A stretch of DNA of 64,000 bases from Burkholderiales bacterium (GCA_947474755.1 CANJJE010000007.1:1-64000); one strand, 5' to 3'; positions 1-64,000 are shown, counted from the stretch's first letter. Notes: generated by a model from the sequence alone, not told the origin. A program made the numbers and translations.

Positions 1-201
1 GAAGGCGCCGCCGAGGAAGACGACCAGGCTGATGCCTGGGGACATCGCGCTTGCGATGCCGGTGGCAACGCCGATCCAGGCGCCCAGCACGGTAGGCACC
101 ATGGAGAGCGCCAGCAGCCAGTAGGTGTTGCGCAGCACGCGGTTGCGTTGTTCGACCGAAGTGCTAGAGGGGGCGTAGCCGTTGTACAGAACTTGACTCA
201 T
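1..201 (-). CDS. Bax inhibitor-1/YccA family membrane protein, N-terminal part (runs off window start)
   Basis: Reverse strand from ATG at 201 reads MSQVLYNGYAPSSTSVEQRNRVLRNTYWLLALSMVPTVLGAWIGVATG..., a BI-1/YccA-like N-terminus. Confidence 0.75.
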   Translation of the reverse strand, partial: MSQVLYNGYAPSSTSVEQRNRVLRNTYWLLALSMVPTVLGAWIGVATGIASAMSPGISLVVFLGGAF

Positions 202-363
202 GGAACCTCCGGAAAATGAGACGACCCGCTTCAGACTGTCGAAAACCATTGTAGTTCCGCTGTCGCATTCAAACGCGTGCCTGCCAGTGGCCCTGCAACT
301 GCTGGGCCCGGCTGCAGTTCGGCACCGTACAGTCCAGGTTTTGAAACCATCGGTGGACACCAG

Positions 364-771
364 ATGATCTCCAAACCTTCATTGACCTTGAGCGATGTGA
401 AGCGCATCGCTTTCGCGGCCGAGCAGGAGGCAGTCGCTAACCAGTGGGCGGTGTCAATTGCCATCGTCGATGACGGTGGGCACATGTTGTGGTTCCAGCG
501 ACTCGATGGCGCGGCCCCCAGTTCGGCCTACATTGCGCCGGCCAAGGCCCGCACTGCGGCGTTGGGTCGCCGAGAGAGCCGTCTCTTTGAGGAAATGATC
601 AACGGCGGACGGACCTCGTTCCTGAGTGTGCCTTTGCTGGACGGCATGCTGGAAGGCGGCGTTCCGCTGTTTGCCGACGGCCACTGCATCGGCGCTGTAG
701 GCGTCAGCGGCGTCAAGAGCGCTGAGGATGCGCAGATTGCGAAGGCGGGAATCGCTGCGCATGGGAGCTGA
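364..771 (+). CDS. GlcG/HbpS-family heme-binding-like protein
   Basis: MISKPSLTLSDVKRIAFAAEQEAVANQWAVSIAIVDDGGHMLWFQRLDGA...GGVPLFADGHCIGAVGVSG is typical of the GlcG/HbpS fold; the ORF track start at 277 is longer. Confidence 0.8.
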   Translation: MISKPSLTLSDVKRIAFAAEQEAVANQWAVSIAIVDDGGHMLWFQRLDGAAPSSAYIAPAKARTAALGRRESRLFEEMINGGRTSFLSVPLLDGMLEGGVPLFADGHCIGAVGVSGVKSAEDAQIAKAGIAAHGS

Positions 772-806
772 TCCGGTACGCGTGCGACAGGCCGAAACCA
801 GGGCCA

Positions 807-1639
807 TGCGCATTCAGATCATCACTGGAGACGACAAGCCGTTCGCATCGAAATACTTGATGCACCGCCTGATGGAACTGTGGCGGGAGGACGGTCACAC
901 GGTCCTGGTGGGACCTGCCCGCCGCTTGGAAGCCGATCTCGCCATCATGCACGTGGACCTGACCGTGATGGATCCAGGCCATCTGCCGGACAACCCGGAT
1001 GGCTGCCCGATGGTCAATGGCCGTGTCCTTGACATTTCGAAAATGCGCATCTCCCGGCAGCGCGTGCTGCAGGGTGATACCCATGCCGGTCCGGTCATTG
1101 TCAAGAGCAATTTCAATGCCTTTGGCAGCAAGGAGTTTCGCGCGTTGAGCCGTTGGAGTGGCCCTCATCTCCGGCGCCGACTGAGCAATGTCATCCCGTG
1201 GCGCTGGGCGGGATGCCTCCCCAAGAAGGACTACCCGATACTGGACGATGTCTCCCAGGTGCCGCGCTGGGTCTGGGAGCGTTCCGATCTGATCGTCGAG
1301 CGATTCACCCCAGAGCGGGATGGTGACAATTTCGTACTGCGGTGCTGGCTGTTCTTCGGTGAACAGGAGTACTCGGTGAAGCTGTTCAGTCACCATCCTG
1401 TCGTCAAGGTCGGCGGTATCCACCGCCATGAGTATCTGCACGAGGTGCCTGATAGCCTGCGCGAAGCGAGACTTGCGCTGGGGTTCGACTTCGGAAAATT
1501 CGATTACGTGATGGTTGATGGCCAGGCGGTCTTGCTCGACGCGAACAAGACGCCAGCGATCGCCAGTACCTCACGAACCCCCAATTTGCTGCGCCTGGCG
1601 ACGGGGCTGTCGGAGTTCGTGGCGCGGGGCGCAGCATGA
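807..1639 (+). CDS. ATP-grasp domain protein of unknown substrate (first of a tandem pair)
   Basis: ATP-grasp-like segments VIVKSNFNAFGSKEF, LIVERFTPERDGDNFVLRCWLFFG and VLLDANKTP. Stop overlaps next start (ATGA at 1636). Confidence 0.6.
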
Positions 1640-2847
1640 AGGCCGCGGCTCCATTGCTGCCTTCCCGAACCTTCGATCAGTTGCTCCCACCGGGAGTGAT
1701 CTATGCGCCACGAACCACGGTCGAGCATGTGGGCTGGGTGCTCAGCGAGGCCTATCGACTGGACACCCTGACCGGCCTGACGCTGCTGGTCACGGGTTCC
1801 GTGCTACTGGCGTGTCATCAGAACACGGTCACGCCGGACATCGTCGCGTTCTTCGAGGCTTGTGGCGCAACCCCCTCGCCGCATCGGGTGCCTTACCAGA
1901 CCGCGGAGCAGGCGTTTGACCAGATGCGCCGCTGGGCAGAACAAGGCCACCTCATCGTCAGCCCCTACCCATTGCCCGCCGATTCATGCGCGCCGCAGTC
2001 CTTGCTGGTGCCCGATGCGCTGTACCGCTGGCTCAATGACAAGTCGAACCTGGGCGCACTGGTGGACGCCGACTGGCTGCCACCAGCAGTCATGCTGACG
2101 CCCGATGCGGCGCAGAACCTGCTGACCGCCTTTGCGGGCGAGCCGGTGTACATCAAGGCTTGCGTGGCCGGGGCTTCTGGCGCAGGCATTGATGTGCGGT
2201 ATGCGCCGGACCATCAGACGCGGCTTCAGGCCCTCGAGTGGCTTGCCGGCCATGACCAGCCTTTCTCCGGTGTGCGAGTCGAACGCGCGTTGGACATCCC
2301 GATCTGCTGGTGTCTGAACCTGTCAATCCAGAGCGACCGTATTGAGTACCTGGGAGCCGCCATCCAGTTGTTCGCAAGCCCAGGTCAGCAAAGCGGCAGC
2401 CTGATCGATCCAGCCCAAGAGCCGCCCGCTTTCGCGGTCGAGGAGGCAATGCGCATCGCGCGCCGGGCCCAGCAGATGGGGTACCGCGGCCTGGCCGGCT
2501 TCGACCTGGGTTTGACCGCGGAGGCGCGCCCGTTCATCTTCGACCTGAATTTCCGGATGGTGTCGAGCACAGTGCAGTTGCTGTTGCACCAGAGTGCAGT
2601 GGAGCGCATCGGCGCCCACGTGTCCGAGTCCTGGCATCGCCTCATTCATGGGCCGTTGGCACCTGCGCTGGCCGCGATCGAGCCGTTGGGCCGCTCGGGC
2701 AGGTTCGTGCCTTGTCGACTCTGGGAGGCGAACCCTGAGAGCCGAGGCCGCAGCATGATCACCGGGTTTCTGGTGGCGGAGTCGGTGGAGGCATTGGCCC
2801 TCACACGCGATGCGATGGTCTCGGCCCTGGGCCCGCTTCTGGTCTGA
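1636..2847 (+). CDS. ATP-grasp ligase-like protein (second of a tandem pair)
   Basis: ATP-grasp-like segments [18 protein letters not shown] and GFDLGL...[13 protein letters not shown]; translationally coupled to the upstream ORF. Confidence 0.6.
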
Positions 2848-2981
2848 GATCGCGCTCGAATTACAATCCGGAGGTTTGGCCAAACCTATCCGCCCCCAGC
2901 GAAACCCTCACAGTTTCCCACCGGATTCCGACTCGCAGCCTGTGCTGCGGGGCAGAGCTGGGTGCACCAACGGAGAATTCC

Positions 2982-4161
2982 TTGCTGCCCGTGCTGCCCC
3001 CCGCAATCCTCGTTCTCGCAGACGGCTCCCGTTTCATCGGCATTTCCATCGGGTCCCCCGGTCAGACCTGCGGCGAAGTGGTGTTCAACACCTCTCTCAC
3101 CGGTTACCAGGAAATCCTGACTGACCCGAGTTACTGTCGTCAGGTCGTCACGCTGACCTATCCGCACATTGGCAGCTACGGCGTCAATGCCGAAGACGTC
3201 GAATCCGATCGCGTTCATGCCGCTGGCCTGATCATCAAGGATCTGCCCGTGCTGCCGTCCAACTTCCGGATGACCCAGACGCTTGCGCAGTACCTGCAGC
3301 GTGAAGGTACGGTAGCTATCTCCAACATCGACACGCGCCGCCTGACCCGCCTGCTGCGCACCACTGGGGCGCAAAACGGCTGCATCCTTACCCTGGAGGT
3401 CGGCGAGAAGCTCGCCGAAGCTCACTTCGCTCAGGCACTCGCCGCCGCACGCGACGCACCCAGCATGGCCGGGCTGGACCTGGCCCGGGTTGTCAGCAGT
3501 CGGGGGCGCAGTGTGTGGCACGAGACTGAATGGGCGCTGGGCAGCGGCTTCGGCCGGCTTGCTGAGCCTCGTTTCCACGTTGCCGCGCTGGACTTCGGCG
3601 TCAAGCGCAACATTCTGCGAATGCTGGCCAGCCGAGGCTGCAAGGTCACCTTGGTACCCGCGCAGACTTCTGCTGAAGATGTGCTTGCATTGAAGCCTGA
3701 TGGCGTCTTCCTCAGCAACGGCCCGGGCGACCCGGAGCCCTGCGACTACGCCATCGCCGCAACTCGAGCCTTGATCGACACAGGCATCCCGACCTTCGGA
3801 ATCTGCCTCGGTCACCAGATCCTCGCACTGGCCTCCGGCGCCAAGACCTTCAAGATGAAATTCGGCCACCACGGCGCCAACCACCCAGTGAAAGATCTGG
3901 ACAGCGGACGCGTGAGCATCACCAGCCAGAACCACGGCTTTGCCGTCGATGAGACCACTTTGCCGAAAAATCTGAGACCAACCCACGTCAGCCTGTTTGA
4001 TGGCACCCTGCAGGGTCTGGCGCGCACCGACCGTCCGGCGTTCTGCTTCCAGGGCCACCCTGAAGCCTCACCCGGGCCGCATGACATCGGTTATCTGTTT
4101 GATCGATTCACCACGCTGATGGAAGCTCACGCGCCACGCGCCGCCGCGATCGGAGGCCAGC

Positions 4162-4169
<8 letters not shown>
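2982..4169 (+). CDS. carA: Carbamoyl-phosphate synthase small subunit
   Basis: [39 protein letters not shown] plus GATase motif [34 protein letters not shown] start. Confidence 0.97.
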
Positions 4170-7476
<3,307 letters not shown>

Positions 7477-7507
7477 ACTCAAAACACGACGCTAATCATC
7501 CCTCATG

Positions 7508-7540
7508 GCCGCCGCTGGATTTTCTGGCGGCGGCTTCATT
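7508..7540 (+). terminator. Intrinsic terminator after carAB
   Basis: GCCGCCGC-TGGATTTTCTG-GCGGCGGC hairpin followed by TTCATTTTT. Confidence 0.75.
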
Positions 7541-7559
7541 TTTGCCTGGGGTTCATCAC

Positions 7560-8036
7560 ATGCAGACCATTCCTCTCACTCAACGGGGTGCCGATAAACT
7601 GAAAGAGGAGTTGCAACGCCTGAAGACGGTCGAACGTCATGCGGTGATCCAGGCGATCGCTGAGGCGAGGGCTCAGGGCGACTTGTCCGAGAACGCCGAG
7701 TACGAGGCGGCGAAGGACAAGCAGGGCTTCATCGAAGGCCGCATCCTGGATATTGAAGGAAAGCTGGCCGCTGCCAAGATCATCGACCCAGCGTCTCTCG
7801 ATGCCGAGGGCAAGGTCGTGTTCGGCTCTACTGTCGATCTCGAGGACGAGGTCAGCGGTGCGGCCGTCACGTACCAGATCGTCGGGGACGACGAGGCCGA
7901 CCTGAAGCTCGGCCTGATCTCGATCAGCTCGCCGATTGCCCGTGCGCTGATCGGCAAGGAGGTCGGCGACATCGCCGAGGTGCAGGCGCCTGGGGGCTTG
8001 AAGAGCTATGAAGTGATCGCTGTGCGCTACCAGTGA
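7560..8036 (+). CDS. greA: Transcription elongation factor GreA
   Basis: [55 protein letters not shown]. Confidence 0.97.
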
Positions 8037-8476
8037 GCGAGCTTCCCTTCATGCTGGGTCGCGTCTCGAAACTGCTGGCCGGTCTGTGGGCTGGGCTGCT
8101 GCTCGGTTTGGGCACTATCGGTGCGCCCGCTGGTTTCGCGATCACGACCGTGGAGATTGCCGGGCGTACGGCAGGACGCATGTTCGCTATCGAGGCCTAT
8201 GTGAGCCTGGCGTTGGCGGTGCTGCTGTTGCTGCTGACCCGCAAGGCTGCCACTGCTAGCCCGGCGGGGCCATCGCTCAACACGAACATGTTGCTGGTGC
8301 TGGGCGCGCTGTTTTGCACGATCGTGGGCTACTTCGTCATCCAGCCGCTGATGGCTGCAGCGCGGGTTGGCGAAGGCAGCCTGTCGTTCGGTGCGTTGCA
8401 CGGCCTGTCAGTCGGATTCTTCGCGCTGAAGGGTTTGCTCGTGATCGCGCTGGCATGGCGCCTGACCGCAGCTTGA
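8033..8476 (+). CDS. DUF4149-type small membrane protein
   Basis: Four hydrophobic segments, overlaps greA stop; resembles DUF4149 proteins downstream of greA in Burkholderiales. Confidence 0.65.
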
Positions 8477-8514
8477 TCTGACGTTGACGCCGCTGAAGGC
8501 GATAAGCGTTTCCG

Positions 8515-8988
8515 TCAGTCGACGGCCTTGCGCTTGACGCTGGTGATTCGCTTGCGGGCTCGCTTGATCTCGCCGCCTGCAGCCACTCGCTCATTGCCCA
8601 GCACCTTGATCTTCTTCACCTGCGGTCGGTGGTTGCCGCTCTTCGAGAATTTCAGCAGCTTGACCACCCGCGGGCCTGGCATCCGGTCGTCACGCTCCTC
8701 CTTTGCCTTCGGCGGGATCGGCCGCCACAGCACCAGCAGCTTGCCAATGTGCTGGACCGGCGCGGCGTTGAGCTGATCAGTCAGCATCGCAAACATGGTT
8801 TCGCGGGACGCACGCTCGTCGGAGAAGACGCGAACCTTGATCAGCCCGTGGGCGTTCAGAGCGGCGTCGGTTTCCCGGATCACTGCTGGCGTCATTCCGT
8901 CCGCACCGATCAGGACGACCGGGGTCAGATGGTGGGCGTCGGCGCGTTTTTCCCGGCGCTGGTGGGTAGTGAGAGTGATGGCTGGCAT
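8515..8988 (-). CDS. yhbY: YhbY/CRM-domain RNA-binding protein
   Basis: MPAITLTTHQRREKRADAHHLTPVVLIGADGMTPAVIRETDAALNAHGLIKVRVFSDER; upstream of and divergent from rlmE as in many proteobacteria. Confidence 0.88.
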   Translation of the reverse strand: MPAITLTTHQRREKRADAHHLTPVVLIGADGMTPAVIRETDAALNAHGLIKVRVFSDERASRETMFAMLTDQLNAAPVQHIGKLLVLWRPIPPKAKEERDDRMPGPRVVKLLKFSKSGNHRPQVKKIKVLGNERVAAGGEIKRARKRITSVKRKAVD

Positions 8989-9041
8989 CGCCCTATTATC
9001 GATGGACATGATCACCACCACGCTTACTTCATCCGCTGCCC

Positions 9042-9075
9042 CCGGAGGAGACTCCGGCCGCCTTCGGGCGGCCGG
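9042..9075 (+). promoter_or_regulatory. Two overlapping, mutually exclusive hairpins in the rlmE leader
   Basis: CCGGAG-GAGA-CTCCGG (9042-9057) and CCGGCCGCC-TTCG-GGCGGCCGG (9054-9075) share bases 9054-9057. Confidence 0.6.
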
Positions 9076-9087
9076 GTGCTTGCCGAC

Positions 9088-9804
9088 ATGAAAGTCAAAT
9101 CAAAAAGCAAGAAGATCGACAAGGCCTGGTTGCTTGCGCACCTCAACGACACCTACGTCAAGTTGTCGAAGAAGGAGGGCTACCGAGCGAGGGCTGCTTA
9201 CAAGCTGAAAGAAATCGACGAGACACTGGGCCTGTTGAAGCCGGGGCAGGTCGTCGTCGATCTGGGTGCGGCACCCGGTGCGTGGAGTCAGTACGTGCGT
9301 CGCAGGCTGTCAACGAAGGTGCCCGACGCTATTGGCGCTGGGCTCGGCCCGCTGAACGGCACCATCATTGCGCTCGACCTTCTGGATTTCGAGCCGATCG
9401 ACGGCGTCGTGTTCATCCAGGGTGATTTTCGGGACGAGCCGGTGCTGCAGCAACTCGAGGCCGCGGTGGGCGGCCGGCCCGTTGATGTCGTCGTTTCCGA
9501 CCTGGCTCCGAATCTCACCGGCATCGCCAGTTCCGACGACTCCCGGATCGCGCACCTGGTCGAACTGGCGGTGGATTTCGCGGCGCATCACCTGGTCCCG
9601 GGAGGTGCGCTGGTGTGCAAGGTTTTCCACGGTAGCAACTACAACGAGTTGGTCGCCTTGCTGAAAGCGAACTTCCGGACGGTGAAAGCGATCAAGCCGA
9701 AGGCCTCTCGTGACCGGTCGTCCGAGACCTTCCTCGTCGGTATGGGTCTCAAGCAGTCGCGCAAGGTGGTCGAAACCGGCTCGATTACCGTGTTGCCGGG
9801 CTAG
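9088..9804 (+). CDS. rlmE: 23S rRNA (uridine2552-2'-O)-methyltransferase RlmE/FtsJ
   Basis: MKVKSKSKKIDKAWLLAHLNDTYVKLSKKEGYRARAAYKLKEIDETLGLLKPGQVVVDLGAAPGAWSQY. Confidence 0.95.
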   Translation: MKVKSKSKKIDKAWLLAHLNDTYVKLSKKEGYRARAAYKLKEIDETLGLLKPGQVVVDLGAAPGAWSQYVRRRLSTKVPDAIGAGLGPLNGTIIALDLLDFEPIDGVVFIQGDFRDEPVLQQLEAAVGGRPVDVVVSDLAPNLTGIASSDDSRIAHLVELAVDFAAHHLVPGGALVCKVFHGSNYNELVALLKANFRTVKAIKPKASRDRSSETFLVGMGLKQSRKVVETGSITVLPG

Positions 9805-9848
9805 AAATTCCTCCGAGTCTCACGAGTGACCGCATTACCCACACGGCA

Positions 9849-9876
9849 CTTGAGTCGCATAAACTAGTCCCTACAT
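9849..9876 (+). promoter_or_regulatory. Candidate heat-shock (sigma-32-like) promoter upstream of ftsH
   Basis: CTTGAG-N14-CCCTACAT resembles CTTGAA-N13-15-CCCCATNT. Confidence 0.35.
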
Positions 9877-9929
9877 AAGACAGACGTCGCGCCCGCTGTG
9901 CACGCCGACCCCGTAGTTCAAGAATTGGA

Positions 9930-11840
<1,911 letters not shown>

Positions 11841-11860
11841 CGGCCGTTGATCACGTTTTC

Positions 11861-11883
11861 ACGGGGCTTCGGCCCCGTTTTCG
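11861..11883 (+). terminator. Hairpin/terminator after ftsH
   Basis: ACGGGGC-TTCG-GCCCCGT followed by TTTTC. Confidence 0.6.
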
Positions 11884-11928
11884 CAGGCTCTGTGGTTCCA
11901 ACGGCCTGTTGATGTCGATCCCGGTTTC

Positions 11929-12786
11929 ATGCTCTGGCAAACCACTCACCATCTGATCGAGCTTTCCGTGCCCAGAGTCATGGGCATAGTCAACACGACG
12001 CCCGACTCTTTTTCTGACGGGGGGCGGTTCACCAGTGTGGCTGCGGCCGTCGATCATTGCCGACGCCTGATCGACGAAGGTGCAGACATCCTCGACATCG
12101 GTGGCGAGTCGAGCCGTCCAGGTGCCGAGCCGGTGTCTCTGGAGGAAGAACGTCGTCGCGTCCTGCCAGTTCTCGAAGCAGTGCTTGCGATGAGACACCC
12201 GGTGTCGATTGACACCACCAAGCCTGCCCTGATGGCAGAAGCCTTGGCGCTGGGTGTCGACATCGTCAACGACATTCATACCCTGAAAGCGCTGGGTGCG
12301 CTCGATGTTGTTGCGGCGCATCCGAATTGTGGTGTCTGCCTGATGCATATGAAGGGCAAGCCGCCATCGATGCAGTCGCAGCCTTCCTACATCGATGCGG
12401 TGGCCGAAGTGGGTTCGATGCTCCGAGATCGGATGGAGGCATTGACGGCGCGGGGTGTCGCCGCCGATCGCATCGTGCTGGACCCGGGAATCGGCTTCGG
12501 CAAGACGATTGAGCACAACCTCGAGTTGCTGCGTCGGCAGCGAGAGTTGCTCGTGCTGGGCCGCCCCTTGCTGGTCGGCTGGTCGCGCAAGTCGTCACTC
12601 GGCGTGCTGACCGGGCGTGCGGTCGGCGACAGGTTGGCTGCCAGCATCGCGGCAGCCTTGGCGGCGGTGCTGAACGGTGCCAGCATCGTCCGCGTCCACG
12701 ATGTCGCTGCCACCGTCGATGCCGTGAGGGTATGGCGCGCGGCTGGTTTGCCGATAACACCCGTCAGGTTTGACCAACTGCGATGA
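11929..12786 (+). CDS. folP: Dihydropteroate synthase
   Basis: [20 protein letters not shown]...[19 protein letters not shown]. Confidence 0.97.
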
Positions 12787-12799
12787 GAGTCCAACGACC

Positions 12800-14131
12800 A
12801 TGACAAGAGTTCATTTCGGCACGGATGGCATCCGCGGCACGGTGGGGCAATCGCCAATCACCCCCGACTTTATGTTGCGGCTGGGCCACTCGGTCGGGCG
12901 GGTACTGAAAGCCTCGGATCCCAAGCCCACGGTGCTGATAGGCAAGGACACCCGTATCTCGGGGTACATGATCGAGTCGGCACTGGAAGCCGGTTTCGCC
13001 TCGGCAGGTGTGGATGTGCTGCTGACCGGTCCGTTGCCCACGCCGGGCATCGCCTACCTGACGCGCGCTTTGCGGCTGAATCTGGGTGTGGTCATAAGCG
13101 CATCACACAATCCATTCGCCGATAACGGCATCAAGTTTTTCTCTGCACGCGGCGAGAAGCTGCCTGATGAATGGGAGGCAAGTGTCGAGGCCTCGCTCGA
13201 CCAGCCACCTCAGTGGGTCGCCTCCGCCACGCTCGGCAAGGCCCGCAAGCTGCAGGATGCGCGCGGACGCTACATCGAATTCTGCAAGAGCACCTTCAGC
13301 AGCGAGTTGTCGCTCAAGGGCCTGAAGATCGTCGTCGATGCCGCCCACGGTGCGGCCTACCATGTGGCGCCGGAGGTGTTCCACGAACTGGGCGCTGAAG
13401 TCGTGGCCATCGGGTGCAGTCCGGATGGGACCAATATCAATGCGGGGTTCGGCGCTACCGCGCCAGCGGCCTTGGTTCAAGCTGTCAAGGAGCATCGAGC
13501 CGATTACGGCATCGCGCTCGATGGCGACGCCGACCGATTGCAACTGGTGGATGCGGCCGGTCGTCTTTACAACGGTGACGAGCTGCTTTATGCGATGGTG
13601 ACCGACCGCCTCGCGCAAGGTCAGGCCGTGCCCGGCGTGGTCGGGACCTTGATGACAAATCTGGCGGTGGAGTCTGCTCTGCAGCGACTTGGTGTCGACC
13701 TGGTGCGTGCACGCGTCGGTGATCGCTACGTTCTCGAAGGCCTGCTGGCCCGTGGCTGGAACCTTGGCGGGGAAGGGTCCGGTCATTTGCTGGCGCTTGA
13801 TCGGCACACGACCGGTGACGGCATCATCAGCGCACTGCAGGTGCTCCAGGCGGTGTGCCGGACCGGTGTGAGCTTGGCAGATCAGTTGCGGGAGGTGACG
13901 CTGCTGCCGCAAGTGATGATCAATGTTCGCCTGCGCGAGGGGCTGGACTGGAAGACGCACGACCCCTTGCGCCTGTTACAGCGCGAGATCGAGGCTGAAC
14001 TGGGAAGTACCGGTCGAATCCTGATACGCCCCTCTGGCACTGAGCCCTTGCTGCGCGTGATGGTCGAAGCCCGCGACCACCAGACGGCCAACCGCTGTGC
14101 GCAACGCTTGGCTCAGACGCTGGAGGTCTGA
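12800..14131 (+). CDS. glmM: Phosphoglucosamine mutase
   Basis: [21 protein letters not shown]...[19 protein letters not shown]...DGDADR. Confidence 0.97.
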
Positions 14132-14146
14132 GCCAGCTTCACGAAT

Positions 14147-14635
14147 TCACTTCTTGACGGGGGGAATGAGTACCGTGTCGACGATGTGCACCACGCCGTT
14201 CGACGCTTCGATATCTGCAGTGGTAATCACCGCGCTTTCGACCGTCACAAAGGTGCCCGAACGGTACAGCGATACCGGAGCGCCTTGCACGGTAGTGGCC
14301 GGGCCGTTCTTGACATCGGCCGAAGTCACCTTGCTGGGCAGGACGTGGTAAGTCAGCACTGAAATCAACAGAGCCTTGTCCTTTGACAGCGCGTCCAGCG
14401 TTTTGGCTGGCACGGCTTTGAAGGCATCGTCAGTCGGCGCAAACACTGTGTACGGCCCAGGCTCCTTGAGTGTTTCCGTCAATCCTGCGTCGTTGATCAA
14501 CTTCGTCAGCGTCGACAACTGCGGCGTGGCGGCCGCGGTTTCCGCGACCGACTGTGGCGCAGGTGCAGTGGCGCAACCGCCCAGAATGACTGCCGTGGTC
14601 AGCGTCAAGCTCATGGCTAGCTTGCTGAAATACAT
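14147..14635 (-). CDS. Fasciclin-domain lipoprotein
   Basis: Lipobox LGGC; NDAGLTETLKEPGPYTVFAPTDDAFKAVPAKTLDALSKDKALLISVLTYHVLPSKV...GVVHIVDTVLIPP. Confidence 0.9.
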   Translation of the reverse strand: MYFSKLAMSLTLTTAVILGGCATAPAPQSVAETAAATPQLSTLTKLINDAGLTETLKEPGPYTVFAPTDDAFKAVPAKTLDALSKDKALLISVLTYHVLPSKVTSADVKNGPATTVQGAPVSLYRSGTFVTVESAVITTADIEASNGVVHIVDTVLIPPVKK

Positions 14636-14711
14636 AGATAGATCTCCGATTCGGGTTTGTTTGGGGGAATCTGTGTCGCATGGCGCCCAACATCGCCGAG
14701 CTCACATGGGT

Positions 14712-14754
14712 AGGTTATGGACCATTTATGACAAATAGGTGACTTGCGAGTGAC
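14712..14754 (-). promoter_or_regulatory. PHO-box-like triple 11-bp direct repeat with -10-like element, facing the fasciclin gene
   Basis: Minus strand: GTCACTCGCAA GTCACCTATTT GTCATAAATGGTCCA TAACCT. Confidence 0.65.
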
Positions 14755-14816
14755 GTGACTCGCGCGCGTCGTGGTGGTGAGGTCAGTCGCCAAAACATGA
14801 CTTCGACGCGTTGAAC

Positions 14817-14850
14817 TTGTCACCGGGGTGTCATATTGGTCTTCTAACCT
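14817..14850 (+). promoter_or_regulatory. PHO box and -10-like element upstream of pstS
   Basis: TTGTCACCGGGGTGTCATATTGGTCTTCTAACCT: two TGTCA units 11 bp apart, then TAACCT. Confidence 0.7.
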
Positions 14851-14897
14851 CATCGGTTGAATCACTTTGCGCCTCGCGCACACGGAAAGGATCTGAA

Positions 14898-15935
14898 ATG
14901 ACTGTTGTTGCGAACCGAATTGCGTCGATCGCCGTTGGCCTGCTGGCTGCTTCCAGTCTCGCCAGTGCGCAGAGCGTCACAGGTGCAGGCGCAAGCTTCC
15001 CTGCGCCGATCTACTCCAAGTGGGCGGATTCGTACAACAAGGCGACGGGTGTTCGGGTGAACTACCAGTCTGTCGGATCCGGCGCGGGCATCAAGCAGAT
15101 CACTGGCAAGACCGTGGACTTCGGCGCCTCGGATATGCCGCTCACTGACGAGGCGCTCGCCAAGGATGGATTGATCCAGTTTCCGACCGTTATCGGTGGA
15201 GTGGTGCCGGTAGTGAATATCAAGGGTATCGAGCCAGGCCAGATCAAGCTGACAGGCCAGCTTTTGGGCGACATCTACCTGGGAAAGATCACCAAGTGGA
15301 ACGACCCGGCCCTCACCGCGTTGAACCCGGGGGTTCCTTTGCCAGACGAGACTATCTCTGTGGTCCGCCGCGCCGACGGCTCAGGCACGACCTTCATCTT
15401 CACCAACTATCTTTCGAAGGTGAATGCAGAGTGGAAGTCTAAGGTCGGTGAAGGTACCGCAGTAAACTGGCCTACCGGTGCTGGTGGCAAGGGCAACGAA
15501 GGTGTATCGGCTTTCGTGGCACGACTACCCAATTCGATCGGCTATGTCGAGTACGCGTACGTCAAGCAGGCAAAGTTGACCTACACCTTGCTGAAGAACA
15601 AGGACGGTGAGTTCCACGCACCTGATGACGAGGCCTTCAAGGCTGCTGCTGCTGGTGCCGACTGGTCGAAGACCTTCTACCAGGTGTTGACGGACCAGCC
15701 TGGCAAGGCAACGTGGCCATTGTCCGGCGCCACGTTCATCCTGATGCACAAGGTGCAGGACAAGCCCGTCCAAGGCTCGGAATCGCTGAAGTTCTTCGAG
15801 TGGGCCTACTTGAATGGCGACAAGGAAGCGGCTGCCCTCGAATACGTTCCCCTTCCTGCGTCGGTCAAGGAACTCGTGCGCAAGCAGTGGGAGCAGATCA
15901 AGGATGCGTCTGGCAAGGCCATCGCCTACAAGTAA
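14898..15935 (+). CDS. pstS: Phosphate ABC transporter substrate-binding protein PstS
   Basis: Signal peptide then VTGAGASFPAPIYSKWADSYNKATGVRVNYQSVGSGAGIKQITGKTVDFGASDMPL. Confidence 0.97.
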   Translation: MTVVANRIASIAVGLLAASSLASAQSVTGAGASFPAPIYSKWADSYNKATGVRVNYQSVGSGAGIKQITGKTVDFGASDMPLTDEALAKDGLIQFPTVIGGVVPVVNIKGIEPGQIKLTGQLLGDIYLGKITKWNDPALTALNPGVPLPDETISVVRRADGSGTTFIFTNYLSKVNAEWKSKVGEGTAVNWPTGAGGKGNEGVSAFVARLPNSIGYVEYAYVKQAKLTYTLLKNKDGEFHAPDDEAFKAAAAGADWSKTFYQVLTDQPGKATWPLSGATFILMHKVQDKPVQGSESLKFFEWAYLNGDKEAAALEYVPLPASVKELVRKQWEQIKDASGKAIAYK

Positions 15936-15958
15936 GTGAAGTTCCTGCCATTCCTGCT

Positions 15959-15995
15959 CTCGGAGGGCGCCGCAGGCAGGGCGGCTTGCTCCGAG
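15959..15995 (+). other. Intercistronic hairpin between pstS and pstC
   Basis: CTCGGAG...GCCGC...GCGGC...CTCCGAG. Confidence 0.55.
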
Positions 15996-16014
15996 GGAAC
16001 CTGACGGAGGACCC

Positions 16015-17034
16015 GTGGCCGCAACACTTCCAGCATCCTCAAACGACAAGGACACGATGGTGCGGTCAGAGCAACAGGGCATTCCGCCACAAAGAAAGGG
16101 CTCCTCGCCCTGGATCGACAGGCTGTTCTCGGCGCTGGCGCATGGAGCGGCCATCCTCACGCTAGGCCTCCTGTTTGCGATCATCGTTTCGCTGGTCATC
16201 GGAGCGTGGCCAGCCATAGCCAAATACGGCCCCAGCTTCCTGTGGCGCAGCGAGTGGGATCCGGTACAGGAAAGCTTCGGCGGTCTCGTGATGATCTACG
16301 GGACGCTGATGACCTCGTTCATCGCGCTCTTGATCGCTGTGCCCGTGAGCTTCGGCATTGCGTTGTTCCTCACCGAGTTGTCACCGAGTTGGTTGCGTCG
16401 GCCATTGGGCGTTGCAATCGAACTTCTGGCAGCGGTGCCGTCGATCGTCTACGGCATGTGGGGGTTGCTGGTCTTCAGCCCAGTGTTGTCGACCTACGTG
16501 CAGCAACCGCTGCAGAAGCTTTTCGCTGGTGTTCCTTTCCTTGAAGAACTTGTGTCGGGTGCCCCTGTGGGTATCGGCCTCCTGTCCGCCGGGATCATTC
16601 TGGCGATCATGATCATCCCGTTCATCGCATCAGTGATGCGCGACGTATTCGAGATCACGCCGCCGATGTTGAAGGAATCCGCATATGCGCTCGGGTCCAC
16701 CACGTGGGAGGTCGTGTTCAAGGTCGTGCTTCCGTACACCAAGACGGGCGTGATCGGTGGAATCATGCTCGGCTTGGGTCGCGCGATTGGCGAGACCATG
16801 GCTGTGACGTTCGTCATCGGCAACTTCAATCAACTCAACAGCCTGTCGCTGTTCGAGGCTGCCAACAGCATCACCTCGGCCCTTGCCAACGAGTTTGCCG
16901 AGGCGGGTCCGGGCCTGCATCAGGCCTCGCTCATCTATCTGGGGCTCGTCCTGTTCTTCATCACCTTCTGCGTGTTGTCGCTGTCCAAGGTGCTGCTCTC
17001 ACGCCTTGCGCGCAATGAAGGGAGCCGATCGTGA
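16015..17034 (+). CDS. pstC: Phosphate ABC transporter permease PstC
   Basis: Permease with [11 protein letters not shown] and [22 protein letters not shown] start preceded by GGAGG. Confidence 0.96.
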
Positions 17035-17900
17035 CCACCATGGATGCTCTTCAGGCTTCGAAGATCGCCAAGCACAACCGCCGCAAACGGGTCAATGTCA
17101 TTGCGCTGGTGTTGTCGATGTCGGCGATGGTGTTCGGCCTGTTCTGGCTCTCCTGGATCCTGATCGAAACGGTGCGCTTGGGCATTGGTGGTCTTTCGCT
17201 GTCGCTCTTCACAGAGATGACTCCGCCGCCGCAGGCCGAGACCGGGGGCTTGTTGAATGCCATCGCTGGTTCGCTGGTGATGGTGGCGCTGGCCACGTTC
17301 GTCGGCACTCCGATAGGCATCCTGGCGGGGGTCTACCTTGCAGAGTTCGGGCAGAAGACGCTGCTCGGAAACCTCACGCGATTCATCAACGACATTCTCT
17401 TGTCGGCGCCTTCGATCGTGATCGGTCTGTTCATTTACACGGTGGTGGTGGCGCCGATGAAGACTTATTCGGGCTATGCCGGTGTGCTGGCGCTTGCGCT
17501 CATCGTCATTCCCGTCGTCATTCGCACGACAGAGAACATGCTGTCCCTGATTCCGAGCGCCTTGCGGGAAGCGGCCTACGCGCTCGGAACGCCCAAGTGG
17601 AAGGTGATTCTCAGCATCACGTTGAAGTCGGCCCGTGCAGGCGTCATCACGGGTATCTTGCTGGCGGTGGCACGAATCGCCGGTGAAACAGCGCCCTTGC
17701 TCTTCACTGCGCTGTCCAACCAGTTCTGGGCGTCGAACCTGAGTGGCCCCGTGGCGAGCCTGCCGGTCACCATCTTCAAGTTCGCCCTCAGCCCCTATGA
17801 GAACTGGCAAAAGCTGGCTTGGGCAGGCGTCTTCCTCATCACGATTGGGGTCCTCTTCCTGAACATCCTTGCGCGCGTTCTCTTCCGAAATAAGAGCTGA
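17031..17900 (+). CDS. pstA: Phosphate ABC transporter permease PstA
   Basis: [13 protein letters not shown]...[50 protein letters not shown]. Confidence 0.96.
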
Positions 17901-17917
17901 AGCCGGGAACACTCGAC

Positions 17918-18682
17918 ATGACACAAGAGAAAATCAAGATCTCGGTCAAGAACCTCAACTTCTACTACGGCAAGTTCCTTGCGTTGAAGAACATCAACCT
18001 CGAATTGCCCGAGCGCAAGGTCACCGCCTTCATCGGGCCTTCGGGATGCGGCAAGTCGACCCTGCTGCGAACGTTCAACCGAATGTTTGAGCTCTACCCC
18101 GAGCAACGGGCCGAAGGTGAGATCCTTCTGGACGGCGAGAACATCCTCAATTCGAAGCAGGACGTGTCGCTCATGCGCGCCAAGGTCGGCATGGTCTTCC
18201 AGAAGCCGACTCCTTTCCCGATGTCCATCTACGACAACATTGCCTTCGGGGTGAAGCTGTTTGAAACCCTGCCGCGTGCCGAAATGGACGAGCGTGTCGA
18301 GTGGGCCCTGAAGAAGGCTGCCCTGTGGAACGAGGTCAAGGACAAGCTCAAACAGAGCGGTTCGGGGCTGTCTGGCGGTCAGCAGCAGCGCCTGTGCATC
18401 GCGCGCGGCATCGCGATCAAGCCGGAAGTGCTTCTGCTCGACGAGCCATGCTCGGCGCTGGATCCCATTTCCACCGGCAAGATCGAGGAACTGATCCATG
18501 AGCTGAAGTCCGACTACACCGTGCTCATCGTCACCCACAACATGCAGCAGGCGGCACGCACTTCAGATTACACGGCCTATATGTACCTCGGCGATCTGAT
18601 CGAGTTCGGGCCGACGTCGGAGTTGTTCATGAAGCCGAAGAAGAAGGACACCGAGGACTACATCACCGGGCGGTTCGGTTGA
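17918..18682 (+). CDS. pstB: Phosphate ABC transporter ATP-binding protein PstB
   Basis: [38 protein letters not shown]. Confidence 0.98.
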
Positions 18683-18712
18683 TGCGCCTTACCGATCACG
18701 CAGGGAGCCGAC

Positions 18713-19420
18713 ATGACTGAAAAACACCTCTCCACCCAGTTCGACACCGAACTCAGCGGTATCTCCACCCGTGTTCTGGAGATGGGCGGGCTGGTCGAAT
18801 CACAGGTCGCTCAGGCGGTCTATGCGCTGACGCATTTCAGCGACGAAACCGCCTCGCAGGTGCTGGTGCTGGAAGAAACCGTCAACTCGATGGAAGTCGA
18901 GATCGACCGCGATCTGTCGAGCATCATTGCGCGGCGTCAGCCGACCGCGCGCGATCTGCGCCTGCTCATCGCGATCAGCAAGACCATTGCCAACCTGGAG
19001 CGCGTGGGCGATGAGGCCGCGCGTGTCGCGCGCACGGTGCAACGACTGATCAACACTGGCGTGTCAAGCCGCCTGCGCTTGCCCGTGTCCGATCTGAAAT
19101 TCGAGTCTGAATTGGCGATTGCCCAGTTGCGAAAAGCCCTCGATGCGTTTGCACGCCTGGATGTCGAGAGGGCGCTGGAAGTGCTGAAGCAGGACGATCA
19201 GATCGACCAGGAGTTTGAAGGGCTGATGCGCAAGTTGATCACCTTCATGATGGAAGACCCGCGCACGATTTCATCGAGCATCGACCTGGTGTTCGTAGCC
19301 AAGGCAATCGAGCGGGTGGGTGACCACGCGAAGAACCTCGCGGAGCAGATCATCTACATCGTCAAGGGTACCGATGTGAGGCACAACTCGGTCGAGGAAG
19401 TCGAGAGCCTGGTGCGATGA
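18713..19420 (+). CDS. phoU: Phosphate signalling protein PhoU
   Basis: MTEKHLSTQFDTELSGISTRVLEMGGLVESQVAQAVYAL...RVGDHAKNLAEQIIYIVKGTDVRH. Confidence 0.97.
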   Translation: MTEKHLSTQFDTELSGISTRVLEMGGLVESQVAQAVYALTHFSDETASQVLVLEETVNSMEVEIDRDLSSIIARRQPTARDLRLLIAISKTIANLERVGDEAARVARTVQRLINTGVSSRLRLPVSDLKFESELAIAQLRKALDAFARLDVERALEVLKQDDQIDQEFEGLMRKLITFMMEDPRTISSSIDLVFVAKAIERVGDHAKNLAEQIIYIVKGTDVRHNSVEEVESLVR

Positions 19421-19442
19421 ACAACCCTTCAAGGAGCCCGAA

Positions 19443-20129
19443 ATGAGCCGTGTTCTGGTCGTGGAAGACGAATCAGCGATCGCGGAGCTGATCTCCATCA
19501 ACCTGCGCCACGCTGGCTACGACGTGACCATCGCATGTGATGCGGATCAGGCGCAGATCGAGGTCGATGGCGTCCTGCCGGATCTGGTCGTGCTGGACTG
19601 GATGCTGCCAGGGCAGTCTGGGTTGGTCCTGGCCAAGCGCTGGCGCGGCCAGACCCGGACCCGCGAATTGCCGATCATCATGCTGACTGCGCGCGCCGAA
19701 GAAGGCGACATGATTTCCGGGCTCGACGCCGGTGCTGATGACTACCTGACCAAGCCGTTTTCGACCAATGAGTTGCTGGCGCGCATTCGTGCGGTGCTGC
19801 GTCGCAAGGCGCCGGAGGCGCTGGACACTGTGGTCGACGTGGCGGGTCTGAAGCTCGATCCAGCGACGCGTCGGGTGGCCCGTGATGACCGTGAGGTGCG
19901 AATCGGTCCGACCGAGTTCCGCCTGCTGCATTTTTTCATGACCCATACTGAACGGGTGCATAGCCGTGCACAGTTGCTCGACCGGGTGTGGGGCGACCAT
20001 GTCTTCATCGAGGAGCGCACGGTCGACGTTCATGTGAAGCGCCTGCGAGAAGCGCTTGATCCGGTGGGCTGCTCTCGCATGATCGAGACGGTTCGCGGCG
20101 CCGGATATCGGTTCACGCAACAGGTATAA
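19443..20129 (+). CDS. phoB: Phosphate regulon response regulator PhoB
   Basis: OmpR-type receiver (VVLDWMLPGQSG) and winged helix (IGPTEFRLLHFFMTHTERVHSRAQLLDRVWGDHVFIEERTVDVH). Confidence 0.95.
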   Translation: MSRVLVVEDESAIAELISINLRHAGYDVTIACDADQAQIEVDGVLPDLVVLDWMLPGQSGLVLAKRWRGQTRTRELPIIMLTARAEEGDMISGLDAGADDYLTKPFSTNELLARIRAVLRRKAPEALDTVVDVAGLKLDPATRRVARDDREVRIGPTEFRLLHFFMTHTERVHSRAQLLDRVWGDHVFIEERTVDVHVKRLREALDPVGCSRMIETVRGAGYRFTQQV

Positions 20130-20163
20130 GCCCTGTCCAGCTCAATCTAACGCGAGTAAGGCA

Positions 20164-21558
20164 ATGGGCTGGCTTCTCCTTCGCTTGCTGGCGTCGACAC
20201 TGAGCGTGGTGGTGGCGGCAGTGGTCGGCTGGCTGGTTGGTGGTGCGTGGCAGTTTCCGCTGGTGGGCGCTGCGGTCGGTGCCGTGCTGGGGGCGCAGAT
20301 CTATGCGCTGAGCGATGCGCTGCGCGGACAGCATTTCCTGAAGTGGCTGCAATCACGAGAGGCAACACCACCGCCGCGTGGTGGTGGTTTCTGGGGCGAG
20401 GTCAGCTATCGCGTCGATCGCTCCCAGCGTTCGCTCGAACAAAGGATCGATCGCGAGCGGACCCGCCTGGATCAGTTCCTGTCAGCCATCGAGGCCTCGC
20501 CGAACGGCGTGATGATGCTGGACGTCAACGATCAGATCGAGTGGTGCAATTCGGTCGCTGCCGACCATTTCGGCATCGACCCGCAACGCGATCGTCTGCA
20601 GCCCATCACCAACCTGGTTCGTGCGCCGATCTTCGTTGCGCATCTGCAGGCCAGGCTGTTCAATGAGGCTGTCAGCTTTCCAGGGCCGGGGTCGCGCGGC
20701 GCGGTGTCGGTGCTGATCAAGCCCTATGGCGATTCGATGAAGCTGGTGCTGTCGCAAGACATCACCGAGCGAGAACGCAGCGACAGCATGCGCCGGGGCT
20801 TCGTCGCCAATGTGTCGCACGAAATCCGTACGCCTTTGACGGTGCTCTCTGGCTTCATCGAGACGATGTCCAGCCTGCAGTTGACCGAGGTCGAGCGGCG
20901 ACGTGTCATTGAATTGATGGCGCAGCAGGCTCAGCGAATGCAGCACCTCGTCGGCGATCTGCTGACGCTGGCCCAGCTTGAGGGCAGTCCGCGCCCCCCC
21001 GCAGACCGCTGGGTGCCGGTACGGCAGCTGCTGACACAGGTGCGTGCTGCTGCCGAGGCGCTGTCGGCCGGTCGCCACGAACTGGTGTACGGCAGCGGTG
21101 TCATGTCTGAAACGGGTGGTGACCTGATCGCTGGTTCCGAGCAGGAACTGCACAGCGCGATCGCAAACCTCGTCAACAACGCCATCCGCTATACCCCCAA
21201 CGGTGGAACAGTCCATGTGTGCTGGACCGTGCGCGCAGATGGAATCGGTGAACTCGAGGTACGCGACACGGGCATCGGGATCGCAAAGGAGCATCTGCCC
21301 CGGCTCACTGAGCGCTTCTACCGCGTTGATGGCAGCCGCTCCCGCGACACCGGCGGCACAGGACTGGGTCTGTCGATCGTCAAGCATGTCGTGCAGCGCC
21401 ACGGGGGCGAGCTTGAGATTCGCAGTGAACCGGGGAATGGTTCGAGCTTCAAGCTGTTGTTTCCAGCGGCCCGCGTGCGCGTCGTGAACTCACCACTGGA
21501 GCTGCAGTCGACCACATTGCAGCCAGGCGCAGATGCCGCGGTAGGCATGGCTGGCTGA
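20164..21558 (+). CDS. phoR: Phosphate regulon sensor histidine kinase PhoR
   Basis: Two N-terminal TM segments, PAS-like region, HEIRTPLTVLSGFIETM, HATPase GTGLGLSIVKHVVQRHGG. Confidence 0.94.
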   Translation: MGWLLLRLLASTLSVVVAAVVGWLVGGAWQFPLVGAAVGAVLGAQIYALSDALRGQHFLKWLQSREATPPPRGGGFWGEVSYRVDRSQRSLEQRIDRERTRLDQFLSAIEASPNGVMMLDVNDQIEWCNSVAADHFGIDPQRDRLQPITNLVRAPIFVAHLQARLFNEAVSFPGPGSRGAVSVLIKPYGDSMKLVLSQDITERERSDSMRRGFVANVSHEIRTPLTVLSGFIETMSSLQLTEVERRRVIELMAQQAQRMQHLVGDLLTLAQLEGSPRPPADRWVPVRQLLTQVRAAAEALSAGRHELVYGSGVMSETGGDLIAGSEQELHSAIANLVNNAIRYTPNGGTVHVCWTVRADGIGELEVRDTGIGIAKEHLPRLTERFYRVDGSRSRDTGGTGLGLSIVKHVVQRHGGELEIRSEPGNGSSFKLLFPAARVRVVNSPLELQSTTLQPGADAAVGMAG

Positions 21559-21578
21559 TCCGACCGTGAGCTCCCTGT

Positions 21579-23270
21579 TCAACGCGCCGGCGGCTGGGAA
21601 GGCCGGCTCGCAGGACGCCGGTAGATCGCCACCCATTCGGTGCGATCGGTTGGACGACTGACTCGGGCAACCAGTGACCAGCCGGGTGGCGCCGGGTGCT
21701 TCCCAGACTTCAATTCGGGTTGCAGCAGATATGTGCAGCGTGTGTCTGCCTCTCCCGACAGGCCGTCGACCCGGTAGCCCCCGAAGTATTCCAGGGATGC
21801 CCACACGCTGCGAGGCAGCCGAGACGCAGCGATGCATGCATCGGACGGCACGTGTTGGGCCACGCGCTTGACGAGAGGGCGCAGACTGCGGGCGTAGTCC
21901 AGCACCGGAAGCATCAAGGTCATCAACAACAGCCAGCACAGCGCGACACCGCTGGCCGGCAGTACCAGACTCTTCCAGAGGGCATGCTGGTTACGTCCGG
22001 TGCGCCAACGCACCAGCCACAACCAGGCCAAGCACCCGGCCGTTGCCAGGGCCAGTGCGAGCACCGAGAAGTGAGAGACGAAGCCGGGCGCCAGCTTGAC
22101 GACGTTCTGAGCGGGGCGCACCGGGAAGCCGATCTGCAGCGACGCGTAGATGACCCAAAACGCGACCGCACAGACGCTGAAGAAAAACACCGAGAACCAA
22201 TCAATCGCTGCGGCTGTGCTCCGCTTGAGCGTCGGCAGCGCGAACGCCGCCAGCAGCGCAAAGGCTGGCAGCGACAGCATCAGCGTGCGGTCCTGTCCTC
22301 CCATCACAACACTGGCCAAGGCTGTCACTGCCGCGCAGCCCAAAGGCACCGCGATATGGCGATTCAGGATGTGCCGACGCCATTGCCACAGCGTCCATAG
22401 CGCCATGGGCCACACTGGCCACAGGAACCATAGCCACTGCCGTGCCACCGCCGTCACGCTATCGAGGGTGCGATAGCTGCCAGCCTGCCATGTCCACAGG
22501 TCGAATGCGGTGGCCAGCGCTGCTGTCAGTCCAGTGGCGCTCGCCACCCAAGGGGTGAAGCGTCGCACGATCGGATAGGCTGATCGGGCGCACACCAGGC
22601 TGCCTGCCAGGCCGAGCGCCAGCGCGATACTCGGTGCGCCGCTGCCGGCCAATGCCGGCAGACCGATCATCACTGCAAACTTCGGGTGTCTGGCGCGAGA
22701 GGGACTGGCCGCCATGGCGTAGGTGTACAGAGCGACGCAGGCGAGCTGGGTCAGTTCGGGTGTCGTCTCGTGCCCGAGTTGCAGCAGCCCCAAGGTCGCG
22801 ATCAGTGCCAGCAGTGCGCCATCGGCCATCGCTCGTGCGTAATCGATCGGGTCGGCCTCACCCCCAAAGGCGAACGGCAGGGGTTGGGCGGCTTCGGTGC
22901 GCGCCAGGTGATAGGCGGCATACCAGGTCAACGCCAACACCGACACCAGCAGCATGGCGAATGGCAGCCGAGCCGCCAGGGATGGGTCGATCCATGGGTT
23001 GAGCAATCGGATGAAGATCGCTCCCAGCCAGTAAGGTACTGGCGCAGGGTCGGCCATCACGCCGCCTACTGTCGGCATCCACCACGACGACCGGCCATCG
23101 GCCATGGCGACCATGTAGCCAAACGCTGTCACATCGGCATTGCGCCAGGGATCACGTCCGAACAGTCCTGGCAGGACGTAGGCGGCACACAACAGCAGCA
23201 AGGCCCAGCGCGGCAACCGCTGCACGGCTCGCTGCGATACCAAGGCGGGGTTCAGTGAGGAGTGGACCAT
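21579..23270 (-). CDS. Polytopic membrane protein of ArnT/PMT glycosyltransferase type
   Basis: About a dozen hydrophobic segments; N-terminus LLLLCAAYVLPGLFGRDPWRNADVTAFGYMVAMADG resembles GT-C glycosyltransferases. Start uncertain; GTG at 23225 is an alternative. Confidence 0.6.
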   Translation of the reverse strand: MVHSSLNPALVSQRAVQRLPRWALLLLCAAYVLPGLFGRDPWRNADVTAFGYMVAMADGRSSWWMPTVGGVMADPAPVPYWLGAIFIRLLNPWIDPSLAARLPFAMLLVSVLALTWYAAYHLARTEAAQPLPFAFGGEADPIDYARAMADGALLALIATLGLLQLGHETTPELTQLACVALYTYAMAASPSRARHPKFAVMIGLPALAGSGAPSIALALGLAGSLVCARSAYPIVRRFTPWVASATGLTAALATAFDLWTWQAGSYRTLDSVTAVARQWLWFLWPVWPMALWTLWQWRRHILNRHIAVPLGCAAVTALASVVMGGQDRTLMLSLPAFALLAAFALPTLKRSTAAAIDWFSVFFFSVCAVAFWVIYASLQIGFPVRPAQNVVKLAPGFVSHFSVLALALATAGCLAWLWLVRWRTGRNQHALWKSLVLPASGVALCWLLLMTLMLPVLDYARSLRPLVKRVAQHVPSDACIAASRLPRSVWASLEYFGGYRVDGLSGEADTRCTYLLQPELKSGKHPAPPGWSLVARVSRPTDRTEWVAIYRRPASRPSQPPAR

Positions 23271-23271
23271 G

Positions 23272-23296
23272 CAAAAAAAGGCAGCCGAGGCTGCCT
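23272..23296 (-). terminator. Intrinsic terminator of rpmE2
   Basis: Minus strand GGCAGCC-TC-GGCTGCC followed by TTTTTTT. Confidence 0.85.
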
Positions 23297-23324
23297 TTCT
23301 GAACGTGCTGGAGTGCGACCCGGC

Positions 23325-23579
23325 TTACTTCTTCAGGTGCGCAAACTTGTTGCGGAATTTTTCGACGCGGCCACCCAGCGAGTCAACACTCTTTTGCGTG
23401 CCCGTGTAGAACGGATGTGATTCGCTGGTGGTTTCGAGCTTGAACAACGGCACTTCACGGCCATCGTCGAGCTTGATGGTTTCCTTCGCCGTGGCGCATG
23501 AGCGTGTGACGAATTTGAAACCATTGGACAGGTCTACGAAGCAGACGTCGCGGTAGTTGGGGTGGATGCCGTCTTTCAT
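23325..23579 (-). CDS. rpmE2: 50S ribosomal protein L31 type B
   Basis: [79 protein letters not shown]; no zinc CxxC motifs. Confidence 0.96.
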
Positions 23580-23750
23580 GGGGGCCTTTGAGCTATGTTG
23601 CGGGAGCCACGTCGAACAACTCGACGCACTTGCCGGTGGCGGAAAGCCGAAAAGTATAACTTGCTGAGAACTCTGCGACCGACCAGATTGCAAGCCGATC
23701 GGCGTTCGCCAGACCTCAAACAGCCAGCAGGGGCTGCTTGGCGTCAGGCC

Positions 23751-25013
23751 TTACCCACCGCGACGCATCATGTCGAAGAAGTCATGGTTGGTCTTGGTGG
23801 ACTTCATCTTGTCAAGGATGAACTCCATCGCCTCGATCTCATCCATCGGGTACAGCAACTTGCGCAGGATCCAGGTCTTCTGCAGGATTTCCGGCTTCAG
23901 CAGAAGTTCTTCGCGGCGCGTGCCTGACTTGTTCAGCAGGATCGAGGGGTAGACGCGCTTCTCGGCCATGCGGCGATCCAGGTGGATTTCGCAGTTGCCT
24001 GTGCCCTTGAATTCTTCGTAGATCACCTCGTCCATCCGGCTGCCCGTATCAACCAGAGCGGTGCCGATGATGGTCAGGGACCCCCCCTCTTCGATGTTGC
24101 GTGCCGCACCGAAGAACCTTTTCGGGCGCTGCAGTGCATTCGCGTCGACGCCGCCAGTCAACACCTTGCCGGAGGATGGCAGTACGTTGTTGTAGGCGCG
24201 GGCAAGGCGGGTGATCGAGTCGAGCAGGATCACCACATCCTTTTTCATTTCCACCAGACGCTTGGCTCGTTCGATCACCATCTCGGCCACCTGCACATGG
24301 CGTTGTGCCGGCTCGTCGAAGGTCGAACTGATGACCTCGCCGCGCACGGTGCGCTGCATCTCGGTCACTTCCTCGGGGCGCTCGTCGACCAGCAGAACGA
24401 TCAGGTGCGCTTCGGGATAGTTGGCGACGATGGCGTGCGCGAGCTGCTGCATCATCACCGTCTTGCCGCTCTTCGGTGCTGACACCAGCAGTGCTCGCTG
24501 GCCCTTGCCGATCGGTGCGATCAGGTCGACGATGCGGGCGGTGATGTTTTCGTCGGACTTGATGTCACGCTCGAGCTTGAACTGCTCCTTCGGGAAGAGC
24601 GGCGTCAAGTTCTCGAACATGATCTTGTTCTTGCTCTCCTCGGGCGTCAGGCCGTTGACCTTGTCGACCTTGACCAGAGCGAAGTAGCGCTCGCCGTCCT
24701 TCGGCACCCGCACCTCGCCTTCAACGTCGTCGCCCGTGTGCAGATTGAACCGGCGGATCTGGCTGGGACTCAGGTAGATGTCGTCTGTCGACGCCATGTA
24801 GCTGGCATCGGGTGCGCGCAAAAAACCGAAGCCGTCGGGTAGCACTTCCAGCACGCCATCGCCGAAGACTTGTTCGCCGCCCTTGGCGCGCTTTTTCATG
24901 ATCGCGAACATCAGTTCCTGCTTGCGCAGGCGGGTGACGTTCTCGATCTCCAGCGCCTCGCCCATCGTGATGAGTTCGGATACGTGAAGCGCTTTCAGTT
25001 CAGACAGGTGCAT
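23751..25013 (-). CDS. rho: Transcription termination factor Rho
   Basis: [41 protein letters not shown]...[21 protein letters not shown]. Confidence 0.98.
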
Positions 25014-25226
25014 GGAGGCATAACCGGGAATGTGGGCGGGAGCCGTGGCGCCCAATGTCAAGGGCACCTGGGCAGAGCGCAGTCAAGGCGCGAAGCGCCG
25101 TGGAACCGAAGGGCTGATGCGGAACCGCCCGATTGATCTGGCGGAATCGCTGATGCGCCGGAACCCAAGACAGGGACTGTGGCGGCTGAAGGGAAGGAGA
25201 GGGGAACCCCTTCCTAACCGAAAAGA

Positions 25227-25556
25227 TTATAGGTTGCCGTCAATGAACGCTGTCAACTGGGCCTTCGTCAGAGCGCCCACCTTGGTTGCGGCAAGGGTCC
25301 CATTCTTGAACAGCATCAGCGTCGGGATGCCTCGAATGCCATATTTGGCGGGCACATCACGGTTTTCGTCCACGTTCATCTTGGTGATCTGCAGTCGCCC
25401 GTCATAGGCCCTTGACGCCTCATCGAGAATTGGCGCAATCGCCTTGCAGGGGCCGCACCACTCAGCCCAGTAGTCGACCAAAACGGGTTTGCTGGATTGA
25501 ATGACGTCGCTGTCGAATGACGCATCAGATGTGTGTGTGATCAGTTCGCTGCTCAT
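25227..25556 (-). CDS. trxA: Thioredoxin
   Basis: [22 protein letters not shown]; standard TrxA length. Confidence 0.97.
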
Positions 25557-25676
25557 GATGGATCCTCGGTACGAGCTGGCCCAGAAATGGGCGGCAAGGC
25601 ACAATGATTTTGACACATCGGGGTCACCGCCTCGCGGCGCCGGGCACCGTGTCAGGCCTGTTTTTCTATCGCCACG

Positions 25677-28325
25677 ATGACGAAGATTTTTCTCTGGGAT
25701 GAGCGTGGCGACTTCTGGGCAGCGGCCGTTGCTGCAACCGTGCGCTGGGCTGGTGAACGTGACTTGGCGCTGCGCGATGCGGTCTTCCTGGTGCCCTTCG
25801 CGCAGCACCTTCCACTGGCGCGCGCGGCCTGGGGGGAGTCGAACAACTGGTTGCCTCGCATCGAGACCACGCAGACGCTTGCCCGCAGCATCGCTCCAGC
25901 CGGGCTTCCGGCGGGTGATGACCTTCGCTTCGATGGGGCCCTGGACATGCTGACGGCGCGCCGATTGCTGCGCAGCCAGTCGGTATTCGCTGCGTGGCTG
26001 CATCGGGACCCGCGCGCCTTCGACCAGGCGGCCTGGACCCTGGCGCAGACTGCACAGGCCATCGCCCGCGCGCTTGCTTCGGTACCGCCGTCGCAACGCG
26101 AGTCGCATCGCATTGCCGGCCGGGCCGCGCTGGCCGCCGTCGGGGGCATTGGCGGCATCGAACGCCACCTGTCTCGCATCGCGTTCGAATGGGCGTCTGC
26201 GACACCTTCGGCAGCGACCGATGAGTTGTTCTCGTGGCAGCCCTCCGGATGGATCGCCGTGAAGGCGGGTGGCGTCGACGCGCTCACCCAGCGACTCATC
26301 GACGCGCACGGCGGCCCTGTCTTGTGGATTGATGCCGACCCGCCTGGTGACGATGCCATCTGCGCTGTGGCACCTAGGGCATCCATCCAGGTTCAGGTCT
26401 GCAGCGGCTTCGAGGACGAGGCACAGCGCGCTGCCGCGCAGGTGCTGAACGACGTGGCCGTGCGCGGCGCACCGGTCGCGCTGATCGCGCAAGACCGGCT
26501 GCTGATACGTCGGGTGCACGCTTTGCTGGCCCGACAGGGTGTGCCGCTTCGAGACGAGACGGGCTGGACCTTGTCGACCACCCGCGCGGCGGCGGGTGTG
26601 ATGTCGCTGCTGAGAGCGGCGTCGACGACCGCCACCGTGGATGAGGTGCTGGACGCGATCAAGTCATGGCCGCCTGGCTTGACCGAATCGCTCGGGGCCG
26701 GCGCGATGGCTGCACTCGAAGCCACTTTGCGCCGCCAGCAGTGGGCGCGGCCGACATCCGTGAACCCGCAACGTCTATCCCCTGCGGCTGCTGCGCTGTG
26801 GGCATTGGCGGTCCGGGTCACCGAACCACTGCGCGGCGCCGCCGCGCAAAGCCTTGCCGACTGGGGTCAACGTCTGTCGGCCGCACTGCACGCCAGCGGA
26901 CTTGCCACTGGGCTGGCCGAGGACGATGCCGGACAGCAGTTGCTGGCCGCCTTGCACCTGAGCGATGCCGAGCTCTGGTCGGCCCATCCAGAGGCGCTGA
27001 CGCTGGCCGATTACGCCCGATGGGTCGAAGCGGCGCTCGAGCAGGCGAGCTATGTGCCGGCCTCTCCTGAGGCTCCAGCGGTCATCGTGATTCCGGTGGC
27101 ACGCGCGATGCTGCGGTCGTTCTCGGCCATCGTCTGGCCCGGCGCCGACGAGAAGCAACTCGGCGCGACCCCGTCGCCGCATCCGCTGCTCAGCGATGCT
27201 GAAGCGCAGGCGCTCGGTCTGTTGACCGCCGCTCAGCGCCGTGATCGCGACCTCATCGCGTTCGCGCAGGCGCTGCGCGGCGCGCCGGTAACCTTGTTGC
27301 GGCGCTGCGACGATGATGGTGAGCCGCTGTCGGCCAGCCCGTGGCTCGAACGGCTGGTGTCGGCACGGCGGCAAGCCGGCCAGACGGCACCCATGCACGC
27401 AGCTGACATGCGCATCGAGCAGATGGTGGTGGCGGACCCGGTCGCTCGGCCGCGGCCAACGGCGCCCGCGCTGCTGCCCGATCGCCTGAGTGCCAGCGCC
27501 TGCGAGGCACTTCGTGCCTGTCCCTACCGTTTTTTTTCGTTGCGCATGCTGGGCTTGCAAGCTGCAGATGAACTCGATGGTGATGTGGAGAAGCGCGACT
27601 ACGGCACTTGGCTGCATGCGGTGCTGTACCGCTTTCATCTGGCGCGTCCCGAACCCCTTGGATCGACCGATGACGCCACTGCACTGGCTGCCGCCGCACT
27701 TGAAGCACAGATCGAAATGGGCCTGCACGACGCCGAGTTCCTGCCGTTCGCAGCCACCTTTGAGCGCTTCGTGCCGCGCTACATCGCCTGGCTGCAAGAG
27801 CGCGACCGCGATGGTGCGCGGTGGCTCGACGGCGAGCGCGAATGGACAGTCCATCCCGAAGCCTGGCAAGGCATCGCGATGCATGGTGTGATCGACCGCA
27901 TCGACAGCGTCTCGGGCCATGGAGCAGCCGGCGGCGATGGCCCGGTGACCCAACTGATCGACTACAAGACCGGTTCCACCCAAGGCCTGCGCGACAAGGT
28001 CAAACAGCCCCAGGAAGACACTCAGCTGCCGTTCTACGCGGCGCTGGCAATCGAGCAGGGTCGGTCGGCAGGCGAGATCGGCCCGCTGGATGCGATCTAC
28101 CTCTCGCTTGACGACGCGAAATCGATCGTCGAGGTGCGTCACCCTGATGTGGCGGACAGCGCAGTCGCGCTGGTCGAGGGCCTCGGCCGCGACCTGGCGC
28201 GCCTGCGTGGCGGCGCGGCCCTGCCAGCTCTGGGTGAAGGCGCCGCCTGCGAACACTGCGATGCACGGGGCCTTTGTCGCCGCGACCAGTGGGCCGACCT
28301 CGCGGCAGCGGGGGCGTCGCGGTGA
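25677..28325 (+). CDS. AddB-like PD-(D/E)XK nuclease protein
   Basis: C-terminal nuclease motif [10 protein letters not shown]; cysteines [13 protein letters not shown]...[15 protein letters not shown] resemble an AddB-type Fe-S nuclease domain. Confidence 0.8.
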
Positions 28326-31300
28326 GCGCGCCCGACGCCTCCGTGCAGCCCGCCTATCGCATCGACGGGACCGTGGTCGGTGCCGACGCGTTCTATGCGG
28401 TGGCCTGCGACCCGCGCCGTCATGTGGTCGTCGAGGCCTGCGCCGGTGCAGGCAAGACCTGGATGCTGGTCTCGCGCATCCTGCGTGCGCTGCTGGAAGG
28501 TGCCGAACCGCAGGAAATTCTCGCGATCACCTTCACCCGCAAGGCGGCTGGCGAAATGCGCGAGCGCCTGAACGATTGGTTGACTGCCTTTTCGGCCGAT
28601 GTGGGAAGTGATGACGATCGCGCCCTGGCCTTGCAGCAGCGGGGGCTCGATGCTGCCACCGCGCAGGCGCTGGTCCCCACGCTGGCGGGCTTGCAACAGC
28701 GCCTGCAGCAGGCAGGCCGATCGGTCGAGATCCGCACTTTCCACGCCTGGTTCTCGCAACTGTTGAAGGCGGCACCGCTGGAGCTGCTCATGGAACTTGG
28801 CATGCCGCGCGATGCGCAGATCATCGAGGACATCGCCGACCATGAAAGCGAGGTGTACCGACGATTCCACGTCGCGGTGATCGCTGATGTTGTGTTGCGG
28901 GCCGACTACCAGCACATGGTGCGGCAGCGCGGGCGCTCACAGTTGCGCAAGTGGCTGGATGCGGCCTGGGCCAAGCGGGTCGAGATCGAACTCGCCGATG
29001 CGGCGGGCACCCTGGAATCCAGCGTCGCGCCGCCGGAAGCCCCCTGGCATGAGGCAGGTCCCGCGACCCACCCGACGCAGTGGGTGCAGGCTTCCGAACT
29101 GACGGAAATACTGCAGCGCTGTGCTTCCACCTTGGGCGTGGGGGGCGGCAAGAAGGCGGCTGATGCGGCACGCGCCATCGAAGCCGCACTGACGATGAAG
29201 GATTCATCGGCCGAAGCCGTGTTCGATGCGTTGTGGTCGGCGCTGTTCACCAAGGTCGGCACGCCTCGCAAGGCTCTCGGTGACAGCGCCGAACAGCAGG
29301 CTGCGATCGATGTGCTGACCACGTTGCGTGACGCGATGGCACAACACGAGGCGCGTGACGAGCATCTGCGGATGGTGCGGCTCTCGCGAGTGTTGTTCGC
29401 GGAACTGGCGGCCTACAAGCGCTCTCGTGGCTTGATCGAAATGGCCGACCTCGAAAGATGTGCGGTCGCCCTGTTGGGCGATTCGGCGCTGTCGGGCTGG
29501 GTTCAGGAACGGCTCGATGCGCGGGTGCGCCACCTGCTGATCGACGAGTTCCAGGACACCAGCCCGCTGCAGTGGCATGCACTCGCGGCCTGGCTTGCGG
29601 GCTATGCCGGCGCGGGTGGCGGTGCCAGTGGACAGCGCCCGCCCGGCGTGTTCATCGTCGGCGACCCGAAGCAGAGCATTTACCGCTTCCGGCGAGCCGA
29701 GCCCAAGGTGTTCGAGGCGGCGCGCGACTTTGTCCAGCAAGGCCTGGGCGGCAGCGTGCTCAGCTGTGATCACACGCGGCGCAATGCGCCCGAGGTGCTG
29801 GCGGTGCTGAATGCGGTGTTCGGGCAGGCTGAAAGTGAGGGCCGGTTCGCCGGCTTTCGACCGCATTCGACGGCGCTGGTCTCTGTTCCTGGTGCAGGTG
29901 CCAGTCGCTTGCCTCTGGTGCTGCGCGAGCCGAAAGAGCGTCAAGCTGACGAGGCCGATGAAACCTGGCGCGACACCCTGAGCGTGCCCCGCGCCGAGCC
30001 TGAGCAGCGGCTGCGTCAGCAGGAGGCCGATGGGGTCGCATCGGCAGTGCGCGAAGTGCTGGCCAGTGGCGTTCCCCCGGGAGAGGTCCAGGTGCTGTGC
30101 CGCAAGCGCGAGTCGCTGCGGCTGGTGGCGTCATCGCTGGCGGCATTCGGCGTTCCCTGTGCGGCGGTCGAGGAGGCCTTGCTGATGGAGGCCCCCGAGG
30201 TGCGCGACCTGGTCGCCGTGCTCGATGTGCTGGCCTCGCCCGGCCATGCGCTGTCGCTCGCACAGGCACTGAAGAGTCCGGTCTTCGGTTGCAGCGACGA
30301 TGATCTGGTGCAGATCGCGACTGTGGTTGCCCGTACCGCCAGCCGGGCCGTCACCGAGGCAGCGAACGCTACCGTGGTGGATGCCGGTGGGGCCGACGAA
30401 CAACCGGTCGCCCAGGACGCTCGGCCGCGCCACCGCAGCGATCCGCTCGGCTGGTGGCAGGCGTTGCACGGACTGCCCGAACCCAGCACAGCCTTGCAGC
30501 GTGCCCGCGACCTTCTTGCCGCCTGGCAACAGGCCGCCTGGTCGCTGCCGCCGCACGATCTGCTCGACCGCATCGTCAGCGAAGGCGACGTGATGGCGCG
30601 CACGCTGGCCGCCGTACCGCCGATGCGTCGCAAGGCGGCACAGGCGGCGATCGAGGCCTTGCTCGCGCAGTCGCTGAGCCTCGATGGCGCGCGTGGCGCG
30701 ACGCCATACAACTTCGTGCGCGCGCTGCGCCGTCGTCGCCTCACGATCACCGTGCCTGCACAACCCGATGCGGTGCAGTTGCTGACCATCCACGGTGCCA
30801 AGGGGCTGGAGGCCGAAGTCGTGTTCGTGATGGATACGCAGCCCGAGCCGCCGAAAGCCGAGAGTGCGTCCTTGCTGGTGCATTGGCCGGTGCAGTCCGC
30901 GCATCCGCTGACCTGCGCTTTCGTCTATTCCGAGTCCAGGTGCCCGCCGTCGCTGGCGCCAGGGTTCGCAGATGAACAGGCAGCACGCGGCCGCGAGGAA
31001 CTCAACGGCCTGTATGTCGCGATGACCCGTGCGAAGCACCGCATCGTGTTCAGCGCGACCATGCCGCATGGCGCGGTGGCATCGCCGACGTGGTGGCAAA
31101 GGCTGGAGCCGCATGCAGTCGCATGGTCGCCGGCACCGGCCGATGCGGCGCTATGCGACCCGTCGATTCCGGCGGCCCGTGTTCAGGTGCTGCCGACTTG
31201 GGTGGCCACCTCATGGACCGCGACCACGACGAGCGACGAACGTGAGGGATTGAGCCGCAACAGCGAGACGAGCCGACTCGGCCAGGCGGTGCACCGTGTG

Positions 31301-31726
31301 CTCGAATGGGCTGTGCGGCGAGATGCGCTGGAACGCACTGATCTCGGTACCCTGTGCAGCGCCGCATCCCGTGAATTCGGTGTCGATGTCTTGGCCGTGC
31401 AGCGAATCACCGGCGCGATCCTGGGCAGCCCGGCATGTCAGCGGTTTTTCGATGCCCGACAGTTGATCTGGGCGGCCAACGAAGTCAGCGTGGTCGATGG
31501 CCAGGAGTTGCTGCGCATCGATCGTCTTGTGCACTGCCGGGCGGCTGACGGCGAAGCCGAGGCCTGGTGGGTGCTCGACTACAAGCTCAGTCACTCGCCG
31601 CACCAGCTCGATGCCTACCGTCAGCAACTCACGCGCTATCAGCGCGCGGTGTCCCGGCTCCAGCCGACAGCGGTGGTCCGTGGCGCGTTCATCACCAGCA
31701 GCGGTGCATTGATCGAGCCAGGCTGA
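28322..31726 (+). CDS. AddA-like UvrD-family helicase with C-terminal nuclease motif
   Basis: EACAGAGKTWMLVSRILRALLEGAEPQEILAITFTRKAAGEMRERL; LLIDEFQDTSPLQW; GDPKQSIYRFRRA; C-terminal WWVLDYKLS. Confidence 0.88.
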   Translation: MSAPDASVQPAYRIDGTVVGADAFYAVACDPRRHVVVEACAGAGKTWMLVSRILRALLEGAEPQEILAITFTRKAAGEMRERLNDWLTAFSADVGSDDDRALALQQRGLDAATAQALVPTLAGLQQRLQQAGRSVEIRTFHAWFSQLLKAAPLELLMELGMPRDAQIIEDIADHESEVYRRFHVAVIADVVLRADYQHMVRQRGRSQLRKWLDAAWAKRVEIELADAAGTLESSVAPPEAPWHEAGPATHPTQWVQASELTEILQRCASTLGVGGGKKAADAARAIEAALTMKDSSAEAVFDALWSALFTKVGTPRKALGDSAEQQAAIDVLTTLRDAMAQHEARDEHLRMVRLSRVLFAELAAYKRSRGLIEMADLERCAVALLGDSALSGWVQERLDARVRHLLIDEFQDTSPLQWHALAAWLAGYAGAGGGASGQRPPGVFIVGDPKQSIYRFRRAEPKVFEAARDFVQQGLGGSVLSCDHTRRNAPEVLAVLNAVFGQAESEGRFAGFRPHSTALVSVPGAGASRLPLVLREPKERQADEADETWRDTLSVPRAEPEQRLRQQEADGVASAVREVLASGVPPGEVQVLCRKRESLRLVASSLAAFGVPCAAVEEALLMEAPEVRDLVAVLDVLASPGHALSLAQALKSPVFGCSDDDLVQIATVVARTASRAVTEAANATVVDAGGADEQPVAQDARPRHRSDPLGWWQALHGLPEPSTALQRARDLLAAWQQAAWSLPPHDLLDRIVSEGDVMARTLAAVPPMRRKAAQAAIEALLAQSLSLDGARGATPYNFVRALRRRRLTITVPAQPDAVQLLTIHGAKGLEAEVVFVMDTQPEPPKAESASLLVHWPVQSAHPLTCAFVYSESRCPPSLAPGFADEQAARGREELNGLYVAMTRAKHRIVFSATMPHGAVASPTWWQRLEPHAVAWSPAPADAALCDPSIPAARVQVLPTWVATSWTATTTSDEREGLSRNSETSRLGQAVHRVLEWAVRRDALERTDLGTLCSAASREFGVDVLAVQRITGAILGSPACQRFFDARQLIWAANEVSVVDGQELLRIDRLVHCRAADGEAEAWWVLDYKLSHSPHQLDAYRQQLTRYQRAVSRLQPTAVVRGAFITSSGALIEPG

Positions 31727-31816
31727 GCCTTCAAGAGGCTCGACGCCGGCTGTTCGCGAGCCCGTTTGCGGGAAAAAACACTCCTAACGCCGACGATTTC
31801 ACTGGACGGTCCCGAT

Positions 31817-31832
31817 TGGCACGAAGTTTGCA
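31817..31832 (+). promoter_or_regulatory. Sigma-54 (-24/-12) promoter
   Basis: TGGCACG-AAGT-TTGCA matches every specified position of TGGCACG-N4-TTGCW; 34 nt separate it from the ATG at 31867. Confidence 0.75.
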
Positions 31833-31866
31833 CACAACGGTCACGGAAAACCTCCAGACTCGCGAC

Positions 31867-33747
31867 ATGATCTATGCGCCGTCCCTTCCGTCAAGCAACC
31901 GGCCGAGCTCGCTAGGCCGCCATTTCGGCCGCTTCGAGTTGCTCAAGCTGCTGGGCAAGAGCGAGGGCAGCATGGTCTGGCTGGTGCTTGATCCGCAGAT
32001 CCAGCAGCAACTGGTTCTGACCATGCCACGGGTGCAGCCCAGCGACGCGGCTGCGCTCGAACGCTGGTCGGCGCAGGTGCGGCACGCTGCCCGGCTCGAC
32101 CATCCCAACCTGGTGACCGGTGTCGAGGTCGGCGTCCAGGCACAGTGGCCGTATCTGGCCGCCGAGCGCACCGCCGGCATCACCTTGGGCGAATGGCTGA
32201 TCGACCACCCGAACCCATCGCCGATCGATGCCGTGCGGTGGGTCTGCGATGTACTCGAAGGCCTGGCCTTTGCGCATGAGTCCGGTGTGGCCCACCAGGA
32301 CCTGCAGCTCCACAGCCTGCAGATCAGCGAGTCGGGCCGCGTGAAGGTGATGGCGTTGGCCACCGCAAGCGCACAGGAAACGCCGGTGAACGAGCCTGTC
32401 AACCGCAGTGTCGAGCATGCAACGCTGCTCGAGGCCGATGCCCTGCGCGTCCAACGCGAGCTTGCCGAGCGCGATGTGCTCGCCTGCGGCTTGCTGCTGC
32501 ACCGACTGCTCAGTGGCGCGCCAGTGCTCGACGAGCCCGACATCTCGAAAGCCTTGCGCCGCCTGCCGCCTCATGGCCGCGAACTGGTTCGCTTTCCGTG
32601 GAACACGCCGCATCCGATTCCGGAGGCGCTGCGTGCAATCGCCAATCGCAGCACGGCCGGGCAGGCTCGCCAACGCTACCGCAGCGCCCGAACCTTCCTG
32701 CGCGCGCTGCAAGGCTGGCTGGAGGCCGAGGTCAGGGGTCACGACGGTCCGCTCGAACTGATTCTGGACCGCCTGCGCACCGTGGGCGCCTTGCCGGCAT
32801 TGGCCGACATCAGCGGCCGCGTCGACCGTCTGCTGGCAATCGATGCTCACCACAACGAGGAAATCTCGCGGCGCATCCTGCTCGACATGGCATTGACCTT
32901 CGAGCTGTTGCGTGAGGTCAATTCCGCGCACGTGCAAGGCACGCAGGCGTCGGGCTCGGGCCCGGTGCTGACGATTCGCCGTGCGATCTCGCTGATCGGC
33001 CTGAACGGTGTGCGACGGGCCGCCAATGGCCTGAGGCAGTGGCCCGGCCCGCTTTCCGAAGCGAATGCGCAGGCCTTGCTTGCCTTGATGGATCGGGTCC
33101 GCCTAGCGGGCTACACCGCGCAGGCTTTGCGTCCTGCCGGGTACGACGCCGAGGTGGTGTACCTGGTGACGGTGCTGCAGAACCTGGGGCGCCTCCTGGC
33201 GCAGTACCACTTCCCGAGCGAGTACGAGCAGATCCGCGTGCTGATGCGCAGCCTGCCACCACCCGCAGATGCCCCGAAGGGCACCCTGCCCACGCCGGGC
33301 TGGGGCGAATCGGCCGCTTCATTCGCCGTGCTCGGCATCGACATCGAAGCGCTCGGTACCGCAGTGGCCCGCCACTGGGGCCTCGGCGAAGAGATGCTGC
33401 ACATGACCCGCCGTTTGCCCATCGACCGGCCGGTGCGCGCGCCGGACAACGATAGCGATGTGCTGCGTATCGTCGCAAGTGCCGCCAACGAGGCCGTCGA
33501 TGCAGCCGCGCATCCGTCTGCCGAGACGGTTGAATCGGCTGCCGCAACCAAGGCCGGGCGTGGTGGTAATCCGCGTCAATCGGTTGCGGTGCGCTATGCG
33601 CGCAGCCTCGGTCTGACGCCGAAACTCGTGCAGGAGGCCCTGGTCGCCGCGCGCGACGCACTGCGTACCGGCGAGCCTGTTCAGACGGCCTCGCCACGCG
33701 AAGACACGCCATCTGTGTCCGAAAACCCCCCTGCCGCAGCCAAGTGA
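31867..33747 (+). CDS. Degenerate protein kinase-like domain fused to HDOD domain
   Basis: N-terminal kinase-like fold (FELLKLLGKSEGSMVWLVLD; HQDLQLHSLQISESGRVKVMALATAS) lacking key catalytic residues; C-terminal HDOD-like region (RRAISLIGLNGVRRAANGL). Confidence 0.75.
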   Translation: MIYAPSLPSSNRPSSLGRHFGRFELLKLLGKSEGSMVWLVLDPQIQQQLVLTMPRVQPSDAAALERWSAQVRHAARLDHPNLVTGVEVGVQAQWPYLAAERTAGITLGEWLIDHPNPSPIDAVRWVCDVLEGLAFAHESGVAHQDLQLHSLQISESGRVKVMALATASAQETPVNEPVNRSVEHATLLEADALRVQRELAERDVLACGLLLHRLLSGAPVLDEPDISKALRRLPPHGRELVRFPWNTPHPIPEALRAIANRSTAGQARQRYRSARTFLRALQGWLEAEVRGHDGPLELILDRLRTVGALPALADISGRVDRLLAIDAHHNEEISRRILLDMALTFELLREVNSAHVQGTQASGSGPVLTIRRAISLIGLNGVRRAANGLRQWPGPLSEANAQALLALMDRVRLAGYTAQALRPAGYDAEVVYLVTVLQNLGRLLAQYHFPSEYEQIRVLMRSLPPPADAPKGTLPTPGWGESAASFAVLGIDIEALGTAVARHWGLGEEMLHMTRRLPIDRPVRAPDNDSDVLRIVASAANEAVDAAAHPSAETVESAAATKAGRGGNPRQSVAVRYARSLGLTPKLVQEALVAARDALRTGEPVQTASPREDTPSVSENPPAAAK

Positions 33748-33847
33748 CCGATGTCCGGCCAGCTCTCGGCGTTTTCGGCCCCTGCCTTCATCCTTGACGC
33801 GATTGGAGTCGGACTGCAAACGCAAGGTCCGTAGCTGGCTCTCGCGT

Positions 33848-34660
33848 TCAGCCACCACCGGCTGGAAGCGCATGTACTTGCGCTGAAGGTTCCCGGATGA
33901 AATCGAGGAATGCGGCCAACTCATGCGGCGGGCCGGAGGTGAAGAACGTGGTCGTGGCCACTTGCCTCGGCACGGGTACCGGCGACGCCGGGAGTACACG
34001 AGACAGCTGGCTGGCAATGGCTTCAGAGGGTTCGACGATCGTGGTCGCGGCCCCAGCAATCTTCGCAATCTCTTCGATGAGGAATGCGTAGTGCGTGCAG
34101 CCCAGCACGATGGTGTCGGCGCCCGCATCAAGGCCTGGCCGCAGGTACGACTCCAGCAGCTGCCGCGTCAGCTCATCGTGGAATCGACCGCGCTCAACCT
34201 GATCGGCCAGACCCGGGCAGGCCTGCAGAATGATCCGCGTGTGCACCCCATGGGTACTGCACAGGCGTGCAACGGAGGAGCTGCGGATGGTGTTGCTCGT
34301 CGCCAGCACCAGCACGACCCTGGACCGGCTGACCTGGGTGGCCGGCTTGATGGCTGGCTCCATCGCGACGATGGGCAGTGTGTACCGCTCGCGCAGCCGC
34401 TGCACTGCGACGACGCTGGCGGTGTTGCAGGCGATCACCAGCGCCTTGGCACCGCGCCTGTTCAGGAAGCCGGTGATGTCGCGGGCGCGGCTCTCGACAA
34501 ATGAAGCCGACCGATCACCGTAGGGCGCGTGGCCACAGTCGGCCACGTAGATGAAGGACTCCCCTGGCAGTTTCGCCTTGAGAGCCCGCAGCACCGACAG
34601 GCCACCGACACCGGAGTCGTAGACACCGATCGATGCCGCCATGGCCGCTGGATTCAGCAT
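33848..34660 (-). CDS. murI: Glutamate racemase
   Basis: IGVYDSGVGGLSVLRALKAKLPGESFIYVADCGHAPYGDRS...ALVIACNTAS...IVLGCTHYAFL. Confidence 0.96.
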   Translation of the reverse strand: MLNPAAMAASIGVYDSGVGGLSVLRALKAKLPGESFIYVADCGHAPYGDRSASFVESRARDITGFLNRRGAKALVIACNTASVVAVQRLRERYTLPIVAMEPAIKPATQVSRSRVVLVLATSNTIRSSSVARLCSTHGVHTRIILQACPGLADQVERGRFHDELTRQLLESYLRPGLDAGADTIVLGCTHYAFLIEEIAKIAGAATTIVEPSEAIASQLSRVLPASPVPVPRQVATTTFFTSGPPHELAAFLDFIREPSAQVHALPAGGG

Positions 34661-34665
34661 GCGTG

Positions 34666-35331
34666 TCACTGCGCAGGCCCGGCGTCGAAAACTTCCACTG
34701 GCGCCAGCTTCAGGAGTTCGTGCGCGTCTGCCGTCGACCCCATCAGCCACTGATCGACGTCATCCACCTCGATGGGGATCACCGAACGCTTGTCCTGCTG
34801 GTCAGGCGGCAGATTCGGATCGGGCTTGTGCATTCTCCGCATCAACGGATGCGCGTCCGCGTTGATCGTGAGCATCGTGTAGCTCTCGACCATCTCGCCG
34901 GTTTCCTTGTCGATCCAGGTGTTCCACAAGCCAGCGAGTGCCCAGGGTTGCGTATCGGCGCGCCGGAAGCGCCACCAGACATTCCTGCCAGCCTCCCAGT
35001 TCGGTTCGTCGAAAGACTCCGCCGGGATGATGCAACGACGACCACTTGTCCATGATGGCTTGAAAGACGCCTTGTTCGTCATCTCCTCGGACCGCGCGTT
35101 GCAGGTCGAGTAGGTCAGCTTCGGTGACTTGGCAAACCACGGAATCAAGCCCCATCGTCCAACCACCAATGCGCGGCTGTGCGCTGCTCTATCGCCCATC
35201 GCTGGCCGGATGAACGGACCCGGTCGGTCCGGAAAGACTTCAGACTTCGGCCAGGTGAAAGGGTTGTCGCGCCCGATGTGCCAGGCGAGCTCCATCGCAG
35301 ACTGATCTGGAGTGATGTACCGGGTACACAT
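34666..35331 (-). CDS. SOS response-associated peptidase (SRAP/YedK/HMCES family)
   Basis: N-terminal MC (MCTRYITPDQ), RWGLIPWFAKSPKLTYSTCNARSEEMTNKASFKPSWTSGRRCIIPAESFDEPN. Confidence 0.93.
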   Translation of the reverse strand: MCTRYITPDQSAMELAWHIGRDNPFTWPKSEVFPDRPGPFIRPAMGDRAAHSRALVVGRWGLIPWFAKSPKLTYSTCNARSEEMTNKASFKPSWTSGRRCIIPAESFDEPNWEAGRNVWWRFRRADTQPWALAGLWNTWIDKETGEMVESYTMLTINADAHPLMRRMHKPDPNLPPDQQDKRSVIPIEVDDVDQWLMGSTADAHELLKLAPVEVFDAGPAQ

Positions 35332-35459
35332 CGGCGCAGTCTAGCGGTGCCATGCAAGGTCTCGTGCCGCGTCGACTCGCTGTGCAACGACTGGACTCGC
35401 ACACTTTTGAAGAGATCCGGCCAACTTCGCCAAGCGGAGGAAAGCCGTCAAGGTGACGA

Positions 35460-35556
35460 GCCTGACCCCGGCACTGGTCGCAACGGTTGGGGCTGCTTCG
35501 TTCCCGACCTGACCCGGTTGGCCGCGCTTCCATGCGGGGAGGCCCGTCGGGGTCGA
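35460..35556 (-). ncRNA. ffs: Bacterial SRP RNA (4.5S RNA)
   Basis: Minus strand GACCCCGACGGGCCTCCCCGCATGGAAGCGCGGCCAACCGGGTCAGGTCGGGAACGAAGCAGCCCCAACCGTTGCGACCAGTGCCGGGGTC: conserved GGTCAGGT(C)GGGAA(C)GAAGCAGCC core with closing GACCCC/GGGGTC stem; ends approximate. Confidence 0.92.
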
Positions 35557-35592
35557 TTGTAGGTGCCCGTGGTGCCAGAGCTTGGCGAACGC

Positions 35593-36732
35593 TCAGCGCA
35601 ACTGGAGCGCGTCGTCGCCGAACTCCAGGCCCAGCGGTTCGATCAGCAGGCGTTTCGGTCCGGTTTCGATGCGGCCGGCCAGCCATGCGCGCACGCCCTG
35701 GGCTTGTGCCACGGCCACCGTGCGCTCGGCTTGTTCAGCCGGGACGAACAGCGCAAAGCCTGCCCCCATGTTCAGCGTGCTGTAGGCCTCCAGGTCGTCG
35801 TGCCGAGCATGGCGCTGAATGAACTTCAGCACAGGGGGCACATCGGGCACGGTGTGGACGCGGTAGGTATGGGCCGCCGGGTGGCGCAACAGCTTGCGCC
35901 AGCCATGGCCGGTGATGTTGGCGCAGTAGTGCGGCGTGATCCCGGCCCGGTACAAAGCTTCGGTGACCGGTGAATACAGCACCGTCGGCGCCAGCAGCGC
36001 GTCGCCATAGCTCAGGCTGGACACGCCGGGCTCGACCGGTGTCAGGTAGCCTTGTGGCAGGCGCTCGACCAGCTTGCGCGCAAGGCTCAGGCCGTTGGCA
36101 TGGATGCCGCTGGAGGCCAGCAGCACGATGGCGTCGCCGGGTGCCAGCTTGTCGCCCACTGACAGTCGTGCTTTCGGGTTGATCAGCCCAGTGCACGAGG
36201 CCGCCAGGTCGATGCGGCCGGCTTCGACGATGCCCGCCAACGCGGGCGTCTCCCCGCCGCCCCAGGCCACGCCGCAGCGGTCGCAGGCGGCCTTCCAGCC
36301 GGTGACCAGTGCCTGCGAACGTTGCGCATCGCCGAACCAGTCGGAGCCGCCGGCGGCCCAGTAGGCCTGTACCACCAGCGGTGTGGCGCCGACGGTGATC
36401 AGGTCATTGATGGCCATCGCGATGGTGTCCTGCGCAATCGCGTCGTAGTAGCTGCGTCCCGTGAGCCGCTGCATCTCGTCGGCCACCAGCGACTTCGAAC
36501 CCAGACATTCGACGATGCTGGCCAAATAGAAGGGGCCCACGTCGACGACATACGCCGATTCGCCACGCGACGCGGTCACTTCGCTGAAGCCGTGCGCCGC
36601 AAGGTGCTCGCCGGTGGCCGCGGCTGCCCGCTGGGCGGCGACCTTCAGTGGATCGATCAGGTCGTAGTTGACGCCCGATTGTTCGTAGCTGAGCGTGCCG
36701 TGGTCTGGCGCGGAGGGTGATGTGGTGGTCAT
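35593..36732 (-). CDS. PurM-like (AIR synthase-related) protein
   Basis: LSYEQSGVNYDLIDPLK, MAINDLITVGATPLVVQAYWA, GGGETPALAG, IHANGLSLARKLVERL resemble PurM, but the VGTK motif is replaced (CLGSKS). Confidence 0.8.
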   Translation of the reverse strand: MTTTSPSAPDHGTLSYEQSGVNYDLIDPLKVAAQRAAAATGEHLAAHGFSEVTASRGESAYVVDVGPFYLASIVECLGSKSLVADEMQRLTGRSYYDAIAQDTIAMAINDLITVGATPLVVQAYWAAGGSDWFGDAQRSQALVTGWKAACDRCGVAWGGGETPALAGIVEAGRIDLAASCTGLINPKARLSVGDKLAPGDAIVLLASSGIHANGLSLARKLVERLPQGYLTPVEPGVSSLSYGDALLAPTVLYSPVTEALYRAGITPHYCANITGHGWRKLLRHPAAHTYRVHTVPDVPPVLKFIQRHARHDDLEAYSTLNMGAGFALFVPAEQAERTVAVAQAQGVRAWLAGRIETGPKRLLIEPLGLEFGDDALQLR

Positions 36733-36860
36733 GGGGCAGGGCGGGTGAGCCGCGATAGGCGCGGGCGCGGCGAGAGGCTGCGACGGTCGGTGCGCCTAGA
36801 TTATCCGGCAGCCCCTGAGCGGCACAGGAACACCGGCTGTCGGGCTTCTAGAATCGTTCG

Positions 36861-38663
36861 ATGAGTTACTTGGTGCTGGCCCGCAAATACCGACCGCGCA
36901 ACTTCGACACGCTGGTCGGACAGGAGCACGTGGTGCAGGCGCTGTCGAATGCGCTGACGCAGGGGCGCTTGCACCATGCCTACCTGTTCACCGGCACGCG
37001 TGGTGTCGGCAAGACGACGGTGTCGCGCATTCTGGCCAAGGCCCTGAACTGCACCGGTGCCGATGGCCAGGGCGGCATCACCGCGCATCCCTGCGGCGTA
37101 TGCAACGCCTGTCGCGACATCGACGCCGATCGCTTCATCGACTACATGGAGCTTGACGCCGCGAGCAACCGGGGCATTGACGAGATCCGCGATCTGATCG
37201 AGCGCGCCGCCTACAAGCCGACCGTAGGCCGCTTCAAGGTCTTCATGATCGACGAGGCACATCAACTGACGCGCGACTCGTTCAACGCGCTTCTGAAAAC
37301 ACTGGAAGAGCCGCCTCACTACCTGAAGTTCGTACTGGCCACGACAGAGCCCGACAAGATGCTTCCCACCGTGCTGTCGCGTTGTCTGCAGTTCAACCTG
37401 AGGCCGATGGGCTTGCACACCTTGCAGGAACACCTCGCGAACGTCCTGGCCGATGAGCACATCCCCGCCGAACCCGGCGCCTTGCGCCTGCTGGCGCGAG
37501 CGGCACGCGGATCGATGCGCGACGCGCTGTCGATCACTGACCAGGCGGTGGCGTTCGGCGGTGGCGCCCTGCTCGAAGCCGGCGTGCGCGAGATGCTCGG
37601 CGCGGTCGACCGACAGCATGCCGTCCGTTTGATCGCGGCCTTGGCCGCCTGCGATGGGGCCGCATTGCTGGCCGAGGCCGATGTGCTGCGGGCGCTGGGT
37701 CTGTCGGCACGCGGCACGCTGGAGGAAATGGCCGAACTGCTGCAGCAGATGGCGATTGCGCAGGCCGTGCCGGACGCGCTCGATGTCGCTGATCCCGAAG
37801 CGGCAGCGGCCGCGCGCTTGGCGCCATCGCTGGCGGCCGACCAGACGCAGCTGTTCTACAGCATGGCGCTGCACGGCCGCGCAGAACTGGCACTGGCGCC
37901 CGACGAGCACAGCGGCCTGGTGATGGTGCTGCTGCGCATGCTGGCGTTCGGCCCGCCGACAGGCACGCGTGCGGTCGAGCCGCTGGCAGTCAAGGTGACA
38001 ACGCCCGCAAAGTCGATGGCGTCTGCCGCACTGACCCGGGCACCGGCCCGCGCGGCGATGCTGCCTGTGTTGCCATCGACGCCTTTGCATGTGTCCGAAC
38101 CGACGCCACCACCATGGGTCGATGCCCCGTGGGATGACCCAGTGACCACGGTTGCCGCAGTCGTTGCCGCGCCGATCCCTGCACCGGTGGCCAGCGTTTC
38201 AGTCGCGCCGCCACTCCCTGACGTCGCGTCGAAGCTGCCTGAAGCACCTGACCTGATCGCCACATCGCTCGGCGATCGCTGGGAAGGGCTCGTGCAGGCG
38301 ATGGTGCAGGCCGGCAGCATCGCCGCGATGGTGCGCGAACTGGCGATCCAGTCGCAGTGCGTGCGTATCGACGAAGGCTCGTCACCACCTCTGTGGGTGC
38401 TGCAGGTCGAACGCGACACGTTGCGTTCCCCCGCTCAGCGCGACAAGCTGGAAGCTGCGCTGACGCTGCACCTCGGTGCGCCGCTGAAGCTTGAAGTGCA
38501 GGCGGGCCCGGCGCTCGACACCCCGGCGTTGCGCGCCAATGCCGAGCGTTTGCGCCGCCAGCGCGAGGCTGAGCAGATCATCGCCGACGACCCGATCGTG
38601 CGCTCGCTGATGGCGCAGTACAGCAGTGCGCGAATCGTGTCTGGCTCGGCCAGGTATCGATAG
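36861..38663 (+). CDS. dnaX: DNA polymerase III subunit gamma/tau
   Basis: [53 protein letters not shown]; zinc cysteines CNACRDID. Confidence 0.97.
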
Positions 38664-38718
38664 AAGAGAAGCGTGCAAGACAAACACCACCCTTGATGTC
38701 CATGAAGGAGACGACACC

Positions 38719-39045
38719 ATGATGAAGAATCAGCTGGCCGGCTTGATGAAGCAAGCTCAGGCCATGCAGGACAACCTGAAGAAAGCTCAGGACGAGTTGG
38801 GCGCGATCGAGGTCGAGGGACAGTCCGGTGCCGGTCTGGTCAAGGTCACGATGACCTGCAAGCACGATGTGAAGCGCGTCGCGATCGATTCCAGCCTGCT
38901 CGCAGACGACAAGGACATGCTCGAAGATCTGGTCGCTGCGGCCTTCAACGACGGTCTGCGCCGCGCCGAAGAGGTGTCGCAGGAAAAGATGGGCAGGCTG
39001 ACCGCAGGCATGCCGTTGCCGCCTGGTATGAAGTTCCCCTTCTAG
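38719..39045 (+). CDS. ybaB: YbaB/EbfC nucleoid-associated protein
   Basis: [57 protein letters not shown]; between dnaX and recR. Confidence 0.96.
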
Positions 39046-39136
39046 AGATGTCGACCCGCAGGCTCGCGGCATCGCCGCTTCGTTCCCACCTCCCGGGGAA
39101 GCTCGGCCGCCTTGGGGCGTCCCGGCGCCGGCCGTA

Positions 39137-39724
39137 GTGTCAGAACCCGCACTCGATGCACTCGTCGATGCGCTGCGTCGGCTGCCCGGTGTCGGCGAGA
39201 AGTCGGCTCGCCGCATGGCACTGCACCTGCTGCAGCACGACCGAAGCGGAGCGCAGCGGCTGGCGCTGTCACTGCAAGCGGCGGTGGCCAACGTGAGGCA
39301 TTGCGCACGGTGTCACACCTTCACCGAAGGCGAGATCTGCGGCATCTGTGCCGACAGGCAGCGCGATGCGCGGCTGCTGTGCGTGGTCGAGACGCCGGCC
39401 GACCAGTCGGCCATGGAGCGCACCGGCAGCTACACGGGCTACTACTTCGTGCTGATGGGCCGTCTGAGCCCGCTTGACGGCATCGGTGTGCACGACATCG
39501 GCGTGCAAGCCCTCCTGAATCGTGCCGCCGAAGGCGGTGTCGAGGAGGTCATCGTTGCCACCAACTTCACGGCCGAGGGTGAAGCCACCGCGCATGCGGT
39601 CACCGAAGCCTTGAAGGCGCGTGGACTTCGGGTGACGCGGCTGTCGCGCGGGGTGCCGGTGGGCAGCGAACTCGAGTATGTCGACCTGGGCACGATCGCC
39701 CATGCGCTGGTCGATCGCCGGTGA
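39137..39724 (+). CDS. recR: Recombination mediator RecR
   Basis: [27 protein letters not shown]; zinc finger [22 protein letters not shown] region. Confidence 0.97.
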
Positions 39725-39749
39725 TGACATTTCCCAGGGAGCAATTTCC

Positions 39750-40148
39750 ATGACGAACGTCAGCACCTGGTGCATTCTGATCGCGGCACTGATGCCGATC
39801 GTGTGTGCCGGCATGGCCAAGTGGGGTACGTTTTCCAAGCCGGCTTCTGAGGGGGGCTTCGACAACAGGCAGCCGCGTGAATGGCTGGCACGCCAGCAAG
39901 GCTGGCGATTGCGTGCCAATGCGGCGCAGGCCAATTGCTTCGAGGCCTTGCCGTTTTTCCTCGGTGCGCTGCTGTGGGCAATGCACACGGGAGCAACTCA
40001 GCACCGCGTTGACCTGCTCGCGGCGAGTTTCGTCACGTTGCGTTGCGTCTACGTGGCGCTTTATGTCCTGGATCGGGCCGGTATTCGCAGCCTAGTCTGG
40101 GTAAGCGCGCTGGCCGTCAATATCGCCTTGCTGTTTTCTGGCGGTTGA
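39750..40148 (+). CDS. MAPEG family membrane protein
   Basis: PREWLARQQGWRLRANAAQANCFEALPFFLGALLWAMHTGATQHRVDLLAASFVTLRCVYVALYVLDRAGIRSLVW. Confidence 0.85.
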   Translation: MTNVSTWCILIAALMPIVCAGMAKWGTFSKPASEGGFDNRQPREWLARQQGWRLRANAAQANCFEALPFFLGALLWAMHTGATQHRVDLLAASFVTLRCVYVALYVLDRAGIRSLVWVSALAVNIALLFSGG

Positions 40149-40184
40149 CCGACCAGCGGCTCGCTGGAGGGCCTCCTGTGGAGA

Positions 40185-41834
40185 TCACTTGGCCGCGACT
40201 TGAACCGTCTTGCGGGTGCTGACGACGGGCGTCTTCGACACGCGCTTCGGCGGGGCCACCTTGACCGACTTGCTGCTCCCCAGAGCTGCTACACGCACCG
40301 GTGCTTTCGATCGCGCCTTCGATACGCGTGTGGTGTTCGCCTGACGTGCGGGCTGGTACACGACGATGGTGGCGCCGGGCTGGAAGCGGGCAATGGTCGT
40401 CACCGAATTCCACTCGGCCACCTGTGCCGAGTTGACGCGATATCGGCGAGCAATGCTTGCCACCGTGTCGGCCTTGCCGGCCTTCAGCACGACGCGGCGC
40501 CGCGGCGGCAAGTCGGGCGCCAGTTGCATCATCGCGTTGTCGGCTATGTGCTCGGACACATCGCTTGTGCGCTGTCCGCTACGCGGTACCAGCAGGGTCG
40601 AGCCGGCCTTCACCAGCATGCGCGGCGGGATGCGGTTGACATCGCGCAAGGCCGCTTCGCTCATACCAACCAGGCGCGCCGCATCGCTCGGGCGCATGGT
40701 CTTCGGCGCAACCCAAGCCGTCCAGCTGGCCAGCGGCGCGCGGTGCTCCGAAAGCTTGCGCATGAAGGCGCTGGCGTTGTCGTAGGGCAGCAGCACCTGC
40801 GGCGTGCCTGCGGCCAGGATCACCGGCTTGTTCATCTGCGGGTTCAGTGTCTTGAATTCGTCGAGAGACACCCCGGCCAAGCGCGCGGCCAGATCGACAT
40901 CGATGTCTCGCTGGATCGGCACACCGAGAAAATAGGGGTGGTTGGCTAGCACCGGCAGGCTGAGCGCGAAGGACTCCGGTGAAGTGACGATGTTCTTCAC
41001 GGCCTGCAACTTGGGGACGTAATGGCGGGTTTCATCCGGCATCCTCAGGCTGAGGTAGTCCGTTGGCAACCCGGCTTTCAAATTGCGAGAGATGGCGCGC
41101 TGCACGCTGCCCTCGCCCCAGTTGTAAGCCGCGAGCGCGAGGTGCCAGTCGCCGAACTGCGCATGCAGACGCTGCAGGTAATCGAGCGCGGCACGGGTCG
41201 ATGCCAGCACGTCGCGTCGGTCGTCGCGGAAGATGTTCTGCGTCAATGCAAAGTCGCGGCCGGTGGCTGGCATGAACTGCCACATGCCCGAGGCCTTGGC
41301 CGATGAGAGCGCCTGAGGGTTGAAGGCGCTTTCAATGAACGGCAACAGGGCCAGTTCGGTAGGCATGCTGCGGGCCTCCAGTTCCTCGACGATGTGGAAC
41401 AGGTAGCGGCCGCCACGCGCCGTCATGCGCTCAACGTAGTCGGGGCGGCTGGCGTACCAGCGCTCGCGCTCGCGGACCAGGTCGGTGTCGAGGTCGGGCA
41501 TCTTGAAGCCACGACGCACGCGAGCCCACAGGTCGGTCTGTGCAGCGGCGTCGTTGAGGTTCACGCTGATGCCGGGGCGCACGGGATCCACCGGCGCTGC
41601 AGCGGCGTACCGTGGGTTGGTGGCGTTCGCATCACTCCGGCCCGATCCGTCGACACGGGCTGAATCAGCCGATGCGCTCGGTGGCGTCGCGCTGCCTCCG
41701 CCTGAACCTGTTGTATCTGCTCGGGTGGCGCATCCGCTGCCGACCCAGCCGGTAGCCAGGACCAGAAGGACGATCAGTACCGTCCGTCGCAAAGGGCGTG
41801 TCGCTTGATCAGGCATCAGAAGTTGTTTTTCCAT
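40185..41834 (-). CDS. mltD: Membrane-bound lytic murein transglycosylase D-like, SLT plus LysM
   Basis: Lipobox GSGC; LALLPFIESAFNPQALSSAKASGMWQFMPATGRDFAL; C-terminal LysM-like repeats. Confidence 0.92.
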   Translation of the reverse strand: MEKQLLMPDQATRPLRRTVLIVLLVLATGWVGSGCATRADTTGSGGGSATPPSASADSARVDGSGRSDANATNPRYAAAAPVDPVRPGISVNLNDAAAQTDLWARVRRGFKMPDLDTDLVRERERWYASRPDYVERMTARGGRYLFHIVEELEARSMPTELALLPFIESAFNPQALSSAKASGMWQFMPATGRDFALTQNIFRDDRRDVLASTRAALDYLQRLHAQFGDWHLALAAYNWGEGSVQRAISRNLKAGLPTDYLSLRMPDETRHYVPKLQAVKNIVTSPESFALSLPVLANHPYFLGVPIQRDIDVDLAARLAGVSLDEFKTLNPQMNKPVILAAGTPQVLLPYDNASAFMRKLSEHRAPLASWTAWVAPKTMRPSDAARLVGMSEAALRDVNRIPPRMLVKAGSTLLVPRSGQRTSDVSEHIADNAMMQLAPDLPPRRRVVLKAGKADTVASIARRYRVNSAQVAEWNSVTTIARFQPGATIVVYQPARQANTTRVSKARSKAPVRVAALGSSKSVKVAPPKRVSKTPVVSTRKTVQVAAK

Positions 41835-42607
41835 TGCCGCAGCGCGGTGAACACGTCCAGTGGCCGATCACTGAGCGCGCCGTGGCTGCGGGCGGTGTTG
41901 ATCACTGCGGGGACATCGCAGCGCAAAAAAGGGTTGATCGACAGTTCGTCCGATATGCGCCCGGGCAGGGTGAACAGGCCAGCGGCACGCTGTTGTTCGC
42001 ACTGCTGCGTGTAGCGGGCGAGCTCTGCGTTGTCGGGTTCGACGGCAAGAGCGAACTTCAGGTTCGACAGTGTGTACTCATGGGCGCAACACACACGAGT
42101 GTCGCCCGGGAGTGCTGCCAGTGCCTGCAATGAGTGATGCATCTGCGCGGGCGTGCCTTCGAACAAGCGCCCGCAGCCGCCGGAGAACAGCGTGTCTCCG
42201 CAGAAAAGCACCGGCGCGTCGGTGTCGGTACCGACCGCGGCGCCGGGCTGGGGGCAGTGGAAGTAGGCGATGTGACCCGAGGTGTGACCGGGCACGTCGA
42301 TGACGTCGAAATCCAGTCCCAGCACCTTCACCGTGTCGCGACCTTGCACACGGATGCAGGGATCCGGGATGGTCTCCAGGGCAGGGCCGTAGACGGGACC
42401 CTGCAGGCGCGGCAGAAGGGATGGCACACCGCCAATGTGATCGGCGTGGTGGTGCGTCAATAGAATCGCTGCAAGATTGAGTTGCAGGCGATCGAGTGCA
42501 GCCAGCACTGGCGCGCCGTCTCCCGGATCGATCACGATGGCATCGACACCGTTGTGCAGCATCCAGATGTAGTTGTCGGTGAACGCGGGCAGTGCGAACA
42601 AATTCAT
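41816..42607 (-). CDS. gloB: Hydroxyacylglutathione hydrolase (glyoxalase II)
   Basis: MNLFALPAFTDNYIWMLHNGVDAIVIDPGDGAPVLAAL...LLTHHHADHIGG. Confidence 0.97.
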   Translation of the reverse strand: MNLFALPAFTDNYIWMLHNGVDAIVIDPGDGAPVLAALDRLQLNLAAILLTHHHADHIGGVPSLLPRLQGPVYGPALETIPDPCIRVQGRDTVKVLGLDFDVIDVPGHTSGHIAYFHCPQPGAAVGTDTDAPVLFCGDTLFSGGCGRLFEGTPAQMHHSLQALAALPGDTRVCCAHEYTLSNLKFALAVEPDNAELARYTQQCEQQRAAGLFTLPGRISDELSINPFLRCDVPAVINTARSHGALSDRPLDVFTALRQWKNNF

Positions 42608-43463
42608 GACGGAAACCGCGATAAGTGGGTCGGGGCCGAGTATAGGTTTGGCTGCCTGGCTGGCGACCCCGCCCGGTGCTTATTTGCTGGCCTGGGAACA
42701 GCGGCATCTCGACGCGGAGGTCGCCGATGTGTTCGGTTTCCACGCGTTGCAACTCGGCCTGCCGGCACTCGATGCGCTGCGCAACAACCGCATGCCGCAC
42801 CGCTGGCTGGCTGTTGATGTCGCACACCGGCTGGGTAGCGCCACCCCTGATGCATCAGCGCCAAGCCGCGCGGTCGCTTTGAACTGCGATTTCGATGCAT
42901 TGCCCTTCGACAGTCAGAGCCTGGACCTGGTGGTCTTGCCGCACACCCTCGAACTTGCGCGTGATCCCCACCAGACCCTGCGTGAGGTCGAGCGGGTGCT
43001 CATGCCCGAGGGGCGCGTGGTCATCATCGGCTTCAATCCGACCAGCCTGTGGCGCATGCGCCAGCAGGTCGGCCGCGCCCGCCGCTGCTTCGGACTGGGC
43101 GCTGGTACCTCGCTTTACTTGCCACGCGAAGGCGACTTCATTGCATACCGCCGCCTGCGTGACTGGCTGCGGCTGCTCAGCTTCGAGGTGGAGACCGGGC
43201 GCTTCGGCTGCTACCGTCTGCCTGTGCACTCCGAGCTGTGGCTGGCCCGGTTCGGCTGGATGGAATCCATCGGTGAGCGCTGGTGGCCGGTCCTCGGTGC
43301 GGTTTATGCGCTGACAGCAGTGAAGCGGGTGCGCGGTATGCGGCTGGTCGGACTGGTTCGCGATCAGCGCCCTCAGGTTGGTGGGTCGTCGGCGGTGGTG
43401 ACCCGGCAGGTGCGCCATCGCGAGGTCCGAAGCCTGGCGCAAGAAATGGCCGAGCATGAGTGA
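42606..43463 (+). CDS. SAM-dependent methyltransferase (YafS-like neighbourhood)
   Basis: LDLVVLPHTLELARDPHQTLREVERVLMPEGRVVIIGFNPTSLWRMR; between gloB and rnhA as in enterobacteria. A TTG at 42648 is an alternative start. Confidence 0.85.
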   Translation: MTETAISGSGPSIGLAAWLATPPGAYLLAWEQRHLDAEVADVFGFHALQLGLPALDALRNNRMPHRWLAVDVAHRLGSATPDASAPSRAVALNCDFDALPFDSQSLDLVVLPHTLELARDPHQTLREVERVLMPEGRVVIIGFNPTSLWRMRQQVGRARRCFGLGAGTSLYLPREGDFIAYRRLRDWLRLLSFEVETGRFGCYRLPVHSELWLARFGWMESIGERWWPVLGAVYALTAVKRVRGMRLVGLVRDQRPQVGGSSAVVTRQVRHREVRSLAQEMAEHE

Positions 43464-43484
43464 TCTGAACATGAGTGGAATCCG

Positions 43485-43943
43485 ATGAGCGAGGCCTTGC
43501 AGATACAGCGCCCCAGGGTGACGATCTACACCGACGGTGCCTGCAAGGGCAACCCGGGTCGTGGCGGCTGGGGTGCGTGGCTCACGACCGACGGCCACGA
43601 GAAGGAACTGTTCGGTGGTGAGCTTCTGACCACCAATAACCGGATGGAGCTGACCGCGGTGATTGAGTCGCTGGCGTCACTCAAGCGCACCTGCAAGGTA
43701 GTGATCTACACCGATAGCGAATACGTGCGCAAGGGCATCACGGAGTGGATACACGGCTGGAAGCAGCGCGGCTGGAAAACCGCCGACCGAAAGCCGGTGA
43801 AGAATGCCGAACTCTGGCAGCGGCTCGATGCACTGAGTGCGCTGCATGACGTGGACTGGCGCTGGGTCAAAGGCCATTCGGGTGATGCAGGCAACGAGCG
43901 CGCCGACGTGCTTGCCAACCGAGGCGCTGCCGAAGCCGTCTGA
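43485..43943 (+). CDS. rnhA: Ribonuclease HI
   Basis: [22 protein letters not shown]...[13 protein letters not shown]...[15 protein letters not shown]...[15 protein letters not shown]. Confidence 0.98.
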
Positions 43944-44117
43944 CATCAGCGCCGACTGTCGAATTGGGTCGATTGAGCCGCCAACTGCGCATCCCGTGCG
44001 GCGGCTGAGCGAGCAGTAGGCGGTGGGCCTGTAGCGAGATATACTCGCCGGCTTGCCTTGCCATACCCAGGTCGACGCTCGGGGTGGCTTCCACGTCGGA
44101 ATTCACAAGGAGATTCA

Positions 44118-44477
44118 ATGCGTCATTACGAAATCGTGCTCTTGATCCACCCGGATCAAAGCGAACAGGTTCCAGCCATGCTGGAGCGCTACAAGGGTGT
44201 GATCACCACCGGCGGCGGCAAGGTTCACCGTGTCGAGGATTGGGGGCGTCGGCAGATGGCCTACCTGATACAGAAGCTGGCCAAGGCCCACTACCTGTGC
44301 ATCAATATCGAGTGCAGCAAGGAAGTGCTTGCTGAACTGGAAACGGGTTTCCGTTTCAACGACGCTGTTTTGCGGCACCTGACGGTCCTCAAGAGCAAGG
44401 CCGAGACGTCCCCGTCAGTGATGATGAAGTCATCCGACCGGGAAGACCGCCGTGCACAGCAGGAGTCGCTTGCCTGA
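44118..44477 (+). CDS. rpsF: 30S ribosomal protein S6
   Basis: [59 protein letters not shown]. Confidence 0.98.
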
Positions 44478-44514
44478 TTTGACTGTGTGATGCCGCTGCG
44501 GCCGAAGGTACCCG

Positions 44515-44796
44515 ATGAACAGGCTGGTTCTGACGGCGCAACTGGTCGAGAAGAATGCGTTGCGCTACACCCCTGCCGGCTTGCCGGCACTCGATTTCAG
44601 CCTCAGGCATGAATCGCAGGTGACGCAAGGCGGTGCGCCGCGTCAGGTGTCGATGGACATCAAGGCGCGCGCTGTCGGCGACATCACACGTGCGTTGAAC
44701 TGCCTGGAACTCGGAAGCACGCACGGTTTTGCCGGTTTCCTGGGATCCTGGCGCAACGGCAAAGGCATCGTTTTTCATGTGACCGAACTGGATTGA
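44515..44796 (+). CDS. priB: Primosomal replication protein N
   Basis: MNRLVLTAQLVEKNALRYTPAGLPALDFSLRHESQV; between rpsF and rpsR. Confidence 0.95.
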   Translation: MNRLVLTAQLVEKNALRYTPAGLPALDFSLRHESQVTQGGAPRQVSMDIKARAVGDITRALNCLELGSTHGFAGFLGSWRNGKGIVFHVTELD

Positions 44797-44844
44797 AAGT
44801 CCCGACGGTTCCCATCATCGAATTGAATTTGACAGAGGTTTGAT

Positions 44845-45135
44845 ATGCCACCACCCCGCGGTAAAGGTAAGTTTTCAAAGGATCGCAAGCCCAAGCGCAA
44901 CCAGCAATCGTTGCTGTTCCGGCGCAAGCGTTTCTGCCGGTTCACCGTCACCGGTGTGACCGAGATCGACTACAAGGACGTCGAAACCCTGCGCGATTTC
45001 ATCGGCGAGAACGGCAAGATCACGCCAGCCCGCCTGACCGGAACACGCGCTTTCTTCCAGCGCCAACTGACCACCTGCATCAAGCGGGCGCGATTCCTGG
45101 CGATGCTGCCGTACAGCGACCAGCACCGCGTCTGA
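44845..45135 (+). CDS. rpsR: 30S ribosomal protein S18
   Basis: [69 protein letters not shown]. Confidence 0.98.
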
Positions 45136-45148
45136 GGACACCCCCATC

Positions 45149-45601
45149 ATGCAAATCATCCTGCTGGAAAAAGTGGCGAACCTGGGCGACCTCGGTGATG
45201 TCGTCAAGGTCAAGGACGGCTATGCCCGCAACTTCCTGATCCCGAGCCGTGCCGCACGCCGTGCTACCGCGTCCGCGATCAAGGAGTTCGAGGTCAAGCG
45301 CGCCGAGCTGGAAAAGGCTGCCGCCGACAAGCTGGCTGCGGCGCAAGCTCTCGGCGAGAAGATGAGCGGTCGCACCGTTCACATCACGCAAAAGGCTGGC
45401 GTTGACGGGCGTCTGTTCGGATCGGTCACCAACAACGACATCGCCGAAGCATTGACGCGCATCGACTTCAAGGTGGTCAAGTCGCAGGTTCGCCTGCCGA
45501 ACGGCCCTCTGAAGACCGTGGGTGAGCATCTGGTGTCGGTGTCGCCGCATACCGATGTCGTGGTCGAAGTCAAGGTCGTCGTGGTGGGCGAAGCAGCCTG
45601 A
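45149..45601 (+). CDS. rplI: 50S ribosomal protein L9
   Basis: [40 protein letters not shown]. Confidence 0.98.
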
Positions 45602-45644
45602 TCCCGACCTGATCTGCCGACGCGGCGCCTGGCGTCGCGCGTCC

Positions 45645-45694
45645 AAAACCGCTGTCTGCCGGACCTTTATCAGGTTCGGCGGCAGCGGTTTTTT
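45645..45694 (+). terminator. Intrinsic terminator of the rpsF-priB-rpsR-rplI operon
   Basis: AAAACCGCTG...CAGCGGTTTTTT hairpin with T tract. Confidence 0.85.
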
Positions 45695-45792
45695 GTTTCC
45701 TGGTCGGCAAAGAGCCTGACCTTGTCGGGCTCGCCCTGGCGCTTGCCCCCCGCGCCCGCTTTGTTTCTCACGAGCGGGTGGTTTCCCGAATG

Positions 45793-45815
45793 CAAATTAT
45801 TTGTATGGGTATACA
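45793..45815. promoter_or_regulatory. Overlapping palindromes upstream of the carboxylase operon
   Basis: CAAAT-T-ATTTG (45793-45803) and TGTAT-GGGT-ATACA (45802-45815). Confidence 0.4.
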
Positions 45816-46058
45816 TTGAGCCTGTCGATTTGAAAAAGAGCCGGTTGACTGGTTTGCCGCCGCTCCGGTGCAAGCCGAGTCAATCGTGATTTCAGGTTTC
45901 CTTTTCGACGCTACATCGCCTGATTTCAGCTTCGACGCAGGTGCGATTACACAAGTTGCTGAACGGAAAGAGATCTCGGAAAACGGTGCGAGCGGTCACA
46001 GGACTGTCCAGATCTTTTCCGGTATCGAGATCAACATGCGCCTGAACCTTGATCTGAA

Positions 46059-46073
46059 TCAAATTTATTTGCA
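46059..46073. promoter_or_regulatory. Second CAAAT/ATTTG palindrome upstream of the carboxylase operon
   Basis: TCAAAT-TT-ATTTGCA; its reverse complement shares TGCAAAT with the 45791-45803 site. Confidence 0.35.
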
Positions 46074-46177
46074 CGCTGGCTGAGTAAAACCTGCCCTACG
46101 CAACACCGTCGAGTCCTGCACTCATCAAGGCTGCAGTTGCTTTCGATGGGCCTCACTCACAACCTCGGGACGACAAC

Positions 46178-48115
46178 ATGGCCCTACAGATCAACATCGA
46201 CAACGGCGGAACGCTGACCGACATCTGCATCATCGATGGTCCGCGGGTCGACAAGACCAAGGTGCTGACGACACCCTACGACCTCAGCAAGTGCTTCTTT
46301 GAAGGGCTGGAAAAAGCCTCTGGCGTTGTCTACGGCAAGCCCGATGTGCGACGTCTGCTCGAGGAAGTGGACCTGATCCGCTATTCGACGACGCAGGGCA
46401 CGAATGCGATCTGCGAGCGCAAGGGGCCGCGTCTGGGTCTGATCGTCGACGCGACGGGATCGCGCCTGATCGAGGAATTGGCGGCACACGACCCGCAGGT
46501 CTATGAAGCACTGGTCGGTGATCGGGTGGTCTTGCTTGATTCAGCGCTGGTGCTGGGTGGCGACTCGCAGGCCCACGTCGTCGGGGCGATCAACAAGCTG
46601 ACCGCAACGGGCGCCAGCCGCATCGTCGTCAGCTTTGGCGGCGTCGATTTCATTGCCGTGGAAAGCGCGTTCCGGAAGGTCGCGTTGCGCAAGTATCCGC
46701 GGCATCTGCTCGGCGCGGTACCCATGCTCTACGGAAGCGACCTCAGTGTCGACAAGGATCCGGTGCGCCGCACCTGGACCGCTTTGATCAACTCCTTCCT
46801 CCACCCCGGGATGGAAGCGTTTCTGTACAACGCAGAAAACCGTTTGCGTCAGTACCGGACGAAGAATCCGCTGCTGATATTCCGCAATGACGGCGACGCC
46901 TCCCGTGTCGCCAAGACGATTGCGATCAAGACCTACAGCTCCGGTCCGCGCGGGGGTGTCGAAGGTGTCAAGGCCTTTTCCAGTGTGTATGGCTACGCCG
47001 ATGTGGTGGCCATCGATGTTGGCGGAACCACCACCGACATCTGCCAGTACGTCTCTGGCGGCGTCGCAGAGGATCGCCGGGGGCACGTCGAGGGCATCAG
47101 CGTGTCGATCCCGCTGTGCGAGATCGTCAGTGCCGGCGCGGGTGGCAGCTCGATCATCAAGGTCGTCGACCGCAAGATCGTCATCGGCCCGGAAAGCGTT
47201 GGTGCGGTCCCGGGGCCGGCGTGCTTCGGGCGCGGCGGTCAGTTCGCCACCATCACCGACGCCAGCCTGCTGATGGGCTTGTTCGATCCGAAGTCGTATT
47301 TCGGTGGTGGCATGGGCCTTGACCTCGATCGCGCCGCGACGGCCATCGCGGTCAATGTGGCCGAACCACTGGGACTGAAGCTGGAAGAGGCGCTGCAACA
47401 GATGGAGGTGGCCTTTGAAGCGAAGGTCGCCGCCGAATTGCATCGCGCGACCCGGATTTCCAAGGACAGCGTGCTGCTGGCGTTCGGCGGCGCCGGGCCG
47501 CTCAACGCCTGCGGCGTCGCCGAATTGGCCGGCATCGACAAGGTCGCCGTGCCGCACATGGCGGCGGTGTTCAGCGCCTATGGCATCGGCACCTGCGACA
47601 TTTCGCAGCGCTATACCGAATCCCTGGCGCAACACGACCAGCGCGGGCTCGACAAGGCTCTCGCCACGTTGCAGGCCAAGGCCGGGCGCGACATGTATGC
47701 CGAGGGATTCGAGAAGGGACAGTTCGATATCGAGGCCCGACTGGTGGCCACCGATGCCAAGGGTGCGGAAACCATTTACCCGCTGACCGCGACACCGGTG
47801 TTTCCGGCGGCCATCGACAGTGCGACCACGGTCGAACTGGAACTGGCGGCGATCAAGCGCCTGCGGGCGGATACGGGCGCCACCACTCGGGTCAGCGTGG
47901 GCGCTGTCGCGACAAAGACCGGCGTACGAAACATCCTCGCCCGTGGCCATGGCCGCATCGATGTCCCGGTGTACCAGCTCGGCGCACTGAAGCCGGGCGA
48001 TCACGCGCCGGGCCCGGCCATCGTTGAGGAAGACTATTTCACCTGCCGCGTGCTCGAGGGTTGGACCTTCGTGATCAGCGACGCTGGCGACATCCTGTTG
48101 AACAGAAAGGCTTGA
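46178..48115 (+). CDS. HyuA-like ATP-dependent carboxylase alpha subunit (acetophenone carboxylase ApcA-like)
   Basis: Hydantoinase/oxoprolinase fold: INIDNGGTLTDICIID, YSTTQGTNAICERKGPRLGLI, VAIDVGGTTTDICQYVSGG; first gene of the five-gene set. Confidence 0.8.
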   Translation: MALQINIDNGGTLTDICIIDGPRVDKTKVLTTPYDLSKCFFEGLEKASGVVYGKPDVRRLLEEVDLIRYSTTQGTNAICERKGPRLGLIVDATGSRLIEELAAHDPQVYEALVGDRVVLLDSALVLGGDSQAHVVGAINKLTATGASRIVVSFGGVDFIAVESAFRKVALRKYPRHLLGAVPMLYGSDLSVDKDPVRRTWTALINSFLHPGMEAFLYNAENRLRQYRTKNPLLIFRNDGDASRVAKTIAIKTYSSGPRGGVEGVKAFSSVYGYADVVAIDVGGTTTDICQYVSGGVAEDRRGHVEGISVSIPLCEIVSAGAGGSSIIKVVDRKIVIGPESVGAVPGPACFGRGGQFATITDASLLMGLFDPKSYFGGGMGLDLDRAATAIAVNVAEPLGLKLEEALQQMEVAFEAKVAAELHRATRISKDSVLLAFGGAGPLNACGVAELAGIDKVAVPHMAAVFSAYGIGTCDISQRYTESLAQHDQRGLDKALATLQAKAGRDMYAEGFEKGQFDIEARLVATDAKGAETIYPLTATPVFPAAIDSATTVELELAAIKRLRADTGATTRVSVGAVATKTGVRNILARGHGRIDVPVYQLGALKPGDHAPGPAIVEEDYFTCRVLEGWTFVISDAGDILLNRKA

Positions 48116-48120
48116 AGACC

Positions 48121-48522
48121 ATGAAGGTTCTGATGACGGAATACCTTCGCGTCGATCTCGATGCGGAGCAGTGGGAATGCCGGGTCTGCGACCACCTGAT
48201 CGGCACGGCGACCAGGAGCTACAAGGAAGGCATGCTGGTCTATGACCGCGACCCTCGCGAGATCCATCCGCCCATCATCGACCCCGAGCGATACAAGTTC
48301 ACCTTCAGCCCCGATCCGGAGTGGGTACGCATCCTCGAGTACTACTGCCCGAATTGCGGCACGCAGGTCGAGACCGAGTACGCGATACCGGGACATCCGC
48401 CGCTGCACGACATGCAACCCGACCTGCCCGCGCTGCGCGCGCAATGGGCCGGACGTGAGGAACTGAAAGAAGGCGTGGTCGGCCCGGCGGTGACTTCCGG
48501 CTCAGGCGGCCACTCACACTGA
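48121..48522 (+). CDS. Small zinc-ribbon-like carboxylase gamma subunit (ApcB-like)
   Basis: 133 aa with CRVCDHL and YYCPNCGTQVETEYA; located between two HyuA-like genes. Confidence 0.75.
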   Translation: MKVLMTEYLRVDLDAEQWECRVCDHLIGTATRSYKEGMLVYDRDPREIHPPIIDPERYKFTFSPDPEWVRILEYYCPNCGTQVETEYAIPGHPPLHDMQPDLPALRAQWAGREELKEGVVGPAVTSGSGGHSH

Positions 48523-48607
48523 TCGATCCGCCGCGAACTGGTGTCCCTTCGGCACCTGTCCTCGCGGTGCCATCGAGCGCCAGCCGCCATCCAAGCAAGG
48601 AGAAGAA

Positions 48608-50743
48608 ATGCGACGCATATCCGTAGACATCGGCGGCACGTTCACAGACTGTTTTGTCGTGTGGGACGGCCAATACATCGAAGCCAAGGCGCTGACCACC
48701 CATCACAACCTGGCGCTGGGGTTCAACGAGGCGCTGGAGAAGGCCAACAAGGTGCTCGGCCTTGAACTCGAGACGATCCTGTCGCAGGTGGATTCGGTGC
48801 GATACGCCACCACGCTGGGCACCAACGCGCTGATCGAGCACAAGGGTCCGAAGATCGGCATGCTGGTCACCGCAGGCTTCGAAGCCACGGTGCCGCTCAG
48901 CCGCGCACGCGGCTACGGCGAGGGGCTCGACAACCTCGGCAAGCAGGACATGCCCAATGCGCAGCGCCCCGCGCCCCTGGTTGAAGCGCACATGATTCGC
49001 GGCGTGCGCGAGCGCCTGGACTTCCAGGGCAAGCTGGTGATGCCCCTGGACGAAGAGGATGTACGCCGGCAGATCCGATCGCTGGTGAATTCCGGTGCGC
49101 AGATCATCGTCGTCGCGCTGGTCAACAGCGTCGTCAACCCGGCCCATGAGCAGCGCATCGAGGAGATCCTGCTGGAGGAGTATCCGTCGCACCTGCTGGG
49201 AGCGATCCCGATCATCCTGTCGCATCAGGTCGCGGGCCGCAAGGGCGAATATGTTCGTGCCACTTCGGCCGTCATCGACGGCTACCTGCACTCCACGATG
49301 TACCACGCGCTGTCGGCGCTGGAGCAGAACCTGCGTGCGCACAAGTACGACAAACCGATGCTGGTGATCCACAACTCCGGCGGCATGGCGCAGTTGAACT
49401 CCACCGACGCCCTGCAGACGATCCACTCAGGCCCGGTCTCGGGCATCGCAGCGTCCGAGCACCTCGCGATGCAAGCCGGCCTGGGCAATGTGGTGGCCAC
49501 CGACATGGGCGGCACCAGCTACGACATCGGCATCGTGGTCGAGGGCGGCATCAAGCACTATGACTTCAATCCGGTCATCGACCGCTGGCTGGTGTCGGTA
49601 CCGATGGTCCACCTGGTGACGCTGGGTGCAGGTGGCGGCTCGATTGCCACTTACGACCGGATGTACAACACGGTGAAGTGCGGCCCGCAGAGCGCGGGCT
49701 CCGATCCGGGGCCGGCCTGCTACGACCGTGGCGGCATGAGTGCCACGGTGACCGACGCCGATCTGCTGCTGGGCTATCTCGACGCGAAGAATTACGCCGG
49801 CGGCTCCATTCCACTGAACCTGCGCCGGGCCACCGCTGCCATCGAGGACACACTTTGCGAAGACCTCGACTGCTCGGTCATCGAGGCGGCGCTGATGATC
49901 CGCGAGAAGGTCGATGACAACATGGCCAACGGCCTGTTCACCGAGCTGCGCGCGCGTGGCTATGACCCGAAGGCGTTCACGATGCTCGCCTACGGCGGTA
50001 ACGGTCCCTTGCACTGCTGTGGCATCGCACGCAACCTGGGCATCGACAAGATCCTGGCACCGCCGCTCAGCTCGGTGTTCTCGGCGGTCGGTGCGGGCAA
50101 CATGCACCAGCTGCACATCCACGAGCAGTCGCTCTACATGGTGCTCTACGACTCGAACAGTCGGCACATCTTCGACGACTACAAGCGCTTCAACAGCATC
50201 GTGGTCGAGCTGAAGGAAATGGGCACGCAGGACCTGATCCGGCAGGGCATTCCTCGCGAGCAGATCCAGCACAGCCTGGAGCTCGACATGCGATACGGAA
50301 ACCAGCTCGTGCAGACCACTGCGGTGATTCCGCAGCACGAAGTGCATGGAGCGGCCGACGTGCTGGCGATCATTTCGCAGTTCTCGAACGACTACGGCAA
50401 GCGTTTCGGCGAGGGCAGTCAGGCGCCCGAGGCCGGTATCCGTATCAACACGATCCGGGTTGCCGCGTTCGTCCAGCTCGAAACCGTGGAGTTCGAGGAC
50501 ATCAAGGCGGTGCCCAAGGAGCAGCGCAAGCCGCCGCCCAAGCCGGAGACCGTGCGCAAATGCCATTTCGTGGGACACGAAGGCGTGGTGGAGACGCCGG
50601 TGTGGAGCCGCTCGGCCATCGAGCCCGGGGTGCAGATTTCCGGCCCGGCCATCATCGCCTCCGAAGTCACCACCTTCCTGGTCGACCCGGGCTGGACCTT
50701 CGTCGCAGCAAGGCAAGGCGCCTCCTGGTTCCTGCGCGGCTGA
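48608..50743 (+). CDS. HyuA-like carboxylase alpha-prime subunit (ApcC-like)
   Basis: ISVDIGGTFTDCFVVWDGQYIEAKALTTHHNLALGFNEAL, YATTLGTNALIEHKGPKIGMLVTAGFEAT, DMGGTSYDIGIVVEG, GPACYDRGGMSATVTDADLLLGYL. Confidence 0.85.
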   Translation: MRRISVDIGGTFTDCFVVWDGQYIEAKALTTHHNLALGFNEALEKANKVLGLELETILSQVDSVRYATTLGTNALIEHKGPKIGMLVTAGFEATVPLSRARGYGEGLDNLGKQDMPNAQRPAPLVEAHMIRGVRERLDFQGKLVMPLDEEDVRRQIRSLVNSGAQIIVVALVNSVVNPAHEQRIEEILLEEYPSHLLGAIPIILSHQVAGRKGEYVRATSAVIDGYLHSTMYHALSALEQNLRAHKYDKPMLVIHNSGGMAQLNSTDALQTIHSGPVSGIAASEHLAMQAGLGNVVATDMGGTSYDIGIVVEGGIKHYDFNPVIDRWLVSVPMVHLVTLGAGGGSIATYDRMYNTVKCGPQSAGSDPGPACYDRGGMSATVTDADLLLGYLDAKNYAGGSIPLNLRRATAAIEDTLCEDLDCSVIEAALMIREKVDDNMANGLFTELRARGYDPKAFTMLAYGGNGPLHCCGIARNLGIDKILAPPLSSVFSAVGAGNMHQLHIHEQSLYMVLYDSNSRHIFDDYKRFNSIVVELKEMGTQDLIRQGIPREQIQHSLELDMRYGNQLVQTTAVIPQHEVHGAADVLAIISQFSNDYGKRFGEGSQAPEAGIRINTIRVAAFVQLETVEFEDIKAVPKEQRKPPPKPETVRKCHFVGHEGVVETPVWSRSAIEPGVQISGPAIIASEVTTFLVDPGWTFVAARQGASWFLRG

Positions 50744-50788
50744 TGCCCCGCAGGACACACGCCGAACCGACAAACATCGAGGATTGAC

Positions 50789-53065
50789 ATGACTGAAACC
50801 CTAGCGCCCATCACTGCGAAGCTGCCCAGTGCGCAAGAAATCGCGCTGATCAAGAAGTTTCTGAACGACACCACGCTGTTCCTCGGGCCCGACCCCGAGA
50901 TCATGAAGAACCACGACCTGATGCCGCGCAGCGCGCTCGAAGAAGAGTGCATCGCCAAGATCAGTGACGCGCAGACGGTGGCCAAGATCCGCGATCGCAT
51001 CCAGGCCGGCTGTGACGAAGGTTTCGAGATGGTCGAGCAAATGGGGGCCGCGCCCGGCGCCAAATGGGGCGACATCATCACCGGGGTCTACTCGGCCTCG
51101 GGCGATCTGGCGATTGCCAGCGCCGGCGGCGTGCTGATCTTCTCGGCGCTGGTGCATCACCCGATCAAGTTCATCCTGAAGAACTGGGTCAACGACCCGA
51201 CGGTGGGTGTGCGCGAGGGTGACGGCTTCATCCACAACGATTCGCGCTACGGCAATGTGCACAACACCGATCAGAGCATGATCGTGCCCATCTTTCACCA
51301 GGGCAAGCTGATCTGCTGGGTGGCCTCGACGGTGCACGAAGGCGAGAACGGTGCGATCGAGCCGGGCGGCATGCCCTCGATGGCCGAGAGCCCGAGCGAC
51401 GAAGGGCTGAAGATGTGCCCGTTCAAGGTGGTCGAGAACTACCAGATCAAGCGCGACATCCTGACCTTTCTGCAGAACTCGGTGCGTGAGCCCAAGCTGC
51501 AGTACGAGGACATGAAGGTCAAGCTGTTCGCCTGTCTTCGCATCAAGCAGCGCATCGAGGAAACCCTCAACACCGATGGCCCCGCACCACTGGTATCGAC
51601 ACTGCGGCTGACGATGGAGAACGTGCGCGCCGAGGTCAAGCGTCGCATCAGCGAATGGCCCGACATGACGGTCCGCACCTACATCATCCAGGACTCGACG
51701 CTGCGGGAGAACTGCGTGGTGAAGGTGAACTGCCAGCTGACGAAAACCGGCGACCGGCTGATCTTCGACTTCCGCGGCTCCAGCCCCGAGTTCACCAACC
51801 GGCCCACCAACACCATCCTCGCCGGCCTCAAGGGCATGCTGTCGCAGGTGATCATGTGCTACGTCTGGCCCGACCTGCCACGAGGTCAGGCGGCGTTTGC
51901 GCCGATCGAAGTCATCACGGATCCGTACTCGATCGTCAACAGCTCCTACGATGCGCCGAACTCGCAGAGCCTGATGTCGATCTTCACCGGCTTCACCGCC
52001 GGGCAGCATGCAGTGGCGAAGTTCCTGTACTCCTGCCCCGAGAAATACACGAAGGTCCATGCGCCGACGTTCAACATGATCAACACCTTCATCTGGGGCG
52101 GCGTCAGTCAGCACGGCGAAACCCTGGGCAACCTGTGCGCCGATCTGAACGGCATGGGCGGTGGTGCGCGATCCGACATGGATGGCGAGCACGCGCTGGC
52201 GCCGATCTTCGCCACGATGGCCGACATTGGCGAGCAGGAACTCAATGAAGAGGACGTGCCCTTCCTTCAGCTGGTGTCGAAGAAGATGACGATGGACGCC
52301 GTGGCGCCCGGCAAGTACCGCGGCGGGCAGGGCTACACGATGATCGTCGCCACCAAGGACAGCGAGCAGTGGGGCTTCATGACCACCGCCCAGGGCGCAA
52401 AGATCCCGCCGATCCAGGGCCTGTTCGGCGGTTACGCCTGCGGCACCTATCCGCTGTCGAAAGTGAAGGGCGTCGACGTCTACGACGTGCTGCTGAACCA
52501 GCCCGAGCGTTTCAAGCACTCGATCGCCGAGATCATGAACGAGCGACCGTTCGAGAATGCCACTTACACCACGCACCACATGGGCATGGGCTTCGAGATC
52601 TCCAAACGCGGCGAGCTGTTCATGATTTCGCAGGGCGCCGGCGCCGGCTATGGCGACTTGCTGGAACGCAACCCTGCAGCCGTGATTCGCGACATCGAGG
52701 AAGGTTTGATGTCGCAAGGCGTGGCGGCCCGGTTGTACAAGGTCAAGTTCGATCCGATCACGCTGGCCATCGACACCCAGGGCACCGAGGCCTTGCGCGC
52801 GGCCGAACGCAAGGCGCGCATCGCGCGCGGCGTGCCCTACAAGGACTTCATCAAGACGTGGAACAAGCCGAAGCCGCCGTCGCATCTGCAGTATTTCGGC
52901 TGCTGGGGCGATGACATCGGTACGCTGTACATGGGCAGCCCGGACATCACCCGTGATGCCAACTCGCCGAAGCCCAACTACATGCGCCATCCGAAGGATG
53001 TGCGCATCGAGGCACTGGAAGCACGGCTGGCGGCACTGGGGGCCTTGAAGGAAGAAAAGCAGTGA
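50789..53065 (+). CDS. HyuB-like carboxylase beta subunit (ApcD-like)
   Basis: Hydantoinase B/oxoprolinase signature: GDIITGVYSASGDLAIASAGG, HNDSRYGNVHNTDQSMIVPIFHQGKLICWVASTVHEGENG, PGKYRGGQGYTM. Confidence 0.85.
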   Translation: MTETLAPITAKLPSAQEIALIKKFLNDTTLFLGPDPEIMKNHDLMPRSALEEECIAKISDAQTVAKIRDRIQAGCDEGFEMVEQMGAAPGAKWGDIITGVYSASGDLAIASAGGVLIFSALVHHPIKFILKNWVNDPTVGVREGDGFIHNDSRYGNVHNTDQSMIVPIFHQGKLICWVASTVHEGENGAIEPGGMPSMAESPSDEGLKMCPFKVVENYQIKRDILTFLQNSVREPKLQYEDMKVKLFACLRIKQRIEETLNTDGPAPLVSTLRLTMENVRAEVKRRISEWPDMTVRTYIIQDSTLRENCVVKVNCQLTKTGDRLIFDFRGSSPEFTNRPTNTILAGLKGMLSQVIMCYVWPDLPRGQAAFAPIEVITDPYSIVNSSYDAPNSQSLMSIFTGFTAGQHAVAKFLYSCPEKYTKVHAPTFNMINTFIWGGVSQHGETLGNLCADLNGMGGGARSDMDGEHALAPIFATMADIGEQELNEEDVPFLQLVSKKMTMDAVAPGKYRGGQGYTMIVATKDSEQWGFMTTAQGAKIPPIQGLFGGYACGTYPLSKVKGVDVYDVLLNQPERFKHSIAEIMNERPFENATYTTHHMGMGFEISKRGELFMISQGAGAGYGDLLERNPAAVIRDIEEGLMSQGVAARLYKVKFDPITLAIDTQGTEALRAAERKARIARGVPYKDFIKTWNKPKPPSHLQYFGCWGDDIGTLYMGSPDITRDANSPKPNYMRHPKDVRIEALEARLAALGALKEEKQ

Positions 53066-53934
53066 GCGGACCGTTCGCGGAACGCTTGCCCGATGCGGCG
53101 GGCAAGGGTTCGATACGTGTCTGGCTCAAGTCATCGGCCTACACCCGGCGCCTGCTGCTGGGTGAGGCGGGTGATCCGTGGGTCTCCGGTGCTCATTACC
53201 TCGCGTATTTCTCGCAGGCCCAAGGGCTGCTCAAGCCCGATGTCGCGGTGCTGGAAGTGGGCGAGCTGTACGACGCGTGGAATGCCACGCACAGCGGTGC
53301 GCTGGCGGCCTCGCTCGGCAACCGGCGCAAGCCGGTGACGGCGTTGCGCAAGCTGCTCGAATCAGAGGCGCCGCGCAAGCTGCTGGCTGAGGTGGTCGAA
53401 GCGGTGCTGGCCAACCTGCGTGGCCAGACGCCGCTGGTGCTGTCGGTTCCATCCCCGCGGCGCTGGACGAATCATGCGAACCATCTGACGGGAAGCACCG
53501 ACATCGAGCTCACCGCTGACGATGCCGAAGATGCGTCGATGTACCTGACCGACCTGATCCGCAGCGTGTCGGCTTTTCCTGTGTCGGGACTGTTGCTGGA
53601 GGAGGGGCGCGATGACGCGAACTTCAATGTCGACGACCTGACGCGCTACACCTCGATCGTCAATGTCGTGCGTCACTACCGCTGGTCGCTGGCGCTTCGC
53701 CTGCCGAACGAGGCTGTGCCAGCGCCCGAGGCACTGGCGGACTTCGATGCAGTGATCTCGCCTGTCGTCGAGCAGGCCGGTGCGGCAGCACTCGGTCGCG
53801 ACATCAGCGCCGCATTCGCCACCGGTGGCGTGATCGCGCCGCTGCACGGTCGGCAGTTCTACTTCGCCGAGATCCCTGCGGGCTCGCGCCCCGAGTCGGT
53901 GCTCGAGACCGTGGCCCGGTTGCGCGGTGGCTGA
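53062..53934 (+). CDS. ApcE-like accessory carboxylase subunit
   Basis: Overlaps the HyuB-like stop; 290 aa fifth gene of the set; no HyuA/HyuB homology apparent. Confidence 0.6.
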   Translation: MSGPFAERLPDAAGKGSIRVWLKSSAYTRRLLLGEAGDPWVSGAHYLAYFSQAQGLLKPDVAVLEVGELYDAWNATHSGALAASLGNRRKPVTALRKLLESEAPRKLLAEVVEAVLANLRGQTPLVLSVPSPRRWTNHANHLTGSTDIELTADDAEDASMYLTDLIRSVSAFPVSGLLLEEGRDDANFNVDDLTRYTSIVNVVRHYRWSLALRLPNEAVPAPEALADFDAVISPVVEQAGAAALGRDISAAFATGGVIAPLHGRQFYFAEIPAGSRPESVLETVARLRGG

Positions 53935-55264
53935 TTCGGCACGTGCGCCGGTGGACCGGATTCCGGTCAACCTGCTCACTGGTTTTCTGGGTTCGGGCAA
54001 GACCACGCTGCTGAACCACTGGGTTCACCTGCCGTCGATGGCAGGCGTGGCCGTGCTCGTCAACGAGTTCGGCGAGGTCGGCATCGATCACCATCTGGTC
54101 GATACCGTCGACGAGCAGATGGTGCTGCTCGACTCCGGCTGCCTGTGCTGCGCGATGCAGGGCGACCTGATCGGTGCACTGAAGAACCTGGCGCTGCGCG
54201 CCTCACGGCGCGAGATCGCACCCGTCACCCGCGTGATCATCGAAACAACTGGCCTGGCTGATCCGGTGCCGGTGCTCTACACCTTGATGGAAGACAGCTT
54301 CGTCGCAGCGCGTTTTACCTGCGATGGCGTTGCCACGGTGGTGTCTGCCACCCATGGGCTGGAGCAACTGCGCGACTTTTCCGAGGCGATCCGGCAGGTC
54401 GTCGCGGCCGATCTGCTGTTGATCACCAAATGTGATCGCGCCACCCCGTCGATGCTGACCGCGCTGCAGGAGGCATTGCGTCAGCTCAATCCCGGCGCGC
54501 CGCAGAGGCAGGTTCGTGATGGGCAGGACGATGCTTCGGCGCTGCTTTCGTGCGGGCTGTACAGCCCCGTGAACAAGCTGCCGAGCCTGGCGACATGGCT
54601 CGGTGAGGAGGCGCTGCATCAGGCACAAGCGCAGGACGCCGGGGGCCCGCAATCCCGGTGGCTGACTGGCTCCGGATCGAACGCTGCCCCCGGCAACGAT
54701 GATGATTCGTCGGGTCGGCCTCTGGCACAGCGCTGGCGCGAAGGTCGCGATGCGCGGGCGGCGCCAGCCAACCGTTCGTCCGAGCCACACACTCAGGGCG
54801 TGACCAGCTTCGTGGTCGTGTTCGAGCGTCCGGTGCCGTGGTTCGGGTTCGCGGTCACGCTGGGCCACATCCTGTCGCAGCACGGCAGGCAGTTGCTGCG
54901 CGTCAAGGGTCTGATCAACGTGGCGGGAACACTGCGTCCGCAGATCATCCAGTGCGTGCAGGGCGTGGCCTACCCGTCGGTGACGTTGAAGGAGTGGCCC
55001 AAAGAGGGGCCGTTTCGTGACGGCTTCAGTCGTCTGGTCTTCATCGCCCGCGACCTCGATCCAGCGCATGTCGAAGCGATCCGTGCAGCGTTGTCCCAGT
55101 TGCCCACCGACGCCGCCGCATTACGGATGAGCTCCGGCGACTCGATGCTGCCCACCCGCTGCTGGCTGGCCCAGCGCATGCCGGTGAACACGCCCGACGC
55201 CATCGAGCACGAAGGCTGGATCGTGCAGGCCAAGCGCCTGCGTGGGCGTAACCTGCCTCCTTGA
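53927..55264 (+). CDS. CobW/G3E-family (COG0523) GTPase
   Basis: GFLGSGKTTLLNHW P-loop, VLVNEFGEVGID, metal motif SGCLCCAMQGDL, LLLITKCDR; GTG start lies 8 nt inside the upstream gene. Confidence 0.92.
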   Translation: MADSARAPVDRIPVNLLTGFLGSGKTTLLNHWVHLPSMAGVAVLVNEFGEVGIDHHLVDTVDEQMVLLDSGCLCCAMQGDLIGALKNLALRASRREIAPVTRVIIETTGLADPVPVLYTLMEDSFVAARFTCDGVATVVSATHGLEQLRDFSEAIRQVVAADLLLITKCDRATPSMLTALQEALRQLNPGAPQRQVRDGQDDASALLSCGLYSPVNKLPSLATWLGEEALHQAQAQDAGGPQSRWLTGSGSNAAPGNDDDSSGRPLAQRWREGRDARAAPANRSSEPHTQGVTSFVVVFERPVPWFGFAVTLGHILSQHGRQLLRVKGLINVAGTLRPQIIQCVQGVAYPSVTLKEWPKEGPFRDGFSRLVFIARDLDPAHVEAIRAALSQLPTDAAALRMSSGDSMLPTRCWLAQRMPVNTPDAIEHEGWIVQAKRLRGRNLPP

Positions 55265-55349
55265 TCGACCGTTGCGAGATCGCACCGATCGTGCGGGCCG
55301 CCAGATCAAAATGCGATGAGCGGCCGCTTCCGGCCGGAGAAAGCTGACG

Positions 55350-56315
55350 ATGCCCGTTCAATGGTTCCCGGGTCACATGAACTCGACCAAGAAGGCCATC
55401 ATCGAGCGGGTCAAGGCCATCGATGTCGTGATCGAGATGCTCGATGCCCGACTGCCGGGGTCCAGTGGGAACCCGCTGCTGGCCGAACTGACGCGTGGAA
55501 AGCCGGCACTGAAGGTGCTCAACAAGCAGGACCTGGCCGACCCGCAGCGCACCGCGCTGTGGCTTGAGCACTTCAATGCGCAGCCGGGCACCCAGGCGGT
55601 GGCACTCGACGGCCGGGCCGGCGCACCGGTGCACCGCGCCGTCGATGCCTGCCGCGAACTGGCGCCCTTGCGCGGCGGCATGGTCAAGCCGCTGCGGGTG
55701 CTGATCTGCGGCATTCCCAATGTCGGTAAATCGACGGTGATCAATTCGCTGGCTGGTCGGGTTGCTGCGAAGACCGGCGACGAACCCGGCATCACCAAGC
55801 TCGAGCAGAAGATCGTCATCGCCAGCGATTTCTATCTGTACGACACACCGGGCATGCTGTGGCCGCGCATCGTGGTGGAGCAAAGTGGCTATCACCTGGC
55901 AGCCAGCGGGGCCGTCGGGCGCAATGCCTATGACGACGAGGAAGTGGCGCTGGTGTTGCTGGCCACGCTGAACCGCGACTACCCCGGCCAGATCGAGCGG
56001 CGTTACCGCCTCGATGCGGCAGTGATCCGCACTGATGACGAACGACTGGCTGCGATCGGCCGCCAGCGCGGTGCCGTTCTCCCCGGCGGACGCATCAGCC
56101 TGCAGAAGGCCGCCGAGATCGTGCTGCACGATTTCCGCTCGGGCAGTGTGGGCCGCGTCACGCTGGAGACTCCGCAGGATTGGTTGCGATGGCAGGCCGA
56201 GGCGGCGGTCAAGGAGGCCGAGCGCGCGACTGAACGTGAAGCGAAGAAAAAAGCCGGGTCCAGATCCAGGGACCCGTCACAGACGCCGACAGGACCTCCA
56301 CCAGTTCCCGGGTGA
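55350..56315 (+). CDS. ylqF: Ribosome biogenesis GTPase YlqF/RbgA
   Basis: MPVQWFPGHMNSTKKAIIERVKAIDVVIEMLDARLPGSSGNPLL; circularly permuted G motifs NKQD then GIPNVGKSTVINSL. Confidence 0.96.
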   Translation: MPVQWFPGHMNSTKKAIIERVKAIDVVIEMLDARLPGSSGNPLLAELTRGKPALKVLNKQDLADPQRTALWLEHFNAQPGTQAVALDGRAGAPVHRAVDACRELAPLRGGMVKPLRVLICGIPNVGKSTVINSLAGRVAAKTGDEPGITKLEQKIVIASDFYLYDTPGMLWPRIVVEQSGYHLAASGAVGRNAYDDEEVALVLLATLNRDYPGQIERRYRLDAAVIRTDDERLAAIGRQRGAVLPGGRISLQKAAEIVLHDFRSGSVGRVTLETPQDWLRWQAEAAVKEAERATEREAKKKAGSRSRDPSQTPTGPPPVPG

Positions 56316-56484
56316 CCGGGCCGTTCTCGATGCAGGGCACGGCGTCGCGCATGTCGCGACGAGTCGCCTCGGCTTCCTTCATCTCCATGACGTGACTCTC
56401 GGACACATATGCCCCGCCAGCATGGCTGAAGGGCAGGCAGCCCAGTTCGTCGAGGATCGCGAGGCCCATGCGCATCAGGCGCAA
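56209..56484 (-). CDS. Hypothetical protein (weak)
   Basis: TTG-start ORF with plausible composition (ILDELGCLPFSHAGGAYVSESHVMEMKEAEATRRDMRDAVP...) between ylqF and the reductase; overlaps the 3' end of ylqF. Confidence 0.25.
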   Translation of the reverse strand: MRLMRMGLAILDELGCLPFSHAGGAYVSESHVMEMKEAEATRRDMRDAVPCIENGPVTRELVEVLSASVTGPWIWTRLFSSLHVQSRARPP

Positions 56485-56593
56485 TGCAATGCGCCCGGCC
56501 TCGCGCTGCGCTTTCTCTTGCCGGGCAGTTTGCCTGGTGGGGGGATGTGGGTGGATGCCGAAAGGCAGTAGCGCCGAGTCTCTCGCTGCCGCG

Positions 56594-57691
56594 TCATTGC
56601 GGGGGTGTCACGCCAAGCAGGCGATGAAGCCGTGTGCTCGTCGTGGTGTACTGCACCTGCATCGGTCGATCAGGAAACACGATGGCGGCTGCGGCGTAGG
56701 CAGCCATGGTCGCCTCGTGGAAGCCGCAGACGATCAGCTTCTTCTTGCCAGGGTAGGTGTTCACGTCGCCAACAGCGAAGATTCCCGGCACGCTGGTCTC
56801 GAACTTCTCGGTATCCACCACGATCTGCTTGCGTTCGAACTGAATGCCCCAGTCGGCGATCGGCCCCAGCTTCGGGCTCAGCCCCCACAGCACCAGCAGC
56901 AGACCAGCGGGCAGTGAATCGGTGACGCCCCTCGCGTCACTGATCTTCAGGTGCGTCAGTGTGTCGCCGCTCGATTCAAAGCCTACCGGCTGTCCTGCGA
57001 CGAAGCGCATGCGGCCTGCATCGCAAGCCGCACGCATCTGATCGACCAGCGCAGGCGCAGCCTTGAATGCATCTCGACGGTGCAGCAGCGTGATGCTGGC
57101 CGGCCGATCGGACTCGGCGGCAGACAGCTTCAATGCCAGTTCGAGCGCCGCATCGTCTTCGCCGAGCACGACCACATGCTGACCGGTCGGCTGCGGCAGG
57201 GCGTCGCCGCTGTGAAACACCTGACGATCGACGAAGCGTTCGAGCCCGTCGAGCTTCAAGTGCCGAGGCATGAAGGATCCGACGCCGCCGGCAATGAAGA
57301 GCGTGCGCGCCACAAAGTGGCTGCCCGTCGATGTGCCGACCTCGAAGCGCCCGTCCGCCATCGCTTCGACCCTGCTGACCTGCTGTGCCATGTGAAACGT
57401 CGGTGCCATCGGCGCGATCTGCGTCAGCAAGCGATCGATCAACTCACGGCCGGTGCATACCGGCACCGCAGGGATGTCGTAGATCGGCTTGTCCGGATAC
57501 AGCGCAATGCACTGGCCGCCCGGAGAGGGCAGGCTGTCGATCACGTGGCAGCGGACCTCGAGCAGACCCAGCTGGAAGACCTGGAACAGGCCGACCGGTC
57601 CCGCGCCGATCACCAAGGCGTCGGTGTGGATCGGCGCGATGTCGGGGTTCAGCGGATCAATTCCGACAGCTTGCCGGTCTTGTCTTTCCAC
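56594..57691 (-). CDS. FAD-dependent NAD(P) oxidoreductase, thioredoxin-reductase-like ferredoxin-NADP reductase
   Basis: [55 protein letters not shown]...[32 protein letters not shown]. Start uncertain: GTG at 57691 or a non-canonical start near the fdxA stop. Confidence 0.9.
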
Positions 57692-57975
57692 TCGTCGGCA
57701 TCGGGCAGGGGCATCTTGCGCTTGGTGATGCTCGGCCAACCGATGCGCGAGAGCTCGGCGTTCAGCTTGATCATGTGCTGCTGGTCGCCTGGCACATCTT
57801 CCTCCGGCATGATCGCGTTGACCGGGCACTCGGGAATGCATACCGCGCAATCGATGCACTCGTCCGGGTCGATCGTCAGGAAATTCGGACCTTCGCGGAA
57901 GCAGTCGACGGGACACACATCCACGCAGTCGGTGTATTTGCAGCGGATGCAGGATTCGGTGACGACGTGGGTCAT
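57649..57975 (-). CDS. fdxA: Ferredoxin FdxA (7Fe-8S type)
   Basis: [55 protein letters not shown]. Confidence 0.96.
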
Positions 57976-58048
57976 GACTGAGGCTCGGTGAGGCTGCGAA
58001 AGCAGGGTTGAGAAAACAGGCGGACGCCAATCGCGTCCACCGCCAATT

Positions 58049-58852
58049 TTACGTGTTCATCGAGGCCGGCCAAAGCGCAGCGCCGTTGACGCTGGCGGGC
58101 GATTCGACTTTGTTCAGCGGGCGGGCTCCAGCGCCCACCACGACCACCGTCGGTCGGCCGGCGTGCAGCATGCTGGCGCGGCCCAGTGTGGCCACGGTGT
58201 GGTCGCTGTGCAATTCATCGGGCCAGCCAGCGCGTGACACCACGCACGCTCCGGTTTCGCCAGCCCAGCCCGCTTTCATCAGCTTGCGGGAGAGCACGGC
58301 GAGTTGCTTGCCGGCCATGTAGAACACCTCGGTGTCGGCACTCCCGCTGTCGCGGACGATGTCGGTGGGTGTGGCGGTCATGACGGTGGAAAAGCTGACG
58401 CTGCGGCCCACACCGCGACGCGTCAGCGGGCGCTGTGCCGAAGCGGCAGCGGCCAGCGCAGCGGTCACGCCGGGTACCACCTCGCAGGCAATGCCAGCAT
58501 CAGCCATGGCTTGCAGTTCTTCCTCCAGCCGACCGAACACGCTCGGATCACCACCCTTCAGCCGCACCACCAGACCACCGGAACCGAGCTCGCGGGCGCA
58601 CTTGATCAGCAGCGCGTTGATCGCCTCCTGACCTGTACTGTCGGCAAAGCCGCGCTTGCCCACGTGCAGCCAGCGCGCCTGTGGTGCCAGTTCGCGCAGC
58701 GCCGGGTCGGCCAGTGCATCGCTCAGCACCACGGCCGCCTGCGACAGGCGCTGAGCACCGCGCAGCGTGATCAGATCAGCCTGACCCGGACCTGCGCCGA
58801 CGAAAGCGACGCGGCCTGCGGGGGCGGATGGGAGCAAGGGCGTGGCGGCCAT
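58049..58852 (-). CDS. cobA: Uroporphyrinogen-III C-methyltransferase
   Basis: [38 protein letters not shown]...[14 protein letters not shown]. Confidence 0.95.
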
Positions 58853-58854
58853 CG

Positions 58855-60234
58855 TCAGACCGTGCTTGTTTGCACCAGCAACGCGCCACTGGTGCGGTTG
58901 ATCGTCGGATCGACGACTATCAGCGAGCCGCCCGTCCGGTTTGAAGCATAGGCTTCCACCGGCAGCGGCTGCTGCGTTTCGACGATGACCCGGCCGATCT
59001 CGTTGACGCCGAGCTGATGCGCATCGACCACTCCGAGCGTGTGGATGTCGAGCCGGTTCTCGATGCTGGCGATTCGTGCCTGCACCCAGCGGTTGCCATG
59101 GCGCACCCAGTACTTGCGACCCACCACCGCGGGTTCGGTGTCCAGCCAGGCAAGCGTTGCGGGAAAGCTTTGCTGTCCGTTGACGCTGTTCGGCGTCGCG
59201 ATCCAGTCGCCGCGGGACACATCGAGCTGGCGGTCGAGCACGACGCCGGCCGACCAGCCGGCCTGGGCGCGCTCGACCACGCTGCCGGCCAGCCGCACTT
59301 CCGCGACCACGGCGCGTTCGCCGCTCGGGAAGATCTGCACCTCATCGCCAGCCTTCACGGTGCCGTGGGCGATACGCCCGTACAGACTGCGCGGCTGGTG
59401 GCCGACCCCCGTGCTGCCATCGCCGTCGTCTCTGGCGACGTACTGCACCGGTATCAGCAGGTCGCCTTCGGTGCGCTCCTGGGCGACCGGCAGCGATTCG
59501 AGCAATTGCAGCAGCGTCGGCCCGCCATACCAGGTACTCCAGTCGCTCACGTCGGTGACGACGGTCTGAGTCACGTTGTCACCGCGCAAGGCCGACACTG
59601 GCACGATGCCGGCAACGGCAATGCCAGCTTCCTTGGCAAACGAGCGCAGCGCGACGCTGACCGCATCGAATGCCTGCTGCGGATCGGCCACGGCGTCGAG
59701 CTTGTTGACCGCAAACACGATGCTCGGCACGCGCAACAAGTGAGCCAGCAGCGAGTGGCGGCGAGTCTGGGGCAGCAACACCAGCGGCAACTGCCGGGTG
59801 TCGAGCTTGGTGATGTCGACCAGCACCACAGCCGCGTCGCTACCGGCCGCGGCGGTCACCATATTGCGGGTGTACTGCTCATGGCCCGGTGCGTCGGCGA
59901 TGATGAACTTGCGGTGTCGGGTGGCGAAATAGCGGTAGGCGACGTCGATCGTGATGCCCTGCTCACGCTCGGCTTCAAGGCCATCGGTCAGCAGAGACAG
60001 GTCGATGGGCGCACCGGCGGCCTTCTTCTCCAGCGTGTCGAGCTGGTCGGCCAGGATCGCCCGGCTGTCGAACAGCAGGCGGCCGATCAGCGTGCTCTTG
60101 CCGTCATCGACACTACCGGCGGTGAGGAAGCGCAAGGCGCGGTGATCCGCGACTTTCGTCAGGGACTCGCGGTGATCCGCGACTTTCGTCAGGGACTCGC
60201 GGTGATCCGGCTGCGCGTTCAGGGATGTCGTCAT
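58855..60234 (-). CDS. cysN: Sulfate adenylyltransferase subunit 1
   Basis: LRFLTAGSVDDGKSTLIGRLLFDSRAILADQLDTLEKK...DAPGHEQYTRNMVTAAAGSD; no C-terminal APS-kinase fusion. Confidence 0.97.
   Translation of the reverse strand: MTTSLNAQPDHRESLTKVADHRESLTKVADHRALRFLTAGSVDDGKSTLIGRLLFDSRAILADQLDTLEKKAAGAPIDLSLLTDGLEAEREQGITIDVAYRYFATRHRKFIIADAPGHEQYTRNMVTAAAGSDAAVVLVDITKLDTRQLPLVLLPQTRRHSLLAHLLRVPSIVFAVNKLDAVADPQQAFDAVSVALRSFAKEAGIAVAGIVPVSALRGDNVTQTVVTDVSDWSTWYGGPTLLQLLESLPVAQERTEGDLLIPVQYVARDDGDGSTGVGHQPRSLYGRIAHGTVKAGDEVQIFPSGERAVVAEVRLAGSVVERAQAGWSAGVVLDRQLDVSRGDWIATPNSVNGQQSFPATLAWLDTEPAVVGRKYWVRHGNRWVQARIASIENRLDIHTLGVVDAHQLGVNEIGRVIVETQQPLPVEAYASNRTGGSLIVVDPTINRTSGALLVQTSTV
60141..60209. 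repeat. 30-bp in-frame tandem repeat within cysN 5' end
   Basis: GGTGATCCGCGACTTTCGTCAGGGACTCGC at 60141-60170 and 60171-60200, plus 9 bp of a third copy (GGTGATCCG). Confidence 0.95.
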
Positions 60235-61202
60235 CAGAAATAGCCTTCCTTCTTGCGCCGTTCCATCGAAGCGTCGGAGGTTCGGTCATCCATGCGGGTC
60301 GCGCCACGTTCGCTGACCGTCACCTGCAGCGTTTCAGCGACGATTTCGGTGGCATTGGTGGCCGGGCTCTCGACCGGACAGGTGCAGGTCATGTCGCCCA
60401 CGGTGCGAAAGCGCACCCGGGCGGTCTCGACGGTCTCGCCAGCTTCGGGCGGCGTGACCTCGGTCAGGGGCACGAGCAGACCCTTGCGACGGATCACCTG
60501 CCGGTCGTGCGCGAAGTACAGGCTTGGCAGCGGGATGTCTTCGCGCGCCAGGTACAGCCACACGTCGAGCTCGGTCCAGTTGCTGATCGGGAAGGCGCGC
60601 ATGTGCTCGCCCGGCTTGATGCGGGTGTTGAACAGCGTCCACAGCTCGGGTCGCTGCTCCTTCGGCTGCCATTGGCCGAAGCTGTCGCGGTGGCTGAAGA
60701 TGCGTTCCTTCGCGCGCGCCTTTTCCTCGTCCCGGCGAGCGCCGCCCATGAGCACGTCGAAGCGGTGTTCCTCGATGGCTTCGAGCAGCGCCACGGTCTG
60801 GTGGCCGTTTCGCGATTCGAGCGGGTGCGCCAGGCGCACCGTGCCTCGCTTGATGGAGTCTTCCAGGTGCCCCACCACCAGCCGCTCGCCCATCTCGGCG
60901 ACTCGGCGGTCGCGGAACTCGATCACTTCCGGAAAGTTGTGCCCGGTGTCGACGTGCAGCAGCGGGAAGGGCAGGCGGCCCCTGAACTCATTGGGATTGT
61001 CAGCACTGACCTTGGTCTTGAAAGCCTTCTCGGCCAGACGCAGCACCACGCAGGAGTCCTTGCCGCCGGAGAACAACAGGGCAGGGCGCTCGAACGCCGC
61101 GACGGTTTCGCGCAGGATGAAGATGGCTTCTTCCTCGAGCCAGTCGAGGTGGGTCTGATCCAGCTCGGGCAGCAGTTGCTGTACGGTGGTGGCGGCGTTC
61201 AT
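60234..61202 (-). CDS. cysD: Sulfate adenylyltransferase subunit 2
   Basis: LDWLEEEAIFILRETVAAFERPALLFSGGKDSCVVLRLAEKAF...PFPLLHVDTGHNFPEVIEFRD. Confidence 0.97.
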   Translation of the reverse strand: MNAATTVQQLLPELDQTHLDWLEEEAIFILRETVAAFERPALLFSGGKDSCVVLRLAEKAFKTKVSADNPNEFRGRLPFPLLHVDTGHNFPEVIEFRDRRVAEMGERLVVGHLEDSIKRGTVRLAHPLESRNGHQTVALLEAIEEHRFDVLMGGARRDEEKARAKERIFSHRDSFGQWQPKEQRPELWTLFNTRIKPGEHMRAFPISNWTELDVWLYLAREDIPLPSLYFAHDRQVIRRKGLLVPLTEVTPPEAGETVETARVRFRTVGDMTCTCPVESPATNATEIVAETLQVTVSERGATRMDDRTSDASMERRKKEGYF

Positions 61203-61966
61203 GGTCTTTCTCCGGTCATCGATACGGCGCCCTCGGGTGCGGCTTCCTTGACGTGCAGGCCGCACTCCTTGGCCTTCTCGTCTTCCCACCACCATCGGCC
61301 GGCGCGGAAGTCCTCGCCCACCGCGATGGCGCGGGTACACGGGGCACAGCCAATGCTGGGCATGAACTGATCGTGCAGCGGGTTGTAGGGCACCTCGTTG
61401 GTGGCGACGTGGTGCCAGACATCGTTCCAGGTCCAGTCGGCCAGCGGATTGAACTTGATGCGCCCCTGGCCATCGCCCTCGCTGAAGGGCACGACCGCGC
61501 GAGTGTTCGACTGCTCGCGGCGCAGGCCGGTGACCCAGGCACTTCGCCCGGCCATCATGCGCGCCAGTGGTTCCATCTTGCGGATACCGCAGCAGGCCTT
61601 GCGAAGTTCCAGGCTTTGGTACATCGCGTCCTTGCCGTTGGTGGCCACGAAGTGAACGACCGATTCATTCACCGGCTTGAACACATCGACAGCGAGGCCA
61701 TAGCGTTGCTCGATGCGCGGGATCAGCGCCAGCGTCTCGGCATGCAGCATGCCGGTGTCCAGCGTCGCGATCGAGACGCCCTGCGCGCCGCCCAGTCCGT
61801 GACGCGCGATCAGGTCAGTCAGCACCATGTCCTCGACGCCGAGGCTGGTCGATTGCACGATGCAGCCTCCGTGCGCCGCAACAGCTTCCTTGAGCACTGC
61901 GACGGCGTGGGCCAGGCGATCTTCGAAGCCCGGCGTGTTGCGGGCGTAGAGGTCGATCGCGCTCAT
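61199..61966 (-). CDS. cysH: Phosphoadenylyl/adenylyl-sulfate reductase
   Basis: IVQSTSLGVEDMVLTDLIARHGL...RKACCGIRKMEPL...SIGCAPCTRAIAVGEDFRAGRWWWEDEKAKECGLH. Confidence 0.96.
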   Translation of the reverse strand: MSAIDLYARNTPGFEDRLAHAVAVLKEAVAAHGGCIVQSTSLGVEDMVLTDLIARHGLGGAQGVSIATLDTGMLHAETLALIPRIEQRYGLAVDVFKPVNESVVHFVATNGKDAMYQSLELRKACCGIRKMEPLARMMAGRSAWVTGLRREQSNTRAVVPFSEGDGQGRIKFNPLADWTWNDVWHHVATNEVPYNPLHDQFMPSIGCAPCTRAIAVGEDFRAGRWWWEDEKAKECGLHVKEAAPEGAVSMTGERP

Positions 61967-62499
61967 ATCGATGCCCCCGCATTGAGGTAGCCGTTCGTGC
62001 CGTTCGACGCCTCATCCTCAGGGCGAGCGAAATGCGGGCGATGCTCCTGCACATCTCCCTGATAGAAACCGGGGAAGAAGGCCAGTGCGCGCTCGGCCGC
62101 TTCGCGAGACTGATCGGCGCGCAGCACCACCGCGTCGAAGCCCGTGCGTTGCAGCAGCGGCAGCATGTCGACCAGCACCTCGCCGAGTGCGCGAATCTCG
62201 CCGGGGAAGCGGTAGCGCGAGCGCAGCAGGTGAGCCTGACTGTAGGCGCGGCCATCGACCCATTTCGGGAAGCGCAGCGCGATCAGGCCCAGTCTGGGCA
62301 GGTCGGCTTCAATGTCGCGGATGTCCTGGTCGTTTTCGAGGATCACGCCCACTGGCATGCCTGTGGGCCAGTGATTGCACACGCTGTGCCATTGGAGCCA
62401 GGTCAGCAGCAGGTTCGGCTTGGGTGTGATGGTGACCATCGGGCCGTCGTCGCCATGGACGGTACGCCAAGGGTCTTGCGTGGCTTGGACGAATTTCAT
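61963..62499 (-). CDS. DUF934 domain protein
   Basis: VGVILENDQDIRDIEADLPRLGLIALRFPKWVDGRAYSQAHLLRSRYRFPGEIRALGEVLVDML; between cysH and cysI as is usual. Confidence 0.93.
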   Translation of the reverse strand: MKFVQATQDPWRTVHGDDGPMVTITPKPNLLLTWLQWHSVCNHWPTGMPVGVILENDQDIRDIEADLPRLGLIALRFPKWVDGRAYSQAHLLRSRYRFPGEIRALGEVLVDMLPLLQRTGFDAVVLRADQSREAAERALAFFPGFYQGDVQEHRPHFARPEDEASNGTNGYLNAGASI

Positions 62500-62510
62500 G
62501 GTGCTTCTTC

Positions 62511-64000
62511 TCAATCCATGCGGGCGGTGTCGGCCGATGGTTCGCGCGCGGTCGTTCGGCGTACCGTATTGGTCGCTGCCTTGAAGGGGTCGAGCCCGAT
62601 GCGCTTGACGGTGTCGATGAAGCGTTCGCTGCCCTGGCGCTGCGACAGGTAGGTGTTGATCACCGCTTCGACCGCGTCGGCCGCTTCGTCGGCGGCGAAT
62701 GACGGACCGATCACCTTGCCGGCCACCGGGCCACCGCTGATCGCCGATCCGTCGGAGCCGCCAAGCGTGATCTGGTACCACTCGGCACCGTCCTTGTCGA
62801 CACCGAGGATGCCGATGTGGCCGCTGTGGTGGTGTCCGCACGAATTGATGCAGCCACTGATGTGCAGGTCGATGTCGCCGATGTCCCAGAGTTCGTCGAG
62901 GTCCTGGTAACGCTCGGTGATCTCGGCGGCCAGCGGTATCGAACGTGCATTGGCCAGCGCGCAGAAATCGCCACCGGGGCAGGCGATCATGTCGGTGAGC
63001 AGGCCGATGTTGGGCGTCGCGAAGCTGGCGTTGCGCGCGGCTTCCCACAACGCGGGCAGGTCGCTTTCGAGCACCCACGGCAGCACCAGGTTCTGGTCGT
63101 GCGAGACGCGCGACTCGCCGTGGCTGTAGCGGTCGGCGAGATCGGCGGCCAGCTCCATCTGGGCGTCGGTGATGTCGCCAGGCGCCTGCCCTGTCCGTTT
63201 CAGCGACAAGGTCACTGCCCGGTAGCCGCTCAGCTTGTGGGCGTGCACATTGCGTTCGATCCAGCGGGCGTAGCTGGCCGGGAGATCGGCGGGCATTGGG
63301 ATACCGGTCGAGGGGCGTGCAGCCACGTCTGCGGGGATCACGAAGCTCGCGTTGACGCGGTCGAATTCCGACTGCGGAATGATGTGCGCCGTGCCGCCGA
63401 CATCGCGCTCCAGGATGTCCTTGAACTCGGCGTTCACGTCGTCGACGAATCGCTGGCCTTCGGCCTTCACCAGGATCTTGATGCGTGCCTTGTAGATGTT
63501 GTCGCGCCGTCCATAGCGGTTGTAGACGCGCACGACGGCCTCGATGAAGACGAGGATCTGTTGCCACGGAAGGAATTCGCGGAATACCGTGCCGATGACT
63601 GGCGTGCGCCCCATCCCGCCGCCAACCAGCACCTTGAAGCCGACTTCGCCCATGGCGTTCTTGACCACATGCAGGCCGATGTCATGCCAGCCGATGGCTG
63701 CGCGATCTTCGATGGCCCCCGTGACCGCGATCTTGAACTTGCGCGGCAGGAAGGCGAACTCGGGGTGCAGCGTGCTCCACTGCCGCATGATTTCGCAGTA
63801 AGGCCGCGGGTCGACCGATTCGTCGGGCGCGATGCCGGCGAAGCAGTCGCTGGTGATGTTGCGGATGCAGTTGCCACTGGTCTGGATGCCATGCATGTTG
63901 ACGGCTGCCAACTGGTCCAGCACGTCGGCGCTCTTGTTCAGCGCAATCCAGTTGTATTGCAGGTTCTGCCGCGTCGTGAAGTGTGCATAGCCTCGGTCGT
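62511..64000 (-). CDS. cysI: Nitrite/sulfite reductase (hemoprotein) CysI-like, N-terminus outside window
   Basis: NMHGIQTSGNCIRNITSDCFAGIAPDESVDPRPYCEIMRQWS...SGCINSCGHHHSGHIGILGVDKDG; open to the window end. Confidence 0.93.
   Translation of the reverse strand, partial: DRGYAHFTTRQNLQYNWIALNKSADVLDQLAAVNMHGIQTSGNCIRNITSDCFAGIAPDESVDPRPYCEIMRQWSTLHPEFAFLPRKFKIAVTGAIEDRAAIGWHDIGLHVVKNAMGEVGFKVLVGGGMGRTPVIGTVFREFLPWQQILVFIEAVVRVYNRYGRRDNIYKARIKILVKAEGQRFVDDVNAEFKDILERDVGGTAHIIPQSEFDRVNASFVIPADVAARPSTGIPMPADLPASYARWIERNVHAHKLSGYRAVTLSLKRTGQAPGDITDAQMELAADLADRYSHGESRVSHDQNLVLPWVLESDLPALWEAARNASFATPNIGLLTDMIACPGGDFCALANARSIPLAAEITERYQDLDELWDIGDIDLHISGCINSCGHHHSGHIGILGVDKDGAEWYQITLGGSDGSAISGGPVAGKVIGPSFAADEAADAVEAVINTYLSQRQGSERFIDTVKRIGLDPFKAATNTVRRTTAREPSADTARMD

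Follow-up and report, generated by a model that had tools for sequence, protein, structure and literature searches.

A COG0523 GTPase gene linked to an acetophenone carboxylase-like operon in Burkholderiales: a candidate metallochaperone for ketone carboxylases

INTRODUCTION

Acetophenone carboxylase (Apc) is the product of five genes, published as apcA (alpha'), apcB (gamma), apcC (alpha), apcD (beta) and apcE (epsilon), and it binds about one Zn per protomer (PMC5214803). The structure of ApcE (9FOU) has a release date of December 2025. An 'acetophenone carboxylase' cluster of Helicobacter bizzozeronii carries scoAB, a CoA transferase (PMC3234257), and two recombinant acetone carboxylases take up or choose their metal in E. 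coli without a chaperone (PMC10865871). Among COG0523 proteins, Nha3 is a precedent for a member that matures one enzyme (PMC9164220); carboxylases go unmentioned both in that paper and in PMC2770081. Here, we compare with these systems an operon that lies next to a CobW gene in a Burkholderiales genome.

RESULTS

Gene organization

Six consecutive genes lie on the + strand of the window, i.e. the whole 64-kb stretch of DNA that was analysed. The first, at 46178–48115, encodes an ApcA-like alpha' subunit of 645 aa, an ASKHA kinase (5L9W_b, E 4e-84). It is followed by genes for an ApcB-like gamma subunit of 133 aa (48121–48522; 5L9W_C, E 1e-30; PF08882, 133 bits), an ApcC-like alpha subunit of 711 aa that is presumed to be the ketone kinase (48608–50743; 5L9W_B, E 1e-160), an ApcD-like beta subunit of 758 aa (50789–53065; 5L9W_A, E 4e-84) and an ApcE-like epsilon subunit of 290 aa with a predicted URO-D-like fold (53062–53934; family profile to 9FOU, E 2e-18). 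The last gene, at 53927–55264, starts with GTG and encodes a CobW/COG0523 G3E GTPase of 445 aa (PF02492, 146 bits; PF07683, 59 bits). The Pfam families of genes 1–4 are Hydantoinase_A, Acetone_carb_G, Hydantoinase_A and Hydantoinase_B, gene 6 has cobW plus CobW_C, and the 290-aa gene E product has none.

The subunit genes span 46178–53934, with gaps of 5 nt (A to B), 85 nt (B to C) and 45 nt (C to D) and a 4-nt overlap of D and E; cobW comes directly after, overlapping the epsilon gene by 8 bases (GTGGCTGA). For the gamma gene, the ATG at 48121 was preferred to an upstream TTG because homologues align from the ATG. The original prediction had the strand, coordinates and lengths of all six ORFs right, as well as the GTG start of cobW inside the fifth gene. 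Its subunit order 'alpha, gamma, alpha-prime' has to be corrected, as alpha and alpha' were swapped: in the published naming, alpha' is the apcA product and alpha the apcC product (PMC5214803). Among 15 genomes of the genus, 14 have this gene order (G007 as a fragment), and the arrangement is therefore not due to chance.

Identity of the subunits

Apc is the closest solved relative of all five subunits (5L9W; 9FOU for epsilon), in agreement with the predicted Apc-type subunit set. For genes A–D, the matching 5L9W subunit outranks acetone carboxylase (Acx) and hydantoinase among solved structures; the 711-aa alpha protein, for instance, scores 539 bits with 5L9W_B versus 305 with Acx and 280 with hydantoinase. 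The ATP motifs DNGGTLTD, DVGGTTTD and GAVPGPA are present in alpha'. The alpha fingerprint [RK]ERxDxxG is found at position 134 of the 711-aa protein (RERLDFQG) and is missing from the 645-aa protein. In beta, the predicted metal ligands D95, H158, D161 and H183 align, in a motif check, with Asp65/His123/Asp126/His148, the metal ligands of Apc beta (PMC5214803). Gamma has four zinc-finger-type Cys, in the two CxxC motifs that had been announced for the 133-aa protein (residues 20 and 76), and ends in a C-terminal HSH. The earlier reading of the complex had been an ATP-dependent carboxylase or hydrolase of unknown substrate, of which a carboxylase is supported. Elsewhere, PF08882 matches weakly inside ORFs of ∼780–1550 aa, mostly 776–825 aa, in several Burkholderiales (L015, L027–L036), which would fit fusion of a gamma-like zinc domain to a different protein, perhaps one of HyuB type.

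An iterated profile connects gene E with genes in the fifth position of other Apc-like operons, and several of these genes exceed the Pfam URO-D cut-off; the family profile reaches ApcE 9FOU by sequence (E 2e-18). Its AlphaFold model (pLDDT 95.2, pTM 0.93) has ApcE 9FOU as top Foldseek match (E 1.6e-8), uroporphyrinogen decarboxylases coming next. Because of these model and profile matches, gene E encodes an epsilon subunit with a URO-D-like fold. The family profile also indicates a distant relationship with the corrinoid methyltransferase 4AY7. Epsilon was considered as a metal client and rejected, the window protein having no Cys. In Haloterrigena, a URO-D family gene (L090:10629–11597) is located between genes A and B, as if an epsilon-like gene had moved inside the operon.

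Relationship to acetophenone carboxylase and to hydantoinases

The five subunits and their order match apcABCDE, epsilon included, and could thus be those of a true acetophenone (aromatic ketone) carboxylase. However, the scores obtained with the NCBIfam Apc equivalog models amount to 22–51% of the cut-offs, which were not reached (330 bits versus 1250 for ApcA; 127/250, 582/1500 and 324/1500 for the remaining models). In the alpha-subunit tree, Aromatoleum ApcC (a sequence transcribed from the structure-hit alignment) groups with L081 and L082, outside the separate, supported clade of 73 rows to which the window protein belongs. Of seven Apc pocket residues, alpha shares two (P285 and I333) and differs at five (L81T, F281I, N282H, Q344H and T345L), whereas the alpha subunit of L081 keeps all seven. 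Moreover, no bal or ethylbenzene genes were detected within the 64-kb window. On account of the sub-cut-off scores, the separate alpha clade and the five differing pocket residues, the operon is, as judged from sequence, not an orthologue of acetophenone carboxylase, and activity as a true aromatic ketone carboxylase is very unlikely. The Apc likeness that had been put forward thus holds for subunit set and order, but the enzyme falls in a clade apart from acetophenone carboxylase and has a different pocket. One pocket signature is common to the window clade and to actinobacterial and Helicobacter enzymes, many of which are CoA-transferase-linked.

An ATP-dependent lactam or imide hydrolase (of the hydantoinase, oxoprolinase or caprolactamase type) was also considered, since alpha and beta share Pfam families with hydantoinases and alpha scores 425 bits against caprolactamase alpha. 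Yet enzymes of the hydantoinase type consist of just two subunits and have no gamma, alpha' or epsilon (PMC5214803), which is not the composition of the window operon; the score of beta to Apc is far above that to hydantoinase B, and relatives of the operon adjoin beta-keto acid genes. Clustering of the subunits with hydantoinases or 5-oxoprolinases, which had been named as grounds for giving up the carboxylase reading, is not seen. A hydrolase of this kind is very unlikely. The operon is not of Acx type either: it does not have three subunits, alpha' and epsilon are present and its gamma is shorter.

Genomic context and distribution

No ligase, thiolase or dedicated regulator was found among the 30 other window ORFs scanned; absence of the ligase and the regulator had been noted before, as had the housekeeping surroundings, which were confirmed. 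In part of the genus, the operon and cobW lie between rplI and rbgA, and in another part they have another location. The window-type operon was found in 14 of 15 genus members (in G007 only as E-cobW at a contig end), G010 having a second-type operon without a window-type one. None of the 22 further family genera that were sampled has it, and this distribution points to a gain by transfer in the ancestor of the genus.

The surroundings are different in relatives. On a plasmid of Neorhizobium petrolearium (86% in alpha), A–E share their locus with CoA transferase B and A, an additional sigma-54 factor, CobW and an activator of the sigma-54 type, and similar gene sets were found in Xanthobacter, Celeribacter, Ochrobactrum, Pseudodonghicola and Acidocella; overall, the alphaproteobacterial relatives (83–90%) adjoin a CoA transferase, an extra rpoN, a sigma-54 activator or a thiolase. 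A CoA transferase also adjoins the operon in actinobacterial and Helicobacter relatives. A second CobW-bearing lineage, to which a paralogous operon of the genus belongs (L042, L048), has an AMP-ligase and a thiolase nearby in several loci and MMPL, DUF1302 and DUF1329 genes in some genomes. A single CoA transferase is encoded in the source genome, on a different contig; most of the family likewise has one. The CoA transferase, AMP-ligase, thiolase or sigma-54 genes carried by relatives explain the missing pathway genes, and because of these neighbours the operon most likely specifies an enzyme that carboxylates a non-aromatic ketone. The substrate may be a ketone other than acetone, since three genus members (G002, G009 and G010) also carry an Acx-type gamma gene.

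As a candidate control element, a sigma-54 promoter upstream of gene A was sought (by consensus search only), and none was found in the window, the genus or the alphaproteobacterial relatives. Of 37 relatives searched, four have a MalT-like LuxR regulator of ∼940 aa (L046:2915–5734 on the − strand, L253, L254 and L255). Its gene is divergent from gene A in G008 and G012, while in G003 and G010 it precedes the second-type operon by several kb; the source genome was searched and lacks it. Two other genes of the window may be mentioned: an ORF fusing protein-kinase and HDOD domains (31567–33747), adjoining a pair formed by a PD-(D/E)XK nuclease and a UvrD-like helicase, and an Asp/Glu/hydantoin racemase family gene (33848–34750, − strand), which lies 11 kb away from the operon and shows no connection with it.

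Linkage of CobW to the operon

The CobW protein displays Walker A GFLGSGKT, CLCC at position 72, ETTG and TKCD, and YjiA is its closest solved relative. Having Walker A, CxCC and a CobW_C domain, it belongs to COG0523, and metal binding and GTP hydrolysis are predicted. The original prediction had attached this gene to the operon, and conserved adjacency bears this out. When the comparison is restricted to named loci flanked by 3 kb or more on each side, CobW is linked in 10 of 10 from two lineages (that of the window and the second one) and in 0 of 40 others compared (Fisher 1e-10, where independence is overstated because the loci are related). About 50 loci had adequate flanks, few Acx loci among them. 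The count leaves out L091 and L092, genus members first listed among the 'other' loci, and CobW at L081, L075 and L118 was not scored as linked because these proteins either fall outside both linked groups or have long branches. Within the second lineage, CobW comes after epsilon in 4 of 7 loci, and in three further clusters it is found 12–16 kb downstream on the same strand. Arrangements vary (CobW overlapping epsilon, divergent upstream of the operon or across regulator genes) and the linkage spans Alpha-, Beta- and Gammaproteobacteria. The link between CobW and the carboxylase is real and well supported.

Such operons do not universally require CobW, since G667 (100% complete) and G168 have related operons with no CobW nearby and none detectable anywhere in either genome, and the carboxylase metal ligands are equally conserved with and without CobW. 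The C-terminal HxH of gamma was examined as a possible CobW docking mark and discarded, as it is found in relatives without CobW and is absent from the second CobW lineage. All members of the window lineage, as well as some relatives, have this HxH-type His tail (window 48490–48522; L085, L094–L100), in the forms HSH, HGH and HNH.

Phylogenetically, the linked CobWs and two unlinked ones form one group (support 100/99), apart from the three other CobWs of the source genome, and each lineage's CobWs form their own group. A single clade of all 18 linked CobWs was rejected (p-AU 0.006), which makes two recruitments from one subfamily possible. CobW distances correlate with alpha distances (Mantel r 0.80, 0 of 5000 permutations). 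The unlinked CobW that is sister to the window group (L241, G041:C21:44000–60000) is one of two adjacent CobW genes and adjoins ZnuA, an ABC-3 permease and an ABC ATPase.

This ZnuABC locus, as that of the nearest unlinked relative, is what one would look for if CobW were a general zinc-homeostasis gene with many clients, tied to the carboxylase only by co-regulation or shared transfer; retention of the operon in a relative without CobW and the sameness of the carboxylase metal sites with or without it point the same way. On the other hand, the linkage outlasts many rearrangements and transfers across three proteobacterial classes and recurs in two enzyme lineages, and the source genome has its three other CobWs for general duties. 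General zinc homeostasis is thus a somewhat doubtful explanation, though one to be taken seriously.

DISCUSSION

We propose that the six genes form a co-inherited Apc-type ATP-dependent ketone carboxylase with its own COG0523 metallochaperone, a reading in full, mechanism included, to which we give an even chance. Its observed part comprises gene identity, conservation, linkage, co-divergence and site conservation. As for the reaction, the substrate and the client and metal of CobW, we infer the following. By analogy with Apc, alpha would phosphorylate the enol of the ketone and alpha' would phosphorylate bicarbonate, and the beta/gamma core, together with epsilon, would join both phosphorylated partners into a beta-keto acid. 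The beta-keto acid would then be converted to a CoA ester, here by a CoA transferase whose gene lies elsewhere in the genome, and the ester would be split by thiolase. The substrate would probably be a small non-aromatic ketone. CobW would deliver a metal, most likely Zn(II), to the D/H/D/H site of beta or the Cys4 site of gamma in a GTP-dependent manner.

Zinc is favoured because of the zinc content of Apc and of the sister CobW in a ZnuABC locus, and it is the most economical guess for the metal; zinc loading would be the best reading of the role of CobW. The chaperone-free metal uptake of the recombinant acetone carboxylases counts against metal loading by CobW. On balance, it is tentatively suggested, at somewhat below an even chance, that this COG0523 GTPase serves a lineage of ATP-dependent ketone carboxylases as their dedicated metallochaperone, probably supplying zinc; such enzymes would be a client class new to the literature searched.

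To our knowledge, most COG0523 proteins lack a known client. The present module, in which a single enzyme lineage has kept one COG0523 GTPase despite transfers and rearrangements, offers a client that can be put to the test in cultured bacteria. It is relevant, too, to the choice of metal by Apc-type carboxylases and to its acquisition. It also marks a clade of Apc-like enzymes, currently named after acetophenone or hydantoin, that probably act on other ketones. A literature search for CobW/COG0523 with acetone or acetophenone carboxylase, whose scope did not extend to the subgroups of the 2021 COG0523 review, found no such link, which suggests that CobW as a metal-loading helper for ketone carboxylases is unreported in that literature.

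Comparison with known systems

Acetone carboxylase AcxABC (5SVB, 5M45) has homologous large subunits and gamma, the H..D-x21-H metal motif, and a CoA-transferase and sigma-54 context as in relatives of the window operon; it differs in lacking alpha' and epsilon and in its longer gamma (168 aa), and no CobW was found at the four Acx-type loci checked. The H. bizzozeronii cluster compares through related Helicobacter species, which fall in the same broad Apc-like clade (C 58–59%); as in other relatives, a CoA transferase adjoins the Apc-like genes, but there is no adjacent CobW save a distant 29% homologue in L118. Apc of Aromatoleum aromaticum (5L9W, 9FOU) shares with the window operon five homologous subunits, gene order, ATP motifs, the beta D/H/D/H ligands, the gamma Cys4 and a URO-D-like epsilon. 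Compared with it, the window operon is in a separate alpha clade with different pocket residues, has no adjoining bal gene or two-component systems and is accompanied by CobW. Finally, the zinc-linked COG0523 GTPases (YjiA, ZigA/YciC) and Nha3 have the G domain, the CxCC motif and CobW_C in common with the window CobW. The latter scores far below the ZigA and CobW equivalog cut-offs and, unlike YjiA, ZigA/YciC and Nha3, the linked CobWs constitute a distinct clade tied to a ketone-carboxylase operon.
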